Source: Candidatus Fermentibacterota bacterium
GTDB lineage: Bacteria; Fermentibacterota; Fermentibacteria; Fermentibacterales; JCC-6
NCBI GenBank assembly: GCA_014728175.1
Contig: WJMA01000024.1
Location: forward strand, 1 to 52,032
Length of the DNA: 52,032 nt
Direction of reading: 5' to 3'
In this document: piece after piece, positions 1 through 52,032 of the stretch
Layout: each line of letters opens with the position of its first letter
Position numbering within the stretch: position 1 is the stretch's first letter
The notes under the pieces: generated by a model
Told to the model about the DNA's origin: nothing
Databases searched by the model: none
Seen by the model: the letters and a program-made list of their open reading frames with translations, nothing else
Program-made: the position numbers and the translations under genes

Positions 1-30
1 AATGGCCGTGGGCATCTGTCCACGGCCGTT
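1..30. terminator. Hairpin at the window edge, possible terminator
   Basis: Two 11-nt arms (AATGGCCGTGG and CCACGGCCGTT) pair fully, with one G-T wobble, around an 8-nt loop. No T-run follows, so this is a terminator-like hairpin for a gene left of the window or simply a structured spacer. Confidence 0.45.
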
Positions 31-90
31 CGCTTATAGTTCCTGTGGAGATGAGAACCGTCTGATCGAAGATCGGAAAGGTGAGTTTAT

Positions 91-123
91 CCTGAGCGAG
101 GCAGCTTGCTGCCGAGTCGAAGG
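91..123. repeat. Small GC-rich hairpin element (CCTGAGCGAG...CGAAGG)
   Basis: The segment is bounded by CCTGAGCGAG and GAGTCGAAGG and holds a perfect 6-bp stem with a 2-nt loop (GGCAGC-TT-GCTGCC, 100-113). Related CCTGAGC...TCGAAGG strings are widespread intergenic repeats in bacterial genomes, which is why I call it a repeat; only one copy lies in this window. Confidence 0.35.
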
Positions 124-146
124 GAATCCCGTCGGGGGTACGACTT

Positions 147-171
147 GGCGGGGATGCCTTGCATTCCCGCC
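147..171. repeat. Imperfect palindrome upstream of the first beta-propeller gene
   Basis: The arms GGCGGGGATGC and GCATTCCCGCC pair over 11 bp with one wobble around a 3-nt loop. A degenerate relative (TTGGCGGGGGATGGCC...) lies near 2138-2165, before the second paralogue. No further gene is visible in 1-281. Confidence 0.4.
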
Positions 172-209
172 TTAGTCTATAGGTAAAGACCATTCTCTTC
201 GTTCAAATA

Positions 210-223
210 GGCCGGCATTCCTA
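210..223 (+). promoter_or_regulatory. 14-bp element shared with 2150-2163
   Basis: GGCCGGCATTCCTA lies 72 nt before the ATG at 282. GGCCAGCATTCCTA, with 13 of 14 bases the same, lies 73 nt before the ATG at 2223. The matching position before two paralogues suggests a common promoter or regulatory site; the factor is unknown. Confidence 0.4.
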
Positions 224-281
224 TATAGGCTATTGACAGCAAGCTTCATGGCCCCTAATGGTTTTTGTCGGAGGTACCGCC

Positions 282-2099
282 ATGAGAGTTTTTCCTTTGG
301 TTGTCGCCATCATTGCTTCTCTTGCGTACGCAGGCTATGCAACTCAAACGGACTGGTCCGGAGGTCCCGGAGTTCTAGGCCCAGTAATCGAATGGGGAGA
401 CGAGTTCTTCATAGATACCGGGACGCGCTATTACAACTCCTCTTGCTTTGTGTCGCTCGACTACGATCCCGTCATGAACTTGGTTAAGGAAAACAGCCCG
501 GCGCGGTCGTTGTACTCTTGCGATATCGACGGTGACGAAGACTTAGACTTGCTTACGGCCAACGGGAATGAGATAAAGTGGTGGGAAAACCTGGATGGGA
601 CAGCTACATCATGGATTGAGCACACCGTTGCTCAGTCTTTCTCTGGGGCTTGTGCCGTCTACGCTGAGGATGTAGATGGCGACGGAGACACGGATGTGTT
701 GGGTGCCGCTAGACAGGCAGACGAAATAGCCTGGTGGGAGAACCAAGATAGCACCGGAACGAACTGGATGAAGCATGGTATTACCAGCAGTTTCGATTTT
801 CCGATGGGGGTGCATGCTACTGATATCGATGGCGATGGCTACATGGATGTGCTCGGCGCTGCCGACAATGATAACGAAGTAACGTGGTGGAAAAACGAGG
901 ACGGCTCGGGGACCACTTGGACCGAGCACACAATTGCAGTGAGTTATAGAGGTGCTAATTCCGTATACTCGGAAGATATAGACGACGACGGTGACATGGA
1001 TGTCCTATCGTCAGCCTTCTATGAGGACGATGTCAGCTGGTGGGAGAACGACGATGGCCAGGGTACCAGCTGGACACCGCATTCCATTGAGTCGCTCTTA
1101 AGGTGTGCGGCTGATGCCCACGCGGAGGATGTTAACGGCGATGGTGCAATCGATGTAATCGGTGCAGGAGCGGAACGCTATGTGTGGTGGGAAAACAACG
1201 ATGGACACGGCACATCATGGATAGAGCATACCATCACTGACAGGTATACATCAGGTGTGGCCGTATACGCGACCGATATAGATAGCGACGGAGACACGGA
1301 TATTCTATGCGGGGGTAACAGCTACGGAGAACTTGTCTGGTGGGAAAACGCAGACGGCAACGGGGTAAATTTGGTGGAGCATATTGTTGAGCCCGGTTTT
1401 GACGGGGCCAATTCTGTATATGCTGTAGACCTGAATGGTGATGGCAAGACGAATGTGGTTGCTTCCGAATACTTCTACTCAGATTACAGGATCGCATGGT
1501 GGGATGTTACGTGTTACTCCGACCATGGATCACTCGAATCTAGCATACTGGATCTTCAGGAATCGCCGGACTGGAAAGACATCGATTGGACAAGCACCGA
1601 ACCTATAGGTACCAGCATTACCTTTCAGGTCAGGGCTTCGGATGATCCGGGCAACATGGGTGCCTGGTCGGATACGCTCACTTCGCCGGGCAGCCTAGAG
1701 GGCGTTGTTGCGGATCGCGATAGTTTTTTCCAGTACAGAGCTATTCTGAGCACTAGCGATCCGGATTCAACGCCGGTCCTTCAACAAGTCATGATTACCT
1801 GGGAACCACTACCGGGAGTGCAAGGCGAAGCTATCCGCCCAACCAACAGATTCGTGTTCCACGGCGCCGTTCCCAACCCCGCGCTTGGAACAGTCGTCCT
1901 TTCCTTCGTATTACCGGCAGATTTGCCTGCGAAGCTGTCGGTCTTCGATCTTTCGGGGCGCCTTGTCGAAAGGGTCAGTCGGGAGTTCCCCGCAGGGAAC
2001 GGCGAGGTCAGGGTCTCGGACCTTGAGCCGGGGGTGTACTTCGTCAGGATATCATCGGGCGGCTTCAAGGCAACCCGGCGCTTAGTGGTGATAGAGTAG
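282..2099 (+). CDS. Secreted seven-repeat FG-GAP/VCBS beta-propeller protein with C-terminal sorting-like domain (paralogue 1)
   Basis: A 605-aa exported protein. I chose the ATG at 282 because GGAGGT lies 6 nt upstream and it opens directly into a signal peptide ending around AYAGYATQ; an ATG at 258 in the same frame lacks this. After a conserved TQTDWSGG segment come seven repeats of about 47 residues, each with an Asp-rich DxDGDxD loop (Ca2+-binding type in the FG-GAP/VCBS family) and a WWEN-like strand, which predicts a closed seven-bladed propeller. A beta domain (about 420-520) follows, then an FlgD/Por-secretion-like C-terminal domain (PNPALG, FDLSGR, PGVYFVR). Ligand or adhesin function is inferred, not shown. 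GC is near 50% in the lines I counted, lower than in the next paralogue. Confidence 0.85.
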   Translation: MRVFPLVVAIIASLAYAGYATQTDWSGGPGVLGPVIEWGDEFFIDTGTRYYNSSCFVSLDYDPVMNLVKENSPARSLYSCDIDGDEDLDLLTANGNEIKWWENLDGTATSWIEHTVAQSFSGACAVYAEDVDGDGDTDVLGAARQADEIAWWENQDSTGTNWMKHGITSSFDFPMGVHATDIDGDGYMDVLGAADNDNEVTWWKNEDGSGTTWTEHTIAVSYRGANSVYSEDIDDDGDMDVLSSAFYEDDVSWWENDDGQGTSWTPHSIESLLRCAADAHAEDVNGDGAIDVIGAGAERYVWWENNDGHGTSWIEHTITDRYTSGVAVYATDIDSDGDTDILCGGNSYGELVWWENADGNGVNLVEHIVEPGFDGANSVYAVDLNGDGKTNVVASEYFYSDYRIAWWDVTCYSDHGSLESSILDLQESPDWKDIDWTSTEPIGTSITFQVRASDDPGNMGAWSDTLTSPGSLEGVVADRDSFFQYRAILSTSDPDSTPVLQQVMITWEPLPGVQGEAIRPTNRFVFHGAVPNPALGTVVLSFVLPADLPAKLSVFDLSGRLVERVSREFPAGNGEVRVSDLEPGVYFVRISSGGFKATRRLVVIE

Positions 2100-2149
2100 G
2101 GGCCAAGGCTCTAAACACGGCCTGTACGGGGTAACGTTTGGCGGGGGAT

Positions 2150-2163
2150 GGCCAGCATTCCTA
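2150..2163 (+). promoter_or_regulatory. 14-bp element shared with 210-223
   Basis: This is the second copy of GGCCRGCATTCCTA, 73 nt before the ATG at 2223. A TATAGT hexamer follows at 2184-2189, so the element may cover the -35 region of this gene's promoter. Confidence 0.4.
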
Positions 2164-2222
2164 CCATGCGTTTATTTTAGTTTTATAGTTCCCCCGTCCC
2201 CGATGTCTGTGGAGGTGTCTCA

Positions 2223-4046
2223 ATGAAAAAAAAGCTCGTGGTTCTGCTTCTGGTGCCCTTTATTGCGTACGCCGGTTCCTCGACCCAGACCGATTGGACG
2301 GGTGGCCCGGGCGTTGCGGGGCCGGTGAGTGATTGGTCGGACACCTTTGATTCTTACGGTTCAGTAAGTTATTTGGGCATCCCCGGGAGCTTGATTCTGT
2401 CTCTCGATCCAACGAACCCGGTGGAGCGCTCGGTGAGCTCCCAGGTGGACGATCCGAAGAGGGTCAGAATCGCGGACCTGGATGGCGACGGGGACAGCGA
2501 CGTTCTGGTGTGCCGCTCCGACTCCACGGAAGGAGAGGTGCTGTGGTTCGAGAGCCTGGACCAGGGCTACACCTGGGACCAGCACAGCATCTCCTCGTTC
2601 GATGGGGTCAGCGATGTATGGCCGGTGGATCTGGACGCCGACGGAGACATCGACGTCTTGGGATGCTCGGAAGGTACCTCTGGGGCCACGATCAGATGGT
2701 GGGAGAACCTGAACGGCTCCGGTCTCTCCTGGGACCAGCACTTCGTAGAGAGCAGCTGGGGGGATTTCCGCTACACCGGATTCTGCGATATGGACGATGA
2801 CGGTGATCCGGACGTACTGGGCTGCTGCGGGTCTCCGGATAGGGTCGCGTGGTGGGAGAACCTCGACGGTGCGGGGCTCTCGTGGGACAGGCATACCGTG
2901 GCCGGTGATTACCATGATCCCTGTTGGGTATCGAGCGTAGATCTCAATGGAGACGGCGACATGGACGTCTTCGCTTCCTCCGACTCACTCCAGGGAATCA
3001 CCTGGTGGCGCAACGAGAACGGTTCGGGAACCACCTGGAGCAGCCACGACGTCGGCGGCACCACCTTCTGCGTATCCTGTGTGAGTTCTACGGACATCAA
3101 TGGCGACGGATACGTCGATCTGGCGGCCGCTCTGCCGGACAATGACGAGCTGTCGTGGTGGGAGAACCTGGACGGCTCGGGCCTCAGTTGGGACAAGCAC
3201 GTGATCGACAGCTCCTTCGATGGGGCGGACCGGATCGCTCCGGAGGACGTCGACCTGGATGGAAGCGTGGACGTGCTGGGTTCTTCAAACAGCTTGGGTG
3301 AGATATCTTGGTGGCGAAACCTCAACGGTTCCGGAACGTCCTGGAACGAGCGAACGGTAGATTCCGGGTTCGATGGGGCACGAAGCTTATGCATGGCGGA
3401 TATCGACGGCAACCTCAGCCCCGACGTTCTGGGAGCGGCCTGCGGCGCCGGCGCCGTTTCCTGGTGGTACGTTGTCCTGTACGAGACGGAGGGAGACCTT
3501 ACCTCCAGTATTCTGGATACCCAGGGCGATCCCCAATGGGCCTGTCTGAGCTGGAATGCTGAGGAGCTCGGCTCGTCAGAGCTTTATCTGGAGTACCGGT
3601 CCTCGAACGATCCGGGTAGCATGGGGCAGTGGAGCGACCCCATATACGAGCCGACATACCTCAGCGGAGTGCTGGACCGCTACTTCCAGTATCGGGTGAA
3701 CCTGGAGACAGGGGGGTACGACTACTCGCCGGAAGTAATGGACGTTACCCTGGAATGGGATCACACCGGAACCGAGGGGGAGGAGGAAAGCGAAGCCTTC
3801 GTATACCACGGCTCGGTGAGCAACCCGACGGACCTGCCAGTGGTGCTTTCGTTCTCGGTCCAAAGGCGGTGCTCGGTGACGATTTCGGTATCCGATATCG
3901 CCGGAAGAACCGTGCTGAGAGAGGAGAGGGAACTCATCCCGGGATCCCATGAGATCGTTCTGCCCGAGCTTCCCTGTGGTATATACAACACCTGCGCCCG
4001 CGGTGGTGGATCTTCGCAAGCCTCTCGTATCGTTATTCTTAGGTAG
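2223..4046 (+). CDS. Secreted seven-repeat FG-GAP/VCBS beta-propeller protein with C-terminal sorting-like domain (paralogue 2)
   Basis: A 607-aa paralogue of the protein at 282-2099 with the same plan: a Lys-rich signal peptide (MKKKLVVLLLV...AYA), the TQTDWTGG segment, seven DxDGDxD/WWEN repeats, a linker domain with the SSNDPGSMGQWSD signature, and a sorting-like C-terminus (SDIAGR, CGIYN). GGAGGT lies 6 nt before the ATG. The body is clearly more GC-rich than paralogue 1. The C-terminal end (YNTCARGGGSSQASRIVILR) differs from the usual GVYFVR form but keeps the closing hydrophobic strand. Cell-surface attachment through a type IX-like route is inferred from the tail; no secretion genes are in view. 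The 123 nt between the paralogues shows no clear terminator. Confidence 0.85.
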   Translation: MKKKLVVLLLVPFIAYAGSSTQTDWTGGPGVAGPVSDWSDTFDSYGSVSYLGIPGSLILSLDPTNPVERSVSSQVDDPKRVRIADLDGDGDSDVLVCRSDSTEGEVLWFESLDQGYTWDQHSISSFDGVSDVWPVDLDADGDIDVLGCSEGTSGATIRWWENLNGSGLSWDQHFVESSWGDFRYTGFCDMDDDGDPDVLGCCGSPDRVAWWENLDGAGLSWDRHTVAGDYHDPCWVSSVDLNGDGDMDVFASSDSLQGITWWRNENGSGTTWSSHDVGGTTFCVSCVSSTDINGDGYVDLAAALPDNDELSWWENLDGSGLSWDKHVIDSSFDGADRIAPEDVDLDGSVDVLGSSNSLGEISWWRNLNGSGTSWNERTVDSGFDGARSLCMADIDGNLSPDVLGAACGAGAVSWWYVVLYETEGDLTSSILDTQGDPQWACLSWNAEELGSSELYLEYRSSNDPGSMGQWSDPIYEPTYLSGVLDRYFQYRVNLETGGYDYSPEVMDVTLEWDHTGTEGEEESEAFVYHGSVSNPTDLPVVLSFSVQRRCSVTISVSDIAGRTVLREERELIPGSHEIVLPELPCGIYNTCARGGGSSQASRIVILR

Positions 4047-4074
4047 GATCAGTCGAAAACATCGGTTCAGAAAT

Positions 4075-4097
4075 AGGTATGAATATATTTCATACCT
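4075..4097. promoter_or_regulatory. Palindromic operator, probably for the Rrf2 repressor
   Basis: A perfect inverted repeat, AGGTATGAA-TATAT-TTCATACCT, has 9-bp arms and a 5-bp spacer. It overlaps the -35 position of the promoter whose TATAAT is at 4110-4115 and lies 57 bp before the regulator gene. Size and A/T-rich centre fit operators of Rrf2/NsrR-type repressors. A lone AGGTAT half-site lies at about 4117-4122. Confidence 0.65.
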
Positions 4098-4115
4098 TTA
4101 CAGTAGGAATATAAT
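4087..4115 (+). promoter_or_regulatory. Sigma-70-type promoter of the rrf2-hcp operon
   Basis: A perfect TATAAT lies at 4110-4115. The matching -35 is weak (ATTTCA at 4087-4092, 17-bp spacer) and falls inside the palindrome at 4075-4097, the usual arrangement for repression by blocking polymerase. Confidence 0.55.
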
Positions 4116-4154
4116 TAGGTATCGTAATTCCGATTTGATTGAAGGGGTTGATGA

Positions 4155-4586
4155 ATGGCTTTTGATCTTGGGCTCAGTCAGGCCGCCAACCTGGCCGTTC
4201 ACGCCGGTTTGCTTCTGGCAGAAGAGAGTGAGGGCGATGGAGGGCGTCTCACGGTGGCTGAGATGTCCGAGTCGCTCTCCGTGTCTCGGTCCCACCTGGC
4301 AAAGGTCCTGCAGAGGTTGGCCCGAGAGGGCCTGGTGGAGTCCTGTCGAGGCCGGGCGGGTGGTTTTCGTTTGGCCAGGCCGGCCTTCGATATTTCATTG
4401 ATGGAGCTGGTGGAGGCAGTTGACGGTCCTAGCCTGACTGGAGGCTGTCTTTTGGGCGATCCGGTCTGCCGAAGGGGCGAATGCGTGCTTTCTAATCTGG
4501 TGGACGAGGTAGGCAATAGGGTGATTGAAAGCTTATCCGAGGCAACTTTGATGGAATTCGTATGTAGCCAGAATGAAGGAGCATAG
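4155..4586 (+). CDS. Rrf2 family transcriptional regulator (NsrR/IscR-like)
   Basis: A 143-aa protein of normal length for the family. The N-terminal winged helix-turn-helix covers about residues 8-80 (TVAEMSESLSVSRSHLAKVLQ, then the wing GRAGGFRLARP). Three cysteines follow at about 97-108 (GGCLLGDPVCRRGECV), where NsrR, IscR and RsrR bind a redox- or NO-sensitive Fe-S cluster. The spacing here is C-x6-C-x4-C, slightly unlike the x5/x5 of IscR. The gene lies 22 nt upstream of hcp, behind a palindrome over its own promoter, so it probably represses itself and hcp and is relieved by NO or a related stress. The trigger is inferred from the partner gene. Confidence 0.9.
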   Translation: MAFDLGLSQAANLAVHAGLLLAEESEGDGGRLTVAEMSESLSVSRSHLAKVLQRLAREGLVESCRGRAGGFRLARPAFDISLMELVEAVDGPSLTGGCLLGDPVCRRGECVLSNLVDEVGNRVIESLSEATLMEFVCSQNEGA

Positions 4587-4607
4587 GAAGCGATGAAGGG
4601 ATCGTAG

Positions 4608-6251
4608 ATGTTTTGCTATCAATGTGAGCAGACCGCGAAGGGAGAGGGGTGCACGGTCCACGGCGTGTGCGGGAAGGATCCCCGCACGGCGGCCATGCAG
4701 GACCTTCTGGTGCATGTCTGCAAGGGTATATCCATGTACGCCTCCAGGGCCGGGAGGCTGGGCAAGGTTGACAAGGATATCGATGCGTTCATCCTGGAGG
4801 CTCTCTTCAGCACCATAACCAACGTAAACTTCGACTATCAGACGGTCGCCGACCTGGTCAGGAAAGGGCTGCAGCTCAGAGACCGGGCGCGGGAGGTGTA
4901 CGAGCGTGCATGCAAGGACGCCGGTAAGCGGCCGGAGAATCTCGAAGGCCCGGCGTCATGGAGTCCTCCCACCGATAACGAGGGGCTTCTTGCAGAGGCC
5001 GAGAGCATCTCGGTGAAGAAGCGCATACTGGAGAGAGGAGCGGACGTGGCTGGCCTGGAGGAGCTGGTCACGTACGGCCTGAAAGGGGCCGCGGCCTACG
5101 CTGACCATGCGATGATACTGGGTGTCGAAGACGAGGAGCTCTACGGTGCCTTCAGCGAGGTTCTGGATTACCTGGCGGAGGAGCATTCGCCCAACGAGCT
5201 GGTGGAAATGGCTCTGCGGGTGGGTGAGATCAACCTGCGGGCCATGGAGCTTCTGGACAGGGCCAATACGAAGGCCTTCGGGGACCCGCAACCGACCAGG
5301 GTGAGGATCACTCCGGTGAAGGGCAAGGCCATCGTGGTGTCGGGTCACGATCTGAAGGATCTGGGGGAGCTGCTGCGGCAAACCGAGGGGAAGGGCATAA
5401 ACGTGTACACCCACGGAGAGATGCTTCCCTGCCACGGTTATCCCGGCCTGAATCGCTTCGATCATCTGGTTGGCAACTACGGGGGTGCATGGCAGGACCA
5501 GCAGAGGGAGTTCGACGAGTTTCCCGGAGCCATCCTCATGACCACCAACTGTATCCAGAAGCCACGCGATTCGTACAGGGAGCGGATATTCACCACCGGC
5601 CTGGTTCAGTGGCCGGGGGTAAGGCACGTATCCGATGGAGACTTCTCACCGGTGATCGCTGCCGCCCTGAAGGCGGACGGCTTCGAGGAGGACGGCCCGG
5701 AACGGTACATCACCGTGGGATTCGGACACGGCACCGTACTCGGGGTGGCGGACAAGCTGGTGGACATGGTCGAGCGGGGAACGGTAAGGCACTTCTTCCT
5801 CATAGGAGGCTGCGACGGGGCCAAGAGCGGCAGGAACTACTATACGGAGCTGTCCCAGGCGGTCCCGGACGATTGCCTGATCCTCACCCTGGCCTGCGGG
5901 AAGTACAGGTTCAACAAGCTGGAATTCGGTGAGGTGGATGGGATTCCCAGGCTCCTCGACGTAGGGCAGTGCAACGATGCCTACTCGGCGATCCGCATAG
6001 CATCGGCCCTCGCCGAAGCGTTCGAGGTAGACGTGAACGATCTTCCGCTATCCCTGGTGCTCTCCTGGTACGAGCAGAAGGCGGTGGCCATTCTTCTCAC
6101 CCTGTTCCATCTGGGCGTGCGGGACATACGCCTCGGACCCTCCCTTCCGGCCTGCCTGACCCCGAGTACGCTCAACGTGCTGGTGAGGGAGTTCGACGTG
6201 AAGCCCATATCCACCCCGGAGGAGGATATTGCGGCCATACTGGGCGCCTGA
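4608..6251 (+). CDS. hcp: Hydroxylamine reductase / hybrid-cluster protein, class I
   Basis: A 547-aa cytoplasmic iron-sulfur protein. Hcp enzymes reduce hydroxylamine in vitro and act as NO reductases or S-nitrosylases in nitrosative stress. Four N-terminal cysteines at C3, C6, C15 and C21 (C-x2-C-x8-C-x5-C) are the class I pattern, which binds a [4Fe-4S] cluster and is typical of anaerobes. The hybrid-cluster ligands are visible in order: GHDL His, THGEMLPC Glu and Cys, GGCDGAK Cys (the persulfide position), LACGKY Cys, GQCNDA Cys and WYEQK Glu/Lys. No separate Hcr reductase is next to it. It is the second gene of the Rrf2-controlled operon and its 3' end overlaps the next gene by 23 nt. 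Confidence 0.97.
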   Translation: MFCYQCEQTAKGEGCTVHGVCGKDPRTAAMQDLLVHVCKGISMYASRAGRLGKVDKDIDAFILEALFSTITNVNFDYQTVADLVRKGLQLRDRAREVYERACKDAGKRPENLEGPASWSPPTDNEGLLAEAESISVKKRILERGADVAGLEELVTYGLKGAAAYADHAMILGVEDEELYGAFSEVLDYLAEEHSPNELVEMALRVGEINLRAMELLDRANTKAFGDPQPTRVRITPVKGKAIVVSGHDLKDLGELLRQTEGKGINVYTHGEMLPCHGYPGLNRFDHLVGNYGGAWQDQQREFDEFPGAILMTTNCIQKPRDSYRERIFTTGLVQWPGVRHVSDGDFSPVIAAALKADGFEEDGPERYITVGFGHGTVLGVADKLVDMVERGTVRHFFLIGGCDGAKSGRNYYTELSQAVPDDCLILTLACGKYRFNKLEFGEVDGIPRLLDVGQCNDAYSAIRIASALAEAFEVDVNDLPLSLVLSWYEQKAVAILLTLFHLGVRDIRLGPSLPACLTPSTLNVLVREFDVKPISTPEEDIAAILGA

Positions 6252-7134
6252 GGACTCACTACTGATCAGAGCGGTCAGTGATGGGGTATGTGTGATGGAC
6301 CGGTCCATGAGAATCGTGGCCTGGAACCGGAGCGCGGAGAGGATATCCGGATACTCGGAGGAGGAAGCTCTGGGCTCCGTATGCTGCGAGGGGCTGTTCA
6401 TGCACGCCGACGATTCGGGAAGGCTGCTCTGCGGAAGCGACTGTCCCGTGGAGAAGTCGGTTCGTGCGAATCGCTCCATACGAAGAAAAGTGACCCTATT
6501 GCACAAGGACGGTTACAGGGTACCGGTACGGCTTACGGTGCTTCCCGTAGGCCCCGATGAAGCCGGGCAAGGTGGAGCGCTGGAGGTGTTCACCGAGCGG
6601 ATCTCCAGAAGGCAGCTGGAGGATAGGGTTAGGAATCTGGAGTCCGTCGCTCTGGTGGATCATCTGACCACCGTTCCGAACAGACGCTACCTGCAGACGC
6701 AGGTCGAAACCGCAGTCCAGGAGAGGGAACGCTACCGTATTGAGATCGGTGTCCTCTTCATGGATGTAGACGGTTTCAAGGAAATAAACGATCGCCACGG
6801 GCACTCCGGGGGGGATGCGGTCCTGGAAACGGTCGCCAAGACGCTGGTGGCCTCGTCTCGACCGGCCGACGTGTTCGGCAGGTGGGGGGGAGACGAGTTC
6901 CTGGGGATCGTAAGGTTCGCCGACCGGGACATACTGGAGAAGATCGGTACCAGATGCAGGTCGCTGGTGGGATCCTCGGTGGTTCGGAGGGGCGGGCTAA
7001 GCTTGGGCGTAACTTTGTCCGTCGGAGGTACGCTCATAACTGACCGGGACGACGCGCAATCGGTGGTAAGGCGTGCCGACGGGCTCATGTACGCAAGCAA
7101 GGGACGGGGCGGAGACCTGATTACGATAGGCTAG
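6229..7134 (+). CDS. PAS-GGDEF diguanylate cyclase
   Basis: A 301-aa protein expected to make cyclic di-GMP. The start is TTG at 6229, placed inside the hcp end with a strong GGAGGAGG about 5 nt upstream; an ATG at 6295 is the fallback. The PAS domain (about 10-125) has a Cys-rich patch (VCCEGLF, LLCGSDCPVEKS) of a kind common in sensor PAS domains. The GGDEF domain (about 135-301) has an intact GGDEF signature and, five residues before it, RPAD, a good inhibitory-site RxxD. There is no membrane segment. The overlap with hcp implies coupled translation, so c-di-GMP output may rise under the same stress that induces Hcp. It faces a minus-strand gene 10 nt away. Confidence 0.92.
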   Translation: MRPYWAPEDSLLIRAVSDGVCVMDRSMRIVAWNRSAERISGYSEEEALGSVCCEGLFMHADDSGRLLCGSDCPVEKSVRANRSIRRKVTLLHKDGYRVPVRLTVLPVGPDEAGQGGALEVFTERISRRQLEDRVRNLESVALVDHLTTVPNRRYLQTQVETAVQERERYRIEIGVLFMDVDGFKEINDRHGHSGGDAVLETVAKTLVASSRPADVFGRWGGDEFLGIVRFADRDILEKIGTRCRSLVGSSVVRRGGLSLGVTLSVGGTLITDRDDAQSVVRRADGLMYASKGRGGDLITIG

Positions 7135-7144
7135 AAGAGGCGGG

Positions 7145-8500
7145 TCATTCCGGTCCTCCGGGGAGAGGCTCGATGCTTGTCTCGGGGCTTCCCCAGATCT
7201 CCCAGCCCGGCCAGTACCATCCCAGCAGCCTGTAGAAGGAGGATAGCTCGACATTGTTGGGAGCTCCTCCCTCAATGCAGACCGGAAGGGCCGACAGAAG
7301 AAAAAGGTATCTGCGCTTGGTAGCCGGTGAGTAATCGAATCTGTGGGCGTCGGATACGTCCCAGTGCCTCTTCAGGGCGAACAAGGGCAGGAATTGCTCG
7401 AATCCGTTACGTCTGACCACCTGCATGTCGTCTTCCAGCCGCCGCTGTGCACTAACCACTAGCTCGAGGGCAAACTCCGGTGATACTCCCAGCTCCTCGG
7501 CGGGGGGCGAATGTTCCCGTAGCATCTCGTACAGGTATCCGATCACGAAGGGAGCAGGGATTCGGCAATGGGTGGCCGTTCTTACAGCCTGAAGAGCACT
7601 GGGGACTATGCTGTCGGCGCTCCAGGAGATGTCGGATGCCACGTCCAGAAAGGCGGATCTGCCGTCCACGTAGGAAAGGGCTCTTTCGGGTTCGCATTCG
7701 TATATGGCCATCTCCAGCCATCCCTCGGGCTCGAAGTCCCTGAAGTTCCAGACCAGACGCCATTCGGACAACTCCGCGGGGGCCGTGTAGTCCCAGCAAC
7801 AGACCATGTCCTTGTTGAAAGCTTCGTTCGGTAGGGCCCTGGGAACGTAAAGGACAACGGTTGCAGAGTCCACGGTCCCCTTCCATGTGCTTCCGGATCC
7901 CATCAGGTATCGGATGGCGTAGCGGGGATTCTCTCCGGCGTCGAGGTCCCAGGAGGTGTTGAAGTCGTTCTGCAGCCTGACCGATTGACCGGGAGCGAAG
8001 CTCATTTCCCAGACCGCGTCGACCGGACGGTGCATCAAACCCAAAGCGCTGTCTTTTTCCTGGGCAACGAACTCGACTTCGAGCGGCACCCCATCGGCTC
8101 TGGACCGAAAGTTCAGGTATTCCGGCAGTAGATCGGAGACATCGGTTCCAATCAAGTCCGGGGGATAGGACATGTGCCCGTAGTAATCGGAGTCGGGCAG
8201 GGTGTGGTAGGAGCTTCCAAAGGCGGTCTCGAAAGGGAAGCCGACGGTGATTCTCAACGAGTCGTCGGAGACGTTCTGGAGGTGAAAGACCGCATGAACG
8301 CTCATCAGAGGGAGACCGGTCTCCTCCAGCAAGGTTTCCGAGGGAGCAATGAGGATGCTTTCCGCCTGCAAGGCGACCATGCTGGAATCGGCCGGAGCCA
8401 CGGTCCTGCCGTCGGGAAAGTCGTAAACCTCCCAGGCGTCTGCTTTGACGATGGTGATTGTGGATACTAGCGCTGCGAACAGAAAGATACTCGATTGCAA
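7145..8500 (-). CDS. Secreted protein of unknown function, DUF4424-like N-terminal half
   Basis: A 451-aa protein. I place the start at TTG 8500 because GGAGG sits 5 nt upstream; a TTG at 8512 would put that site inside the gene. The N-terminus (MQSSIFLFAALVSTITIVKADA) looks like a weak signal peptide without basic residues. The first half, with MVALQAESILIAP and a strand ending in TVGFPFE, resembles DUF4424-type exported proteins; this is a pattern impression, not a firm match. The second half is more helical and unrecognised. The gene stands alone on the minus strand between an operon end and the third propeller gene. Confidence 0.7.
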   Translation of the reverse strand: MQSSIFLFAALVSTITIVKADAWEVYDFPDGRTVAPADSSMVALQAESILIAPSETLLEETGLPLMSVHAVFHLQNVSDDSLRITVGFPFETAFGSSYHTLPDSDYYGHMSYPPDLIGTDVSDLLPEYLNFRSRADGVPLEVEFVAQEKDSALGLMHRPVDAVWEMSFAPGQSVRLQNDFNTSWDLDAGENPRYAIRYLMGSGSTWKGTVDSATVVLYVPRALPNEAFNKDMVCCWDYTAPAELSEWRLVWNFRDFEPEGWLEMAIYECEPERALSYVDGRSAFLDVASDISWSADSIVPSALQAVRTATHCRIPAPFVIGYLYEMLREHSPPAEELGVSPEFALELVVSAQRRLEDDMQVVRRNGFEQFLPLFALKRHWDVSDAHRFDYSPATKRRYLFLLSALPVCIEGGAPNNVELSSFYRLLGWYWPGWEIWGSPETSIEPLPGGPE

Positions 8501-8587
8501 GGCCGCCTCCAAAGCTAACGTCCGCGTTTCGATTCGTACCCGAATATGCGCAGAAACGCAATGTATGAGAATTCTATTGTAAAGTGC

Positions 8588-8619
8588 TTGACAGGGAGAT
8601 GATCATTCGGTTCTATACT
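8588..8619 (+). promoter_or_regulatory. Possible promoter of the third beta-propeller gene
   Basis: A perfect TTGACA lies at 8588-8593. The -10 is ambiguous: TTCTAT at 17-bp spacing, or TATACT (8614-8619) at a long 20 bp. The 14-bp element before the other two paralogues is absent here. Confidence 0.4.
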
Positions 8620-8681
8620 ATTGTACACACATGGTTTCCTGAAGGAAATTAAATCAGGGGTTGTGGAAGGATAGATCTGCG

Positions 8682-10535
8682 GTGAAAGAGAGCAGTCAAC
8701 CAATCGTTGCATGGGCTGTTATGGCAGCCATGCTTGTCTTATTCACCCCGGTAGTGCTGGCGGAGGGCAACAGCGAGACCCAGACCGACTGGTCGGGAGG
8801 AGATGGGGTGCCGGGGCCTTTGAGCAGTTGGGGGGACGAATTCGATCACTGTTCCGACATCGTCTATTATTCGACCCCGGGCCAGATCATGCTCGGCCTG
8901 TCCGCAAAAAGCCCGGTTGCTCATCAAGTCGCGGACGGGCAATCGGGGATCAGAAGCGTTCGAGCCGCAGACCTCAGCGGAGACGGTGTCGACGATCTGG
9001 TCAGTTGCAGCTACGACGGTCGTATAGCCTGGTGGGAGAACGTTGGCGGGTCGGGTACCGACTGGTCAATGAACACCATTGACGACCTGTCCGGCGCGGT
9101 GTGTGTATCCACTCCAGACGTCGACGACGACGGCGACTTCGATGTGGTCGCGGTTTCCTACACCCAAGAATCCGTTCATCTGTGGAAGAACTTGGGCGGT
9201 TACTGGACCGAGTTCATTCTCGAAGAGGGCTTCAACGGAGCCAGTTCCATCAGCTACGGCGATATAGACAGCGACGGCGATATCGACCTGGTCGGATCGG
9301 CCCAGTACGACAACGACGTGGTGTGGTGGGAGAACCTCGATGGCAGTGGTAGTAACTGGAGTAAGAGAACGGTTGACTCGGACTTTTCCGGAGCCAGCTT
9401 CGCCGTAGCCTCGGACGTCAACGGCGACGGTAAGACGGACGTAATCGGAGTAAGCTACTGGGGCAACCAGGTATGCTGGTGGAGGAACATCGACGGCTCG
9501 GGCAACGATTGGTCGGAGAACGAGATAGACTCCGGATTCAGCGGAAGCAATTCCGTTTGTGCCCTGGATATCGACGGTGACGGTGACCAGGACGTTGCCG
9601 GCGCCTCCTACTACGGCGACCGCGTTGTTTGGTGGGAGAACAGGAACGGCCTGGGAACGGTCTGGTCCGAGCACAGCGTGTACAGCGGTTTCAACGGAGC
9701 CGATTTCGTGGACGGTGCCGATATGGACGGTGACGGCGACATCGACCTGATGGCTGCCGCTTCGAGTGACGACGAGGTATGCTGGATGGAGAACGTCGAC
9801 CATACTGGCACGGAATGGAACATCCATTCGGTAACCGATGACTGCAACGGGGCGACTTGGGTATGTGCCGCCGATTTCGACGACAACCACAACCTCGATT
9901 TGGCGGCGGCTGCCGCGAATGCAGACCAACTGGTCTGGTGGGAGGTCGTGGGTTATGCCACCGACGGCCAGCTTTACTCGTCGATACTGGACACCCAGAC
10001 CTACGCCAAGTACGAGACCCTGGAGTGGACGTCGGATCAGCCGTTGATGGTGGAGTGCTACTTCCGCGTCAGGTCCTCCAACGATCCCGGCAACATGGGC
10101 AGCTGGTCCGAAGACATTACACAATCGGGGGAACCGCTGGACATCGACGTTGCCAGATACTTCCAGTACCAGGTGCTACTGGAAAGCCCGGACAGAACGA
10201 TAACCCCGCTTTTGAGGGATGTGACGGTTCACTGGACCGATGTCGGAGTGGCGGAGCAGGGCTCTACGCCCGTCAACGGGTATAGCTCCCTGTTGGGAAC
10301 CGCACCTAATCCCAGCCGGGGCAGCTTCGCGGTTAGATTCTCCGTACCCTCCCCGTCCCACGTCACGCTGTTCGTGTACGACTGCTCGGGCAGGGTCGTG
10401 CATACCTCACGAGGCTTCTACCACCGGGGCATACATAGCGTATCGGTGGAAGGCCTTGATGTCGGTGTTTACCATTGCAGGATGGAAACCGATGACTTGC
10501 GCGCCTGCGCCCGTGCGGTGGTACTGGGGGAGTAG
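8682..10535 (+). CDS. Secreted seven-repeat FG-GAP/VCBS beta-propeller protein with C-terminal sorting-like domain (paralogue 3)
   Basis: A 617-aa paralogue of the proteins at 282 and 2223. GTG at 8682 is preferred because GGAAGGA lies 10 nt upstream and it leads straight into a signal peptide (MKESSQPIVAW...LAEG); TTG at 8661 is possible. TQTDWSGG opens the mature part, then seven DxDGDxD repeats with WWEN-like strands, a linker domain (RSSNDPGNMGSWSE) and a sorting-like C-terminus (PNPSRG, YDCSGR, GVYHCR). It is separated from the other two by 4.6 kb and has its own promoter region and a hairpin just after the stop. Confidence 0.85.
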   Translation: MKESSQPIVAWAVMAAMLVLFTPVVLAEGNSETQTDWSGGDGVPGPLSSWGDEFDHCSDIVYYSTPGQIMLGLSAKSPVAHQVADGQSGIRSVRAADLSGDGVDDLVSCSYDGRIAWWENVGGSGTDWSMNTIDDLSGAVCVSTPDVDDDGDFDVVAVSYTQESVHLWKNLGGYWTEFILEEGFNGASSISYGDIDSDGDIDLVGSAQYDNDVVWWENLDGSGSNWSKRTVDSDFSGASFAVASDVNGDGKTDVIGVSYWGNQVCWWRNIDGSGNDWSENEIDSGFSGSNSVCALDIDGDGDQDVAGASYYGDRVVWWENRNGLGTVWSEHSVYSGFNGADFVDGADMDGDGDIDLMAAASSDDEVCWMENVDHTGTEWNIHSVTDDCNGATWVCAADFDDNHNLDLAAAAANADQLVWWEVVGYATDGQLYSSILDTQTYAKYETLEWTSDQPLMVECYFRVRSSNDPGNMGSWSEDITQSGEPLDIDVARYFQYQVLLESPDRTITPLLRDVTVHWTDVGVAEQGSTPVNGYSSLLGTAPNPSRGSFAVRFSVPSPSHVTLFVYDCSGRVVHTSRGFYHRGIHSVSVEGLDVGVYHCRMETDDLRACARAVVLGE

Positions 10536-10554
10536 CCCGGAAACAGGATCTTCT

Positions 10555-10587
10555 GAGGGCCGCATCCGTCACTTGGGTGCGGCCCTC
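10555..10587. terminator. Strong hairpin after the third beta-propeller gene
   Basis: The 13-bp arms GAGGGCCGCATCC and GGGTGCGGCCCTC (one G-T pair) enclose a 7-nt loop. No T-run follows, so termination may be factor-aided, or the hairpin may protect the mRNA end. Confidence 0.6.
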
Positions 10588-10731
10588 GCCGTTAGGGTGG
10601 TAGTTGCGCTCAGCCTGCCAGGTTGGCATTGTCGTGAGATTCGCGGCCTGTTCTTGCAAACCGTAGTATATTGCTGTTCCGTCAAAAGCACGGCTCTAAA
10701 TCCCGGAAGACTTCTTGGAGAGGGAAAAAGC

Positions 10732-11403
10732 TTGGACTACAAGGGAATAGTTTTGGATATGGATGGGACTCTGCTGAATACCCTCGAGGATATCAGGGAC
10801 AGCGTGAATAGCGTGATCTCCGCCCATGGTTATCCGAAGAAAGACCTGGAGGCTTACAGGATGGGAGTGGGACGCGGACTGGAGCATTTGTTGGTCGAGG
10901 TCCTTCCAAAACAAGCCGCAGAAAACGACGCCCTGGTGGAGCGGATCACACTGGAGGCCCGGGAGGTCTACAGGAAGAACAGTGATGTGAAGACCAGGCT
11001 CTACGAGGGAATCGAGGAGATGCTCGACCGGCTGGCGACCATGGGTGTCGAGATGGGCATTCTGACGAACAAGCCGCAGGACTCGGCCCAGAGATGCGTG
11101 GACAATTACCTCGATAGGTGGAATTTCCACGCCGTGGTGGGGGCTTCGGACGACCTTCCCCTCAAACCCGCCCCGGACGGTGCGCTGAGAATCGCAGGCG
11201 CCATGGATCTTGATCCCTCCGAGATGGTCTTTTTGGGAGACTCGGAGGTGGACATGGCGACAGCACGCAACGCCGGAATGTATCCGGCCGGTGCTAAATG
11301 GGGATTCCGGGATGCCGAAACCCTTCAAGCCTCTGGCGCGAGAGCGATATTAACCAATCCGCAGGAGGTTTGCGGCATCTTCTCAGAGAACCACATAGAC
11401 TGA
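10732..11403 (+). CDS. gph: HAD-family phosphatase, phosphoglycolate phosphatase-like
   Basis: A 223-aa cytoplasmic hydrolase of normal length for Gph. TTG at 10732 is chosen because GGAGAGGG lies 7 nt upstream and the protein then begins six residues before the first HAD motif; the frame is open much further upstream but only into non-coding sequence. The HAD motifs appear in order: DMDGTLLNT (nucleophile and acid Asp), LTNKP (motif II), KPAPDG (motif III Lys) and GDSEVDMATARNAG (motif IV). The helical cap between motifs I and II is of the Gph type. The substrate may be 2-phosphoglycolate, but the family is broad (pyrophosphatases, beta-phosphoglucomutases), so the symbol is tentative. The YjbQ gene follows after 24 nt. 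Confidence 0.88.
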   Translation: MDYKGIVLDMDGTLLNTLEDIRDSVNSVISAHGYPKKDLEAYRMGVGRGLEHLLVEVLPKQAAENDALVERITLEAREVYRKNSDVKTRLYEGIEEMLDRLATMGVEMGILTNKPQDSAQRCVDNYLDRWNFHAVVGASDDLPLKPAPDGALRIAGAMDLDPSEMVFLGDSEVDMATARNAGMYPAGAKWGFRDAETLQASGARAILTNPQEVCGIFSENHID

Positions 11404-11427
11404 GAGGTTGATCGACGAGGAGAGCAT

Positions 11428-11844
11428 ATGGTTCACGGACGTACCCTGACCTTCCAGACCAAGGGCTTCTCCGACGTGATCGATGTAACAGACGAGGTGA
11501 ATCGGGTGGTGGCCGAGTCCGGAGTGAGCGAAGGGATCGCATGCGCCTCGGTAATCGGCTCCACGGCCTCGGTAACCACGATCGAGTACGAGCCGGCTCT
11601 GGTGGAGGACATGCAGGATCAACTGGAGGAGATGGTATCCCAGGATCTGGAATCAAGACACTCACGTACCTGGGGTGACGATAACGGTTTCTCGCACCTG
11701 CGGGCCTCGATTCTAGGACCCGGCGTGGTTCTACCAGTGACGGAGGGTAAGCTGTTATTGGGTACCTGGCAGCAGATTGTGATCGTGGATCACGACAACA
11801 GGTCCAGGGAAAGAAGACTCAGGGTACAGGTGGTAGGGGAGTAG
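11428..11844 (+). CDS. YjbQ family protein (UPF0047)
   Basis: A 138-aa protein of exactly the family's usual size. The family signature in the C-terminal half is clear: SRTW, GFSHLRASILGP, LPVTEGKLLLGTWQ and a closing REVRVQV-like strand. Family members form trimers with a metal-binding histidine cluster, and E. coli YjbQ can replace thiamine-phosphate synthase weakly; the true cellular role is unsettled. GAGGAG lies just before the ATG. It sits between the HAD phosphatase and a DUF4097-like gene with short gaps, suggesting one transcript. Confidence 0.93.
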   Translation: MVHGRTLTFQTKGFSDVIDVTDEVNRVVAESGVSEGIACASVIGSTASVTTIEYEPALVEDMQDQLEEMVSQDLESRHSRTWGDDNGFSHLRASILGPGVVLPVTEGKLLLGTWQQIVIVDHDNRSRERRLRVQVVGE

Positions 11845-11847
11845 GCT

Positions 11848-12627
11848 ATGCCTAACGAGCTATGGACGCGGGGCCGCTCTGTGGACTGCTCAAGCAGCCG
11901 TCAGTTCAGTTTCGATTTCGGCTTGGAGGGCGATGAGGACCTCCTGCTGAGGAGCTTGAACGGTTCTGTGGATCTGCGTAGGAGTACGTCGGGCAGGCTG
12001 GAGGTGACGGTTACCCTGCTGGATCATCTGGCCAGCTCTGGAATCGAAAAGGTGATTACCGTTCTGGAGGAGAGGGAGCCCTTCGTGGTGGTGAGGTCCT
12101 ACTACCAGAACAGCCGGGTGGAGGCCTCGGTCGACTACGACATCGCCGTACCCGAGAGCAGCTCGCTCTCCTTCGCCGTGGAAGTGGTTAACGGTTCTCT
12201 TTCGGCGGAGGAACAGGGCATATCCCTCTCGATGAGAACCTGTAACGGCAGCATCAGCGGGTCCGGGCTCACGGGTCCTTTAAGAATGGAAACCCGCAAC
12301 GGATCGATACGCGTAAAGGGGAAGCCTGCCCTGGGATCAATAAGAACGCTCAACGGAGACGTAGAGGCGGAGGTGGGAAGCATCGAAGCCGACGGGGCCA
12401 GGGTGAGCACCAGAGGTGGCGAGGTCAGGCTGTTACTGGCCGATTCGGTACAGGCCGACCTCGTTGCCAGAGCCTACTCCGGAGAGGTCGTGTTGGACGA
12501 CCTGCACTTGGAGAATCTCCACTTCGGAGATTCGGGGCTCGCCGGACGGTTGGGAGGCGGCGGTGCCAGACTGTACGTGGAGAACGTATCGGGCAAAATC
12601 GTGCTGTCATCCCGCATCTCCACCTGA
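11848..12627 (+). CDS. DUF4097-like beta-repeat protein
   Basis: A 259-aa protein of short repeating beta-strands: SLNGSVDLR, VVNGSLSAEE, TCNGSISGSG, TRNGSIRVKG, TLNGDVEAEV. The recurring N-G-S/D turn every 18-24 residues is the hallmark of DUF4097 and related adhesin-like domains, which fold as a right-handed beta-helix or stacked beta-sheet. There is no signal peptide or membrane segment at the chosen ATG, which has GGGGAG 6 nt upstream, so the protein looks cytoplasmic. DUF4097 domains are often found beside anti-sigma and membrane stress proteins, but none is adjacent here. Function unknown. Confidence 0.85.
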   Translation: MPNELWTRGRSVDCSSSRQFSFDFGLEGDEDLLLRSLNGSVDLRRSTSGRLEVTVTLLDHLASSGIEKVITVLEEREPFVVVRSYYQNSRVEASVDYDIAVPESSSLSFAVEVVNGSLSAEEQGISLSMRTCNGSISGSGLTGPLRMETRNGSIRVKGKPALGSIRTLNGDVEAEVGSIEADGARVSTRGGEVRLLLADSVQADLVARAYSGEVVLDDLHLENLHFGDSGLAGRLGGGGARLYVENVSGKIVLSSRIST

Positions 12628-12648
12628 TCGCAGAGCCTGCCGGGTGCT

Positions 12649-13182
12649 ATGACCGGGAGTATGCTGGGTTGGCTTGCCGAGACCGGCATCGAGCTTCCGG
12701 CTGGAACTACCGAGCAGAATTGCCTCAGGGCGTCAAAGCCTCCCGATAAGAGTGTTTATAGTGACCTTACCCGTGTAGAGTTGATCGTAGTGCACCATTC
12801 CGCAACCGTTTCGGGAAACGTTGCTCTGTTCCGGGTGTTGCATAGAGTTGTATTTGGTTGGGACGACGTGGGATATCACTTCGTCATAGGAAACGGAACC
12901 TACTCCAGGGACGGTGAGTTGGAGGAGGGAAGGCCTTTGGAAGCGGTGGGAGCGCACGCCAGGGGGCACAACGACAGGAGTGTGGGCGTATGCCTGGTCG
13001 GCGACTTCAACTCCTCCCGGCCTTCAACACTACAGCTGGAGACCGGAAAGGGACTCCTTGGCGATCTGATGCGAAGGTTCTCTCTGGGAAAAGGTAGAGT
13101 AATACCCCATAAGGAAGTAGAAGGATGCAAGACCGAATGTCCGGGGAAAAACCTCAGCGTGAAAATGCTTTTGGAGGGCTGA
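12649..13182 (+). CDS. N-acetylmuramoyl-L-alanine amidase (amidase_2/PGRP fold)
   Basis: A 177-aa zinc amidase expected to cut the bond between MurNAc and L-Ala in peptidoglycan. Visible landmarks are VHHSAT (first zinc His), GYHFVIG, GAHARGHNDRSVGVCLVGDF (family core), PHKEV (second zinc His) and ECPGK (zinc Cys). The first 40 residues are not part of the fold and carry no obvious signal peptide, so how it reaches the cell wall is unclear; it might act on recycled anhydro-muropeptides in the cytoplasm as AmpD does. It lies 21 nt downstream of the DUF4097-like gene and 75 nt before secG. Confidence 0.9.
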   Translation: MTGSMLGWLAETGIELPAGTTEQNCLRASKPPDKSVYSDLTRVELIVVHHSATVSGNVALFRVLHRVVFGWDDVGYHFVIGNGTYSRDGELEEGRPLEAVGAHARGHNDRSVGVCLVGDFNSSRPSTLQLETGKGLLGDLMRRFSLGKGRVIPHKEVEGCKTECPGKNLSVKMLLEG

Positions 13183-13199
13183 TTTGGGGCTGGAAGGGG

Positions 13200-13228
13200 T
13201 TGTCAGTATTGCGGGGGCTGTGTATATA
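13200..13228 (+). promoter_or_regulatory. Sigma-70-type promoter of secG-tRNA-Leu
   Basis: TTGTCA (13200-13205) and TATATA (13223-13228) are separated by exactly 17 bp, 28 nt before the secG start. This predicts that secG and the following tRNA are transcribed together, ending at the terminator at 13581. Confidence 0.6.
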
Positions 13229-13256
13229 CCGCCGTTGTTGAGAGGAAGCAGGTAAC

Positions 13257-13481
13257 ATGATAGCAGTCCTTACTTTCCTGCATATTTTGGTATCGGTGCT
13301 GCTGGTGGCCGTGGTGCTTATGCAGAAGTCCAAGGGAGACGGCCTTTCGGGAGCCTTTGGCGGCGGAGGAGCGCTAACCGCCTCCTTCGGCTCCAGGGGA
13401 GCCGCAACGCTTCTCTCCAAGGCGACCTCGGTTCTGGCGGTACTGTTCATGATACTGTCCTTCCTTCTGGCTATTCTCTGA
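13257..13481 (+). CDS. secG: Preprotein translocase subunit SecG
   Basis: A 74-aa membrane protein, a typical SecG size. Two membrane segments (about 2-20 and 53-73) flank a Gly-rich loop (GAFGGGGALTASFGSRGAAT), and VVLMQKSKGDGL is the family signature. SecG joins SecYE and assists SecA-driven export in the inner membrane. AGGAAG lies before the ATG. The tRNA-Leu gene starts 4 nt after the stop, the same secG-tRNA-Leu neighbourhood as secG-leuU in E. coli. Confidence 0.97.
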   Translation: MIAVLTFLHILVSVLLVAVVLMQKSKGDGLSGAFGGGGALTASFGSRGAATLLSKATSVLAVLFMILSFLLAIL

Positions 13482-13485
13482 GCCA

Positions 13486-13573
13486 GCCGGGGTGGTGGAA
13501 TTGGCAGACACGCTAGGTTAAGGACCTAGTGGGCACTTAGCCTGTGCGGGTTCAAATCCCGCCCCCGGTACCA
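13486..13573 (+). tRNA. tRNA-Leu with anticodon AAG
   Basis: An 88-nt class II tRNA with encoded CCA. The acceptor stem is GCCGGGG/CCCCGGT (G1-U72 as in E. coli leuU), the T-arm GCGGG-TTCAAAT-CCCGC, and there is a long variable arm. The anticodon stem CTAGG/CCTAG encloses the loop TTAAGGA, so positions 34-36 are AAG. Aligned base by base with E. coli tRNA-Leu(GAG), the same loop positions read TTGAGGT, so A34 is not an alignment slip. A34 would need TadA-type deamination to inosine and would then read CUU, CUC and CUA. A34 tRNA-Leu is uncommon in bacteria, where tRNA-Arg(ACG) is the usual A34 tRNA. Confidence 0.95.
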
Positions 13574-13580
13574 AAAAGAC

Positions 13581-13613
13581 GAGCCGCAGGCCCGCCTCCT
13601 GCGGCTCTTTCTT
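13581..13613 (+). terminator. Rho-independent terminator of secG-tRNA-Leu
   Basis: A perfect 10-bp stem, GAGCCGCAGG/CCTGCGGCTC, has a 7-nt loop and is followed by TTTCTT. It begins 7 nt after the tRNA CCA end. Confidence 0.9.
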
Positions 13614-13627
13614 GGGAACGTTCCCAA
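13612..13627. promoter_or_regulatory. Perfect 16-bp palindrome resembling a LacI-family operator
   Basis: TTGGGAACGTTCCCAA is fully self-complementary with a central CG, the layout of LacI/GalR operators. It lies between two converging transcripts (tRNA terminator and the 3' end of the minus-strand sigma operon) with no promoter in sight. The AT-rich remainder up to 13744 has an 8-bp direct repeat TGTATAGT (13685-13692 and 13704-13711) and no gene. Confidence 0.4.
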
Positions 13628-13744
13628 ACCTTCTGAACTTTTAGCTATGCTCTACTGGACAATGGGATATGTATGTATCTACTGTGTATAGTAAATCACT
13701 TGATGTATAGTTATTTAGAGAATTTTTTATAAACGTCCCGAGGG

Positions 13745-14611
13745 TTACTCAGGGGGAGGGGGGATACTGACGTTACGCGTACGCCCCAGTCTCCATACTA
13801 CGGCGGTGAGGGTATCGCTTTCGGTCAGAACCAGACCCATGAGGGTGAGTGGATGGTATATCTGAATTCCGTCCACCGAATAGACCAGATCACCGGGTCT
13901 TAATCCGGCCTTCCAGGCCCGGCTGTCGTTCTCCACGGCCAGTATGTGTACCCCAGCCGGCGGGGATCCGGCGTTATTTTGGGTATGAGCGATGGCCATG
14001 ACCCCGAAGGGCAGGCCATCGGAGTCCTGACCGAACAGTGCCAACTCGGCCCACAGGCACCATATCTGGCTGGGCAACAGGACCAGCCTTTCCACCGAGG
14101 TCTGTAGATGTTCTCTGCGAACGGTGGTAAGGCCGGTTATCAAACCCAGAAAGCCCTTCTCGCTATCGAAGGCGGCCGCACCCATCAACCCTTCCCGGTT
14201 GTCCGTGGCCAGGAGGAACGTTCCGTCCTCGTGCCTGCTCACCACCCGGGCGTCCACCCTTTGGATGCCGGTTACGGCGGGGCCTACCAGGGCCAGAGAC
14301 TGGCCTATTTCCGGAAGGTCCTCCGAGGGTAGCTGGTAGGTCTCGAAGAGCTCGTCGGGAAACCTGATCACGGCTATTCTCAGATCGGGGCAAATAATTA
14401 TGGAATCGGGAGCTACCGCCTCCCCAGAGTCCAGCACGTAGACGTAGGGCGAGGAGCCCAGAGGATAGGCGGTGACCGCATGCCTGGGCGATATGGCCAC
14501 TCCCGTGGAGAGCTCCACCACCCCGGGAGCGACCTGGCACCTCAGAGTGATCACGGCATCTTCGGGTTCCACCGCTGCTGCAAGAAGGAGGGCGGATAGC
14601 ATGTAAACCAT
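13745..14611 (-). CDS. Trypsin-like fold plus PDZ domain protein, catalytic triad lost (pseudoprotease)
   Basis: A 288-aa protein built like a DegS/HtrA protease: short hydrophobic N-terminus (possible weak signal peptide or anchor), trypsin-like domain (about 16-180) and one PDZ domain (about 200-285; HILAVENDSRAWKAGLRPGDLV in outline). The catalytic positions are replaced: the His of VTAAH aligns with Pro50 (VTAYP), the Asp of DIAL with Arg78 (RIAVI), and the Ser of GNSGG with Met143 (GLMGA). It should not cut peptides. It is the last gene of the ECF sigma/anti-sigma operon, where a site-1 protease such as DegS would make sense, so a binding or sensing role in that pathway is inferred. Confidence 0.8.
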   Translation of the reverse strand: MVYMLSALLLAAAVEPEDAVITLRCQVAPGVVELSTGVAISPRHAVTAYPLGSSPYVYVLDSGEAVAPDSIIICPDLRIAVIRFPDELFETYQLPSEDLPEIGQSLALVGPAVTGIQRVDARVVSRHEDGTFLLATDNREGLMGAAAFDSEKGFLGLITGLTTVRREHLQTSVERLVLLPSQIWCLWAELALFGQDSDGLPFGVMAIAHTQNNAGSPPAGVHILAVENDSRAWKAGLRPGDLVYSVDGIQIYHPLTLMGLVLTESDTLTAVVWRLGRTRNVSIPPPPE

Positions 14612-14618
14612 GTAAGCG

Positions 14619-15092
14619 TTAGAACGTCAGAGGACTGGCATTCCTTCGGTAGCCGGAGAAAGGCGCTACCGCGACCTCCTGCTTGGCTATGACACCCTTC
14701 CGGATTTCCTTGCTCGGGCCGACGACGGCCTCGGAGGCGTACTCGTCGGAACGTTGTGAGCCCGGATGGATGGTGTTGAGGCCGAATACCAGAAGAAGGG
14801 CGGCTGCGATGGGCGCGCCGTAAGCTATCCTGCGAAACAGAGCAGCCTTTCGAGAAAGCGATGGGGAGGAGTCGGCGGCGGCCAAACGTTGCCTTACCCT
14901 GGCCTCGAGATCGGGGGGAGGGGTGGGAGAGGACAACGTTCTGGTAATCCTGGAGATGTCCATCGTCATCTGGAAGCTGCTTCTGCATCTGGAGCAGCCC
15001 ATCATGTGAAACTCCAGCAACTGCAACTGCTCATCGGTGGCCAGGCCGTCGACGGCCAGGTCTATCAGCTTGGAGGCTTCCCTGCAGTTCAC
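14619..15092 (-). CDS. Zinc-finger anti-sigma factor with one membrane segment
   Basis: A 157-aa protein. The N-terminal ZAS domain has the H-x3-C-x2-C motif (H29, C33, C36) plus C3, the set that binds zinc in RsrA/ChrR-type anti-sigma factors. A single membrane segment lies at about 90-107 (YGAPIAAALLLVFGLN), followed by a 50-residue outer tail. It should hold the ECF sigma factor encoded just upstream, which it overlaps by 4 nt (GTGA), and be released by membrane proteolysis or another envelope signal. Confidence 0.92.
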   Translation of the reverse strand: MNCREASKLIDLAVDGLATDEQLQLLEFHMMGCSRCRSSFQMTMDISRITRTLSSPTPPPDLEARVRQRLAAADSSPSLSRKAALFRRIAYGAPIAAALLLVFGLNTIHPGSQRSDEYASEAVVGPSKEIRKGVIAKQEVAVAPFSGYRRNASPLTF

Positions 15093-15682
15093 TTCCAGTT
15101 CTCCCAGGTGTCTTTGAGAAGTCGTCGCAGGCGGGTGCGGGCCCTGTTTATCCTGGATTTCACCGTACCTATCCTGATGTCCATCACCTCGGCGATCTGC
15201 TCGTAGGTCATTCCCTGCTTTTCCCTGAGGAGGAACGGTTCCCTGTAGTGGGGAGGAAGGGCCCCGATGGCCTCTTCCAGGGAGGCTCGGAGCTCGACAC
15301 GCCCGGATTCGTAGTGGGGAGCCGTCTTGCCGGGACTGGTGAGGTTTACGTAGTCGAGGGGAACGGTTATCCAGCGGGATCTACGCCGCCATCTCTTCTT
15401 GGCCAGGTTGCTGGCTATGGTGAATATCCAGGTTACCAGAGGGCGTTCGGGGTCGTAGTTCTCACGGTACCTGTGTAGCCTGCAGAAGGTCTCCTGCAAT
15501 AGCTCCTCGGCTTCGTCCTCGTTGCCCAACATGCGAATAAGAAGACCGTATATGGGGCCCTGGAACCTTCTTATAACTTCCGAGAACGCATCCTCGTCTC
15601 CCCCGCAGAGATCCACCATAAGCTGTGAATCCGAGCGGGTATCCTTCTGGCGCTTGCCGGATTTCACCAATTGGTATGCCAA
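15089..15682 (-). CDS. ECF-type RNA polymerase sigma factor
   Basis: A 197-aa sigma factor with region 2 (about 35-100; GNEDEAEELLQETFCRLHRY, TWIFTIASNLAKKRWRR) and region 4 (about 135-190; LPPHYREPFLLREKQGMTYEQIAE, GTVKSRINRARTRLR), and no sigma-1 or sigma-3 regions. The start is TTG at 15682 with GGAGG 8 nt upstream. It is the first gene of a three-gene minus-strand operon with a membrane anti-sigma factor and a pseudoprotease. A GGAAC-type ECF promoter upstream suggests that it controls its own operon. Confidence 0.95.
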   Translation of the reverse strand: MAYQLVKSGKRQKDTRSDSQLMVDLCGGDEDAFSEVIRRFQGPIYGLLIRMLGNEDEAEELLQETFCRLHRYRENYDPERPLVTWIFTIASNLAKKRWRRRSRWITVPLDYVNLTSPGKTAPHYESGRVELRASLEEAIGALPPHYREPFLLREKQGMTYEQIAEVMDIRIGTVKSRINRARTRLRRLLKDTWENWK

Positions 15683-15721
15683 GCCAAAAACCTCCAGATC
15701 AAGCTATGATTCTAACAGGAA

Positions 15722-15748
15722 TATACCTGGGGGCAAGTATATTGTTCC
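15722..15748 (-). promoter_or_regulatory. ECF-type promoter upstream of the sigma-factor operon
   Basis: On the minus strand GGAAC (15744-15748) is followed after 16 bp by GGTATA (15722-15727). GGAAC is the classical -35 core of ECF sigma promoters. The predicted start is about 35 nt before the sigma-factor TTG. The same stretch carries the inverted repeat AATATAC/GTATATT with a 10-bp spacer. A sigma-70 reading (TTGCCC, 16 bp, TAGAAT) is also possible. Confidence 0.4.
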
Positions 15749-15804
15749 ACCCGGGCCAGCTTTCTTCCTTGACCCATGGCTTTCCATGGTAGAGTTTAGC
15801 GCTT

Positions 15805-17706
15805 ATGAAGAGTCATCCCCTTTACCGCATAATACGCTACGTACGGCCCTACTGGGCGTGGACCGCGGCAGCGGTAATCGCCGCCCTCGTGTTCGCGGTG
15901 TGCAGCGGAGCCTCAATAGGCATGCTCTTGCCCTTCTTCGACGACATCTTCGCCCGCTCCGAGGAGCAGGTGCAGAGAACGCAGGACCTTTTGCCCTTGC
16001 TGCAGCGGGACGTACTCCCCGAGTTTTCCGGGTTTTTCGAGTCGCTTTTCACCCTGGACATGGGGGCGGTGGGCGAAAGGGCGGAGGCCATAGGTACAGG
16101 GTTCAGAGCCAGCCTGCGCACCGCCCGTCCGGACCAGGCCCTCCTGGCCATCATATTGACCATACTGCTGCTTATTCTCCTTAAGAACCTGACGGTTTAC
16201 CTGCAGGTCTTCTTCCAGTCCCACGTTCAGCAGGGAATTATTAGGGACGTTAGAGCGAAGCTCTTCGAGCATCTGCTCTTGCTGGACATGTCTTTCTACT
16301 CCGAGGCCCGGACGGGGGAGATACTGAGCAGACTGACCGCCGACGTGGACCGGCTCAAGGGTGCCCTGACCGAGACCCTGATCAACCTGGTCAAGCAGGT
16401 GGCGCTGCTCCTGGTATTTCTGGGGCTCGCCGTATGGGCCTCCTGGAAGCTGGCCCTGATAACCCTGCTGGTGATGCCGCCTTCCATGATGCTGATCCTG
16501 CTGGTGGGACGGGCCCTGAGGAAAAGGAGCCACCGGTCCCAGGAGCAGATGGCCGACTTCGCTTCCATACTGCAGGAGGTCATTCAGGGTATAAGGATAG
16601 TAAAGGCTTTCTCAATGGAGATTTTCGAGAACCGCAGGTTCAAGAGGATGTTGGGGACCCACTGCGAGTACGAGATAGACCTCCGCAGACTTAAGGCTCT
16701 CGCCGCCCCCCTTACCGAGGTATTGGGAGCGATCGCTTGTGCGGTGATCCTATGGTTCGGCGGCAGGGAGGTAATAGCCGGAGGGGGGATGTCAGCTGGT
16801 CGTTTCTTCGTCTTTCTGGGTGCGACCCTGTCCATGATGGACCCGGTTAAGAACCTGAGCAAGGCCAACGCTCGCATACAGGGGGGCCTGGCTTCCGCGG
16901 AGAGGGTGTTCGCCATACTGGACAGGAAGCCCATGATACTGGATTCGGAGAATCCCGTCCGACTGGATGACCTGCAGTCGGAGATAGTCTACGAGGACGT
17001 CTGCTTCGAGTACGTGGGTGACGAGCCGGTACTAAGGCATATCAACCTGAGAATAGCCAAGGGTGAGGTGGTCGCTCTGGTAGGCCCCAGCGGGGGAGGC
17101 AAGAGCACCCTGGCCGACCTGCTTCCCCGCTTCTACGACCCCACCTCCGGAAGGGTGCTGATAGACGGAATGGATATCAGAACCCTGGAGATCTCTTCCC
17201 TGAGGCGTTTGATGGGGATAGTCACCCAGGAGACCGCCCTGTTCAACGATACGGTCAGGAACAACATAGCCTACGGCGAGGGAGAGATAGAGATGGACAG
17301 GATAATCCAGGCCACGAAAGTGGCCAACGCCCTGGAATTCGTGGAGCAGCTCCCTCTGGGCTTCGATACGGTGATAGGAGAGCGGGGCATGACCCTCTCC
17401 GGGGGCCAGCGGCAAAGGCTGGCCATAGCCAGGGCGGTCTTAAAGGATCCCTCGATATTGATTTTCGACGAAGCGACCTCGTCCCTGGACACCCATTCGG
17501 AAAGACAGGTACAGAAGGCCATCGACGGGCTGCTGCAGGGAAGAACGGCCCTGGTGATCGCCCATCGTCTGAGCACTGTGACGAAGGCGGACAGGATCGC
17601 ATACGTGGAGGAGGGGAGAATACTGGAGGAGGGGACCCACCAGGATCTAATCGCTCTGGATGGTCATTATAAAAAATTGCACGACATGCAGTTCACAACG
17701 AAATAG
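15805..17706 (+). CDS. ABC exporter, MsbA/lipid-A flippase-like
   Basis: A 633-aa half-transporter with membrane and ATPase domains fused. The first about 350 residues hold six membrane segments with a long outer loop after the first; the ATPase follows with Walker A GPSGGGKST, signature LSGGQRQR, Walker B ILIFDEATSSLD and switch His IAHRLST, all intact. MsbA-type proteins flip lipid-linked glycans or lipid A core across the inner membrane; the neighbouring GT9 gene, 6 nt downstream, supports a lipid-glycan role, but the substrate cannot be read from sequence. A CCATGG-CTTT-CCATGG hairpin (15773-15788) lies just upstream of the ATG, between this gene and the divergent sigma operon. Confidence 0.9.
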   Translation: MKSHPLYRIIRYVRPYWAWTAAAVIAALVFAVCSGASIGMLLPFFDDIFARSEEQVQRTQDLLPLLQRDVLPEFSGFFESLFTLDMGAVGERAEAIGTGFRASLRTARPDQALLAIILTILLLILLKNLTVYLQVFFQSHVQQGIIRDVRAKLFEHLLLLDMSFYSEARTGEILSRLTADVDRLKGALTETLINLVKQVALLLVFLGLAVWASWKLALITLLVMPPSMMLILLVGRALRKRSHRSQEQMADFASILQEVIQGIRIVKAFSMEIFENRRFKRMLGTHCEYEIDLRRLKALAAPLTEVLGAIACAVILWFGGREVIAGGGMSAGRFFVFLGATLSMMDPVKNLSKANARIQGGLASAERVFAILDRKPMILDSENPVRLDDLQSEIVYEDVCFEYVGDEPVLRHINLRIAKGEVVALVGPSGGGKSTLADLLPRFYDPTSGRVLIDGMDIRTLEISSLRRLMGIVTQETALFNDTVRNNIAYGEGEIEMDRIIQATKVANALEFVEQLPLGFDTVIGERGMTLSGGQRQRLAIARAVLKDPSILIFDEATSSLDTHSERQVQKAIDGLLQGRTALVIAHRLSTVTKADRIAYVEEGRILEEGTHQDLIALDGHYKKLHDMQFTTK

Positions 17707-17712
17707 GACCGA

Positions 17713-18651
17713 ATGTCATCGGTCCTCATAAGGTTGCACTCCCTGGGTGACGTGGTTCTGGCCGAGCCGGCCGCGAGGTACCTGGCCGGGATGGGAACCG
17801 TGCACTTCATGGTAAGAGAACGCTACGAGGCCGTGGTGGGACGGATGGCCTCTGGCGTGCTCCCGGTGCCGGTAGCCGATTCTACGGGACCGATGGGGCT
17901 GCGGAGGATGGTAAGGGAGATACGGCCCGACAGGATAATCGACCTGCAGGGCAACCTGACCACCTATCTGGCAACCTGGCCTGGAAAGGCCTCGCACTGG
18001 TCCCAGAATAGAACGCTACGCAGGAGGATTCTGAGGGGCTCCGGAGAGTCTCTTCCCTACCGCTCGGAGGAGTTCCTGCGAACCGCGGGTGGGGAGGGAC
18101 AGGCCTTTCCACATCTGGAAGCCGCTCCTATCGAACCGGGCGGGGAGATGACCGTCGGACTGGTGGCGGGAGGTAGGTGGCCGGCCAAATCCTTACCACC
18201 CGGCGTGCTTTCCGAGCTGGGCAGGATACTCTCCGACCGCCTGGATTGTGGACTGGTCGTAATTGGCGAGAGCAGCGATGCCGAGGAGGCGGATAGCGTA
18301 GCGGAGAGCCTGTTCGACCGGAAGGTGACCGTGGTCGCGGGCCGGGACGACGTAGCCGGGCTTCTGCAGAGGATCGAGAGCCTGGATCTTCTGGTGTCCC
18401 CGGACTCCGGCCCGGCCCATCTCGCCTACGCCCTGGGCGTTCCCGTTGTGGTGGTCTTCACCAGCACCTCCCCCGCATTGGGCTTCTGGAGGTCCGATTA
18501 TCCGGGTGCCTACATGGCCCCCGGGGTTGAGTGCCGGCCCTGCCACAAGCACGGGGGGCGGGTATGCAGGGAGGGCAGTTTCAGATGCAAGAGCGAGCTT
18601 CTGCCCTTCATGATAGCCGAAAAGGCCTTGGACATCCTGGAGAGATCATGA
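17713..18651 (+). CDS. Glycosyltransferase family 9 (heptosyltransferase-like)
   Basis: A 312-aa cytoplasmic transferase with the GT-B plan of ADP-heptose:LPS heptosyltransferases: N-terminal IRLHSLGDVVLAEPA, the middle RIIDLQGNLTTYLA, and the C-terminal nucleotide-binding PDSGPAHLAYALGVPVVVVFTST. It ends with a Cys-rich segment (CRPCHKHGGRVCREGSFRC), as GT9 enzymes often do. In diderms such enzymes build the LPS core, which argues for an outer membrane. It follows the ABC exporter by 6 nt and overlaps mutS by 4 nt (ATGA). Confidence 0.9.
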   Translation: MSSVLIRLHSLGDVVLAEPAARYLAGMGTVHFMVRERYEAVVGRMASGVLPVPVADSTGPMGLRRMVREIRPDRIIDLQGNLTTYLATWPGKASHWSQNRTLRRRILRGSGESLPYRSEEFLRTAGGEGQAFPHLEAAPIEPGGEMTVGLVAGGRWPAKSLPPGVLSELGRILSDRLDCGLVVIGESSDAEEADSVAESLFDRKVTVVAGRDDVAGLLQRIESLDLLVSPDSGPAHLAYALGVPVVVVFTSTSPALGFWRSDYPGAYMAPGVECRPCHKHGGRVCREGSFRCKSELLPFMIAEKALDILERS

Positions 18652-21203
18652 CTACTCCCATGATGCGCCAGTACCTGAAGATGAAGCAGGAATATCCAAA
18701 GGAGATCCTGCTTTTCAGAATGGGGGATTTCTACGAGTCCTTCTACGAGGACGCCCGGATCGTATCCAAAACCCTGGGCATAGCCCTCACCGCCCGGGAG
18801 AAGAGCAAGGAAACCGGGGAGGGAATTCCGCTGGCCGGATTTCCCCACCACGCGCTGGACTCCTACCTTACCAAGCTTCTGAAGGCCGGGCACAGGGTGG
18901 CCATATGCGAGCAGGTCGAGGATCCATCGAAGTCGCGCGGCCTGGTGCGCAGAGAGGTGGTGGAGGTGGTCACTCCGGGTACCATCGTATCCGGTTCGGC
19001 CCTGGAAGAGAGACAGAGTTCTCTGTTGGCCTCCGTTTCCTTCGCGGAGGGCAAGGGCGGGTTGGCTTTCTGTGACCTTTCCACGGGCGATATCAGCATT
19101 ACCGAGGTCGGCAGGGAGGAGGTAGGTGAGGAGCTGGGGAGGTGGCGGCCGACCGAGGTGCTGCTCTCCGAGGAGGAAAACGGACTTCCGACACCTTCCG
19201 GCTCGTACGTGACCGAGCTGGAGCCCTGGAAGTACGATGTGGATCTGGCCCGGAGAAAGTTGGAGGAAACCATGGGCCTTTACACCCTGGAAGGCCTGGA
19301 CCTGGACGGCAGAGACGCCGGCCTTTCCGCCCTGGGAGCACTTCTGGCCTACGTTTCGGATACCAAGAAGTCGACTATGGGCCATCTGAGAGTAACCGGC
19401 GTGTACAACAGATCGGACAGCCTGATACTCGACCGCAGGAGCGCCCGCTCGCTCCGGGTGGTGGAGACCGGTGCCCTGGATGACGGAGAAAGCCTCGCCG
19501 ACGTCACCGATCGGACCGTAACCGCTGGTGGGGGAAGGGAATGGCGGCGATGGCTACTGGCCCCTCCGGTCGACGCCGACTGGATAACCGCCAGGTACGA
19601 AGCGGTGTCGGGACTCATGGATTCCGAAAAGCTGGGAGAGATGCGGGATTGGCTGTCCGAGTGCACCGATCTGGGCAGGCAGGCGGGCAAGCTGGGCTCA
19701 CGACGTTCCACGCCCAGGGACCTCCGGGCCATAGCCGGAACGGCCGCGGTCCTGCCGGACTTGCTGGACGCGGCTGAGAGCCTGGAGCGCGGCCTTCTAA
19801 GCAAAATCGGTGGAGAGGACCGGATTCAGGACATTCGCGAGCTTATCGAGTCGACTCTGGTGGAAGATCCCCCGCCCAGGCTAACCGACGGGGACGTTGT
19901 TAAGCCGGGGGTCAGCGAAGAGCTGGACGACTTGCGCGACGTACGCTCCGGAGGCAAGCGTTGGATAAGTGACCTGGTTGAGCAGGAGAGAGAGGCCACC
20001 GGCATTCCCAACCTCTCGGTGGGCTTCAACAAGGTATTCGGATACTACATAGAGGTTACCCGAAGCCATCTGGAGAAGATCCCCGAGCACTACATCCGCA
20101 AGCAGACCCTGGTGGGTGGAGAACGGTTCGTAACCCCCGAGCTCAAGGAGACCGAGTCCAGGATGCTTCGCGCCGGTGAGGAGATAGACAGGCTCCAGGC
20201 CGAGATCTTCGATGACCTAAAGGAGAGAGTCGCCCGGTACATGGACAGAATAAAACGGGTCGCGCGCGCCTTGGCTACGCTCGACGTATTGTGCGGGTTG
20301 GCCCGGCTGGCCCGGGAGAAGGGCTACGTCAGACCGTCGCTGGCCGATCCGGTGGTACTGAGCATACGGGAGGGCATGCATCCCATTCTGGCGGATTCCC
20401 TTCCTTCCGGGGAATGCGTTCCCAACGACCTGATGCTCGATCGAAGCAGGCGGATACTCCTGGTCACAGGGCCGAACATGGCCGGCAAGTCCACCTATCT
20501 GAGGCAGGCAGCGCTACTGGTCATACTGGCCCAGGCGGGATCGTTCGTACCCGCCTTCGAGATGGTCTTCTCTCCGGTGGACCGGATCTTCACCAGGATA
20601 GGCTCGACGGACAGGATAACCAGGGGACAGTCCACGTTTCTGGTCGAGATGTCCGAGGTGGCGGTGCTGCTGAACTCATGCACCGAGAGAAGCCTGGCCA
20701 TACTGGACGAGGTGGGGAGGGGAACCAGCACCTTCGACGGCCTGTCCATAGCCTGGGCCATGCTGGAATCGCTACACGATCATCAGGTGCATAGGCCGCT
20801 GGTCCTGTTCGCCACCCACTACCATGAGCTTACCGCTTTGGGCAGCAAGCTGCCCTGCGCCGCGAACGTCAACGTGGTGGTAAGGGAGAGGAGCGGAAAG
20901 GTTCTGTTCCTGTACAGCGTCAGGGAGGGGGGAACGGATCGTTCATACGGCATACACGTGGCATCGATGGCCGGGGTTCCCCCGGATGTTCTGAAACGGG
21001 CCCGGCGAGTGCTGCGGGATCTGGAGGCCGGCAGGCACCTGAAGACCGGAGTCACGGCCTGCGAGAATCAACTGGAGCTTCCTCTGGATCGCCCCGAGCA
21101 TCCGGTGCTGGAGGAGATAAGGCAGGTGGACCCGGATTCGCTCGCCCCCAGGAAAGCGCTGGAGCTGATCTACGAGCTGAGGGAGAAGCTCTCCGAGGAT
21201 TAG
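18648..21203 (+). CDS. mutS: DNA mismatch repair protein MutS
   Basis: An 851-aa protein, the normal MutS length. The start is the ATG at 18648 in an ATGA overlap with the GT9 gene; upstream starts in this frame only read through GT9. The mismatch-wedge motif F28-x-E30 (MGDFYE) is intact. The lever/clamp region follows, then the ATPase near residue 608 with Walker A GPNMAGKSTYLRQ, Walker B LAILDEVGRGTSTFDG and H-loop ATHYHEL. MutS finds mismatches and recruits MutL, which is not in this window. Its place inside a run of glycan genes is unusual but it shows no sign of decay. Confidence 0.98.
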   Translation: MTTPMMRQYLKMKQEYPKEILLFRMGDFYESFYEDARIVSKTLGIALTAREKSKETGEGIPLAGFPHHALDSYLTKLLKAGHRVAICEQVEDPSKSRGLVRREVVEVVTPGTIVSGSALEERQSSLLASVSFAEGKGGLAFCDLSTGDISITEVGREEVGEELGRWRPTEVLLSEEENGLPTPSGSYVTELEPWKYDVDLARRKLEETMGLYTLEGLDLDGRDAGLSALGALLAYVSDTKKSTMGHLRVTGVYNRSDSLILDRRSARSLRVVETGALDDGESLADVTDRTVTAGGGREWRRWLLAPPVDADWITARYEAVSGLMDSEKLGEMRDWLSECTDLGRQAGKLGSRRSTPRDLRAIAGTAAVLPDLLDAAESLERGLLSKIGGEDRIQDIRELIESTLVEDPPPRLTDGDVVKPGVSEELDDLRDVRSGGKRWISDLVEQEREATGIPNLSVGFNKVFGYYIEVTRSHLEKIPEHYIRKQTLVGGERFVTPELKETESRMLRAGEEIDRLQAEIFDDLKERVARYMDRIKRVARALATLDVLCGLARLAREKGYVRPSLADPVVLSIREGMHPILADSLPSGECVPNDLMLDRSRRILLVTGPNMAGKSTYLRQAALLVILAQAGSFVPAFEMVFSPVDRIFTRIGSTDRITRGQSTFLVEMSEVAVLLNSCTERSLAILDEVGRGTSTFDGLSIAWAMLESLHDHQVHRPLVLFATHYHELTALGSKLPCAANVNVVVRERSGKVLFLYSVREGGTDRSYGIHVASMAGVPPDVLKRARRVLRDLEAGRHLKTGVTACENQLELPLDRPEHPVLEEIRQVDPDSLAPRKALELIYELREKLSED

Positions 21204-21220
21204 AAAGGACGGTACCTCAG

Positions 21221-21901
21221 ATGCCCGATGCCTCTATGTGCGCCTACTGCCAGGAGGAGAGCAGGCTTTGCGAGAGCGATACGGGGACCGCGCCCCCGTT
21301 TTGTCCGATGCTGAGGTTCGGAGACTCTCTGCAGGAGTCGGCAACCGAGTACGACCGGGAGGATGTCTTACGTATCTCCAGGATGGCTTCCATCCAGGAG
21401 GGTGAGGGATACGGAGAACCGGCCAAGGTGGGGAGAAGGCCCAGGCCCGTGAAGACCAGGGTGGAGGAGATAAGGGAGCTGGCGTTGAAGCTGGAGTGCG
21501 GGAGGGTGGGAGTCGCCTTCTGCACCGGGCTGCGCAGAGAGGCCGCTCTCTGTTGCCGGGCTCTGGAGGCGGTAAGCCTGGAAGTGGTCTCGGTGTCCTG
21601 CAAGGTCGGGCGCAGGCCCAAGGAGGTCCTGGGGCTGCAAGACGACCAGAAGATCCGCCCGGGCCGATTCGAGGCGATGTGCAATCCAATAGGCCAGGCG
21701 GAGGTGCTCAACGCGGAGAATAGCGAACTCAACGTGGTGGTAGGGCTGTGCGTGGGGCACGACTCGCTCTTCTTCAGGTACAGCCGGGCCCCGGTCACCG
21801 TTCTGGTGGCCAAGGATCGGGTTACCGGGCACAATCCTGCCGCTGCGTTGTACAATCTCCCCGGTTATTACAGCAGCCTGCTCGACGTGGGCGGGGACTG
21901 A
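21221..21901 (+). CDS. DUF1847 family metal-binding protein
   Basis: A 226-aa protein. The N-terminal Cys cluster (MCAYCQEESRLC ... FCPM) and the C-terminal block MCNPIGQAEVLN, VVGLCVGHDSLFFRYS, APVTVLVAKDRVTGHNP are the family signature. A second Cys-rich part (FCTGLRREAALCCRAL) lies in the middle. DUF1847 proteins are predicted to bind metal and occur mainly in anaerobes; no activity is established. It sits 17 nt after mutS. Confidence 0.92.
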   Translation: MPDASMCAYCQEESRLCESDTGTAPPFCPMLRFGDSLQESATEYDREDVLRISRMASIQEGEGYGEPAKVGRRPRPVKTRVEEIRELALKLECGRVGVAFCTGLRREAALCCRALEAVSLEVVSVSCKVGRRPKEVLGLQDDQKIRPGRFEAMCNPIGQAEVLNAENSELNVVVGLCVGHDSLFFRYSRAPVTVLVAKDRVTGHNPAAALYNLPGYYSSLLDVGGD

Positions 21902-21979
21902 GTTCGCGGGGCTGACAAGCAGGGCCTTCGGCAACATCTTCCAGAGAGGTTGCGTCCATACGTATTGGAGGTTGAGTCC

Positions 21980-24082
21980 TTGAACGATTCCGACCGATCC
22001 AAGATGGCGGAAGTACAGGACTGTACCATCAGCATCCTGCATTCCTGCCTGGAGTACTCCTCCATAGAGGAGATATACGGTGCCATTCACCAGGCTATCT
22101 CCAGGCTCTTCTTCGCGGATAACTTCTACATAGCCTTGTACGACCAGCGCTCGGGCATGATCAACTTCCCGTACTTCGTGGATTCCCGGGACGAGAGCCC
22201 CCAGCCCAGACCCTTCGGAAAGGGCCTTACCGAGAAGGTCATCTCCACCGAGTCGGTTCTACTGATCACCAGGAAAGACATGGAGCAGATGATCGAGCGC
22301 GGAGAGATGGAGCTGATAGGCAAGTTCTCCAGATGGTGGCTGGGCGTCCCCCTCAGGGTAAGGAACAAGGTGTTCGGGGTGCTGGCCATTCAGAGTTACG
22401 GTGAGGGTCCTCCGCTCAGCCACGAGGAGAGGCAGACCCTGAAGATGCTGGCCGAGGCGGCTTCGGTGGTCATCGAGAAGGAGAGGTCTGCCCAGGAGCT
22501 CAGAAAGAGCGAGGAGCTCTACCGCATGGTCGTGTCGAACGCCGAAGACGGGATCGTTCTGGTGAAGAACGGAAAGCTGGAGCTGGCCAATCCCCAGGTC
22601 TGCAAGATGACGGGCTGGGAAGAGGAGGAGGCGATTGGCCGCGATATTACGGACTTCTTCGTCCCCGAGCAGAGGGAGATCGTAGAGGAGCGGAACCGCA
22701 GAAGGCTTCAGGGTGAGGACCTTTCCAACATCTTCGAGACCGAGCTTCTGCATAAGGACGGGCACAGAATCCCCGTGGAGATAAGCTCCAACCCAGTATC
22801 GATGGACGACTCGCTGGAGATAATGGCCATCGTTCGCGACCTGACCGCAAGGAAGCGGGCGGAGGAGGAGCGCAGGACTTTCGAAAGGCGCCTGCAACAT
22901 GCCCAGAAGCTGGAGAGCCTGGGTGTTCTGGCCGGAGGGGTGGCCCATGATTTCAACAACCTGCTTATGGGCATTCTGGGCAACGCGGGGTTGGCCCTGA
23001 TGGAGGTGGGCCCGGACAATCCGGCCCACAAGACCATCGAGAGGCTGGAGAAGGCCGCCCTGAGAGCGGCGGAACTTACCAACCAGCTGCTCGCCTACTC
23101 CGGCAAGGGAAAGTTCGTGGTCGAGCCGCTGGACCTGAACGACATGGTGCGAGAAATGGCCAATCTCCTGGAGGCCGCCGTCTCCAGCAACGTGTTGCTC
23201 CGGTTGGATCTGGGAGAAGACTCTCCGGCGGTGGAGGCGGATCATACCCAGATCAGGCAGGTTCTTATGAACCTTATCATGAACGCCTCGGAAGCCGTGG
23301 GGGAGACCAGCGGCGCGGTAACCATCTCCACCGGCGTCAGCCACCTGGATAGGGATTACTTCAGAGGTACCTACCTGGAGAGCGACCTGGAGGAGGGCAA
23401 TTACGCATACCTGGAGGTCTCCGATACCGGCTGCGGAATGAGCTCCGAGGAGGTAATCAGAATATTCGACCCGTTTTACTCCACCAAGTTCACAGGCAGA
23501 GGGCTGGGGCTGGCCGCCGTGGTGGGTATCGTCAAGGGGCACGGGGGTACGATAAAGGTTTATAGCGAGCCCGGTGAGGGCAGCACGTTCAAGGTGTTGC
23601 TGCCCCTGGTCGGCTCTACCGTGCGTAAGAGGGAGAAGGCCGAGGAGGATGCGGAGGCCGGCATGGAGCTGGGTGAGCACGCTCCCACGGTATTGATCGT
23701 CGATGACGAGGAGAACTCCAGAACGGTCCCCAAGCTGATCCTGGAGAAGGCCGGATGCACGGTACTACTGGCGGAGGACGGGCTGGAAGCCGTGGAGGTG
23801 TTCGACGAACAGGGAAACTCGATAGATCTGGTTCTTTTGGACATGACCATGCCCCGGATGTCCGGTAGAGAGACCCTTACCGAGCTCAGAAAGCTCGATT
23901 CGAGCATCGGGATCGTCCTGACCAGCGGCTACAGCAAGCGGGACGCCATATCCAGATTCGGCAGCAGCGAGATATCGGGATTCATACAGAAGCCTTACAC
24001 GCCCGGAGACCTGATATCTCTGATAGTCGACATGATGCAACAGGAGCCTTCCGAGAAAGACGGGGGAGAGGAGTCGAGATGA
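21980..24082 (+). CDS. Hybrid histidine kinase, GAF-PAS-HisKA-HATPase-REC
   Basis: A 700-aa cytoplasmic sensor with no membrane segment. I prefer TTG at 21980 because GGAGG sits 8 nt upstream; TTG at 21950 is the alternative. In order: GAF (about 25-165), PAS (about 175-285), HisKA with the phospho-His in [11 protein letters not shown] (about residue 322), HATPase with DTGCGMS and GRGLGLAAV (about 410-545), and a C-terminal receiver with VDDEE and phospho-Asp in LLDMTMP (about residue 620). With no DNA-binding output, the signal must pass onward or the receiver acts as a sink. It overlaps the peroxiredoxin gene by 4 nt (ATGA), hinting at a redox input through GAF. Confidence 0.93.
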
Positions 24083-24723
24083 GCGAGGGAATCCCGCTTA
24101 TCGGGGACAGGTTTCCCGAGATAGAAGTAAGCACCACACACGGCCCCAAGAAGCTGCCCGACGATTACGCCGGTAAGTGGCTGGTATTGTTCAGCCATCC
24201 GGCCGACTTCACTCCCGTATGCACGACCGAGTTCGTCGCCTTCCAAAAGAGGGCCGGTGAGTTCTCCGCCCTGAGTTGCGAGTTGATCGGTTTGAGCATA
24301 GACCAGGTCTTCTCGCACATGAAATGGGTGGAATGGATCAAAGACAACCTGGATGTGAAGATAACCTTTCCCATCATCGCCGACGACGGCCGGGTGGCAG
24401 AGCTGCTGGGGATGATCCATCCGGGAAAGGGAAACAACACCGTCCGCGCCGTGTTTCTGGTGGATCCCCAGGCGCTGGTAAGGGCGGTGCTTTACTATCC
24501 GCAGGAGCTGGGCAGGAACATGGACGAGGTCCTCAGAATGGTGAAGGCCATTCAGATCGCGGACAAGCAGAAGGTGGGCATGCCCGCCAACTGGCCTACC
24601 AACGAAATCGTTGGAGGGGACGTCATCGTCCCTCCGCCGGGAGATGAGACCTCGGCCGCGGAACGTAGAAAGCTGTACGATTGCTTCGATTGGTGGTTCT
24701 GCCACAAGAAGCTCGGCGGTTAG
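24079..24723 (+). CDS. Peroxiredoxin, Prx6 / archaeal thioredoxin-peroxidase type
   Basis: A 214-aa cytoplasmic peroxidase. The peroxidatic Cys48 lies in the canonical [14 protein letters not shown]. Two more cysteines near the end (C202 and C208, [12 protein letters not shown]) match the C-terminal pair of archaeal Prx6-type enzymes such as Aeropyrum TPx in spacing and position, so it probably works through a C-terminal disulfide. It removes H2O2 or alkyl hydroperoxides, a common defence in anaerobes. It overlaps the hybrid kinase and is 37 nt before the first glycan gene. Confidence 0.96.
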
Positions 24724-24760
24724 GCCGGAACATCTACACTTCCGGAATGAGGCCCGATCC

Positions 24761-26173
24761 ATGATCGAAGCCTTTCTGGCCACACCGATTCCGCCTTGCC
24801 GTACGGGTCTGGCTACCTATGCCCTCAGGGTGATCCGGGCCACGGCCGAACACGTGAGCTGGACAGTAGGATACACCGAGGGATCCGACCCTTCCCGCCT
24901 TCCCGAGGGGGTCAGAGCGGTACCTCTGGGCGCGGTAACAAACGGTTCGGACTTGCCCGAACGCAGATTCTTCCAGCTGGGCAACTCCCCCCATTGCTTC
25001 GAGGTATTGAGGAAACTCTACGGCCTGGGCGGGGCCTCCGTGTTCCATGAGACCGTGCTGCATCACATGCTGAGACATTGCCTTCTGCAGAAGAATCAGG
25101 TGGAGGAGTACCGCAGGGAGGTTCGATTCGCCTACGGTCCTGCCGCGGAGAAGGTACTGGAAACGCTCGATCGCGCCGACCTGCCACCGGAGGAATACGA
25201 CCGGTTGCTCAAATCCTATCCACTCATAGCAAGAGCGGTTAACAGTTCCGATCTAGTGGTGTGTCTCAACGAGTACGCCAGGCATACTCTTCTAGGCCTG
25301 GCCGGCTCCACCCGGGTGGTCAGGATTGCCCACCCCCTTAGCCCGGTGGAGGAGGTCGTGTCGCCGGAAAACGTACCGGAGGGATTCCTTCTGGGCATGG
25401 TGGGCCGCTACCACCATGGAAGGAACCTGGGAATGGTACTCAGAGCGGTGGGGCAGCTCCGAAGGAAGATGGATGCCTCACTTGCCCTGATAGGGTCGGG
25501 GTATCCGGAGAACCTTCCGTCCTGGGTGGTCCGAACCGGCGAGGTGGACGAGCCCCGATACCAGGGCTGGATCAGAAGCCTGGACGTGGGAATCGACGTA
25601 CGGTTCCCAACGTGCGGGGAGACCTCGGGAAGCCTGTTGGAGGTCATGAGGGCCGGGGTACCCGTGGTGGTCTCGGCTACCGGATCGTTCCTGGAGATTC
25701 CTTCCAGCGCCGTGGTCAGGCTGCCCGTGGAAACCATGGCCGGCGCTCTTCCCGGGGCCCTGGAGGCTCTGTACGCGGATCGGGACAGGAGGGAGCGGAT
25801 GGCGCTGGAGGGCAAGAGGTACGCGGAGGACGTGGGGTCTATGGAGCGGGCGGAGAGCGAATGGAGGAGCCTGATGGAGTGGAAGCCATCAGAGCCCCCC
25901 GAGCCTTTCCACCAGCCTTCGCTGGCCGCGGCCTGGCACGATCCCCCACCCGGCTTCGAGCGGGAGACGAAGGGAAGTAGCGTACGCTGGTCCTTCTCGG
26001 GCCGTGCCAGCATACCGGGTCCCGATTGGGCCTCCCGGGTATGGGTGACGGCCAGGGGACCCGGAAGTGTGAACGGAACTCTTCTGGAGGAGACCGACAG
26101 CATCATCGAGCTGCAAGGCGCCGATCTGCTTTTCAAGGGCCGAGGTTCCCTTACGGCGGTGCACTGGAGATGA
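24761..26173 (+). CDS. Glycosyltransferase, GT4-like, with extra C-terminal tail
   Basis: A 470-aa enzyme. The ATG at 24761 is the first start after the peroxiredoxin stop. The N-terminus (FLATPIPPCRTGLATYALR) and the donor domain (LLGMVGRYHHGRNLG, FPTCGETSGSLLEVMRAGVPVVVS) give a GT-B fold of family 4, which moves sugars from nucleotide donors to lipid-linked or surface glycans. The last about 85 residues, after the fold ends near residue 380, form a separate beta-rich tail (SVRWSFSGRASIPG ... LTAVHW). It opens an eight-gene glycan run and overlaps the next gene by 4 nt. Confidence 0.85.
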   Translation: MIEAFLATPIPPCRTGLATYALRVIRATAEHVSWTVGYTEGSDPSRLPEGVRAVPLGAVTNGSDLPERRFFQLGNSPHCFEVLRKLYGLGGASVFHETVLHHMLRHCLLQKNQVEEYRREVRFAYGPAAEKVLETLDRADLPPEEYDRLLKSYPLIARAVNSSDLVVCLNEYARHTLLGLAGSTRVVRIAHPLSPVEEVVSPENVPEGFLLGMVGRYHHGRNLGMVLRAVGQLRRKMDASLALIGSGYPENLPSWVVRTGEVDEPRYQGWIRSLDVGIDVRFPTCGETSGSLLEVMRAGVPVVVSATGSFLEIPSSAVVRLPVETMAGALPGALEALYADRDRRERMALEGKRYAEDVGSMERAESEWRSLMEWKPSEPPEPFHQPSLAAAWHDPPPGFERETKGSSVRWSFSGRASIPGPDWASRVWVTARGPGSVNGTLLEETDSIIELQGADLLFKGRGSLTAVHWR

Positions 26174-27795
26174 CCGCCGAAAAGACCGCGCCCTCGGCAA
26201 TCTCGCCCAAGACCCTGGCGCTGTGTCTCCCGGTCCTGCTTTTGGTCCTCTGTGCGCCCTACCTTCTCAACATGGGTTTACGGGGAGGGCTGGTGGGCAC
26301 CGCTATGCCCGACCCCGAGGTCCGCTCTGACGCCGACGTCTACGACGGGGTATGGCATTTCTGGTGGGTGAAGCGTGCCTTGACCGAGCCCACCGACCCC
26401 CGATTCTCCGAACTGCTCGACCATCCCCGGGGAGCGTCCGTAGTCTTCCAGAACGTTGGATGGCCGGACTGCACCCTAATGCTCCCCCTGACCGCGATTT
26501 CTCCCGTGCTGGCGTACAACGCGGACCTTATTCTGGGAACGCTCCTCACCGCCCTCATGGTGGGCCTGCTGGCCCGGGAATGGGGAGTGGGGGTCTCCGG
26601 GGCGGTGATCGCGGGCCTGGTTGCGGCCTGGCTGCCCTCCAGAACCGCTCACGTCGTTCAGCATTACCAGCTGGCCAACCTGGGCTGGCTGGCCGGAAGC
26701 ATGCTGTTCGCTAGAAGGGCGGTCCGAAGGGGGGATGCGGGCGATACGGCGCTGGCGGGGCTTTTCATCCTGCTCTCCCTCATGCAGAGCCCGTACTTCG
26801 CCCCCCTTTGCGCGCTGGGGGTGCTGGTGGCTGTCGTATCGGTCAGGGGCCGGCCGCTTCGCTGGCGACGAATCATCTCGGTGGCCGCAATATGGATGGG
26901 TGCGGCCCTTCTGGCCGGGCTGTTCTACCTCACCGGCGGAAGAAGCGGGGCGGAGTTGGAGATGGGCTGGAGGGAGGCCGTTTACTGGTCGGCCGAGCCC
27001 CAGTCCTTCGTTCTTCCGTCGCCCTTCGGCCTTCTGGGACGAAGCCTGGGGTTGCCCCTGCGCCTCTCGTGGATGCCGAACCTGTTCGAGGGTGTGGTCA
27101 CGCCCGGGCTCAGCGTTCTGGTCCTGGGCATTCTGGGATGGAAGAAGCGATCCGTACTTCCACTTTTGGGGGCCTTGCTCTGCTTTCTGCTGGCTCTGGG
27201 TCCGGAGCTGAGGCTGATGGGAAGGTCCACCGGCATCCCCATGCCTTATCGGCTGCTTCAGATGGTGCCGCTCCTGGGTGGGGCCCGTGCCCCTTCCAGG
27301 TTCGCCATGCTGGGTGGATTGCTTCTGGCCATATCCGTTGGCCTCTTCTTTCAACGGCTTTCCAGAAAGGCCAGGGTCGGGGTCCTGGCGGCGATCGTAG
27401 TGGAGTTGTCGGTATTCTCTCTTCCTTCGTTGAGCGCCAGGGTCCCTTCGGTGTACGAGGAGCTCGAGCCTTCCATCGGTCCGGTATTGGAGATTCCCTG
27501 CTCCCCATCGATACGAAGGTACGCCTACTTCCAAACCGTCGACGGCAACCCCCGTTACATCAGCTACATGGCTCGACCCGTTCGGCAGAACGTGCCGGAG
27601 GTACTGCGGCCCTTCGCGCTGGGCTGCGATTCGGTACCCGACGTCTCGGACCTGCGAAGGACCGGAGCCTCGGTGGTCATCTACAACAGATGGCTTTTCG
27701 AACCGAATCGGCGAGAGAAATTGGACGCCAGGTTCGCCTCAATATTCGACTCCGCCCCTCCGGGGGACTCGGTCTGGATCGAAAGGACGATATGA
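26170..27795 (+). CDS. Polytopic membrane protein, GT-C-like
   Basis: A 541-aa inner-membrane protein with about 10-12 hydrophobic segments. The first outer loop has acidic residues (MPDPEVRSDADVYDG) where GT-C enzymes keep catalytic Asp/Glu, and a family-like HVVQHYQLANLGW follows. The last about 120 residues are soluble (YEELEPSIGPVLEIP to the end). GT-C enzymes use lipid-phosphate sugars on the outer side of the membrane; assignment to a numbered family is not possible from what I see. The ATGA overlap on both sides shows coupling to the flanking glycosyltransferases. Confidence 0.75.
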   Translation: MTAEKTAPSAISPKTLALCLPVLLLVLCAPYLLNMGLRGGLVGTAMPDPEVRSDADVYDGVWHFWWVKRALTEPTDPRFSELLDHPRGASVVFQNVGWPDCTLMLPLTAISPVLAYNADLILGTLLTALMVGLLAREWGVGVSGAVIAGLVAAWLPSRTAHVVQHYQLANLGWLAGSMLFARRAVRRGDAGDTALAGLFILLSLMQSPYFAPLCALGVLVAVVSVRGRPLRWRRIISVAAIWMGAALLAGLFYLTGGRSGAELEMGWREAVYWSAEPQSFVLPSPFGLLGRSLGLPLRLSWMPNLFEGVVTPGLSVLVLGILGWKKRSVLPLLGALLCFLLALGPELRLMGRSTGIPMPYRLLQMVPLLGGARAPSRFAMLGGLLLAISVGLFFQRLSRKARVGVLAAIVVELSVFSLPSLSARVPSVYEELEPSIGPVLEIPCSPSIRRYAYFQTVDGNPRYISYMARPVRQNVPEVLRPFALGCDSVPDVSDLRRTGASVVIYNRWLFEPNRREKLDARFASIFDSAPPGDSVWIERTI

Positions 27796-28919
27796 GCGAC
27801 GCTCCGGTGGTGGGTTTCGACGTCAGCATTCTCGCCCATACCAGGGGAGGGGTCGGACGGTACGTAAGGGGGCTGGGCCGGGGATTGAGAGCGCTTGCCG
27901 AAAAGGGCGAGGTGCAGCTCAGGGTGGTGGACGTGCCAGCCAGCCATCCGGGTGCATCCGCCGTACCGGAGGCGGACGGCGTGCTTCGAACGCCCCGCTA
28001 TCTCTCCGTGCCTTTGCTCAGGAGGATACCCTACAGGTTGGCCTGGGAGCCTTCTTCCAGGGCCGGAAGGCTGCAAAACATGCTTCCCCGTTGCTCGGTG
28101 TACCATCACACCGGTGTTCAGCCCTATTTCCCTCCCAACTCTACCTCCGTCTTGACGTTCCACGACCCGTCGGGCCTTGTGCATCCGGAATGGCATACGG
28201 AGCAGACGGTCGCCTACGCCCGGCGGGAAGCCGATCTGGTCCGCGGGGGATCGAGAGTCCTGGCGGTCTCGGAGTGGTCGGCCTCCCGGATCGAGGAGCT
28301 ACTGGGCCCTGATATCGGGCCGGTGGGCGTGGCCAGGGGAGGGGTGGACGAGTCGTTCGCTCCCGGACGGCCCGGCCCGGCCCATCTGGCCGGATTGGGA
28401 CTCGAACGGGACCGGTTTCTGCTTCACGTGGGCAGCTACGTGCCCCGCAAAAATATTCCTTTTCTACTGGATGCTTACGCACGGGTCAGGGAGAGGGGAT
28501 GCGAGTGGCCCCTGGTAATGGTGGGGGCGGAGAGATGGGGAGAGGTAAAGATGGGGAGGGATGAGGGTCTGGTAATTCTTTCCGGTCTGGACGATCGGCA
28601 CCTGGTGTCACTCTACAGAGGTTGCAGGGCGCTGCTTCTCCCCAGCATCTACGAGGGACAGGGGCTTCCGGCGATGGAAGCCGCCGCCTGCGGCTGCGCC
28701 GTACTGTGCAGCAACGCAACTGCTTTGCCGGAGACCGCGGGTAGTTTCGCGGTGATGCTCGACCCTTCCGATCTTGGCGTATGGGTGGAAGCGATAGCGG
28801 CTTTGAGGGATCCGGATCGGTTGGCGGAGCTCAGGACAAGGGCCCATGCTGCCCCCACTCGGACGTGGGTCGATTGCGCCCGGGACGCCCTGGATTTCTA
28901 CAGGGAGGTCGAGGTTTGA
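27792..28919 (+). CDS. Glycosyltransferase family 4
   Basis: A 375-aa GT-B enzyme, cytoplasmic or membrane-associated. It begins DVSILAHTRGGVGRYVRGL, has the acceptor-side TFHDPSGLVHPEW, and the donor motif PSIYEGQGLPAMEAAACGCAV with the conserved E-x7-E glutamates; VGSYVPRKNIPFLLDAY marks the start of the donor domain. This type resembles mannosyl- and rhamnosyltransferases of surface glycans. It starts at ATG 27792 in an ATGA overlap. Confidence 0.92.
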   Translation: MSDAPVVGFDVSILAHTRGGVGRYVRGLGRGLRALAEKGEVQLRVVDVPASHPGASAVPEADGVLRTPRYLSVPLLRRIPYRLAWEPSSRAGRLQNMLPRCSVYHHTGVQPYFPPNSTSVLTFHDPSGLVHPEWHTEQTVAYARREADLVRGGSRVLAVSEWSASRIEELLGPDIGPVGVARGGVDESFAPGRPGPAHLAGLGLERDRFLLHVGSYVPRKNIPFLLDAYARVRERGCEWPLVMVGAERWGEVKMGRDEGLVILSGLDDRHLVSLYRGCRALLLPSIYEGQGLPAMEAAACGCAVLCSNATALPETAGSFAVMLDPSDLGVWVEAIAALRDPDRLAELRTRAHAAPTRTWVDCARDALDFYREVEV

Positions 28920-30142
28920 GAATACTCCATCTGGTGCACAGAGCATGGCCCTACCACGGAGGCGCCGAGCGCTACGTGCTGGAACATGCGGCCGCCGCTT
29001 CCAGGTGGGGCCACGAGAGCACCATCCTGGCCACGGATGCCTGGGACATGTCGTGGATGGTTAGGGGAAAGGGAAGCCACCTGGAGAGGGATGAGATAGT
29101 ATGGAGGGGCGTTCCCATCCGCAGGTTCGCGGTACGGCATCCGCCTATGCAGAGCTTGCTCAGGGCCGTACTCAGAAGGCTCGCACCGGGAGGGCCGGAC
29201 AGGTACTTTTACCCGAATCCTTTCGTTCCGTCGCTGCAGCGGTTCCTGAGGAGGGACCGGGGGTTCGATTTCGTGCACGCGAACGCAATGCCCTTTCTGC
29301 TGTACATGGGTTGGAGGTACGCCCGGAAGTTCGGCTGCGGCCTGGTCTCGGTTCCCCACGCCAACGTGGGAGAGCGCTTCCGTCGAACCTCGGAGATCCG
29401 CTACTTCGCCGGAGAACAGCCGAGGATTCTGCGGGAAAGCAGCCTGGTGATCGCCCAAAGCGATTTCGAAGCGGGCTTGTTCCGGAGCATGGGAGTGCCC
29501 CCGGAGAGGATACTGGTTCTGGGAAGTGGGATAGACCCCTCCGAGCTCTCGGAGCGCACCGACCGCAGGCAGAGCATGGGTTTGGTTCCTCCGGTGGTTT
29601 TGGGTATGACCGCCCACTGCGTCCAGAAGGGCTCCACCGATCTCCTGAGAGCTGCTCTCCGGCTATGGGAAGAAGGCGAGGAGTTCACGTTGGTCCTGGC
29701 GGGCCCGATTCTTCCCGACGCGGAGGCCGTTCTCGCCGAGGTCGGTTGTGAAGCCCCCCCGGGGAGGCTGGTAGTTACCGGGTACGTAAGACAGGAAGAG
29801 AGGGCGTCCATAATAGCCTCGGCCGATCTGGTGGCGCTGCCCTCCCGGCTGGATTGCTTCGGGATAATCCTTCTGGAAGCCTGGTTCATGCGAAAACCGG
29901 TGATAGGTTGCTGGTCCGGGGCCATGCCGGACCTGATCAGTGATGGAGAGAACGGTTTTCTGGTCCCTTTCGGCGACGGACCAACTCTGGCCCACAGGAT
30001 CAAAATCCTTCTGGGCAACCCCGAGATGGGAAAAGAGATGGGAGAGAGCGGCTCCAGGCTGGTACGTGGCGATTACACATGGGACAAGCGTACGGATATC
30101 TTCTACTCCCGCCTGGCCTGTCTGGAAGGCGGGGCGCGGTGA
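28916..30142 (+). CDS. Glycosyltransferase family 4
   Basis: A 408-aa GT-B enzyme beginning RILHLVHRAWPYHGGAERYV, the typical GT4 opening with a Gly-rich loop. The donor domain has LGMTAHCVQKGSTDLLRA and PSRLDCFGIILLEAWFMRKPVIG, with E-x7-E-like spacing partly altered. The start is TTG at 28916 in a TTGA overlap; GGGAGGT lies upstream. The sugar is unknown. Confidence 0.92.
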   Translation: MRILHLVHRAWPYHGGAERYVLEHAAAASRWGHESTILATDAWDMSWMVRGKGSHLERDEIVWRGVPIRRFAVRHPPMQSLLRAVLRRLAPGGPDRYFYPNPFVPSLQRFLRRDRGFDFVHANAMPFLLYMGWRYARKFGCGLVSVPHANVGERFRRTSEIRYFAGEQPRILRESSLVIAQSDFEAGLFRSMGVPPERILVLGSGIDPSELSERTDRRQSMGLVPPVVLGMTAHCVQKGSTDLLRAALRLWEEGEEFTLVLAGPILPDAEAVLAEVGCEAPPGRLVVTGYVRQEERASIIASADLVALPSRLDCFGIILLEAWFMRKPVIGCWSGAMPDLISDGENGFLVPFGDGPTLAHRIKILLGNPEMGKEMGESGSRLVRGDYTWDKRTDIFYSRLACLEGGAR

Positions 30143-31404
30143 GAAAGCCAGTAACCGCGCTGGTCGTTCTGTACAACTCACGGGATTTGCTTCCCGAGCT
30201 CGCCGGTACCCTGCGGGAGCTCTCGAACCTGTGCGATGTGGTAATCGTGGACAGCGCTTCCACGGACGGCTCGGCGGATATGGCCGAGAGCATGGTGCCG
30301 TGGGCCAGAACGGTAAGGATGGAATCCAATCGCGGATTCGGGGCGGCAAACAACAGGGGCCTGGCGTTGGTCAAGACCCCCTTCGTTCTCCTGCTGAACG
30401 CCGATGCGGCAGTAGATTCCGCGGAGCTCTCGGGCATGCTGGGATTCTTGCAGAGAAGGCGCGACGTGGCGGGGGTCCAACCGCTTCTAAGGCTATGGGA
30501 ATGGCCGTCGGCAATCGCCGGCTCTGGCGCTTCGATGACCAGGTACGGCGAAGGCTACGATCTGCGCTACATGCATCTGGAGCGCGGGATACCCAATCCC
30601 GCTCCTCTGGAGGTTCCGGGCGTGTGCGCGGCGGTATCCCTGTACCGTCTGAAATCGCTTCGCGAGGCCGACGGATTCGACGAGAGTATCTTCATGTACT
30701 TCGAGGACGTAGACCTATCCCTGAGGCTGGGAGCCGCTGGATGGAGGTTCTTCGTGCTTCCCCGATACGGCGCTCTGCACAGATCGGGGGCCTCCAGCCG
30801 GAGGGAGCAGGCCCGAAAATGGGAACTGGAATCCTCCATTCGATTGTGCAGAAGGTTCCGGGGAACCCGGAGGGGCCTGCTTCCAGGTCATTGGTGGAGG
30901 AGGGAGGTCAGGACCACCTTGTCGCATTTGATCCGCGGGAGGTCACCCGGTTGGAGGATTCGTGCCCTGTACGAGCAGATTCGTCTGCCCGTATTTCCAA
31001 CCCGACTCACTCCTAGGCAGAGGGCTTTGCTCAGCGTCAGGCCCATGGATCACCCCTGGCCCCGGGGAGATCCGCCCGGCCCCGTGGATTCCGGAGGTAA
31101 CCTGCTTTTCGGCCCCGGGGTGGCAAAAACTCGAAAAGGCCTGGAGCTTAGGGCGCCCTGGTGCGGGTTCTTGCCCCAGGTCCCCGGAAGGTTGAATGTA
31201 GGTTTCGGCAAATTGAGGGAGTACGCTACCGGAACGGTGTGCACGGACTCGGAGATCCTGCGCAGATTCCACCTCTGCCCGGACGCCGCCGCTTCACTCA
31301 GCATTGACATTCCGGCCGATTGCGAGAGGTTCTATCTGGCCTTCGATAGAACGGGGCAGCTACCGGCAGTGGGAAGGATGACGGTTGATTACCAGACGAT
31401 TTGA
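30139..31404 (+). CDS. Glycosyltransferase family 2 with C-terminal extension
   Basis: A 421-aa enzyme. The first about 270 residues are a GT-A fold of the rhamnosyltransferase type (ALVVLYNSRDLL, VDSASTDGSAD, NRGFGAANNRGL, LLNADA, YFEDVDLSLRLG). The remaining about 130 residues, rich in Gly, Pro and beta-strands (DHPWPRGDPPGPVDSGG to the end), are not part of the GT2 fold. The start is GTG at 30139 (GTGA overlap), and the end overlaps the next gene by 20 nt. Confidence 0.9.
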   Translation: MRKPVTALVVLYNSRDLLPELAGTLRELSNLCDVVIVDSASTDGSADMAESMVPWARTVRMESNRGFGAANNRGLALVKTPFVLLLNADAAVDSAELSGMLGFLQRRRDVAGVQPLLRLWEWPSAIAGSGASMTRYGEGYDLRYMHLERGIPNPAPLEVPGVCAAVSLYRLKSLREADGFDESIFMYFEDVDLSLRLGAAGWRFFVLPRYGALHRSGASSRREQARKWELESSIRLCRRFRGTRRGLLPGHWWRREVRTTLSHLIRGRSPGWRIRALYEQIRLPVFPTRLTPRQRALLSVRPMDHPWPRGDPPGPVDSGGNLLFGPGVAKTRKGLELRAPWCGFLPQVPGRLNVGFGKLREYATGTVCTDSEILRRFHLCPDAAASLSIDIPADCERFYLAFDRTGQLPAVGRMTVDYQTI

Positions 31405-32188
31405 TACGCCTGTTGCGCTCGGTCTTCTGGCGTTCGCCGTCTTCGGGTTAGCCTTTGCCATTCTCCATGGGCCGCTGTACCTCTCCTTGGCCTGGCTGAT
31501 GGTCGGGCTTGCGGTTGTTATGGATCCGGGCTCCGGACAGTTGCGGGCGGTTCCGGCCGTGTTGTTGGCCCTGTCCGCCGCCACCGGCTCCCCGGAGGCC
31601 GCCTCGACCCTGGTATTCGCGGCGGCGGCGGCGATCCTGCTCTTCACCGAGCGCCGATGGCCGTGGAGATCGGTCTGCCTGGCGGCGGCTCTTCTGGCGG
31701 TGATACCCTCCCGGGTGGGAGGAATGGTGGTTCCGCTGGCAGGCCTGGCCCTGGCCTGCGTATTCGACCTTAGATGGCTCAGGTTGACCGTATTGGCGGT
31801 GTCCATGCTGGCCGCGCCCCTGGTGGGAGGTATGCCGTTTTCTACCGTGGGCGATCCACGTGTGCTCCAGGAGAGATTCCAGGCCGACTCGACGATCTGG
31901 AGGGACCCGGTAAGCCTGGACTACAATCGGAGAACGGCCCTGCTGAGAACATCCGGTTGCAGCGAACCTCTTCATCTGGTCCTCCAGGCGGGAGGGGTCA
32001 GAGATACCCTGCCCCTGGGAACCGTCACCCGGGACGGATACGTAGTGTCGGTAAATCCCGGAAGGGATACCTTGATGGTTCCGCCGGGCTCCGGGGAGAC
32101 CGTGGTGATGATGGAACGCACCTATCGGCCCTTCCGGCATCCGGTTATACACCTGACTGAGGCCTGGACCGGAAGGGCGGTTCGATGA
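31385..32188 (+). CDS. Small membrane protein of the glycan cluster, unknown function
   Basis: A 267-aa protein I do not recognise. Residues 1-150 are strongly hydrophobic with about 5-6 membrane segments; residues 160-267 are soluble and beta-rich (SGCSEPLHLVLQAGGVRDTLP, a final TYRPFRHPVIHL). The start is TTG at 31385, AAGGA upstream, overlapping the GT2 gene by 20 nt. It is fixed in a chain of overlapping glycan genes, so a role in polymer export or lipid-sugar handling is the likely guess. Confidence 0.7.
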   Translation: MITRRFDTPVALGLLAFAVFGLAFAILHGPLYLSLAWLMVGLAVVMDPGSGQLRAVPAVLLALSAATGSPEAASTLVFAAAAAILLFTERRWPWRSVCLAAALLAVIPSRVGGMVVPLAGLALACVFDLRWLRLTVLAVSMLAAPLVGGMPFSTVGDPRVLQERFQADSTIWRDPVSLDYNRRTALLRTSGCSEPLHLVLQAGGVRDTLPLGTVTRDGYVVSVNPGRDTLMVPPGSGETVVMMERTYRPFRHPVIHLTEAWTGRAVR

Positions 32189-34290
32189 AACCGCTGCGGC
32201 CGTCCCGTTGGAGGTTCGCCGGAGCGGCCCTCCACCTGGCCGGTGGCTTTACCGTGTTTTTCGTCTGGAGATGGATGGGCCTTCCCCAGCCCGGCGTATG
32301 GGGACGGCTCGTACCCTTGGTCTGGGTCATCTCCGCCATCGTTCATCCCACCCGCCCCCTCAGGAAAGCCACCGCCTACCTGTTGCTGGCGTTTCTGGTG
32401 GCATCGGTGCTGTGGGCGACCGCCGAGCCCCTGCTGCACGTTGCGGTCGCGGCTTCGGTGTGTGCCCTGTTACCGGGCCTGGTGGATACGGCCGGAACCA
32501 AATGGGGGCTGCCGAGAGCGATGCTGCCGATCCTGCCCCTGCTGGTGCTCTGCGTACCCTTCACCGGTGACGAGCCCCACTACGCCGCTCTGGCCGAGAG
32601 CGTGGTCATAGACGGCGACCTGGACGATTCGAACAACCTTCACTACCAGGACAGGTTCGCGGTCGCCAAGCCCGAGATGAGCCGCCTGGAAGGCAATATC
32701 AGCCATCACCAACCGTTCTTCGCCGTTCTGCTCATACCGGGCCTGCTGGGTTCTATTGAAGGGCTGAGGGTGGTTAGCCTGATTCTTGCTCTACTGGCCT
32801 CGGCGGCCACTGTCAGGGCTTTCGGGAGCTTTGGCATGGAGAACACGGAGAAGCTGGTCGTTCTGGGAATGTTGCTCTTTCCCGGACTGGGCATCGTGGG
32901 CCTTCTCTATCCCGGATGGGTCGCCGCGGGCCTGCTCAGCATTGCCGCCTGGAAAGGCTCCAGAAGGGGTATGGCGGGACTGGCCTGGACGGCGCTGGTC
33001 GCTTTTCTTCTCATCGCCCTGAAACTGCGGTTTCTACCACTCGCTGCCGGGGTTCTTCTGGCCAGGCTGTTCGTGGCCAGCAAGAGGGAGAGAAACGTAC
33101 TGGTGCTCGCGGCGGTGTTCGGCCTTTCGGCCGTGCTGGCTATTGACTACTGGATTCTGGGCGGCACGTTCTTCTGGATAAGGTACGGTGACCCGGACAC
33201 CGTGATGATTCTGGCCTACAACCTGTGGGTGAGGGCTCCCAGAGTTCTCGGAGCTCCCCTGGCGGCGCTTCTGGACGTGGAGGGAGGGCTGGTGTGGAAA
33301 GCGCCCTGGGTGCTGGCCGCGCTGGCCGGCCTCCCCGCTCTGTGGAAGCGACACCGGAGTGCGCTGGTATGGCTGGGGCTACCCGTTCTGTTGTACCTGG
33401 GCGCGATCTTTTGGTGGATGCCCAAAAGGTGGCATGCCATGCCCACGCCGGCCTGCAGGTTCTTCGTTCCCTGCGTCCCCCTGCTCTTGGCCGGCCTGTA
33501 CCATACGGTCCGCCGCGACGGCACCAAGGTGCTCCTGGCCATTTCCATGCTCTTGACGGGTATGTACCTGGTGATGCCCGAATGGCGGTTCAACACCGCG
33601 GACGGCACTGACGCCCTGATCGAAGGCCTGTTCGGTCATGGCGCCCCGGCTGCCCAGCTGTTTCCTTCGGTAGTGCGTTTCAGGCCCCTTCCCTTCGTGC
33701 TCTGGGGTGTTTTCTTCCTTCTTCTAGCAGTGTGGCGCCGCCGGAAGGAGGTTCTGTGCACTTTGATAGTGGGCGCAGGCGTTCTGGGAATATTTGCCAG
33801 CGCCCCGGTCACCCATTACGAGACGGAAGACCTCCCTCCCCCGAACCGTATAGGCTGCTCTCTATACCCCCCCAGCCCCGATCCCAAGCATCGCAACCTG
33901 TGGCTGGGCAGCCAGGAGAGGATGCTGAGGCTGGGTCACAGACGGGACAAGATTCTTCTCCCCCTACCTCGGGAAGACGCCGATAGCCTGAGGGTGGAAG
34001 CGGCCCTAAGGCCCGTGGGCGAGGAGCCGATGGAGTTGATAGTAAGCGCCCCGGGATTCCAGCGAAGCCTCTCGCTGCGCAGCCGGAGGGCTCCGGTATC
34101 GCCCTGGATAACCGCGCAGGAGAAGCGGGATCGCATGAACAGGCAACGAACCCCGGACAGGTACCTGGATACGCTGGTAGTGTTGAGCGTTCCCTGCCGC
34201 TCCGGAAGCCTCACCCTCTCCATTCCCGAAACGGTTCGGCTTCCCGAGGGACTGTACCTCGACTACCTTCGGATCGAGCCCCTGCCTTGA
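32185..34290 (+). CDS. GT-C-type membrane glycosyltransferase (GDEPHY family)
   Basis: A 701-aa inner-membrane protein with about 12 membrane segments and a soluble C-terminal domain (about 555-701). The segment FTGDEPHYAALAESVVIDGDLDDSNN followed by HHQPFFAVLLIPGLL is the outer-loop signature of a large GT-C group related to dolichyl-phosphate-type mannosyltransferases, with the catalytic-type Asp in GDE. It should add sugar from a lipid-phosphate donor on the outer face. It overlaps both neighbours by 4 nt (ATGA, TTGA). Confidence 0.85.
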   Translation: MKPLRPSRWRFAGAALHLAGGFTVFFVWRWMGLPQPGVWGRLVPLVWVISAIVHPTRPLRKATAYLLLAFLVASVLWATAEPLLHVAVAASVCALLPGLVDTAGTKWGLPRAMLPILPLLVLCVPFTGDEPHYAALAESVVIDGDLDDSNNLHYQDRFAVAKPEMSRLEGNISHHQPFFAVLLIPGLLGSIEGLRVVSLILALLASAATVRAFGSFGMENTEKLVVLGMLLFPGLGIVGLLYPGWVAAGLLSIAAWKGSRRGMAGLAWTALVAFLLIALKLRFLPLAAGVLLARLFVASKRERNVLVLAAVFGLSAVLAIDYWILGGTFFWIRYGDPDTVMILAYNLWVRAPRVLGAPLAALLDVEGGLVWKAPWVLAALAGLPALWKRHRSALVWLGLPVLLYLGAIFWWMPKRWHAMPTPACRFFVPCVPLLLAGLYHTVRRDGTKVLLAISMLLTGMYLVMPEWRFNTADGTDALIEGLFGHGAPAAQLFPSVVRFRPLPFVLWGVFFLLLAVWRRRKEVLCTLIVGAGVLGIFASAPVTHYETEDLPPPNRIGCSLYPPSPDPKHRNLWLGSQERMLRLGHRRDKILLPLPREDADSLRVEAALRPVGEEPMELIVSAPGFQRSLSLRSRRAPVSPWITAQEKRDRMNRQRTPDRYLDTLVVLSVPCRSGSLTLSIPETVRLPEGLYLDYLRIEPLP

Positions 34291-35135
34291 TCTCCGTCGT
34301 CATACCCTCCAGAAACGGCGCTGCCCTCCTGGCCGAGAACCTGCCGGCCGTATGCCGGGAGGTGGGGGATTCGGGCGAGGTCGTAGTGGTGGACGACGGC
34401 TCGACCGACCGAACCGCGAATCTGATCAGGAGCCAATTCCCCCAGGTACGTCTGGTGCGCAGAGAGGGGAAGAATGGCTTCTGCTACGCGGTGAACGAGG
34501 GCATGGAGGTGGCCTCCGGCGACTATCTGTTGCTCTTGAACAACGACGTGGTACCCTCTTCCGGTTCGTTCACCGGCATGTGGGAAGAACTTGAGAAAGC
34601 GGGCGAGCGAAATTACTCGGCCGTTCCCGCCATTCTACGTCCGGACGGCAGCGACGAGAGCAGGTGCTCGGTGGTCTTCAGACGGGGTTTGGCCAGAGCC
34701 GTCATAGGGTCGAGCCTCGGCCTTCCGTATCCGTCTGGAGCGTGCGCGCTGTTCCGGAGGTCCGCTTGGGAGGCCCTGGGAGGGTTGAGTACCGTGTACG
34801 CACCGATCTACTGGGAGGACGCAGACCTGGGCGTCAGGGCCCATCGCATGGGGATGAGGATACTGCACCTCCCCCAACTGAAGGTTTATCATCATCATGC
34901 GGCGACCATGGGAAGCTCCCTGGCGTCTGAGGCCCTACGGGAGAGGAACAGGTTCCTGTTCATGGATCGCAACTACGGGTCCATCGGCTACAGACTCTCC
35001 CGCAAGCTATGGCTTCCGCTGCATCTTTTAAAAGCTCACCTGACGGGCAACCGGCCCTTCATTCGAGGATACCGGGATTACAGGGCCGTCAGCGGTACCC
35101 TTTCCCCCTACGGTACGGCCGGACTGTGGTTATAA
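34287..35135 (+). CDS. Glycosyltransferase family 2
   Basis: A 282-aa GT-A enzyme: ISVVIPSRNGAALL, VVVDDGSTDRT, KNGFCYAVNEGM, LLLLNNDVVP and YWEDADLGVRAHRMG match the rhamnosyltransferase-like GT2 layout, with donor-binding Asp residues intact. The C-terminal 60 residues are amphipathic and may attach to the membrane. The start is TTG at 34287 (TTGA). It is the last gene of the overlapping glycan chain. Confidence 0.93.
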   Translation: MISVVIPSRNGAALLAENLPAVCREVGDSGEVVVVDDGSTDRTANLIRSQFPQVRLVRREGKNGFCYAVNEGMEVASGDYLLLLNNDVVPSSGSFTGMWEELEKAGERNYSAVPAILRPDGSDESRCSVVFRRGLARAVIGSSLGLPYPSGACALFRRSAWEALGGLSTVYAPIYWEDADLGVRAHRMGMRILHLPQLKVYHHHAATMGSSLASEALRERNRFLFMDRNYGSIGYRLSRKLWLPLHLLKAHLTGNRPFIRGYRDYRAVSGTLSPYGTAGLWL

Positions 35136-35136
35136 T
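35131..35136 (+). promoter_or_regulatory. Perfect -10 hexamer at the end of the glycan operon
   Basis: TATAAT covers the GT2 stop codon, 63 nt before the kinase start. There is no clear -35 at 17 bp, so it is a weak promoter candidate for the two-component pair downstream. Confidence 0.35.
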
Positions 35137-35198
35137 CCGGCAGATGGAAGACCTTCAGGCTTGGCTCAACCGGGGAGGTTGCCACGAAGAAGTTCACC

Positions 35199-36866
35199 GT
35201 GGGATTGGAATTCTTGACCGGCCTGTCTCTGGGCACGGCCGCTCTGGCCGTGGTGGTGGCTCTCATACTGAGTTTTCTGGTGCTCCAGGACTTCCGCAGC
35301 GAGGCCTCCGCTAACGCCGCCCTGACCGGTGCCATGATAACCGAGATGCTGCCGGGTAGACCTCGACTCGCCGATTTGAGGGAGGTGTACGACCTCCTGC
35401 CCGCCCAGAGCGGTGTTTCGGAAATAGCCTTGGTCGACAGCACCGGAAGAAACGTTCTGGCCAGCACCGGCTCGGGGGAGGTGGCGACGTCGGTCGATCT
35501 GGAGGACGATAGCTGGTCACTCCATTCGATGGAATCGGGATACCTGCTCGGGATAAGGCTCTCCAGGGCTTCCCGGGGCGGCTTCGTGGTTCCGGTCATG
35601 ATCGGCCTGGCGGCTCTGGCCTGCGGATTGGTCGTTCTCGCCCTGTTCACCCCCCGTTGGCTGCGGGAAAGGGTAGTTACCCCCCTGAGGTCGATACTGG
35701 ATCAGGCCGACCAGGTCACTCCCGGGGGAGGGAGAACGGCGGAGACCGCCAGCGCTTCCTTTCAGAAGATGGTAGGGCTTCTGGCCGAAAGGGATAGAGA
35801 GCTGTCCAGGCTAAAAGATGCCGCCGAGCGTAGAGCCGACGCCCTGGAAGAGAGAGCGGAGACGGTCCTGGCCAGCATCAGCTCGGCGGTGCTCGCCGTG
35901 GACTCCTCCTGGAAACTAAAACTCTATAACCAGAGCGCCGCCGACCTGTTCCTCCTTACCGACGATGACCTGGAGAAGCCCTTTCCGGCCGGAAGAACCG
36001 AGATCGGAGACGAAATTTCGAACAGGCTGTCCGAGCTGCCCGACCGTCCGGTGGAGCTGGACATCCAGATGGGGTCGGAGAGCGACGAACGAGCGTTCGG
36101 GGTGTACGCCTCCCCTTCCGGGCCGGACGAGGTGGCCATAATGGTAACCGATGTGAGTGCGGTCAGACGTTTGGAGAGAAGGATCGCCGAGGAGGCCTCG
36201 ATGGCAGATTTGGGAGCGGTGTCCGCGGGTATCTCCCACGAGATGGGAAACAGCCTGTGCGCCCTGGCCGGTTTCATCGACCTTCTGGCCAAGGGACACC
36301 GGGACCGTAGAACCGCCTCCATACTCTCCGAGGCCCGGAGCGAGGTGGAGTCGGCGAGAAAGATGATCGATTCCTTCAAATCCATCGCCGGAACTCCGGA
36401 CCGACCGGCCAAGAGATTGAGTACGGAAGATATCCTGAGTATTCTGAGGCACCTCTGCGAGGAAACCGGTGAGGGATGCACCGTAACTGATGGCGAAGGC
36501 GAGGGAGCGGTAATGGCCGATCCGATTCTGCTGAGGCGGTGCCTGCAGAATCTGCTGAACAACGCCCTGCAAGCCTCGGACGGTGGAAACGTGGAGCTCT
36601 CGCTGGAGGTGTCCATGGACGATCGCAGACTCCACCTGGAGGTGGCCGACGACGGCCCCGGTCTGCCGGAGCCACCGGAAGAGGTGTTCAGGCCGTTCTT
36701 TACTACCAAGCAGGAATCTGGAGCGAACATGGGATTGGGGCTGACCATAACCCGGAGGATCGTCTCTTCTCTGGGAGGCAGAATCACCGCCTCCAACCGC
36801 AGCGAGGGAGGCGCGAGCTTCGTAATAACCCTGCCCCTGGCGGAGACCGAGGCCGACGGTGAGTAG
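35199..36866 (+). CDS. Membrane sensor histidine kinase (HAMP-PAS-HisKA-HATPase)
   Basis: A 555-aa kinase with one membrane segment at about 5-30, an outer sensing loop (30-125), a second membrane segment (about 127-148), a HAMP-like linker, a PAS domain (about 220-320), the phospho-His in GISHEMGNSL (about 347) and an ATPase domain (NNALQAS, DDGPGLPEP, FFTTKQESGANMGLGL). The start is uncertain: GTG at 35199 has its GGGGAGG 20 nt away, and the coding frame continues upstream as VATKKFT, which would supply the positive charges usual before a first membrane segment. The regulator gene overlaps by 8 nt. Confidence 0.92.
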   Translation: MGLEFLTGLSLGTAALAVVVALILSFLVLQDFRSEASANAALTGAMITEMLPGRPRLADLREVYDLLPAQSGVSEIALVDSTGRNVLASTGSGEVATSVDLEDDSWSLHSMESGYLLGIRLSRASRGGFVVPVMIGLAALACGLVVLALFTPRWLRERVVTPLRSILDQADQVTPGGGRTAETASASFQKMVGLLAERDRELSRLKDAAERRADALEERAETVLASISSAVLAVDSSWKLKLYNQSAADLFLLTDDDLEKPFPAGRTEIGDEISNRLSELPDRPVELDIQMGSESDERAFGVYASPSGPDEVAIMVTDVSAVRRLERRIAEEASMADLGAVSAGISHEMGNSLCALAGFIDLLAKGHRDRRTASILSEARSEVESARKMIDSFKSIAGTPDRPAKRLSTEDILSILRHLCEETGEGCTVTDGEGEGAVMADPILLRRCLQNLLNNALQASDGGNVELSLEVSMDDRRLHLEVADDGPGLPEPPEEVFRPFFTTKQESGANMGLGLTITRRIVSSLGGRITASNRSEGGASFVITLPLAETEADGE

Positions 36867-38151
36867 CGTTCTGGTTGTCGAGGACAAGCGGGGCATGCGG
36901 AAGATGCTGGCCACGGCGCTCACCGAGGAGGGTTGGAGCGTAACCACCGCGGAGACCGGAGACCGGGCCCTCGAGCTCCTGGGGGAAACAGGCTACGATT
37001 TGGTGCTCACCGATGTGCGTCTGCCGGGGAAAACGGACGGCCTGGACGTACTGAGGAAGGTTGTCGATTCCTGCATGGGAACGCCGGTGGTGCTGATGAC
37101 GGCCTTCGGTACCATAGACATGGCCGTGAGCGCCATGAAGATCGGTGCCGTGGACTTCATTACCAAGCCCTTCGAGTTGGACGACCTGCTCTCCCTTCTC
37201 AAGAGGTGCACCGGGCATCCGCGCAACAGGATCGTGGGTAGCTCCGAAGGGTTGCGGAGGGCCGTGGAGAGATCCAGGAAGGCGGCCGCTACGGGCATGT
37301 CGGTGCTGATTCTGGGAGAGAGCGGAACCGGAAAAGAGCTGCTGGCCAGGCTGGTGCACGAGGAGGGGCCCTCCAGCGACGGTCCCTTCGTACCCGTCAA
37401 CTGCGCCGCCATACCGTCCGAGCTGATGGAGAGCGAGCTGTTCGGAGCGGAGAAGGGCGCCTATACGGGATCGGAGTCGCTTCGGGTGGGAAGGTTCGAG
37501 CAGGCATCGGGAGGGACGATATTCCTGGACGAGGTTGGCGACCTCTCGCATACCCTTCAGGGAAAGCTGCTCAGAGTTTTACAGGAGAGAGAGTTCACCC
37601 GCCTGGGCGGGGAACGGACGATCAAGTCGACCGCCAGGGTGGTGGCCGCCAGCAACCGGGACCTGGAAACCGAGGTCGGGGAGGGAGGATTCCGAAAGGA
37701 CCTCTACTACAGGCTCAGCCAGTTTCCGGTAAAGCTACCGCCCCTGAGAGACCGGGTCTCCGACGTGCCGGAGCTGATCAGGCACTTCCTGGATTCGGTG
37801 GGAATGGAAGAGGTAGAGCTTTCGAGGGACGCCATGGGCCTTCTGAAAAGCTATAGCTGGCCGGGAAACGTTCGAGAGCTGAAGAACGTGGTTCTCAGGG
37901 CCGCGGCCCTGTGCGAGCAGAAGCTGATCCCCGCCGAGCTGCTGGAGATAACCCCGCAGCGACCTCCGGATGAGCCGGAGGAAGGCCTTCTGGAGGAATC
38001 GGCCAGAGTGGCGAGACGCAGAGAGAGGGAGCTTATTATCGAGGCCCTCAGAGCGACCGGCGGGAATCGCAAGGAGGCCGCCGAGATGCTCAAGGTGAGC
38101 TATCGGACCCTGCTTTCCAGGATAAAGGAGCTGAAGATAGAGGTGCCCTGA
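36859..38151 (+). CDS. NtrC-family sigma-54 response regulator
   Basis: A 430-aa regulator: receiver (1-115; phospho-Asp in LTDVRLPG), AAA+ domain (about 130-370; Walker A GESGTGKE, Walker B-like TIFLDEVGDL, arginine region RKDLYYRLSQFPVKLPPLRDR) and a Fis-type helix-turn-helix at the end (NRKEAAEMLKVSYRTLLSRIK). The sigma-54 contact loop reads GAYTGS instead of GAFTGA; Tyr at the third position is common and the final Ser is less so. It should activate RpoN promoters when phosphorylated by the overlapping kinase. Target genes are not evident. Confidence 0.95.
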   Translation: MSSVLVVEDKRGMRKMLATALTEEGWSVTTAETGDRALELLGETGYDLVLTDVRLPGKTDGLDVLRKVVDSCMGTPVVLMTAFGTIDMAVSAMKIGAVDFITKPFELDDLLSLLKRCTGHPRNRIVGSSEGLRRAVERSRKAAATGMSVLILGESGTGKELLARLVHEEGPSSDGPFVPVNCAAIPSELMESELFGAEKGAYTGSESLRVGRFEQASGGTIFLDEVGDLSHTLQGKLLRVLQEREFTRLGGERTIKSTARVVAASNRDLETEVGEGGFRKDLYYRLSQFPVKLPPLRDRVSDVPELIRHFLDSVGMEEVELSRDAMGLLKSYSWPGNVRELKNVVLRAAALCEQKLIPAELLEITPQRPPDEPEEGLLEESARVARRRERELIIEALRATGGNRKEAAEMLKVSYRTLLSRIKELKIEVP

Positions 38152-38484
38152 GACCTTCCCGCATCCGGGCCGGGAACCGTTCTCCCCCCGTTTGGTATAC
38201 GTATTGAGGTGGGTAGGGAGTCTACGGCATAAATGCCCTTAAATAATATCGTAGCAAAAGGATAACCTAACGTTGACAACATGGTCGACGGCTAGCTATT
38301 ATGGTTTTGTGGAGACCAAAGGAATTCCCTGCTCTCATCCCGTTATACGCCTTGGGGTGGAGCAGGTTTTTTCGCCTACCCTTTTTCGGGTTCTCCCGCC
38401 GTGCGGCCTTCACGGGCGCTTTTGCCCATTGTCCCGGATCGGCCTTTCAGGGCAAATCTCACCGGAGCGAAAGGAGCGTATAAT
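38152..38484 (+). other. 333-nt gene-free region with a long 5' leader
   Basis: The left part has only a weak 6-bp stem (TTCCCG/CGGGAA, about 38157-38177) and no T-run. The right part is a leader of about 175 nt between the predicted start near 38309 and the hpf ATG. It holds small pairing stretches (GGGC-GCTTTT-GCCC; TTGCCC...GGGCAA) that could fold, and an AAGGAG 8 nt before the ATG. I see no known riboswitch. Confidence 0.5.
38273..38302 (+). promoter_or_regulatory. Sigma-70-type promoter of hpf and the PTS genes
   Basis: TTGACA (38273-38278) and TATTAT (38297-38302) are separated by 18 bp, the best consensus promoter in the window. Start of transcription is expected near 38309. Confidence 0.7.
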
Positions 38485-39054
38485 ATGAACATCGAGCTGG
38501 ACGGAAGGCATTTCGGTTTGACTGATGCCCTCAAGAATCACGTCAATAACAAGCTGTCTGGTCTCGCCAAGTACTACGATGGAATCGATCGCGTCCACGT
38601 GATTCTAGAGGTTACCTCCGGCATAAATCATGCACACGTTCAGCTGAGGGGCGACCGGTTGAAGCTCGATGCCCGTTCCGAGTCCCACGACATGTACGCG
38701 GCTTTCGACGAGAGCACCGAGAACCTCGAGAGACAATTGAGGAAATTCAAGGATCGCATCCACGGCCATCCCCACAGGCGAAACGGCAACGGCAACTCCA
38801 ACCAGAAACCTCTGGACGGAACATATTACGTTCCCGTAGAGGTGTCCGAGCTGGAGAAGCCGATCCTCGTTCCCAACAGCACCCCTCTCATGAGACTGAC
38901 CACGAACGAGGCCATGACCGAGTTCGAGGTGGGCGGCTACGATTACCTGGTCTTCTACAACACGGAAACGGACAGCATTAACGCCGCTTACCGGACGTCC
39001 TCGGCTACCACCCAGGTGGTGGAGATGGCCGAGACCACCCTGGCCGGCGTGTAG
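38485..39054 (+). CDS. hpf: Ribosome hibernation-promoting factor, long form
   Basis: A 189-aa protein. The start is ATG 38485 with AAGGAG 8 nt upstream. The N-terminal HPF/RaiA domain (1-95) shows DALKNHVNNKLSGLAKYYDGI and DMYAAFDESTENLERQLRKFK. A His/Asn-rich linker leads to the C-terminal dimerisation domain (about 125-189; LMRLTTNEAMTEFEVGGYDYLVFYN), so it is the long type that can pair 70S ribosomes into 100S dimers in starvation. It has its own strong promoter and heads the HPrK-HPr-EI operon. Confidence 0.96.
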   Translation: MNIELDGRHFGLTDALKNHVNNKLSGLAKYYDGIDRVHVILEVTSGINHAHVQLRGDRLKLDARSESHDMYAAFDESTENLERQLRKFKDRIHGHPHRRNGNGNSNQKPLDGTYYVPVEVSELEKPILVPNSTPLMRLTTNEAMTEFEVGGYDYLVFYNTETDSINAAYRTSSATTQVVEMAETTLAGV

Positions 39055-39075
39055 CCGTACCGAGCCCGGATCAGA

Positions 39076-40080
39076 TTGAGAGACCGTTACCCCGAACCCG
39101 AGCAGTTCACCGTGCGTGAGCTGTACCAGAGGTTGGGAGGGAAGCTGCGGCTTCGCCCGGTACTGGGAGAGCTGGGAATGGACAGGAAGGTCTGCTCTGG
39201 AGACATAAGCCGGCCCGGCCTCGGTCTGACCGGATACGTCCACAAGTTTCTCTACGAGCGCATCCAGATATTTGGAGAGACCGAGATAACCTACCTGGAC
39301 CAGCTCGATCCGGCGAGTCGAGAGGAAGCCCTGGTAAGGATATTCCAGTTCCCGATCTACTGCTGCATAGTAACCAAGGACCTGACGGTGCCAGAGGAGC
39401 TCCTCAGGGCGGCCGACGAAGCCGACGCAGCCCTATTCTCCTCCCCGCGGGACACCACTCCGCTCATCCACGATCTCTGCGACTATCTGGGGGTGATATT
39501 CGCCCCCATGAAATCCGTTCACGGCACCCTGGTGGACGTGTTCGGCATCGGCCTGCTGTGCACCGGCCGCAGCGCCATAGGCAAGAGCGAGGCCGTTCTG
39601 GGGTTGGTGGAGCGGGGACACAGGCTGGTTGCGGACGACAACGTGAGGATCAGGAGAACCGGGGACACACTTTTGGGTACCGGTGATTCGCTGATGGGCT
39701 ATCACATGGAAATCAGGGGCCTGGGAATGGTCGACGTCGCGGCCCTGTACGGGATAAAGGCGGTAAAGGACAGGCAGCAGATAGAGATCGAGGTAAGGCT
39801 TCAGGACTGGTCGGAGGATCTGCGGTACGACCGGGCCGGACTGGACGAGAAGAGAACCACGATTCTGGGCCTGGAGATACCACTTGTGGTCCTGCCCGTA
39901 CTTCCCGGGAGGAACCTAACCCTGCTGCTGGAGGTCGCCGCCATGAACCATCTGCTCAACAAGGGCGGAGACAGCCCGGCGAGACTCCTTAACAAGCAGC
40001 TTATTAGAAGAATGGAGAACACGGAGCAGGACGAGCCAGAAAGACCATCCGACTCCGGAGAAGAAGTTGTTCGAGGATAA
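39076..40080 (+). CDS. hprK: HPr kinase/phosphorylase
   Basis: A 334-aa bifunctional enzyme that phosphorylates HPr at Ser46 or removes that phosphate. The start is TTG 39076 with a poor ribosome site, but the family's TVREL core follows 11 residues later, so it is probably right. The N-terminal domain (1-130) has the ISRPGLGLTGY motif. The kinase domain has His149 (SVHGTLVDVFGIG), P-loop GRSAIGKSE at 164-172 (normally SG, here SA), VADDNV and the signature EIRGLGMVDVAALYG. It overlaps the HPr gene by 14 nt. Together with a Ser46 HPr it indicates catabolite-type regulation. Confidence 0.95.
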   Translation: MRDRYPEPEQFTVRELYQRLGGKLRLRPVLGELGMDRKVCSGDISRPGLGLTGYVHKFLYERIQIFGETEITYLDQLDPASREEALVRIFQFPIYCCIVTKDLTVPEELLRAADEADAALFSSPRDTTPLIHDLCDYLGVIFAPMKSVHGTLVDVFGIGLLCTGRSAIGKSEAVLGLVERGHRLVADDNVRIRRTGDTLLGTGDSLMGYHMEIRGLGMVDVAALYGIKAVKDRQQIEIEVRLQDWSEDLRYDRAGLDEKRTTILGLEIPLVVLPVLPGRNLTLLLEVAAMNHLLNKGGDSPARLLNKQLIRRMENTEQDEPERPSDSGEEVVRG

Positions 40081-40333
40081 CGTAGAGGTTCCGAACAAGC
40101 TGGGTGTGCACGCCAGGCCGGCCGCATTGATCGTGAAAACCGCGGCGGGATTCAGATCCAGCATCCATCTTTCCGTCGATAACAATAGGATCAATGCGAA
40201 GAGCATCATGGGCGTAATGACTCTCGCCGCGGGTAAGGGAACCGAGATAACGATTTCCGCCGAGGGATCAGACGAGAGGCAAGCCGTGGAGGCCTTGGTT
40301 GCCCTGATAGCGGAGGGATTCGGAGAGGAGTAG
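40067..40333 (+). CDS. ptsH: Phosphocarrier protein HPr
   Basis: An 88-aa protein of standard size. His15 lies in GVHARPAAL (phosphorylated by enzyme I) and Ser46 in AKSIMGVM (phosphorylated by HPr kinase), both at exactly the classical residue numbers when started at TTG 40067. GGAGAAG precedes the start. The gene begins inside hprK and ends 2 nt before the enzyme I start. Confidence 0.97.
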   Translation: MFEDNVEVPNKLGVHARPAALIVKTAAGFRSSIHLSVDNNRINAKSIMGVMTLAAGKGTEITISAEGSDERQAVEALVALIAEGFGEE

Positions 40334-40335
40334 AT

Positions 40336-42078
40336 CTGAGCCAGAGATTCGAGGGCATTCAGGGTTCGCCTGGAATCGGAATAGGTCCGGCGTTCCTGCT
40401 CAGGGTCGAAGAACTCAGGGTAAAGAAGCAGGAGCTGGGCGGCCCGGGAGATGTCCAGAGCGAGATCGAGAGGTTCGAGAAAGCCGTCGATCTGACCAGG
40501 CGCGAGCTGGAAAGCCTGTCCGACAAGGTTGCGGACGTGGTCGAAGGCAAGCAGTTGGTCGAGGTCCATATGCTCATCCTGGACGACCCTACGATCCAGC
40601 GTGACGTCAGGGACAGAATAATAAACGACCTGGTAAACGCGGAGTACGCGGTCAGTAAGGTTCTCTCGGAGATCGTGGAGCGGTTCCAGAAGATCGATGA
40701 TCCCTACATGAAGGAGAGAATCGCCGACGTGCGGGACGTAGGCAGACGACTGATGAGCCAACTCTTGGGAACCGAGAGGGAGGTGCTGCAGAACGTAGAC
40801 CACCCTCTGGTGCTGGTGAGCAAGGACCTCGATCCCAGCGACACGATGAACCTCCCCCCGGACATGGTAATGGGCTTCGCCACGGACAAGGGGGGGAGGA
40901 CGTCCCATACCGCCATAGTAGCCAGGAGTCTGGGCATTCCGGCGGTAGTGGGTCTGCGGGACCTGGCCGAGCAGATTCAACCGGGCCAGACCCTTATAGT
41001 TGATGGCATACATGCCCACGTGATAGTCGACCCCGACCCAGAAGAGGTACTCTACTACTCCCAGCTCAGGAAGAAGTACCTGGACACCGAGAAGACCATC
41101 GCCCTGAACGCGGAGGAATCCACGGTAACCACCGACGGATTCCAGATCGAGCTGTCCGCGAATATAGAGTTCTCACAGGAGGCCGAGCAGGTCAGGCGCT
41201 ACGGAGGGACGGGGGTGGGTCTGTTCCGAACGGAGTATCTGAAACTGCTGTCCCCGAACGAGAACGATGAGGAAACCCAGTTCCAGGCTTACAAGCACGT
41301 TCTGCAGGTGCTGGATCCCGATCCGGTGATAATCCGGACCTTCGATTTGGGGGGAGACAAGTTTCCCGGATCCCTACAAGGTGAGGAGGCCAATCCCTTC
41401 CTGGGATGGCGAGCGGTGAGGATAGGCCTGGACAGACCGGAGATAATGCGCACCCAGCTGCGGGCGATTCTGAGGGCCTCGGTTTTCGGGAAGGCCAAAC
41501 TGTTGCTGCCCATGGTTACCGATGTAGGGCAGGTGCGAGAGGTAAGGGAGCACCTATCGGCGGTGAAGGCCTCCCTGGGTGAGCGGGGGGTGAGCTACGA
41601 TGACGGTATGGAGGTGGGGATAATGGTGGAGACCCCGGCGGCATCCATGGGCATAGACCTGATGCTCCCCGAGGTCGACTTCGTATCCATAGGCACCAAC
41701 GATCTCACCCAGTACACGCTGGCCGTAGACCGGGGGAGCCCCTACGTGGCGAAGCTGTACGATCCCTACCATCCGGTGGTCCTCAGACAGATAGCACACG
41801 TAGTCCGGGAATGCACAAAAGCGGATACCTGGGTGGGCATATGCGGGCAGATGGCCAGCGAGCCTCTGGCAGTGCCCTTCCTGGTGGGACTGGAGATGGA
41901 CGAGCTCAGCGTCGTGCTTCCCAGGATCCCGGACGTAAAGAGCCTGGTAAGGGTGATAAGTCTCGAGCAATCCAAAACGCTGGTCGATAAAACACTGAAG
42001 GCGGGATCCTCCGGGGAGGTTCTCGAGCTCCTCAGGGAGTTCGTAAAGGGCAAGTACCCGGAGGTACTGCTGGATTAG
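40336..42078 (+). CDS. ptsI: PTS enzyme I (phosphoenolpyruvate-protein phosphotransferase), probable CTG start
   Basis: A 580-aa enzyme that takes phosphate from PEP and passes it to HPr. The first ATG/GTG/TTG in frame (GTG 40537) would drop the conserved N-terminus, including FEGIQGSPGIGIGPAF, which is readable directly upstream. The frame gives no better start than CTG at 40336, with AGGAG 5 nt upstream, 2 nt after the HPr stop; the full length then fits the family. Active His191 lies in GGRTSHTAIVARS (E. coli His189); the PEP domain has FRTEYL, FDLGGDK and Cys in GICGQMAS. No EII components are in view, so it may feed HPr mainly for regulation. Confidence 0.96.
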   Translation: MSQRFEGIQGSPGIGIGPAFLLRVEELRVKKQELGGPGDVQSEIERFEKAVDLTRRELESLSDKVADVVEGKQLVEVHMLILDDPTIQRDVRDRIINDLVNAEYAVSKVLSEIVERFQKIDDPYMKERIADVRDVGRRLMSQLLGTEREVLQNVDHPLVLVSKDLDPSDTMNLPPDMVMGFATDKGGRTSHTAIVARSLGIPAVVGLRDLAEQIQPGQTLIVDGIHAHVIVDPDPEEVLYYSQLRKKYLDTEKTIALNAEESTVTTDGFQIELSANIEFSQEAEQVRRYGGTGVGLFRTEYLKLLSPNENDEETQFQAYKHVLQVLDPDPVIIRTFDLGGDKFPGSLQGEEANPFLGWRAVRIGLDRPEIMRTQLRAILRASVFGKAKLLLPMVTDVGQVREVREHLSAVKASLGERGVSYDDGMEVGIMVETPAASMGIDLMLPEVDFVSIGTNDLTQYTLAVDRGSPYVAKLYDPYHPVVLRQIAHVVRECTKADTWVGICGQMASEPLAVPFLVGLEMDELSVVLPRIPDVKSLVRVISLEQSKTLVDKTLKAGSSGEVLELLREFVKGKYPEVLLD

Positions 42079-42095
42079 TCCATGAAAGGCGGCAA

Positions 42096-43076
42096 ATGCA
42101 CGCGATCGTACCCGTAGCCGGAAAGGGAACCAGACTGAGGCCGCATACCTACTCGGTGCCCAAGCCCCTTCTTCCGGTCGCTGGAAAACCCGTTCTGGGG
42201 CACATACTGGAAACGTTGATGGAGGGCGGGATATCCCGGGTAACCCTCATCGTGGGATACATGGGAGAGGAGATCGTCTCCTGGGCCCGTGAGAGCTACG
42301 ATTTGGAGGTAGACTTCGCCGTTCAGGAGGTTATGAACGGCCTGGGGTCGGCAATCGGTCTCGCCGAGCCCCTCGTGGATGAGGGGCCCGTTCTGATCGC
42401 CCTGGGTGACACCATCTTCGATGCGAACATGGAGAAGATCGGAGCCTCGGGCAGGAACCTGATAGGCACCCGAAAGGTGGACGATCCCCGCAGGTTCGGA
42501 GTGGTTGTGGAGGAGGGTGACAGGGTTGTTCGGCTGGTCGAGAAACCGGCCGAGTTCGTAAGCGATCTGGCCATCGTAGGTCTATACTACTTCCGTTCTT
42601 CTGGGAGGTTGATGGAGGCCATAGGCAAGCTGGTGTCCATAGGAAAGAAGACCAGGGGGGAGTACCAGCTTACCGACGCCATGCAGCTGATGATAGACGA
42701 TGGCGAAGATTTCGGAACGTTCAGGATAGAGGGCTGGTTCGACTGCGGCAAGACCGAAACCCTCTTGGAGACAAACTCCAGATTGTTGCAGAGAAGCGGG
42801 TCCGCCGTCTTGGGCGAGGTGACCGATTCGGTGATCATAGATCCCGTCCATATCGCCGAGGGGGCGCATATTAGCTGCTCCGTGGTGGGCCCGGGAGTGA
42901 CCATCCGCAGCGGAGTTACGATGGATGACTGCATAGTCAGGCAGAGTATAATCGGCCGGGATACCACGCTCGGATGCTCCATACTGGAATCCTCGCTCCT
43001 GGGAAGGAACGTAGAGGTAAGGGATCAAACGGGTTTGCTCAACGTTGGTGATTGTTGCAGAGTCGTCTCCGGCTGA
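42096..43076 (+). CDS. Sugar-phosphate nucleotidyltransferase (glucose-1-phosphate thymidylyltransferase-like)
   Basis: A 326-aa enzyme that activates a sugar phosphate with NTP to make a nucleotide-sugar donor. The signature GKGTRLRPHTYSVPKPLLPVAGKP is clear, followed by the sugar-binding FAVQEVMNGLGSAI and GDTIFD. The C-terminal 90 residues contain hexapeptide-like turns (VIIDPVHIAEGAHIS, VTIRSGVTM) of a left-handed beta-helix, as in the longer RmlA/archaeal types. It probably supplies donors to the two GT4 enzymes downstream. It follows ptsI by 17 nt. Confidence 0.92.
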   Translation: MHAIVPVAGKGTRLRPHTYSVPKPLLPVAGKPVLGHILETLMEGGISRVTLIVGYMGEEIVSWARESYDLEVDFAVQEVMNGLGSAIGLAEPLVDEGPVLIALGDTIFDANMEKIGASGRNLIGTRKVDDPRRFGVVVEEGDRVVRLVEKPAEFVSDLAIVGLYYFRSSGRLMEAIGKLVSIGKKTRGEYQLTDAMQLMIDDGEDFGTFRIEGWFDCGKTETLLETNSRLLQRSGSAVLGEVTDSVIIDPVHIAEGAHISCSVVGPGVTIRSGVTMDDCIVRQSIIGRDTTLGCSILESSLLGRNVEVRDQTGLLNVGDCCRVVSG

Positions 43077-43121
43077 TCGGGCAAGATCGAGGACCGATTC
43101 GACACCGGAAAGGTTCCCGGG

Positions 43122-44192
43122 TTGAGTGGCTTCGACGGCAAGGCCGTGGTATACGGAGCTTCAATATCCAATAAAGGCGGCACCGGCGTCTACGTAAGAA
43201 GGCTTCTGGAAGGTTTCGTGGATCTGGGGACCACCGGAGTTAGCGTAGCGCTGGGAGAAAAGCTTATGCGTCCGTCGGAGGCCCTTCGGGCGACGCCCGA
43301 GCACGGAACGCTGCGAAAGCTTCTTCATGAGCACCTCAAGGCCCCTAGACTCGCTTCATCGGCTAACCCCGACATAGTCCATCTACCCGCCTTCGGAGGT
43401 ATGTCCCCGCCCGGGTTCAGGTACGTGGTGACGCTGCACGATCTGGCCTTCATGGACCGACCCTCGAGCTTTCCCCTGGTAAGATCCCTCTACTACAGGG
43501 CCCTCTTCGGTCGTCTGGCCAGGGGGGCCACCCTGGTCATGGTGGACAGCGATTTTACGGGCTCGGAGGCCGAGCGCCTGCTTGGAGTCGCTTCGGACGT
43601 AGTCAGACGGGTTTACCTGAGCACGGACGATTATGCGCGCCCTCCGGCACTCTTCCGCGAACGGTTCGGAGTGGAAGGAGACTACCTGATCTACGTGGGA
43701 ACCGTGGAGCCCAGAAAAAACGTAGGATCGCTGTTGGAGGCCTGGAGGAAAGCCAGTGCATCTTTGTCGGTGAGGCATCTGGTCGTAGCCGGCCGCTGGG
43801 GATGGGGAAGGACGAAGCTCAGAAGCCTTTTAGAGACCGAGCCCGGAGTGGTTTGGACCGGGGAGCTGGAAGAGCCAATGCTGAGGAGCGCCGTAACCGG
43901 TGCCAGGCTGCTGGTCTACCCATCGCTGTACGAGGGATTCGGACTGCCTCCCCTGGAGGCCGCGTCGGCGGGAGTTCCCTCGGTGATAGGGCCGGCCGAG
44001 GCCCTCAGGGAGGTCTACGGAGAAATCGCCATCCGGGCCCGGGCGGGAGATGCCGATTCGATCTCGGTCGCCGTTTCCAGGGCCCTGGACTCGAAGGTCG
44101 ACCCCGAGAAACTGCGGGAATTCGCATCCAGGTACAATCCCGCCGGCATGTCCGCACGGGTCTTGGAGGTATACGGAGAGGCGGCTTCTTGA
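43122..44192 (+). CDS. Glycosyltransferase family 4
   Basis: A 356-aa GT-B enzyme with the GT4 pattern: GGTGVYVRRLLEGF at the N-terminus, VTLHDLAFMDRPSSFP, donor-side VGTVEPRKNVGSLLEAW, and PSLYEGFGLPPLEAASAGVPSV with E-x7-E. The start is TTG at 43122. It ends in a TTGA overlap with the next GT4. Likely mannosyl- or rhamnosyl-type; the sugar is not determined. Confidence 0.93.
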   Translation: MSGFDGKAVVYGASISNKGGTGVYVRRLLEGFVDLGTTGVSVALGEKLMRPSEALRATPEHGTLRKLLHEHLKAPRLASSANPDIVHLPAFGGMSPPGFRYVVTLHDLAFMDRPSSFPLVRSLYYRALFGRLARGATLVMVDSDFTGSEAERLLGVASDVVRRVYLSTDDYARPPALFRERFGVEGDYLIYVGTVEPRKNVGSLLEAWRKASASLSVRHLVVAGRWGWGRTKLRSLLETEPGVVWTGELEEPMLRSAVTGARLLVYPSLYEGFGLPPLEAASAGVPSVIGPAEALREVYGEIAIRARAGDADSISVAVSRALDSKVDPEKLREFASRYNPAGMSARVLEVYGEAAS

Positions 44193-45277
44193 GGATAACC
44201 GAGGTCTACAAAGGCATTTATCCCCGCACCATGGGGGGCATAGAGCGCTACATTCATGATGCGGCGGTGTATCTGCGCTCCCGCGGACACGCCGTTGATG
44301 TTCTTCTGGCGGGAAGCAGGCCCGGCACCAGACACTTCGAGGTGGACGATGTTCCGGTGACCGAAAGCCCCGGAATCTGTACCGTGCTCTCCAATCCCAT
44401 CTCACCGGGGCTGGGCTGGCTTATGCGAAGAAGCAACGCGGAGCTCTTCCATTTCCACGTTCCACTTCCCTCCGCGGTCCTATCCTGGATGACGTGGAGA
44501 CCGGGCAGGAAGTACGTAGTTACCTACCACAGCGACATAGTCCGCCAGAAGGCCGCGCTGTGGCTTTACGGCCCTCTGCTCAGATTGTTCCTCAAGGGTG
44601 CCGATACGGTCCTGGCAACTTCGGAGAACTACAGAAAGTCCTCCCCCTACCTCTCGGGCCTGACCAACGTAGAGATCCTTCCCCTGGGAGTTGACACGGA
44701 GAGGTTCTCTCCCGGCGAGGGGGGAGAGGTCGGCACAGGGGATTACTACCTCTTCGTGGGCAGGTTCAGGGAGTACAAGGGAATCCCGCTGTTGCTCGAC
44801 GCCTGGAAAAAGCTTGCCGACAGGAAGCTGATCATGGTGGGAGGGGGAAGGATGCGGTCCTACATCCGGAAAAGGATAGAACGAGAGCGACTCCCGGTCT
44901 CGCTGCGGGGAGACGTAAGCGATGACCAGCTGGTAGAGCTCTACAGGGGAGCCAGAGCTCTGCTCCTTCCTTCCACGATGAGGAGCGAGGCCTTCGGCAT
45001 GGTCTTGACCGAGGCCATGGCCTGCGGAACCCCGGTGATAGCGAGTAACCTGCCTACCGGGGTGTCGTGGGTCTGCAGGGATGGGGAGAGCGGCCTTTCG
45101 GTACCTATCGGCGACGTGGAGGCCCTGGTCATGGCGGTTAGGAAACTGGACGATCCGGAACTACGGAGGAAGCTCTCGCTCGGGGCCCGCAACCGGGTGT
45201 TGGCGGAGTTGGATTCGAGGGTGGTGTTCGAGAGGCTGGAGGAAGTCTGCCTTCGGACCCGGGACGACTCGGCATGA
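44189..45277 (+). CDS. Glycosyltransferase family 4
   Basis: A 362-aa GT-B enzyme: RITEVYKGIYPRTMGGIERYI opens the acceptor domain, FVGRFREYKGIPLLLDAW opens the donor domain and PSTMRSEAFGMVLTEAMACGTPVI carries the E-x7-E. The acceptor loop HSDIVRQKAALWLYGPLLRLFLKGAD is of the kind seen in transferases that act on lipid-linked sugars. The start is TTG at 44189 in a TTGA overlap; the end overlaps the Gx transporter gene by 4 nt. Confidence 0.94.
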   Translation: MRITEVYKGIYPRTMGGIERYIHDAAVYLRSRGHAVDVLLAGSRPGTRHFEVDDVPVTESPGICTVLSNPISPGLGWLMRRSNAELFHFHVPLPSAVLSWMTWRPGRKYVVTYHSDIVRQKAALWLYGPLLRLFLKGADTVLATSENYRKSSPYLSGLTNVEILPLGVDTERFSPGEGGEVGTGDYYLFVGRFREYKGIPLLLDAWKKLADRKLIMVGGGRMRSYIRKRIERERLPVSLRGDVSDDQLVELYRGARALLLPSTMRSEAFGMVLTEAMACGTPVIASNLPTGVSWVCRDGESGLSVPIGDVEALVMAVRKLDDPELRRKLSLGARNRVLAELDSRVVFERLEEVCLRTRDDSA

Positions 45278-45816
45278 GGACGATCGGGAAAACCTCGGCG
45301 CTGGCGGTAACGGCCGCCCTGACCTCGGCGGCCATTGTGCTGGGAGTGATCGACGGCCTCCTTCCCCGGCCCCTTCCATTCGTCAAACTGGGCCTGGCCA
45401 ACGTGGTCACCGTGGTGGCGGTGGTAAGGAGGGGAGCGGCGACCGCGCTCGCCGTCAACATAACCAGGGCAACCGTGGTATCGGTGGTAATGGGAACCGT
45501 CGCCACTCCCACCTTCCTGCTTTCGCTGGGCGGCTCGACGGCATCCGCGTTGTCCATGGCCGCAGCATCGCTTCTGTTTCCCAGACTCATTTCGGTGGTT
45601 GGGGTCTCAATCACCGGAGCGTTGAGCAGCCTGCTGGTCCAGCTTGCGGTGGCCTCGCTCATCCTGCCCGGGCTACCGGTCGGCACGCTGGCTCCGATTC
45701 TGGCCGGATGGGGATGCGTTTCCGGAGCACTGGTCGGTATCGTAGCCAACGTTATGTTGCGAAGGAGAGCCTTGGCCCCTCTACTCGGGGTTGCACAGCC
45801 GGATGGGGTAGGCTAG
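45274..45816 (+). CDS. Gx transporter family membrane protein (heptaprenyl diphosphate synthase component I-like)
   Basis: A 180-aa protein with 5-6 membrane segments. PFVKLGLANVVTVVAV, then NITRATVVSVVMG and a Gly-rich region, match the COG4769 family, named either Gx transporter or, by old annotation, heptaprenyl diphosphate synthase component I. It looks like a small ECF-type substrate-binding membrane component. It overlaps the upstream GT4 by 4 nt (ATGA). Confidence 0.88.
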   Translation: MRTIGKTSALAVTAALTSAAIVLGVIDGLLPRPLPFVKLGLANVVTVVAVVRRGAATALAVNITRATVVSVVMGTVATPTFLLSLGGSTASALSMAAASLLFPRLISVVGVSITGALSSLLVQLAVASLILPGLPVGTLAPILAGWGCVSGALVGIVANVMLRRRALAPLLGVAQPDGVG

Positions 45817-45841
45817 ATTCACCAAGTCGGCGGGAGGCATT

Positions 45842-46114
45842 GTGCTGCACAACAAGCCGGTCTCGTTCTGGGTTCTGTTGACTCTGTCCGGGATGATGAC
45901 CGGAACGGTTTTCGGCGAGGCAATGGCCGGTATTCTTCCCGAGACTTCTACGACATTGAGGTCCTTCTTCGGAGGGTCTCTTGACGTTTCGATCGGCCCT
46001 TTGAAGTTTGACCTTATCGTGATAAGGTTTTGGCTCCAGGAGGTGGGCGTAAAACTGAACCTGATGAGTTTCGTCGGCCTACTGGTAGTCGGATACCTTT
46101 ACAGGTGGTTCTAG
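45842..46114 (+). CDS. DUF4321 family membrane protein
   Basis: A 90-aa protein with two membrane segments, at about 8-28 and 74-89, joined by a loop with FDLIVIRFWLQEVGVKLNLMS, typical of DUF4321. The start is GTG at 45842 with GGGAGG upstream. Members occur in anaerobes near membrane and cell-shape genes, and the function is unknown. It sits 8 nt before tatA. Confidence 0.8.
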   Translation: MLHNKPVSFWVLLTLSGMMTGTVFGEAMAGILPETSTTLRSFFGGSLDVSIGPLKFDLIVIRFWLQEVGVKLNLMSFVGLLVVGYLYRWF

Positions 46115-46122
46115 GAGGTACG

Positions 46123-46353
46123 GTGTTCGGTCGTTTCGGTCCCGTTGAGCTGATACTGGTACTGGTGGTACTGCTTCTCCTGTTCGGAGCCAAGCGAATA
46201 CCGGACGTCGCCCGGTCCCTGGGTAAGGCGATGAACCAGTTCAAGCGGGGAATGAAGGAAACCGACCTCGACAGCGAAGAGGAAACCGGGCAACAGCCCG
46301 GAGAGGACGAGAGGACGAACGACGAAGGTAACGACGAAGGTAAGGAAGAGTAG
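46123..46353 (+). CDS. tatA: Twin-arginine translocase subunit TatA/TatE
   Basis: A 76-aa protein of the TatA size. The start is GTG 46123 with a strong AGGAGGT. It has one short membrane segment (about 6-21), the FG hinge (LLFGAKRIPD) and an amphipathic helix (VARSLGKAMNQFKRG), then an acidic tail. TatA forms the channel for folded proteins carrying twin-Arg signal peptides. No tatC is in the window. The GTPase gene begins at the very next base after the stop. Confidence 0.95.
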   Translation: MFGRFGPVELILVLVVLLLLFGAKRIPDVARSLGKAMNQFKRGMKETDLDSEEETGQQPGEDERTNDEGNDEGKEE

Positions 46354-46956
46354 ATGGCCACGGTAAGCTACAGCGCAAAGGAAATCGACTGTAAGCTGGT
46401 CTACTGCGGTCCAGGCCTGTCCGGAAAGACGACCAACGTCAAACACATACACAGCCAGGTATCGCCCGATTCCAGGGGAAAGCTCATTTCCCTGGCCGCA
46501 GGCAACGAGCGAACGCTTTTCTTCGATTTCCTCCCCGTCGATACGGGTGAGATAAACGGGTTCCGGGTTCGGCTGCACCTGTACAGCGTCCCGGGCCAGG
46601 CCATGTACACCGACAGCCGGAGGCTGATTCTGCAGGGCGTGGACGGTATCATCTTCGTGGCGGACTCCCAGAAGGCCAGGATGGAGGCCAATATTGCCAG
46701 CCTGAGGGACCTAAGGGAGAATCTCAAGAACCAGAAAAGGCGGGGAGTAAGCTTGGTCCTGCAGTGCAACAAGAGAGACCTTCCCAACATTCACCGGGTC
46801 GAGGACATCAGGAAGGGCCTGGGCCTGACCAGAGTCCCCTGCGTAGCATCGGTGGCCACCGAGGGGGTAGGAGTTTTCGAGACCCTTCGCAAGTGCAGCA
46901 GGATGGTTCTGGCCAGGTTGAACAAGCAGTTCGAGAGCATAGAGGGTAGAGCCTGA
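46354..46956 (+). CDS. MglA-like Ras-family GTPase
   Basis: A 200-aa cytoplasmic GTPase: G1 GPGLSGKTT (residues 19-27), the PGQ switch-2 segment (SVPGQAMYT; PGQ instead of the usual DxxGQ, as in MglA), and NKRD (G4). MglA switches the polarity of motility and secretion machines in Myxococcus and relatives, working with an MglB roadblock partner. No MglB is in the window; instead the next gene, sharing one base, encodes a zinc-finger membrane protein that may be the effector or anchor. Confidence 0.95.
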   Translation: MATVSYSAKEIDCKLVYCGPGLSGKTTNVKHIHSQVSPDSRGKLISLAAGNERTLFFDFLPVDTGEINGFRVRLHLYSVPGQAMYTDSRRLILQGVDGIIFVADSQKARMEANIASLRDLRENLKNQKRRGVSLVLQCNKRDLPNIHRVEDIRKGLGLTRVPCVASVATEGVGVFETLRKCSRMVLARLNKQFESIEGRA

Positions 46957-48545
46957 TGAATGACGACGCACTGGTAGACCTGCTGCTGGTCCGTCTGGGC
47001 GGAGAGGAAGAGCAGGAGCGGGTAAAAGAGCTCCTGATGAACGAGCTGAACTTCAGCGAAGAGGACGCAAATAAGGCCACCTCCGAGTCGCCGACCATGA
47101 TCATGGAAGGCGTCCAGATGGGCAAGGCCAGGGTTATCCAGAACCGCCTGTACCCCTACGTCGACCTGATGCCAAGGCTGGAGAAGGCCGAGGTGCCGGA
47201 GAAGGAGCCGGAACCCGAGCCCGAGCCGGAACCCGAGCCCGAACCGGAGCCGGAACCCGAGCCCGAACCTGAACCGAAACCCGAGCCCGAACCGGAGATC
47301 GAGCTCGAGAGCGGAAAGCCCACCCCGCCACAGCAACCTAGCCCCGGCCCGGAAAGAAGGGCGGAGGAACCTTCCCGACCTGCAGAGTCCGCCCCCGAGC
47401 CCGAGGAGTCGACGGACCTGGAGTTCGATGACGGAACGGCGCCCGTCATGCCCCCCGGTACCCGGGAGGAGGAAGAGCCCGAAGAAGAAGGCATTGTCAT
47501 TACCTCGGCGGCCGAGGAGATGAGACAGATAGAGCGCTGCCATATCTGTGGAAGAACTCCGCCGGAGGAAGAGAAGCTCGCCCCATGCCGGACCTGCGGC
47601 GAGCTCACCTGCCGAGACTGCTTCGACAGAGCGGCCCACGTGTGCACCAGGTGCGCGCAGGACGGAAAGTTCGTCGATAGGCCGGTTCAGAAGAAAAAGA
47701 AGCCCGTGGCACCAACACCAAGTGTGACTTCCGCCCCCAGCAGCGGCGCCACCCCCAAGGTGGCCACCGCGCCCCCAAAGAAGAAGACCAACGTTACCGC
47801 GGTGGTATCCGTAATCGTCGTCATTGCGGTCGCCGCAGCCTTTTATTTCGTGGATCCGTTGGGGCTGTTCGCTCCGGAAGCCGGATCCAACGATGGGGGG
47901 ACCGCGGGTATGGCCCATTCCGACACCACTTCCGCCGTGGCGGGGGATACGGCGACGGTGGCCGCGGACAGCACCATGGCGGCCGATACGTCCGCGGTAC
48001 GGCCGGACACCACGGCACAGGTCCAAATAGACGAGAACGATCCCCTCGGTCTGTCACTGCTCTCCCTGCCGGAAGCGGCTCAGGGTATACAAGACGCTCC
48101 CTCCATACCCACCAGAACCCGCTCCCCCAGTGGAGACATCGAGGTTCTACGAGACGCTCTGGAACAGGTGGGCCCAGACGTAGCCCGGATAGCCGCGGCC
48201 GTACCCATTCGGATCGACGCCATAACCCTTATTCGAACCGATAGCGACGCAACGGTCCTGGCGATATCGATTCTTCACCCGGAGGAAGACAACAAGAGGT
48301 ACGACTTCCTTCGAATGCTCGGCGAGTACCTGAAGAACAGCAGGATAGACGAGTTGGCTTTCTACTATCGTGAGACGCCGTACTACGACGGTCGTGCCGT
48401 GGCGTTTCCCAACCAGAATTTTACCGAACTTGAAAACGCCACCGGAACCTACGGCTTCCAGGCCCTTACCGGTTGTACCAGCCCCGAAGAGTGGGACCTC
48501 CTGAAAACGGCCGTTCATTCCTGGATGACCGAGCTGCGAGACTGA
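46956..48545 (+). CDS. Zinc-finger, single-pass membrane protein with Glu-Pro tract, unknown function
   Basis: A 529-aa protein I do not recognise as a known family. Residues 1-75 are a small helical/strand domain with weak similarity in pattern to L7/L12-type folds. A Glu-Pro tract follows (84-114), then an acidic linker, eight cysteines at 195-233 (C-x2-C, x12, C-x2-C, x4, C-x2-C, x7, C-x2-C; B-box/FYVE-like zinc binding), a Lys-rich stretch, a membrane segment (about 280-298), a Thr/Ala/Asp-rich spacer and a folded C-terminal domain (about 385-529). The zinc part is cytoplasmic if the Lys patch (246-277) stays inside. Start ATG shares one base with the GTPase stop. Confidence 0.85.
   Translation: MNDDALVDLLLVRLGGEEEQERVKELLMNELNFSEEDANKATSESPTMIMEGVQMGKARVIQNRLYPYVDLMPRLEKAEVPEKEPEPEPEPEPEPEPEPEPEPEPEPKPEPEPEIELESGKPTPPQQPSPGPERRAEEPSRPAESAPEPEESTDLEFDDGTAPVMPPGTREEEEPEEEGIVITSAAEEMRQIERCHICGRTPPEEEKLAPCRTCGELTCRDCFDRAAHVCTRCAQDGKFVDRPVQKKKKPVAPTPSVTSAPSSGATPKVATAPPKKKTNVTAVVSVIVVIAVAAAFYFVDPLGLFAPEAGSNDGGTAGMAHSDTTSAVAGDTATVAADSTMAADTSAVRPDTTAQVQIDENDPLGLSLLSLPEAAQGIQDAPSIPTRTRSPSGDIEVLRDALEQVGPDVARIAAAVPIRIDAITLIRTDSDATVLAISILHPEEDNKRYDFLRMLGEYLKNSRIDELAFYYRETPYYDGRAVAFPNQNFTELENATGTYGFQALTGCTSPEEWDLLKTAVHSWMTELRD
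47205..47297 (+). repeat. In-frame Glu-Pro codon tract
   Basis: About 93 nt of alternating GAG/GAA and CCG/CCC codons, with a near 18-nt repeat unit (GAGCCGGAACCCGAGCCC and variants). It encodes a stiff Glu-Pro arm and could change length by slippage. It also explains a spurious long minus-strand frame here. Confidence 0.9.
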
Positions 48546-48605
48546 TCTCACCGATCCCGGCATGACCTCCCGCGAAAACAGCAAGCAGGATTAGAAGGAG
48601 TAGTC

Positions 48606-50804
48606 TTGCCCGACCGGAAGCTGCTTATAATCGAGTCCCCCGCAAAGGCAAGAAGTCTAAGAACCTATCTGGGCGACGAGTACGAGATCATGGCCTCCAA
48701 CGGCCATGTCCGTGATCTTCCCCGTAGGAGGCTGGCAGTCAAGGAGGACGGCTCCTTCGAACCCACCTACACCGTCTTGCCCGAGGCCAGGAAGATCGTG
48801 GCCAGGCTCAAGAAAAAGGTACGGGGATTCGAGAAGGTCTACCTGGCGGCGGACCCCGACAGGGAGGGAGAGGCCATCTGCTGGCACCTGTCGCAACTAC
48901 TCGGTGGAGAGAGCAGAACCTTCAAGAGGCTCCGGTTCAATGCGATAACCAGGAATGCGGTGATCAAGTCCCTGAAAAGGCCCCAGGGAATCGACATGAA
49001 TCTGGTAGACTCCCAGCAGGCCAGACGGGTGATGGACCGCCTGGTAGGCTACAAGATCAGCCCCTACTTGTGGCGTACCCTGGGAAAGGGGCTGAGCGCC
49101 GGACGGGTACAGACAGTCGCACTGAGAGTGGTGAAGGAACGAGATGACGAGATAAACGCTTTCCAACCCCACGATTACTGGTTGGTGCACGCCAATTTCG
49201 AGGTCGACGGCAAGAAGCTCCGAACCGTGCTGCGAAGGCGTTCCGGAAAGAGAGTGGACACGGAGAAGGGAGCTCCATCCAGCAAGACCGCCGCGGAGAA
49301 GCTGGTTTCGGAGATGCGACAGCTGGAATGGATGGTGGCCAAGGTCGAGAGGAAGACCGTGACCAAGAATCCGGGGCCGCCCTACATAACCAGCACCTTG
49401 CAGCAGGCCGCGGCCAGCAGGCTATCCATGTCACCCTCCCGAACCATGAGAGTGGCGCAGCAGTTGTACGAGGGTGTGGAGCTCGGGAAAGGCGAGACCT
49501 CCGGCCTGATAACCTACATGAGGACCGACTCGGTCAGGATGAGCCCATCGGCGATCGAGGCCTGCAGGAGCTACGTACGATCGGCCTACGGAAGCGATGC
49601 GCTGTACTCCAGGCCCAGGAGGTACCGCAGCGCCAAGAGCGCACAGGACGCGCACGAGGCGATCAGGCCCACCGACGTCTCAAAAACCCCCGACTCTTTG
49701 GGCAAGCACCTTTCCAGGGATCAGCTTCGCCTCTACGAGATGGTATGGAGGAGATTCGTCGCCACCCAGATGCGCGACGCCGGCATTCGTAAAACCAAGG
49801 TCGTCATCCGCGGCGGAAAGATGGAGACGGTGTGCTCCGGGGAACGACTGGAGCAACCGGGCTTTGCCAGGATCGATCCCAAGCAGCTGAGGGTGGGCAA
49901 TCCTCTGCCGGAGGTGGAGGAGGGACCGGCGGCGCTGGTCGATACGGAGGTGGAGAAGCGAACCACCAGGCCCCCATCCAGGTACACCGAGGCGGGGCTG
50001 GTGACGCAGATGAAGAAGCTGGGCATAGGTCGGCCCTCCACCTACGTCTCGATCATAGATACCCTCAAGAGACGGAAGTACGTCGTCCTGGAGAGCAGAA
50101 AGCTGCGGGCGACCGAGCTGGGAGGGACGGCGGTCGACCTGTTGGTCGAGCTGTTCCCAGACATCTTCGACCCGAGCTTCACGGCCAGCATGGAGGAGCT
50201 TCTGGACGACATCGCGGGAGGGGAGATCGATTACAGGGAGGCCCTGGAAAGGCTTAGCAGCCCCTTGAGCTCCTCGCTGGACATCGCCATGGAGAACATC
50301 GATGAGGTAAGGAAACGACTGATCCAGGAGACGGACGAGAGATGCCCCAAATGTGGCTCGCCCCTGACGATCAGATGGGGGAAGTACGGAAGATTCTACG
50401 CCTGCAGCGCTTTTCCCAATTGCAGGTACACCCGGCCCACGGAAATGGATTCCGCAGGCGATATTGGCGACAGGGAATGTCCCGAGTGTGGAGGTAGGTT
50501 GATTCTGAGAAGCGGCCGCTACGGACCCTTTCTGGCCTGTGAGAACACGCCCAAATGCAGGCACACCGAATCCGTTCCCACCGGAGTGGGGTGTCCCGAG
50601 CCCGATTGCGATGGCGAGTTGGTAATCAGACGCACCAGGAAGGGCAGGCAGTTCTACTCATGCAACAGGTATCCCGACTGCAGGTTCGCCATTTGGAACC
50701 CCCCGGTGGACCGACGCTGCCCGAGATGCGGCTATCCCATACTCGAAAAGAGAAAGCGGGGGATATACTGCCCGAACTGCAAGAAGAAGATAGAAAGCTC
50801 CTGA
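48606..50804 (+). CDS. topA: DNA topoisomerase I
   Basis: A 732-aa type IA topoisomerase that relaxes negative supercoils. The start is TTG at 48606 with AAGGAG upstream. The TOPRIM domain opens with LLIIESPAKA and includes YLAADPDREGEAICWHL; the active Tyr lies in TYMRTDSVRMS; the ILK-like GIGRPSTYVSIIDTL motif follows. The C-terminus carries three or more zinc ribbons (CPKCGSP...CSAFPNC, CPECGGR...CENTPKC, CPEPDC, CPRCGYP...CPNC). The Xer gene overlaps its end. Confidence 0.98.
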   Translation: MPDRKLLIIESPAKARSLRTYLGDEYEIMASNGHVRDLPRRRLAVKEDGSFEPTYTVLPEARKIVARLKKKVRGFEKVYLAADPDREGEAICWHLSQLLGGESRTFKRLRFNAITRNAVIKSLKRPQGIDMNLVDSQQARRVMDRLVGYKISPYLWRTLGKGLSAGRVQTVALRVVKERDDEINAFQPHDYWLVHANFEVDGKKLRTVLRRRSGKRVDTEKGAPSSKTAAEKLVSEMRQLEWMVAKVERKTVTKNPGPPYITSTLQQAAASRLSMSPSRTMRVAQQLYEGVELGKGETSGLITYMRTDSVRMSPSAIEACRSYVRSAYGSDALYSRPRRYRSAKSAQDAHEAIRPTDVSKTPDSLGKHLSRDQLRLYEMVWRRFVATQMRDAGIRKTKVVIRGGKMETVCSGERLEQPGFARIDPKQLRVGNPLPEVEEGPAALVDTEVEKRTTRPPSRYTEAGLVTQMKKLGIGRPSTYVSIIDTLKRRKYVVLESRKLRATELGGTAVDLLVELFPDIFDPSFTASMEELLDDIAGGEIDYREALERLSSPLSSSLDIAMENIDEVRKRLIQETDERCPKCGSPLTIRWGKYGRFYACSAFPNCRYTRPTEMDSAGDIGDRECPECGGRLILRSGRYGPFLACENTPKCRHTESVPTGVGCPEPDCDGELVIRRTRKGRQFYSCNRYPDCRFAIWNPPVDRRCPRCGYPILEKRKRGIYCPNCKKKIESS

Positions 50805-51673
50805 GGAGCTTCGGCGAGGACCTTCTCTACGGCAAAGGACTCTCCGCCAACTCGGTCAGAGCCTACGGGGGGGACATGGAGAGGTTCGCCCGTTGGGCGT
50901 CCGACGGGCTCGAAGCTTCCTTCGAGAAGGAACTTCTTCGGAGCTACCTGCGCCACAGGGCCTCGACCGGCGCATCCTCCAGAACCGTTTCCAGGATAAT
51001 CTCCGCCTTCCGGGCCTACGGGAAGTGGCTGGTCAGGACCGGGAGAAGACGGGACAATCCGGCGGCTTCTCTCAGAACGCCCAAGCTGTCCAGAAAGCTG
51101 CCGGGCTTTCTGTCCATATCCGAGGTGGCCCAAGTGATAGAGAGCTACGACTTGTCCGAGGCGACCGGTGTCAGGAACCGGGCGGTGGTGGAGCTACTAT
51201 ACGGTTGTGGATTGCGGGCCTCCGAGTGCGCCTCGATCAGGATCGAGGACGTGGACCTCCGGGAGGAGACGGTAAGGGTACTGGGCAAGGGATCCAGAGA
51301 GAGGATACTTCCCCTGGCAGGGCAGGCCAGGGTTTCCGTGGATAGATGGCTGAGGACTCGCCCCGAGATGATCGGAAACAGACCCGATCCCAAGACCCTG
51401 TTCCTGAGCGTGAGGGGCAGGAAACTTGACCCCAGAGATATCAGACGTATTGTTGCCCGGGGAATCACAAGCGCTGCCCGGGCGGTGGGAGCAACGCCCC
51501 ACACGTTCAGGCACAGCTTCGCGACCCATCTTCTGGACAGGGGGGCGGACCTCAGGGCGGTCCAGGACATGCTGGGCCATGCCAGCCTGTCGACCACGCA
51601 GGTATACACGCATTTGACAACCGAAAGGCTCAAGGAGGCCTACCGCAGGGCTCACCCCAGGGGGGAAGAGTGA
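50801..51673 (+). CDS. xerC: Tyrosine recombinase XerC/XerD-like, possible CTG start
   Basis: A 290-aa recombinase that resolves chromosome dimers at dif. The SAM-like N-terminal domain (KGLSANSVRAYGGDMERF) and the catalytic domain are complete: Arg in CGLRASE, Lys in VLGKGSRERILPL, HTFRHSFATHL, GHASLSTTQVYTH with the nucleophile Tyr. CTG at 50801 forms a CTGA overlap with topA and gives a normal XerC length. The alternative ATG at 50726 would add 25 residues read out of the topA zinc-ribbon sequence. The topA-xer order is conserved in many bacteria. XerC or XerD cannot be told apart here. Confidence 0.93.
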   Translation: MRSFGEDLLYGKGLSANSVRAYGGDMERFARWASDGLEASFEKELLRSYLRHRASTGASSRTVSRIISAFRAYGKWLVRTGRRRDNPAASLRTPKLSRKLPGFLSISEVAQVIESYDLSEATGVRNRAVVELLYGCGLRASECASIRIEDVDLREETVRVLGKGSRERILPLAGQARVSVDRWLRTRPEMIGNRPDPKTLFLSVRGRKLDPRDIRRIVARGITSAARAVGATPHTFRHSFATHLLDRGADLRAVQDMLGHASLSTTQVYTHLTTERLKEAYRRAHPRGEE

Positions 51674-52032
51674 ACCAGGAAACCAGAGAAGCCAGGCCGG
51701 CTCGAATCGACGTTCTATTGGTAATCCTGGCCGCGGCGTTGGCTATCTTGATCTACATACTTACCCTGGCTCCGACCGTAAGCTTTTGGGACAGCGGGGA
51801 GTACATAACGTGTGCCTACGTCATGGGGGTTCCCCATCCTCCCGGGGTTCCCCTGTTCGTTCTTATGGGCAGGTTCTTTACCCTGTTGTTCTTCTTCATT
51901 CCCGCGGTCGCGGTAAGGGTGAACCTGATGTGCATGCTCGCGGGGGTGGCCTCCGTAGCCCTGGTAACCAGGCTGCTCCAAAGGTGGGGTAAGAGGGTGG
52001 GCTTCGCCCCGGCGCTGTACAGGCCCCTCTCC
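51670..52032 (+). CDS. DUF2723/TMEM260-like membrane protein, N-terminal part only
   Basis: A partial gene cut by the window end; the first 121 residues are present. The start is GTG 51670 in a GTGA overlap. After a basic start comes a membrane segment (about 14-31), then the family motif PTVSFWDSGEYITCAYVMGVPHPPGVPLFVLMG with the catalytic-type Asp, and two further membrane segments. DUF2723 proteins are GT-C-like; the human relative TMEM260 is an O-mannosyltransferase. A role in glycosylating exported proteins would fit this window. Confidence 0.9.
   Translation, partial: MNQETREARPARIDVLLVILAAALAILIYILTLAPTVSFWDSGEYITCAYVMGVPHPPGVPLFVLMGRFFTLLFFFIPAVAVRVNLMCMLAGVASVALVTRLLQRWGKRVGFAPALYRPLS

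Follow-up and report, generated by a model that had tools for sequence, protein, structure and literature searches.

A tRNA-Leu gene with the anticodon AAG, located directly behind secG in a genome of Candidatus Fermentibacterota, raises the question of which tRNA reads the leucine codons CUU and CUC in this bacterium, and whether its A34 is converted to inosine. Editing of A34 to I34 in bacteria is usually described for tRNA-Arg(ACG) only, and tRNA-Leu(AAG) is regarded as a speciality of the Bacilli. In this study, we concluded with high confidence that the gene most probably encodes a functional tRNA-Leu at the ancestral leuU locus, which carries AAG in place of GAG, is edited by TadA to tRNA-Leu(IAG) and replaces tRNA-Leu(GAG).

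The tRNA-Leu gene and its secG neighbor

ARAGORN recognized exactly one tRNA gene within the window, that is, the whole stretch of 52,032 nucleotides analyzed, which is contig 8 of a 2.6 Mb assembly with a completeness of 95.9%. This gene, tRNA-Leu(aag), lies at 13486-13573 on the forward strand and was also matched by Rfam family RF00005 (13486-13570; 54.1 bits against a gathering score of 29); no RNA family other than RF00005 was found by Rfam in the whole window. The tRNA is 88 nt long, its CCA is encoded, and the long variable arm places it in class II. Its anticodon loop (13518-13524, forward strand) reads TTAAGGA, corresponding to U32 U33 A34 A35 G36 G37 A38, with the anticodon AAG at 13520-13522. 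The reading of A34 in the first-pass annotation was thus confirmed, and same-locus homologues in the phylum support the assignment to tRNA-Leu(AAG), for which tRNA-Leu(IAG) is the expected mature form.

The upstream gene (13257-13481, forward strand) encodes the preprotein translocase subunit SecG of 74 aa, which matched TIGR00810 with 82.3 bits (cut-off 30.85) as well as PF03840, and only 4 bases separate its stop codon from the start of the tRNA gene. A secG gene with a tRNA-Leu(NAG) directly downstream marks a leuU-type locus, and this arrangement is present here. Behind the tRNA, at 13581-13612 on the forward strand, there is an intrinsic-terminator-like hairpin of 10 pairs, GAGCCGCAGG-CCCGCCT-CCTGCGGCTC (hairpin proper 13581-13607), followed by TTTCTT; the terminator scan found two hits, being one hairpin counted on both strands, against 0.9 expected in shuffled sequences. 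Given the position of this hairpin, secG and tRNA-Leu(AAG) probably end one transcript together. Elsewhere in the window, visual inspection of a long ORF at 8661-10535 suggested a secreted protein with repeats of the FG-GAP type and a sorting-like domain at its C-terminus.

Decoding of CUU and CUC in the host genome

A genome-wide tRNA census had been proposed as a check for a separate tRNA-Leu(GAG). All 43 tRNA genes of the assembly were typed, and the leucine set consisted of AAG, TAG, CAG, TAA and CAA; none of the 43 was tRNA-Leu(GAG), and the GAG search pattern gave 0 matches in this 95.9% complete assembly. Only tRNA-Arg(ACG) and tRNA-Leu(AAG) carry A34. In the sampled genes, CUC makes up 21% and CUU 14% of the leucine codons. 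With no GAG tRNA, CUC can be read only if the AAG tRNA carries inosine or the UAG tRNA superwobbles, and without inosine a fifth of the leucine codons would lack a cognate tRNA.

A candidate enzyme for such editing is encoded in the genome. Inspection of tadA, suggested in the first-pass annotation, revealed one clear and typical gene (G000:C16:20956-21408), whose best family match was NF008113 (E 7e-42), with intact zinc motifs HAE and PCLMC (PCxxC). Its score of 142-143 bits lies below the curated cut-off of 150, as do the scores of all TadA proteins in the phylum sample. TadA was present in 33 of 34 further genomes. In the proposed model, this single TadA, with tRNA-Arg(ACG) as its normal substrate, would also deaminate A34 of tRNA-Leu(AAG) to inosine, recognition would be helped by the resemblance of the Leu loop to the loop of tRNA-Arg(ACG), and the resulting tRNA-Leu(IAG) would read CUU and CUC and may read CUA, in place of tRNA-Leu(GAG). 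Transcription of the gene, its role in decoding and the specificity of TadA for tRNA-Leu(AAG) are what we infer on this basis.

An unmodified A34 is the best surviving alternative, and we consider it improbable. The tRNA would then mainly read CUU, and CUC would be left to inefficient A34-C pairing or to superwobbling by tRNA-Leu(UAG). In favor of an unedited tRNA, S. pyogenes tRNA-Leu(AAG) is not edited by E. coli TadA (PMC11472039), which shows that having a TadA does not by itself guarantee competence. However, TadA of S. pyogenes and S. pneumoniae edits tRNA-Leu(AAG) in vitro, with complete editing in S. pyogenes cells (PMC11472039; PMC13249217), and A34 was edited in every case measured in these papers, S. 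pyogenes, S. mutans and O. oeni (PMC11472039; PMC13249217). The excess of CUC over CUU in this genome and the presence of A38, a base contacted by TadA, likewise argue against an unmodified A34. By analogy with these measured systems, editing of tRNA-Leu(AAG) in this genome is very likely.

Slightly less probable still is that the AAG gene encodes a second, minor tRNA-Leu, with tRNA-Leu(GAG) located in a part that was not assembled. The assembly may lack about 4% of the genome, which leaves some room for such a GAG gene; tRNA-Ile(GAT) and tRNA-Ser(GGA) were not found among the 43 tRNA genes either and are probably assembly gaps. A credible GAG tRNA besides AAG was also seen in 2 of 44 named AAG genomes searched whole (judged from the matched sequence) and in one Cloacimonadota genome. 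Against this, the AAG gene occupies the very locus that is orthologous to that of GAG, and no verified GAG tRNA was found in the sampled genomes of the host's own family (f1), where the GAG-pattern matches were not tRNAs according to ARAGORN. Moreover, the extra GAG matches in genomes G050 and G190 lie at the ends of MAG contigs and may stem from contamination. We therefore retain replacement of tRNA-Leu(GAG) by an edited tRNA-Leu(AAG) as the preferred reading.

Recurrence in Fermentibacterota and other phyla

A pattern spanning the D-arm to the anticodon of AAG tRNAs matched 31 of 42 genomes of the phylum, and 28 of the matches retrieved were complete tRNA-Leu(AAG) genes. The carriers belong to family f1 (genera g1, g2, g4 and g5), with a single further carrier in family f3; in the sister family f2, tRNA-Leu(GAG) was found instead in three genomes. 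The same tRNA type occurs in named MAGs from independent studies (Candidatus Fermentibacteria and Fermentibacteraceae); two of these loci have the same coordinates as loci in genomes of the host's phylum (G045 with G041, G080 with G028), which places the window in Fermentibacterota. This recurrence refutes the idea that A34 is an artifact of sequencing or assembly, or that the gene is a pseudogene, an explanation of negligible probability that the intact tRNA fold and CCA also contradict.

In all complete copies with enough upstream sequence, AAG and GAG alike, the tRNA gene follows the end of the secG match by 10-26 bp; one outlying copy lies 84 bp past the secG match, which is shortened there. 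Since both forms stand right after secG, the locus is orthologous and the anticodon was switched. The G34-to-A34 change at the same locus, which had been proposed as the simplest history, holds in so far as the orthologous genes of relatives and of E. coli differ by G and A at this base, but it is incomplete, as base 38 changes too (TTAAGGA in f1 and TTGAGGG in f2). Nor is the change local to one genome, as nearly the whole of family f1 and one further family share A34. One anticodon switch explains the phylum. In the MutS tree, family f2 was firmly grouped and f1 joined f2 with a support of 71/63, leaving the order of f1, f2 and f3 open, so that gain and reversal within the phylum are not told apart and the direction of the switch is not set by this tree.

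A 2026 paper concluded from the genomic tRNA database that bacterial tRNA-Leu(AAG) genes are nearly all confined to Bacilli (PMC13249217). This statement fails when uncultured phyla are taken into account. When named genomes were scanned with a stricter pattern, at least 117 matches were obtained; among the matches listed were Cloacimonadota, Myxococcales, Nitrospirales, Nitrospinaceae, Opitutae, Hydrogenedentes, Seleniivibrio and candidate division TM6, together with Clostridia, Mycoplasmopsis, Rickettsiales and other Alphaproteobacteria, Patescibacteria and the endosymbiont Walczuchella. ARAGORN recognized a complete tRNA-Leu(AAG) at 78 of 80 named loci retrieved. All 93 matching genomes of the 125 in Cloacimonadota have AAG, including the one that also shows GAG. 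By manual row counts, AAG was present in 21 of 145 genomes of the Verrucomicrobiota sample and in 27 of 141 of the Myxococcota sample, most other matching genomes having GAG. The newly seen spread thus extends over the whole of Cloacimonadota and parts of Verrucomicrobiota and Myxococcota; at least eight further groups are represented by single genomes, and these are weaker evidence than Cloacimonadota, Fermentibacterota, Verrucomicrobiota and Myxococcota, as MAG records may hold contaminants. The first-pass view that inosine at position 34 of tRNA-Leu is uncommon in bacteria is right when genomes are counted, but the A34 form keeps recurring, throughout the phylum in Cloacimonadota and in scattered members of many other groups.

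Two further observations were made in these samples. Fourteen Verrucomicrobiota genomes of about 2.2-3.3 Mb, several of them nearly closed, carry tRNA-Leu(AAG) with CTAAGG (including G230, G320, G322, G233 and G242; L315-L321). In two Myxococcota/Deltaproteobacteria MAGs (L331, G079:C8; L332, G074:C60), a segment of about 6 kb contains tRNA-Leu(AAG), tRNA-Arg(ACG), four clustered tRNA-Ser genes and tadA, which brings both presumed TadA substrates near the gene of the editing enzyme; a weak secG match is present upstream.

The anticodon loop, TadA and comparison with known systems

In the search patterns, any base was accepted at 38 and either C or T at 32; base 38 usually, and base 32 often, was found to change with base 34. 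All 35 GAG tRNAs from Fermentibacterota, Verrucomicrobiota and Myxococcota have T32 with G38 or T38 (TTGAGGG or TTGAGGT), and the AAG loops read CTAAGGA, TTAAGGA or TTAAGGG. A38 was present in 28/28 AAG and 0/3 GAG tRNAs of Fermentibacterota, in 8/12 and 0/20 of the Verrucomicrobiota sample, and in 12/12 and 0/12 of Myxococcota; since species are not independent, this is best counted as three phyla in which both states occur, and all three agree. A38 also occurs in 4/4 AAG tRNAs of Cloacimonadota and at 58/78 named AAG loci, the genomes of which partly overlap with the phylum samples. The existence of TTAAGGG lineages means that A38 is not obligatory.

These loops approach that of tRNA-Arg(ACG), the canonical TadA substrate. 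In the host genome, the Arg loop CTACGGA shares U33, A34, G36, G37 and A38 with the Leu loop TTAAGGA, and the loop CTAAGGA of many other lineages shares C32 also and differs from the Arg loop only at base 35. The two tRNAs differ at base 35 (C in tRNA-Arg, A in tRNA-Leu) and in the rest of the molecule, tRNA-Leu being of class II. In the complex of S. aureus TadA, Lys106 and Asn123 contact the C32-A38 pair (PMC3711424), and work on ADAT2/3 likewise describes contacts to A38 (PMC9643335). The natural reading is that changes in its loop may have made tRNA-Leu more suitable as a TadA substrate. Alternatively, the 32-38 pair may tune anticodon strength.

On the side of the enzyme, the suggestion of a TadA with a broadened range is fair, S. 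pyogenes TadA serving as the analogy, but it is not marked by any residue: no alignment column separated AAG from GAG genomes when 23 TadA sequences from the former were compared with 13 from the latter (E. coli included). H57, E59, N46, N127, H128 and F149 (E. coli numbering) were invariant. We consider the arguments evenly balanced on whether TadA editing of tRNA-Leu arose many times across phyla, typically with a shift of the 32-38 pair to the tRNA-Arg(ACG) pattern, its recruitment then running through the tRNA loop and not through one fixed TadA mutation.

If tRNA-Leu(AAG) editing is common among uncultured phyla and extends through the whole of Cloacimonadota, the substrate range of TadA was extended repeatedly. 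These lineages would then offer many natural replicates for the way in which a strict bacterial deaminase comes to accept a second substrate, a step taken much further by eukaryotic ADAT2/3. The surprising part is the breadth across phyla, together with the repeated finding that bases 38 and 32 change along with base 34. TadA is the parent enzyme of adenine base editors, and given this link, natural variants accepting A at position 35 could be of practical interest.

Codon usage was taken from long ORFs, not from annotated genes, on stretches sampled at about 10-200 kb per genome. A rise of CUU within CUY was rejected as a signature of AAG genomes: in Fermentibacterota, CUU is higher in AAG genomes than in their GAG relatives and GUU (Val) shifts likewise, the CUU shift is opposite in direction in Myxococcota and not significant in Verrucomicrobiota, and Cloacimonadota have no clear shift. 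The CUU/CUC shift reported for Lactobacillales is therefore no general mark of AAG genomes.

Compared with E. coli leuU, a tRNA-Leu(GAG) gene that stands directly after secG according to the annotation, as the first-pass annotation had stated, the gene described here shares the secG neighbor and the tRNA backbone. The claim that the rest of the tRNA aligns with leuU position by position is close but overstated: E. coli has the loop TTGAGGT, the lower anticodon stem is CTAGG/CCTAG here and CTACC/GGTAG in E. coli, base 38 is A here and T in E. coli, and the variable arm also differs. The closest counterpart is the tRNA-Leu(AAG)/(IAG) of Streptococcaceae and Lactobacillaceae (PMC11472039; PMC13249217), in which AAG likewise replaces GAG as the only tRNA for CUU and CUC, the other four Leu tRNAs are kept, TadA is present, and a genome almost always has either the AAG or the GAG form, hardly ever both. 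In contrast to that system, the one described here occurs in Fermentibacterota and other phyla, its gene follows secG, no consistent codon shift accompanies it, and its editing is predicted. The mechanism is most probably that of an ordinary, inherited tRNA-Leu(IAG) system of the kind already demonstrated biochemically in Streptococcus and Oenococcus.
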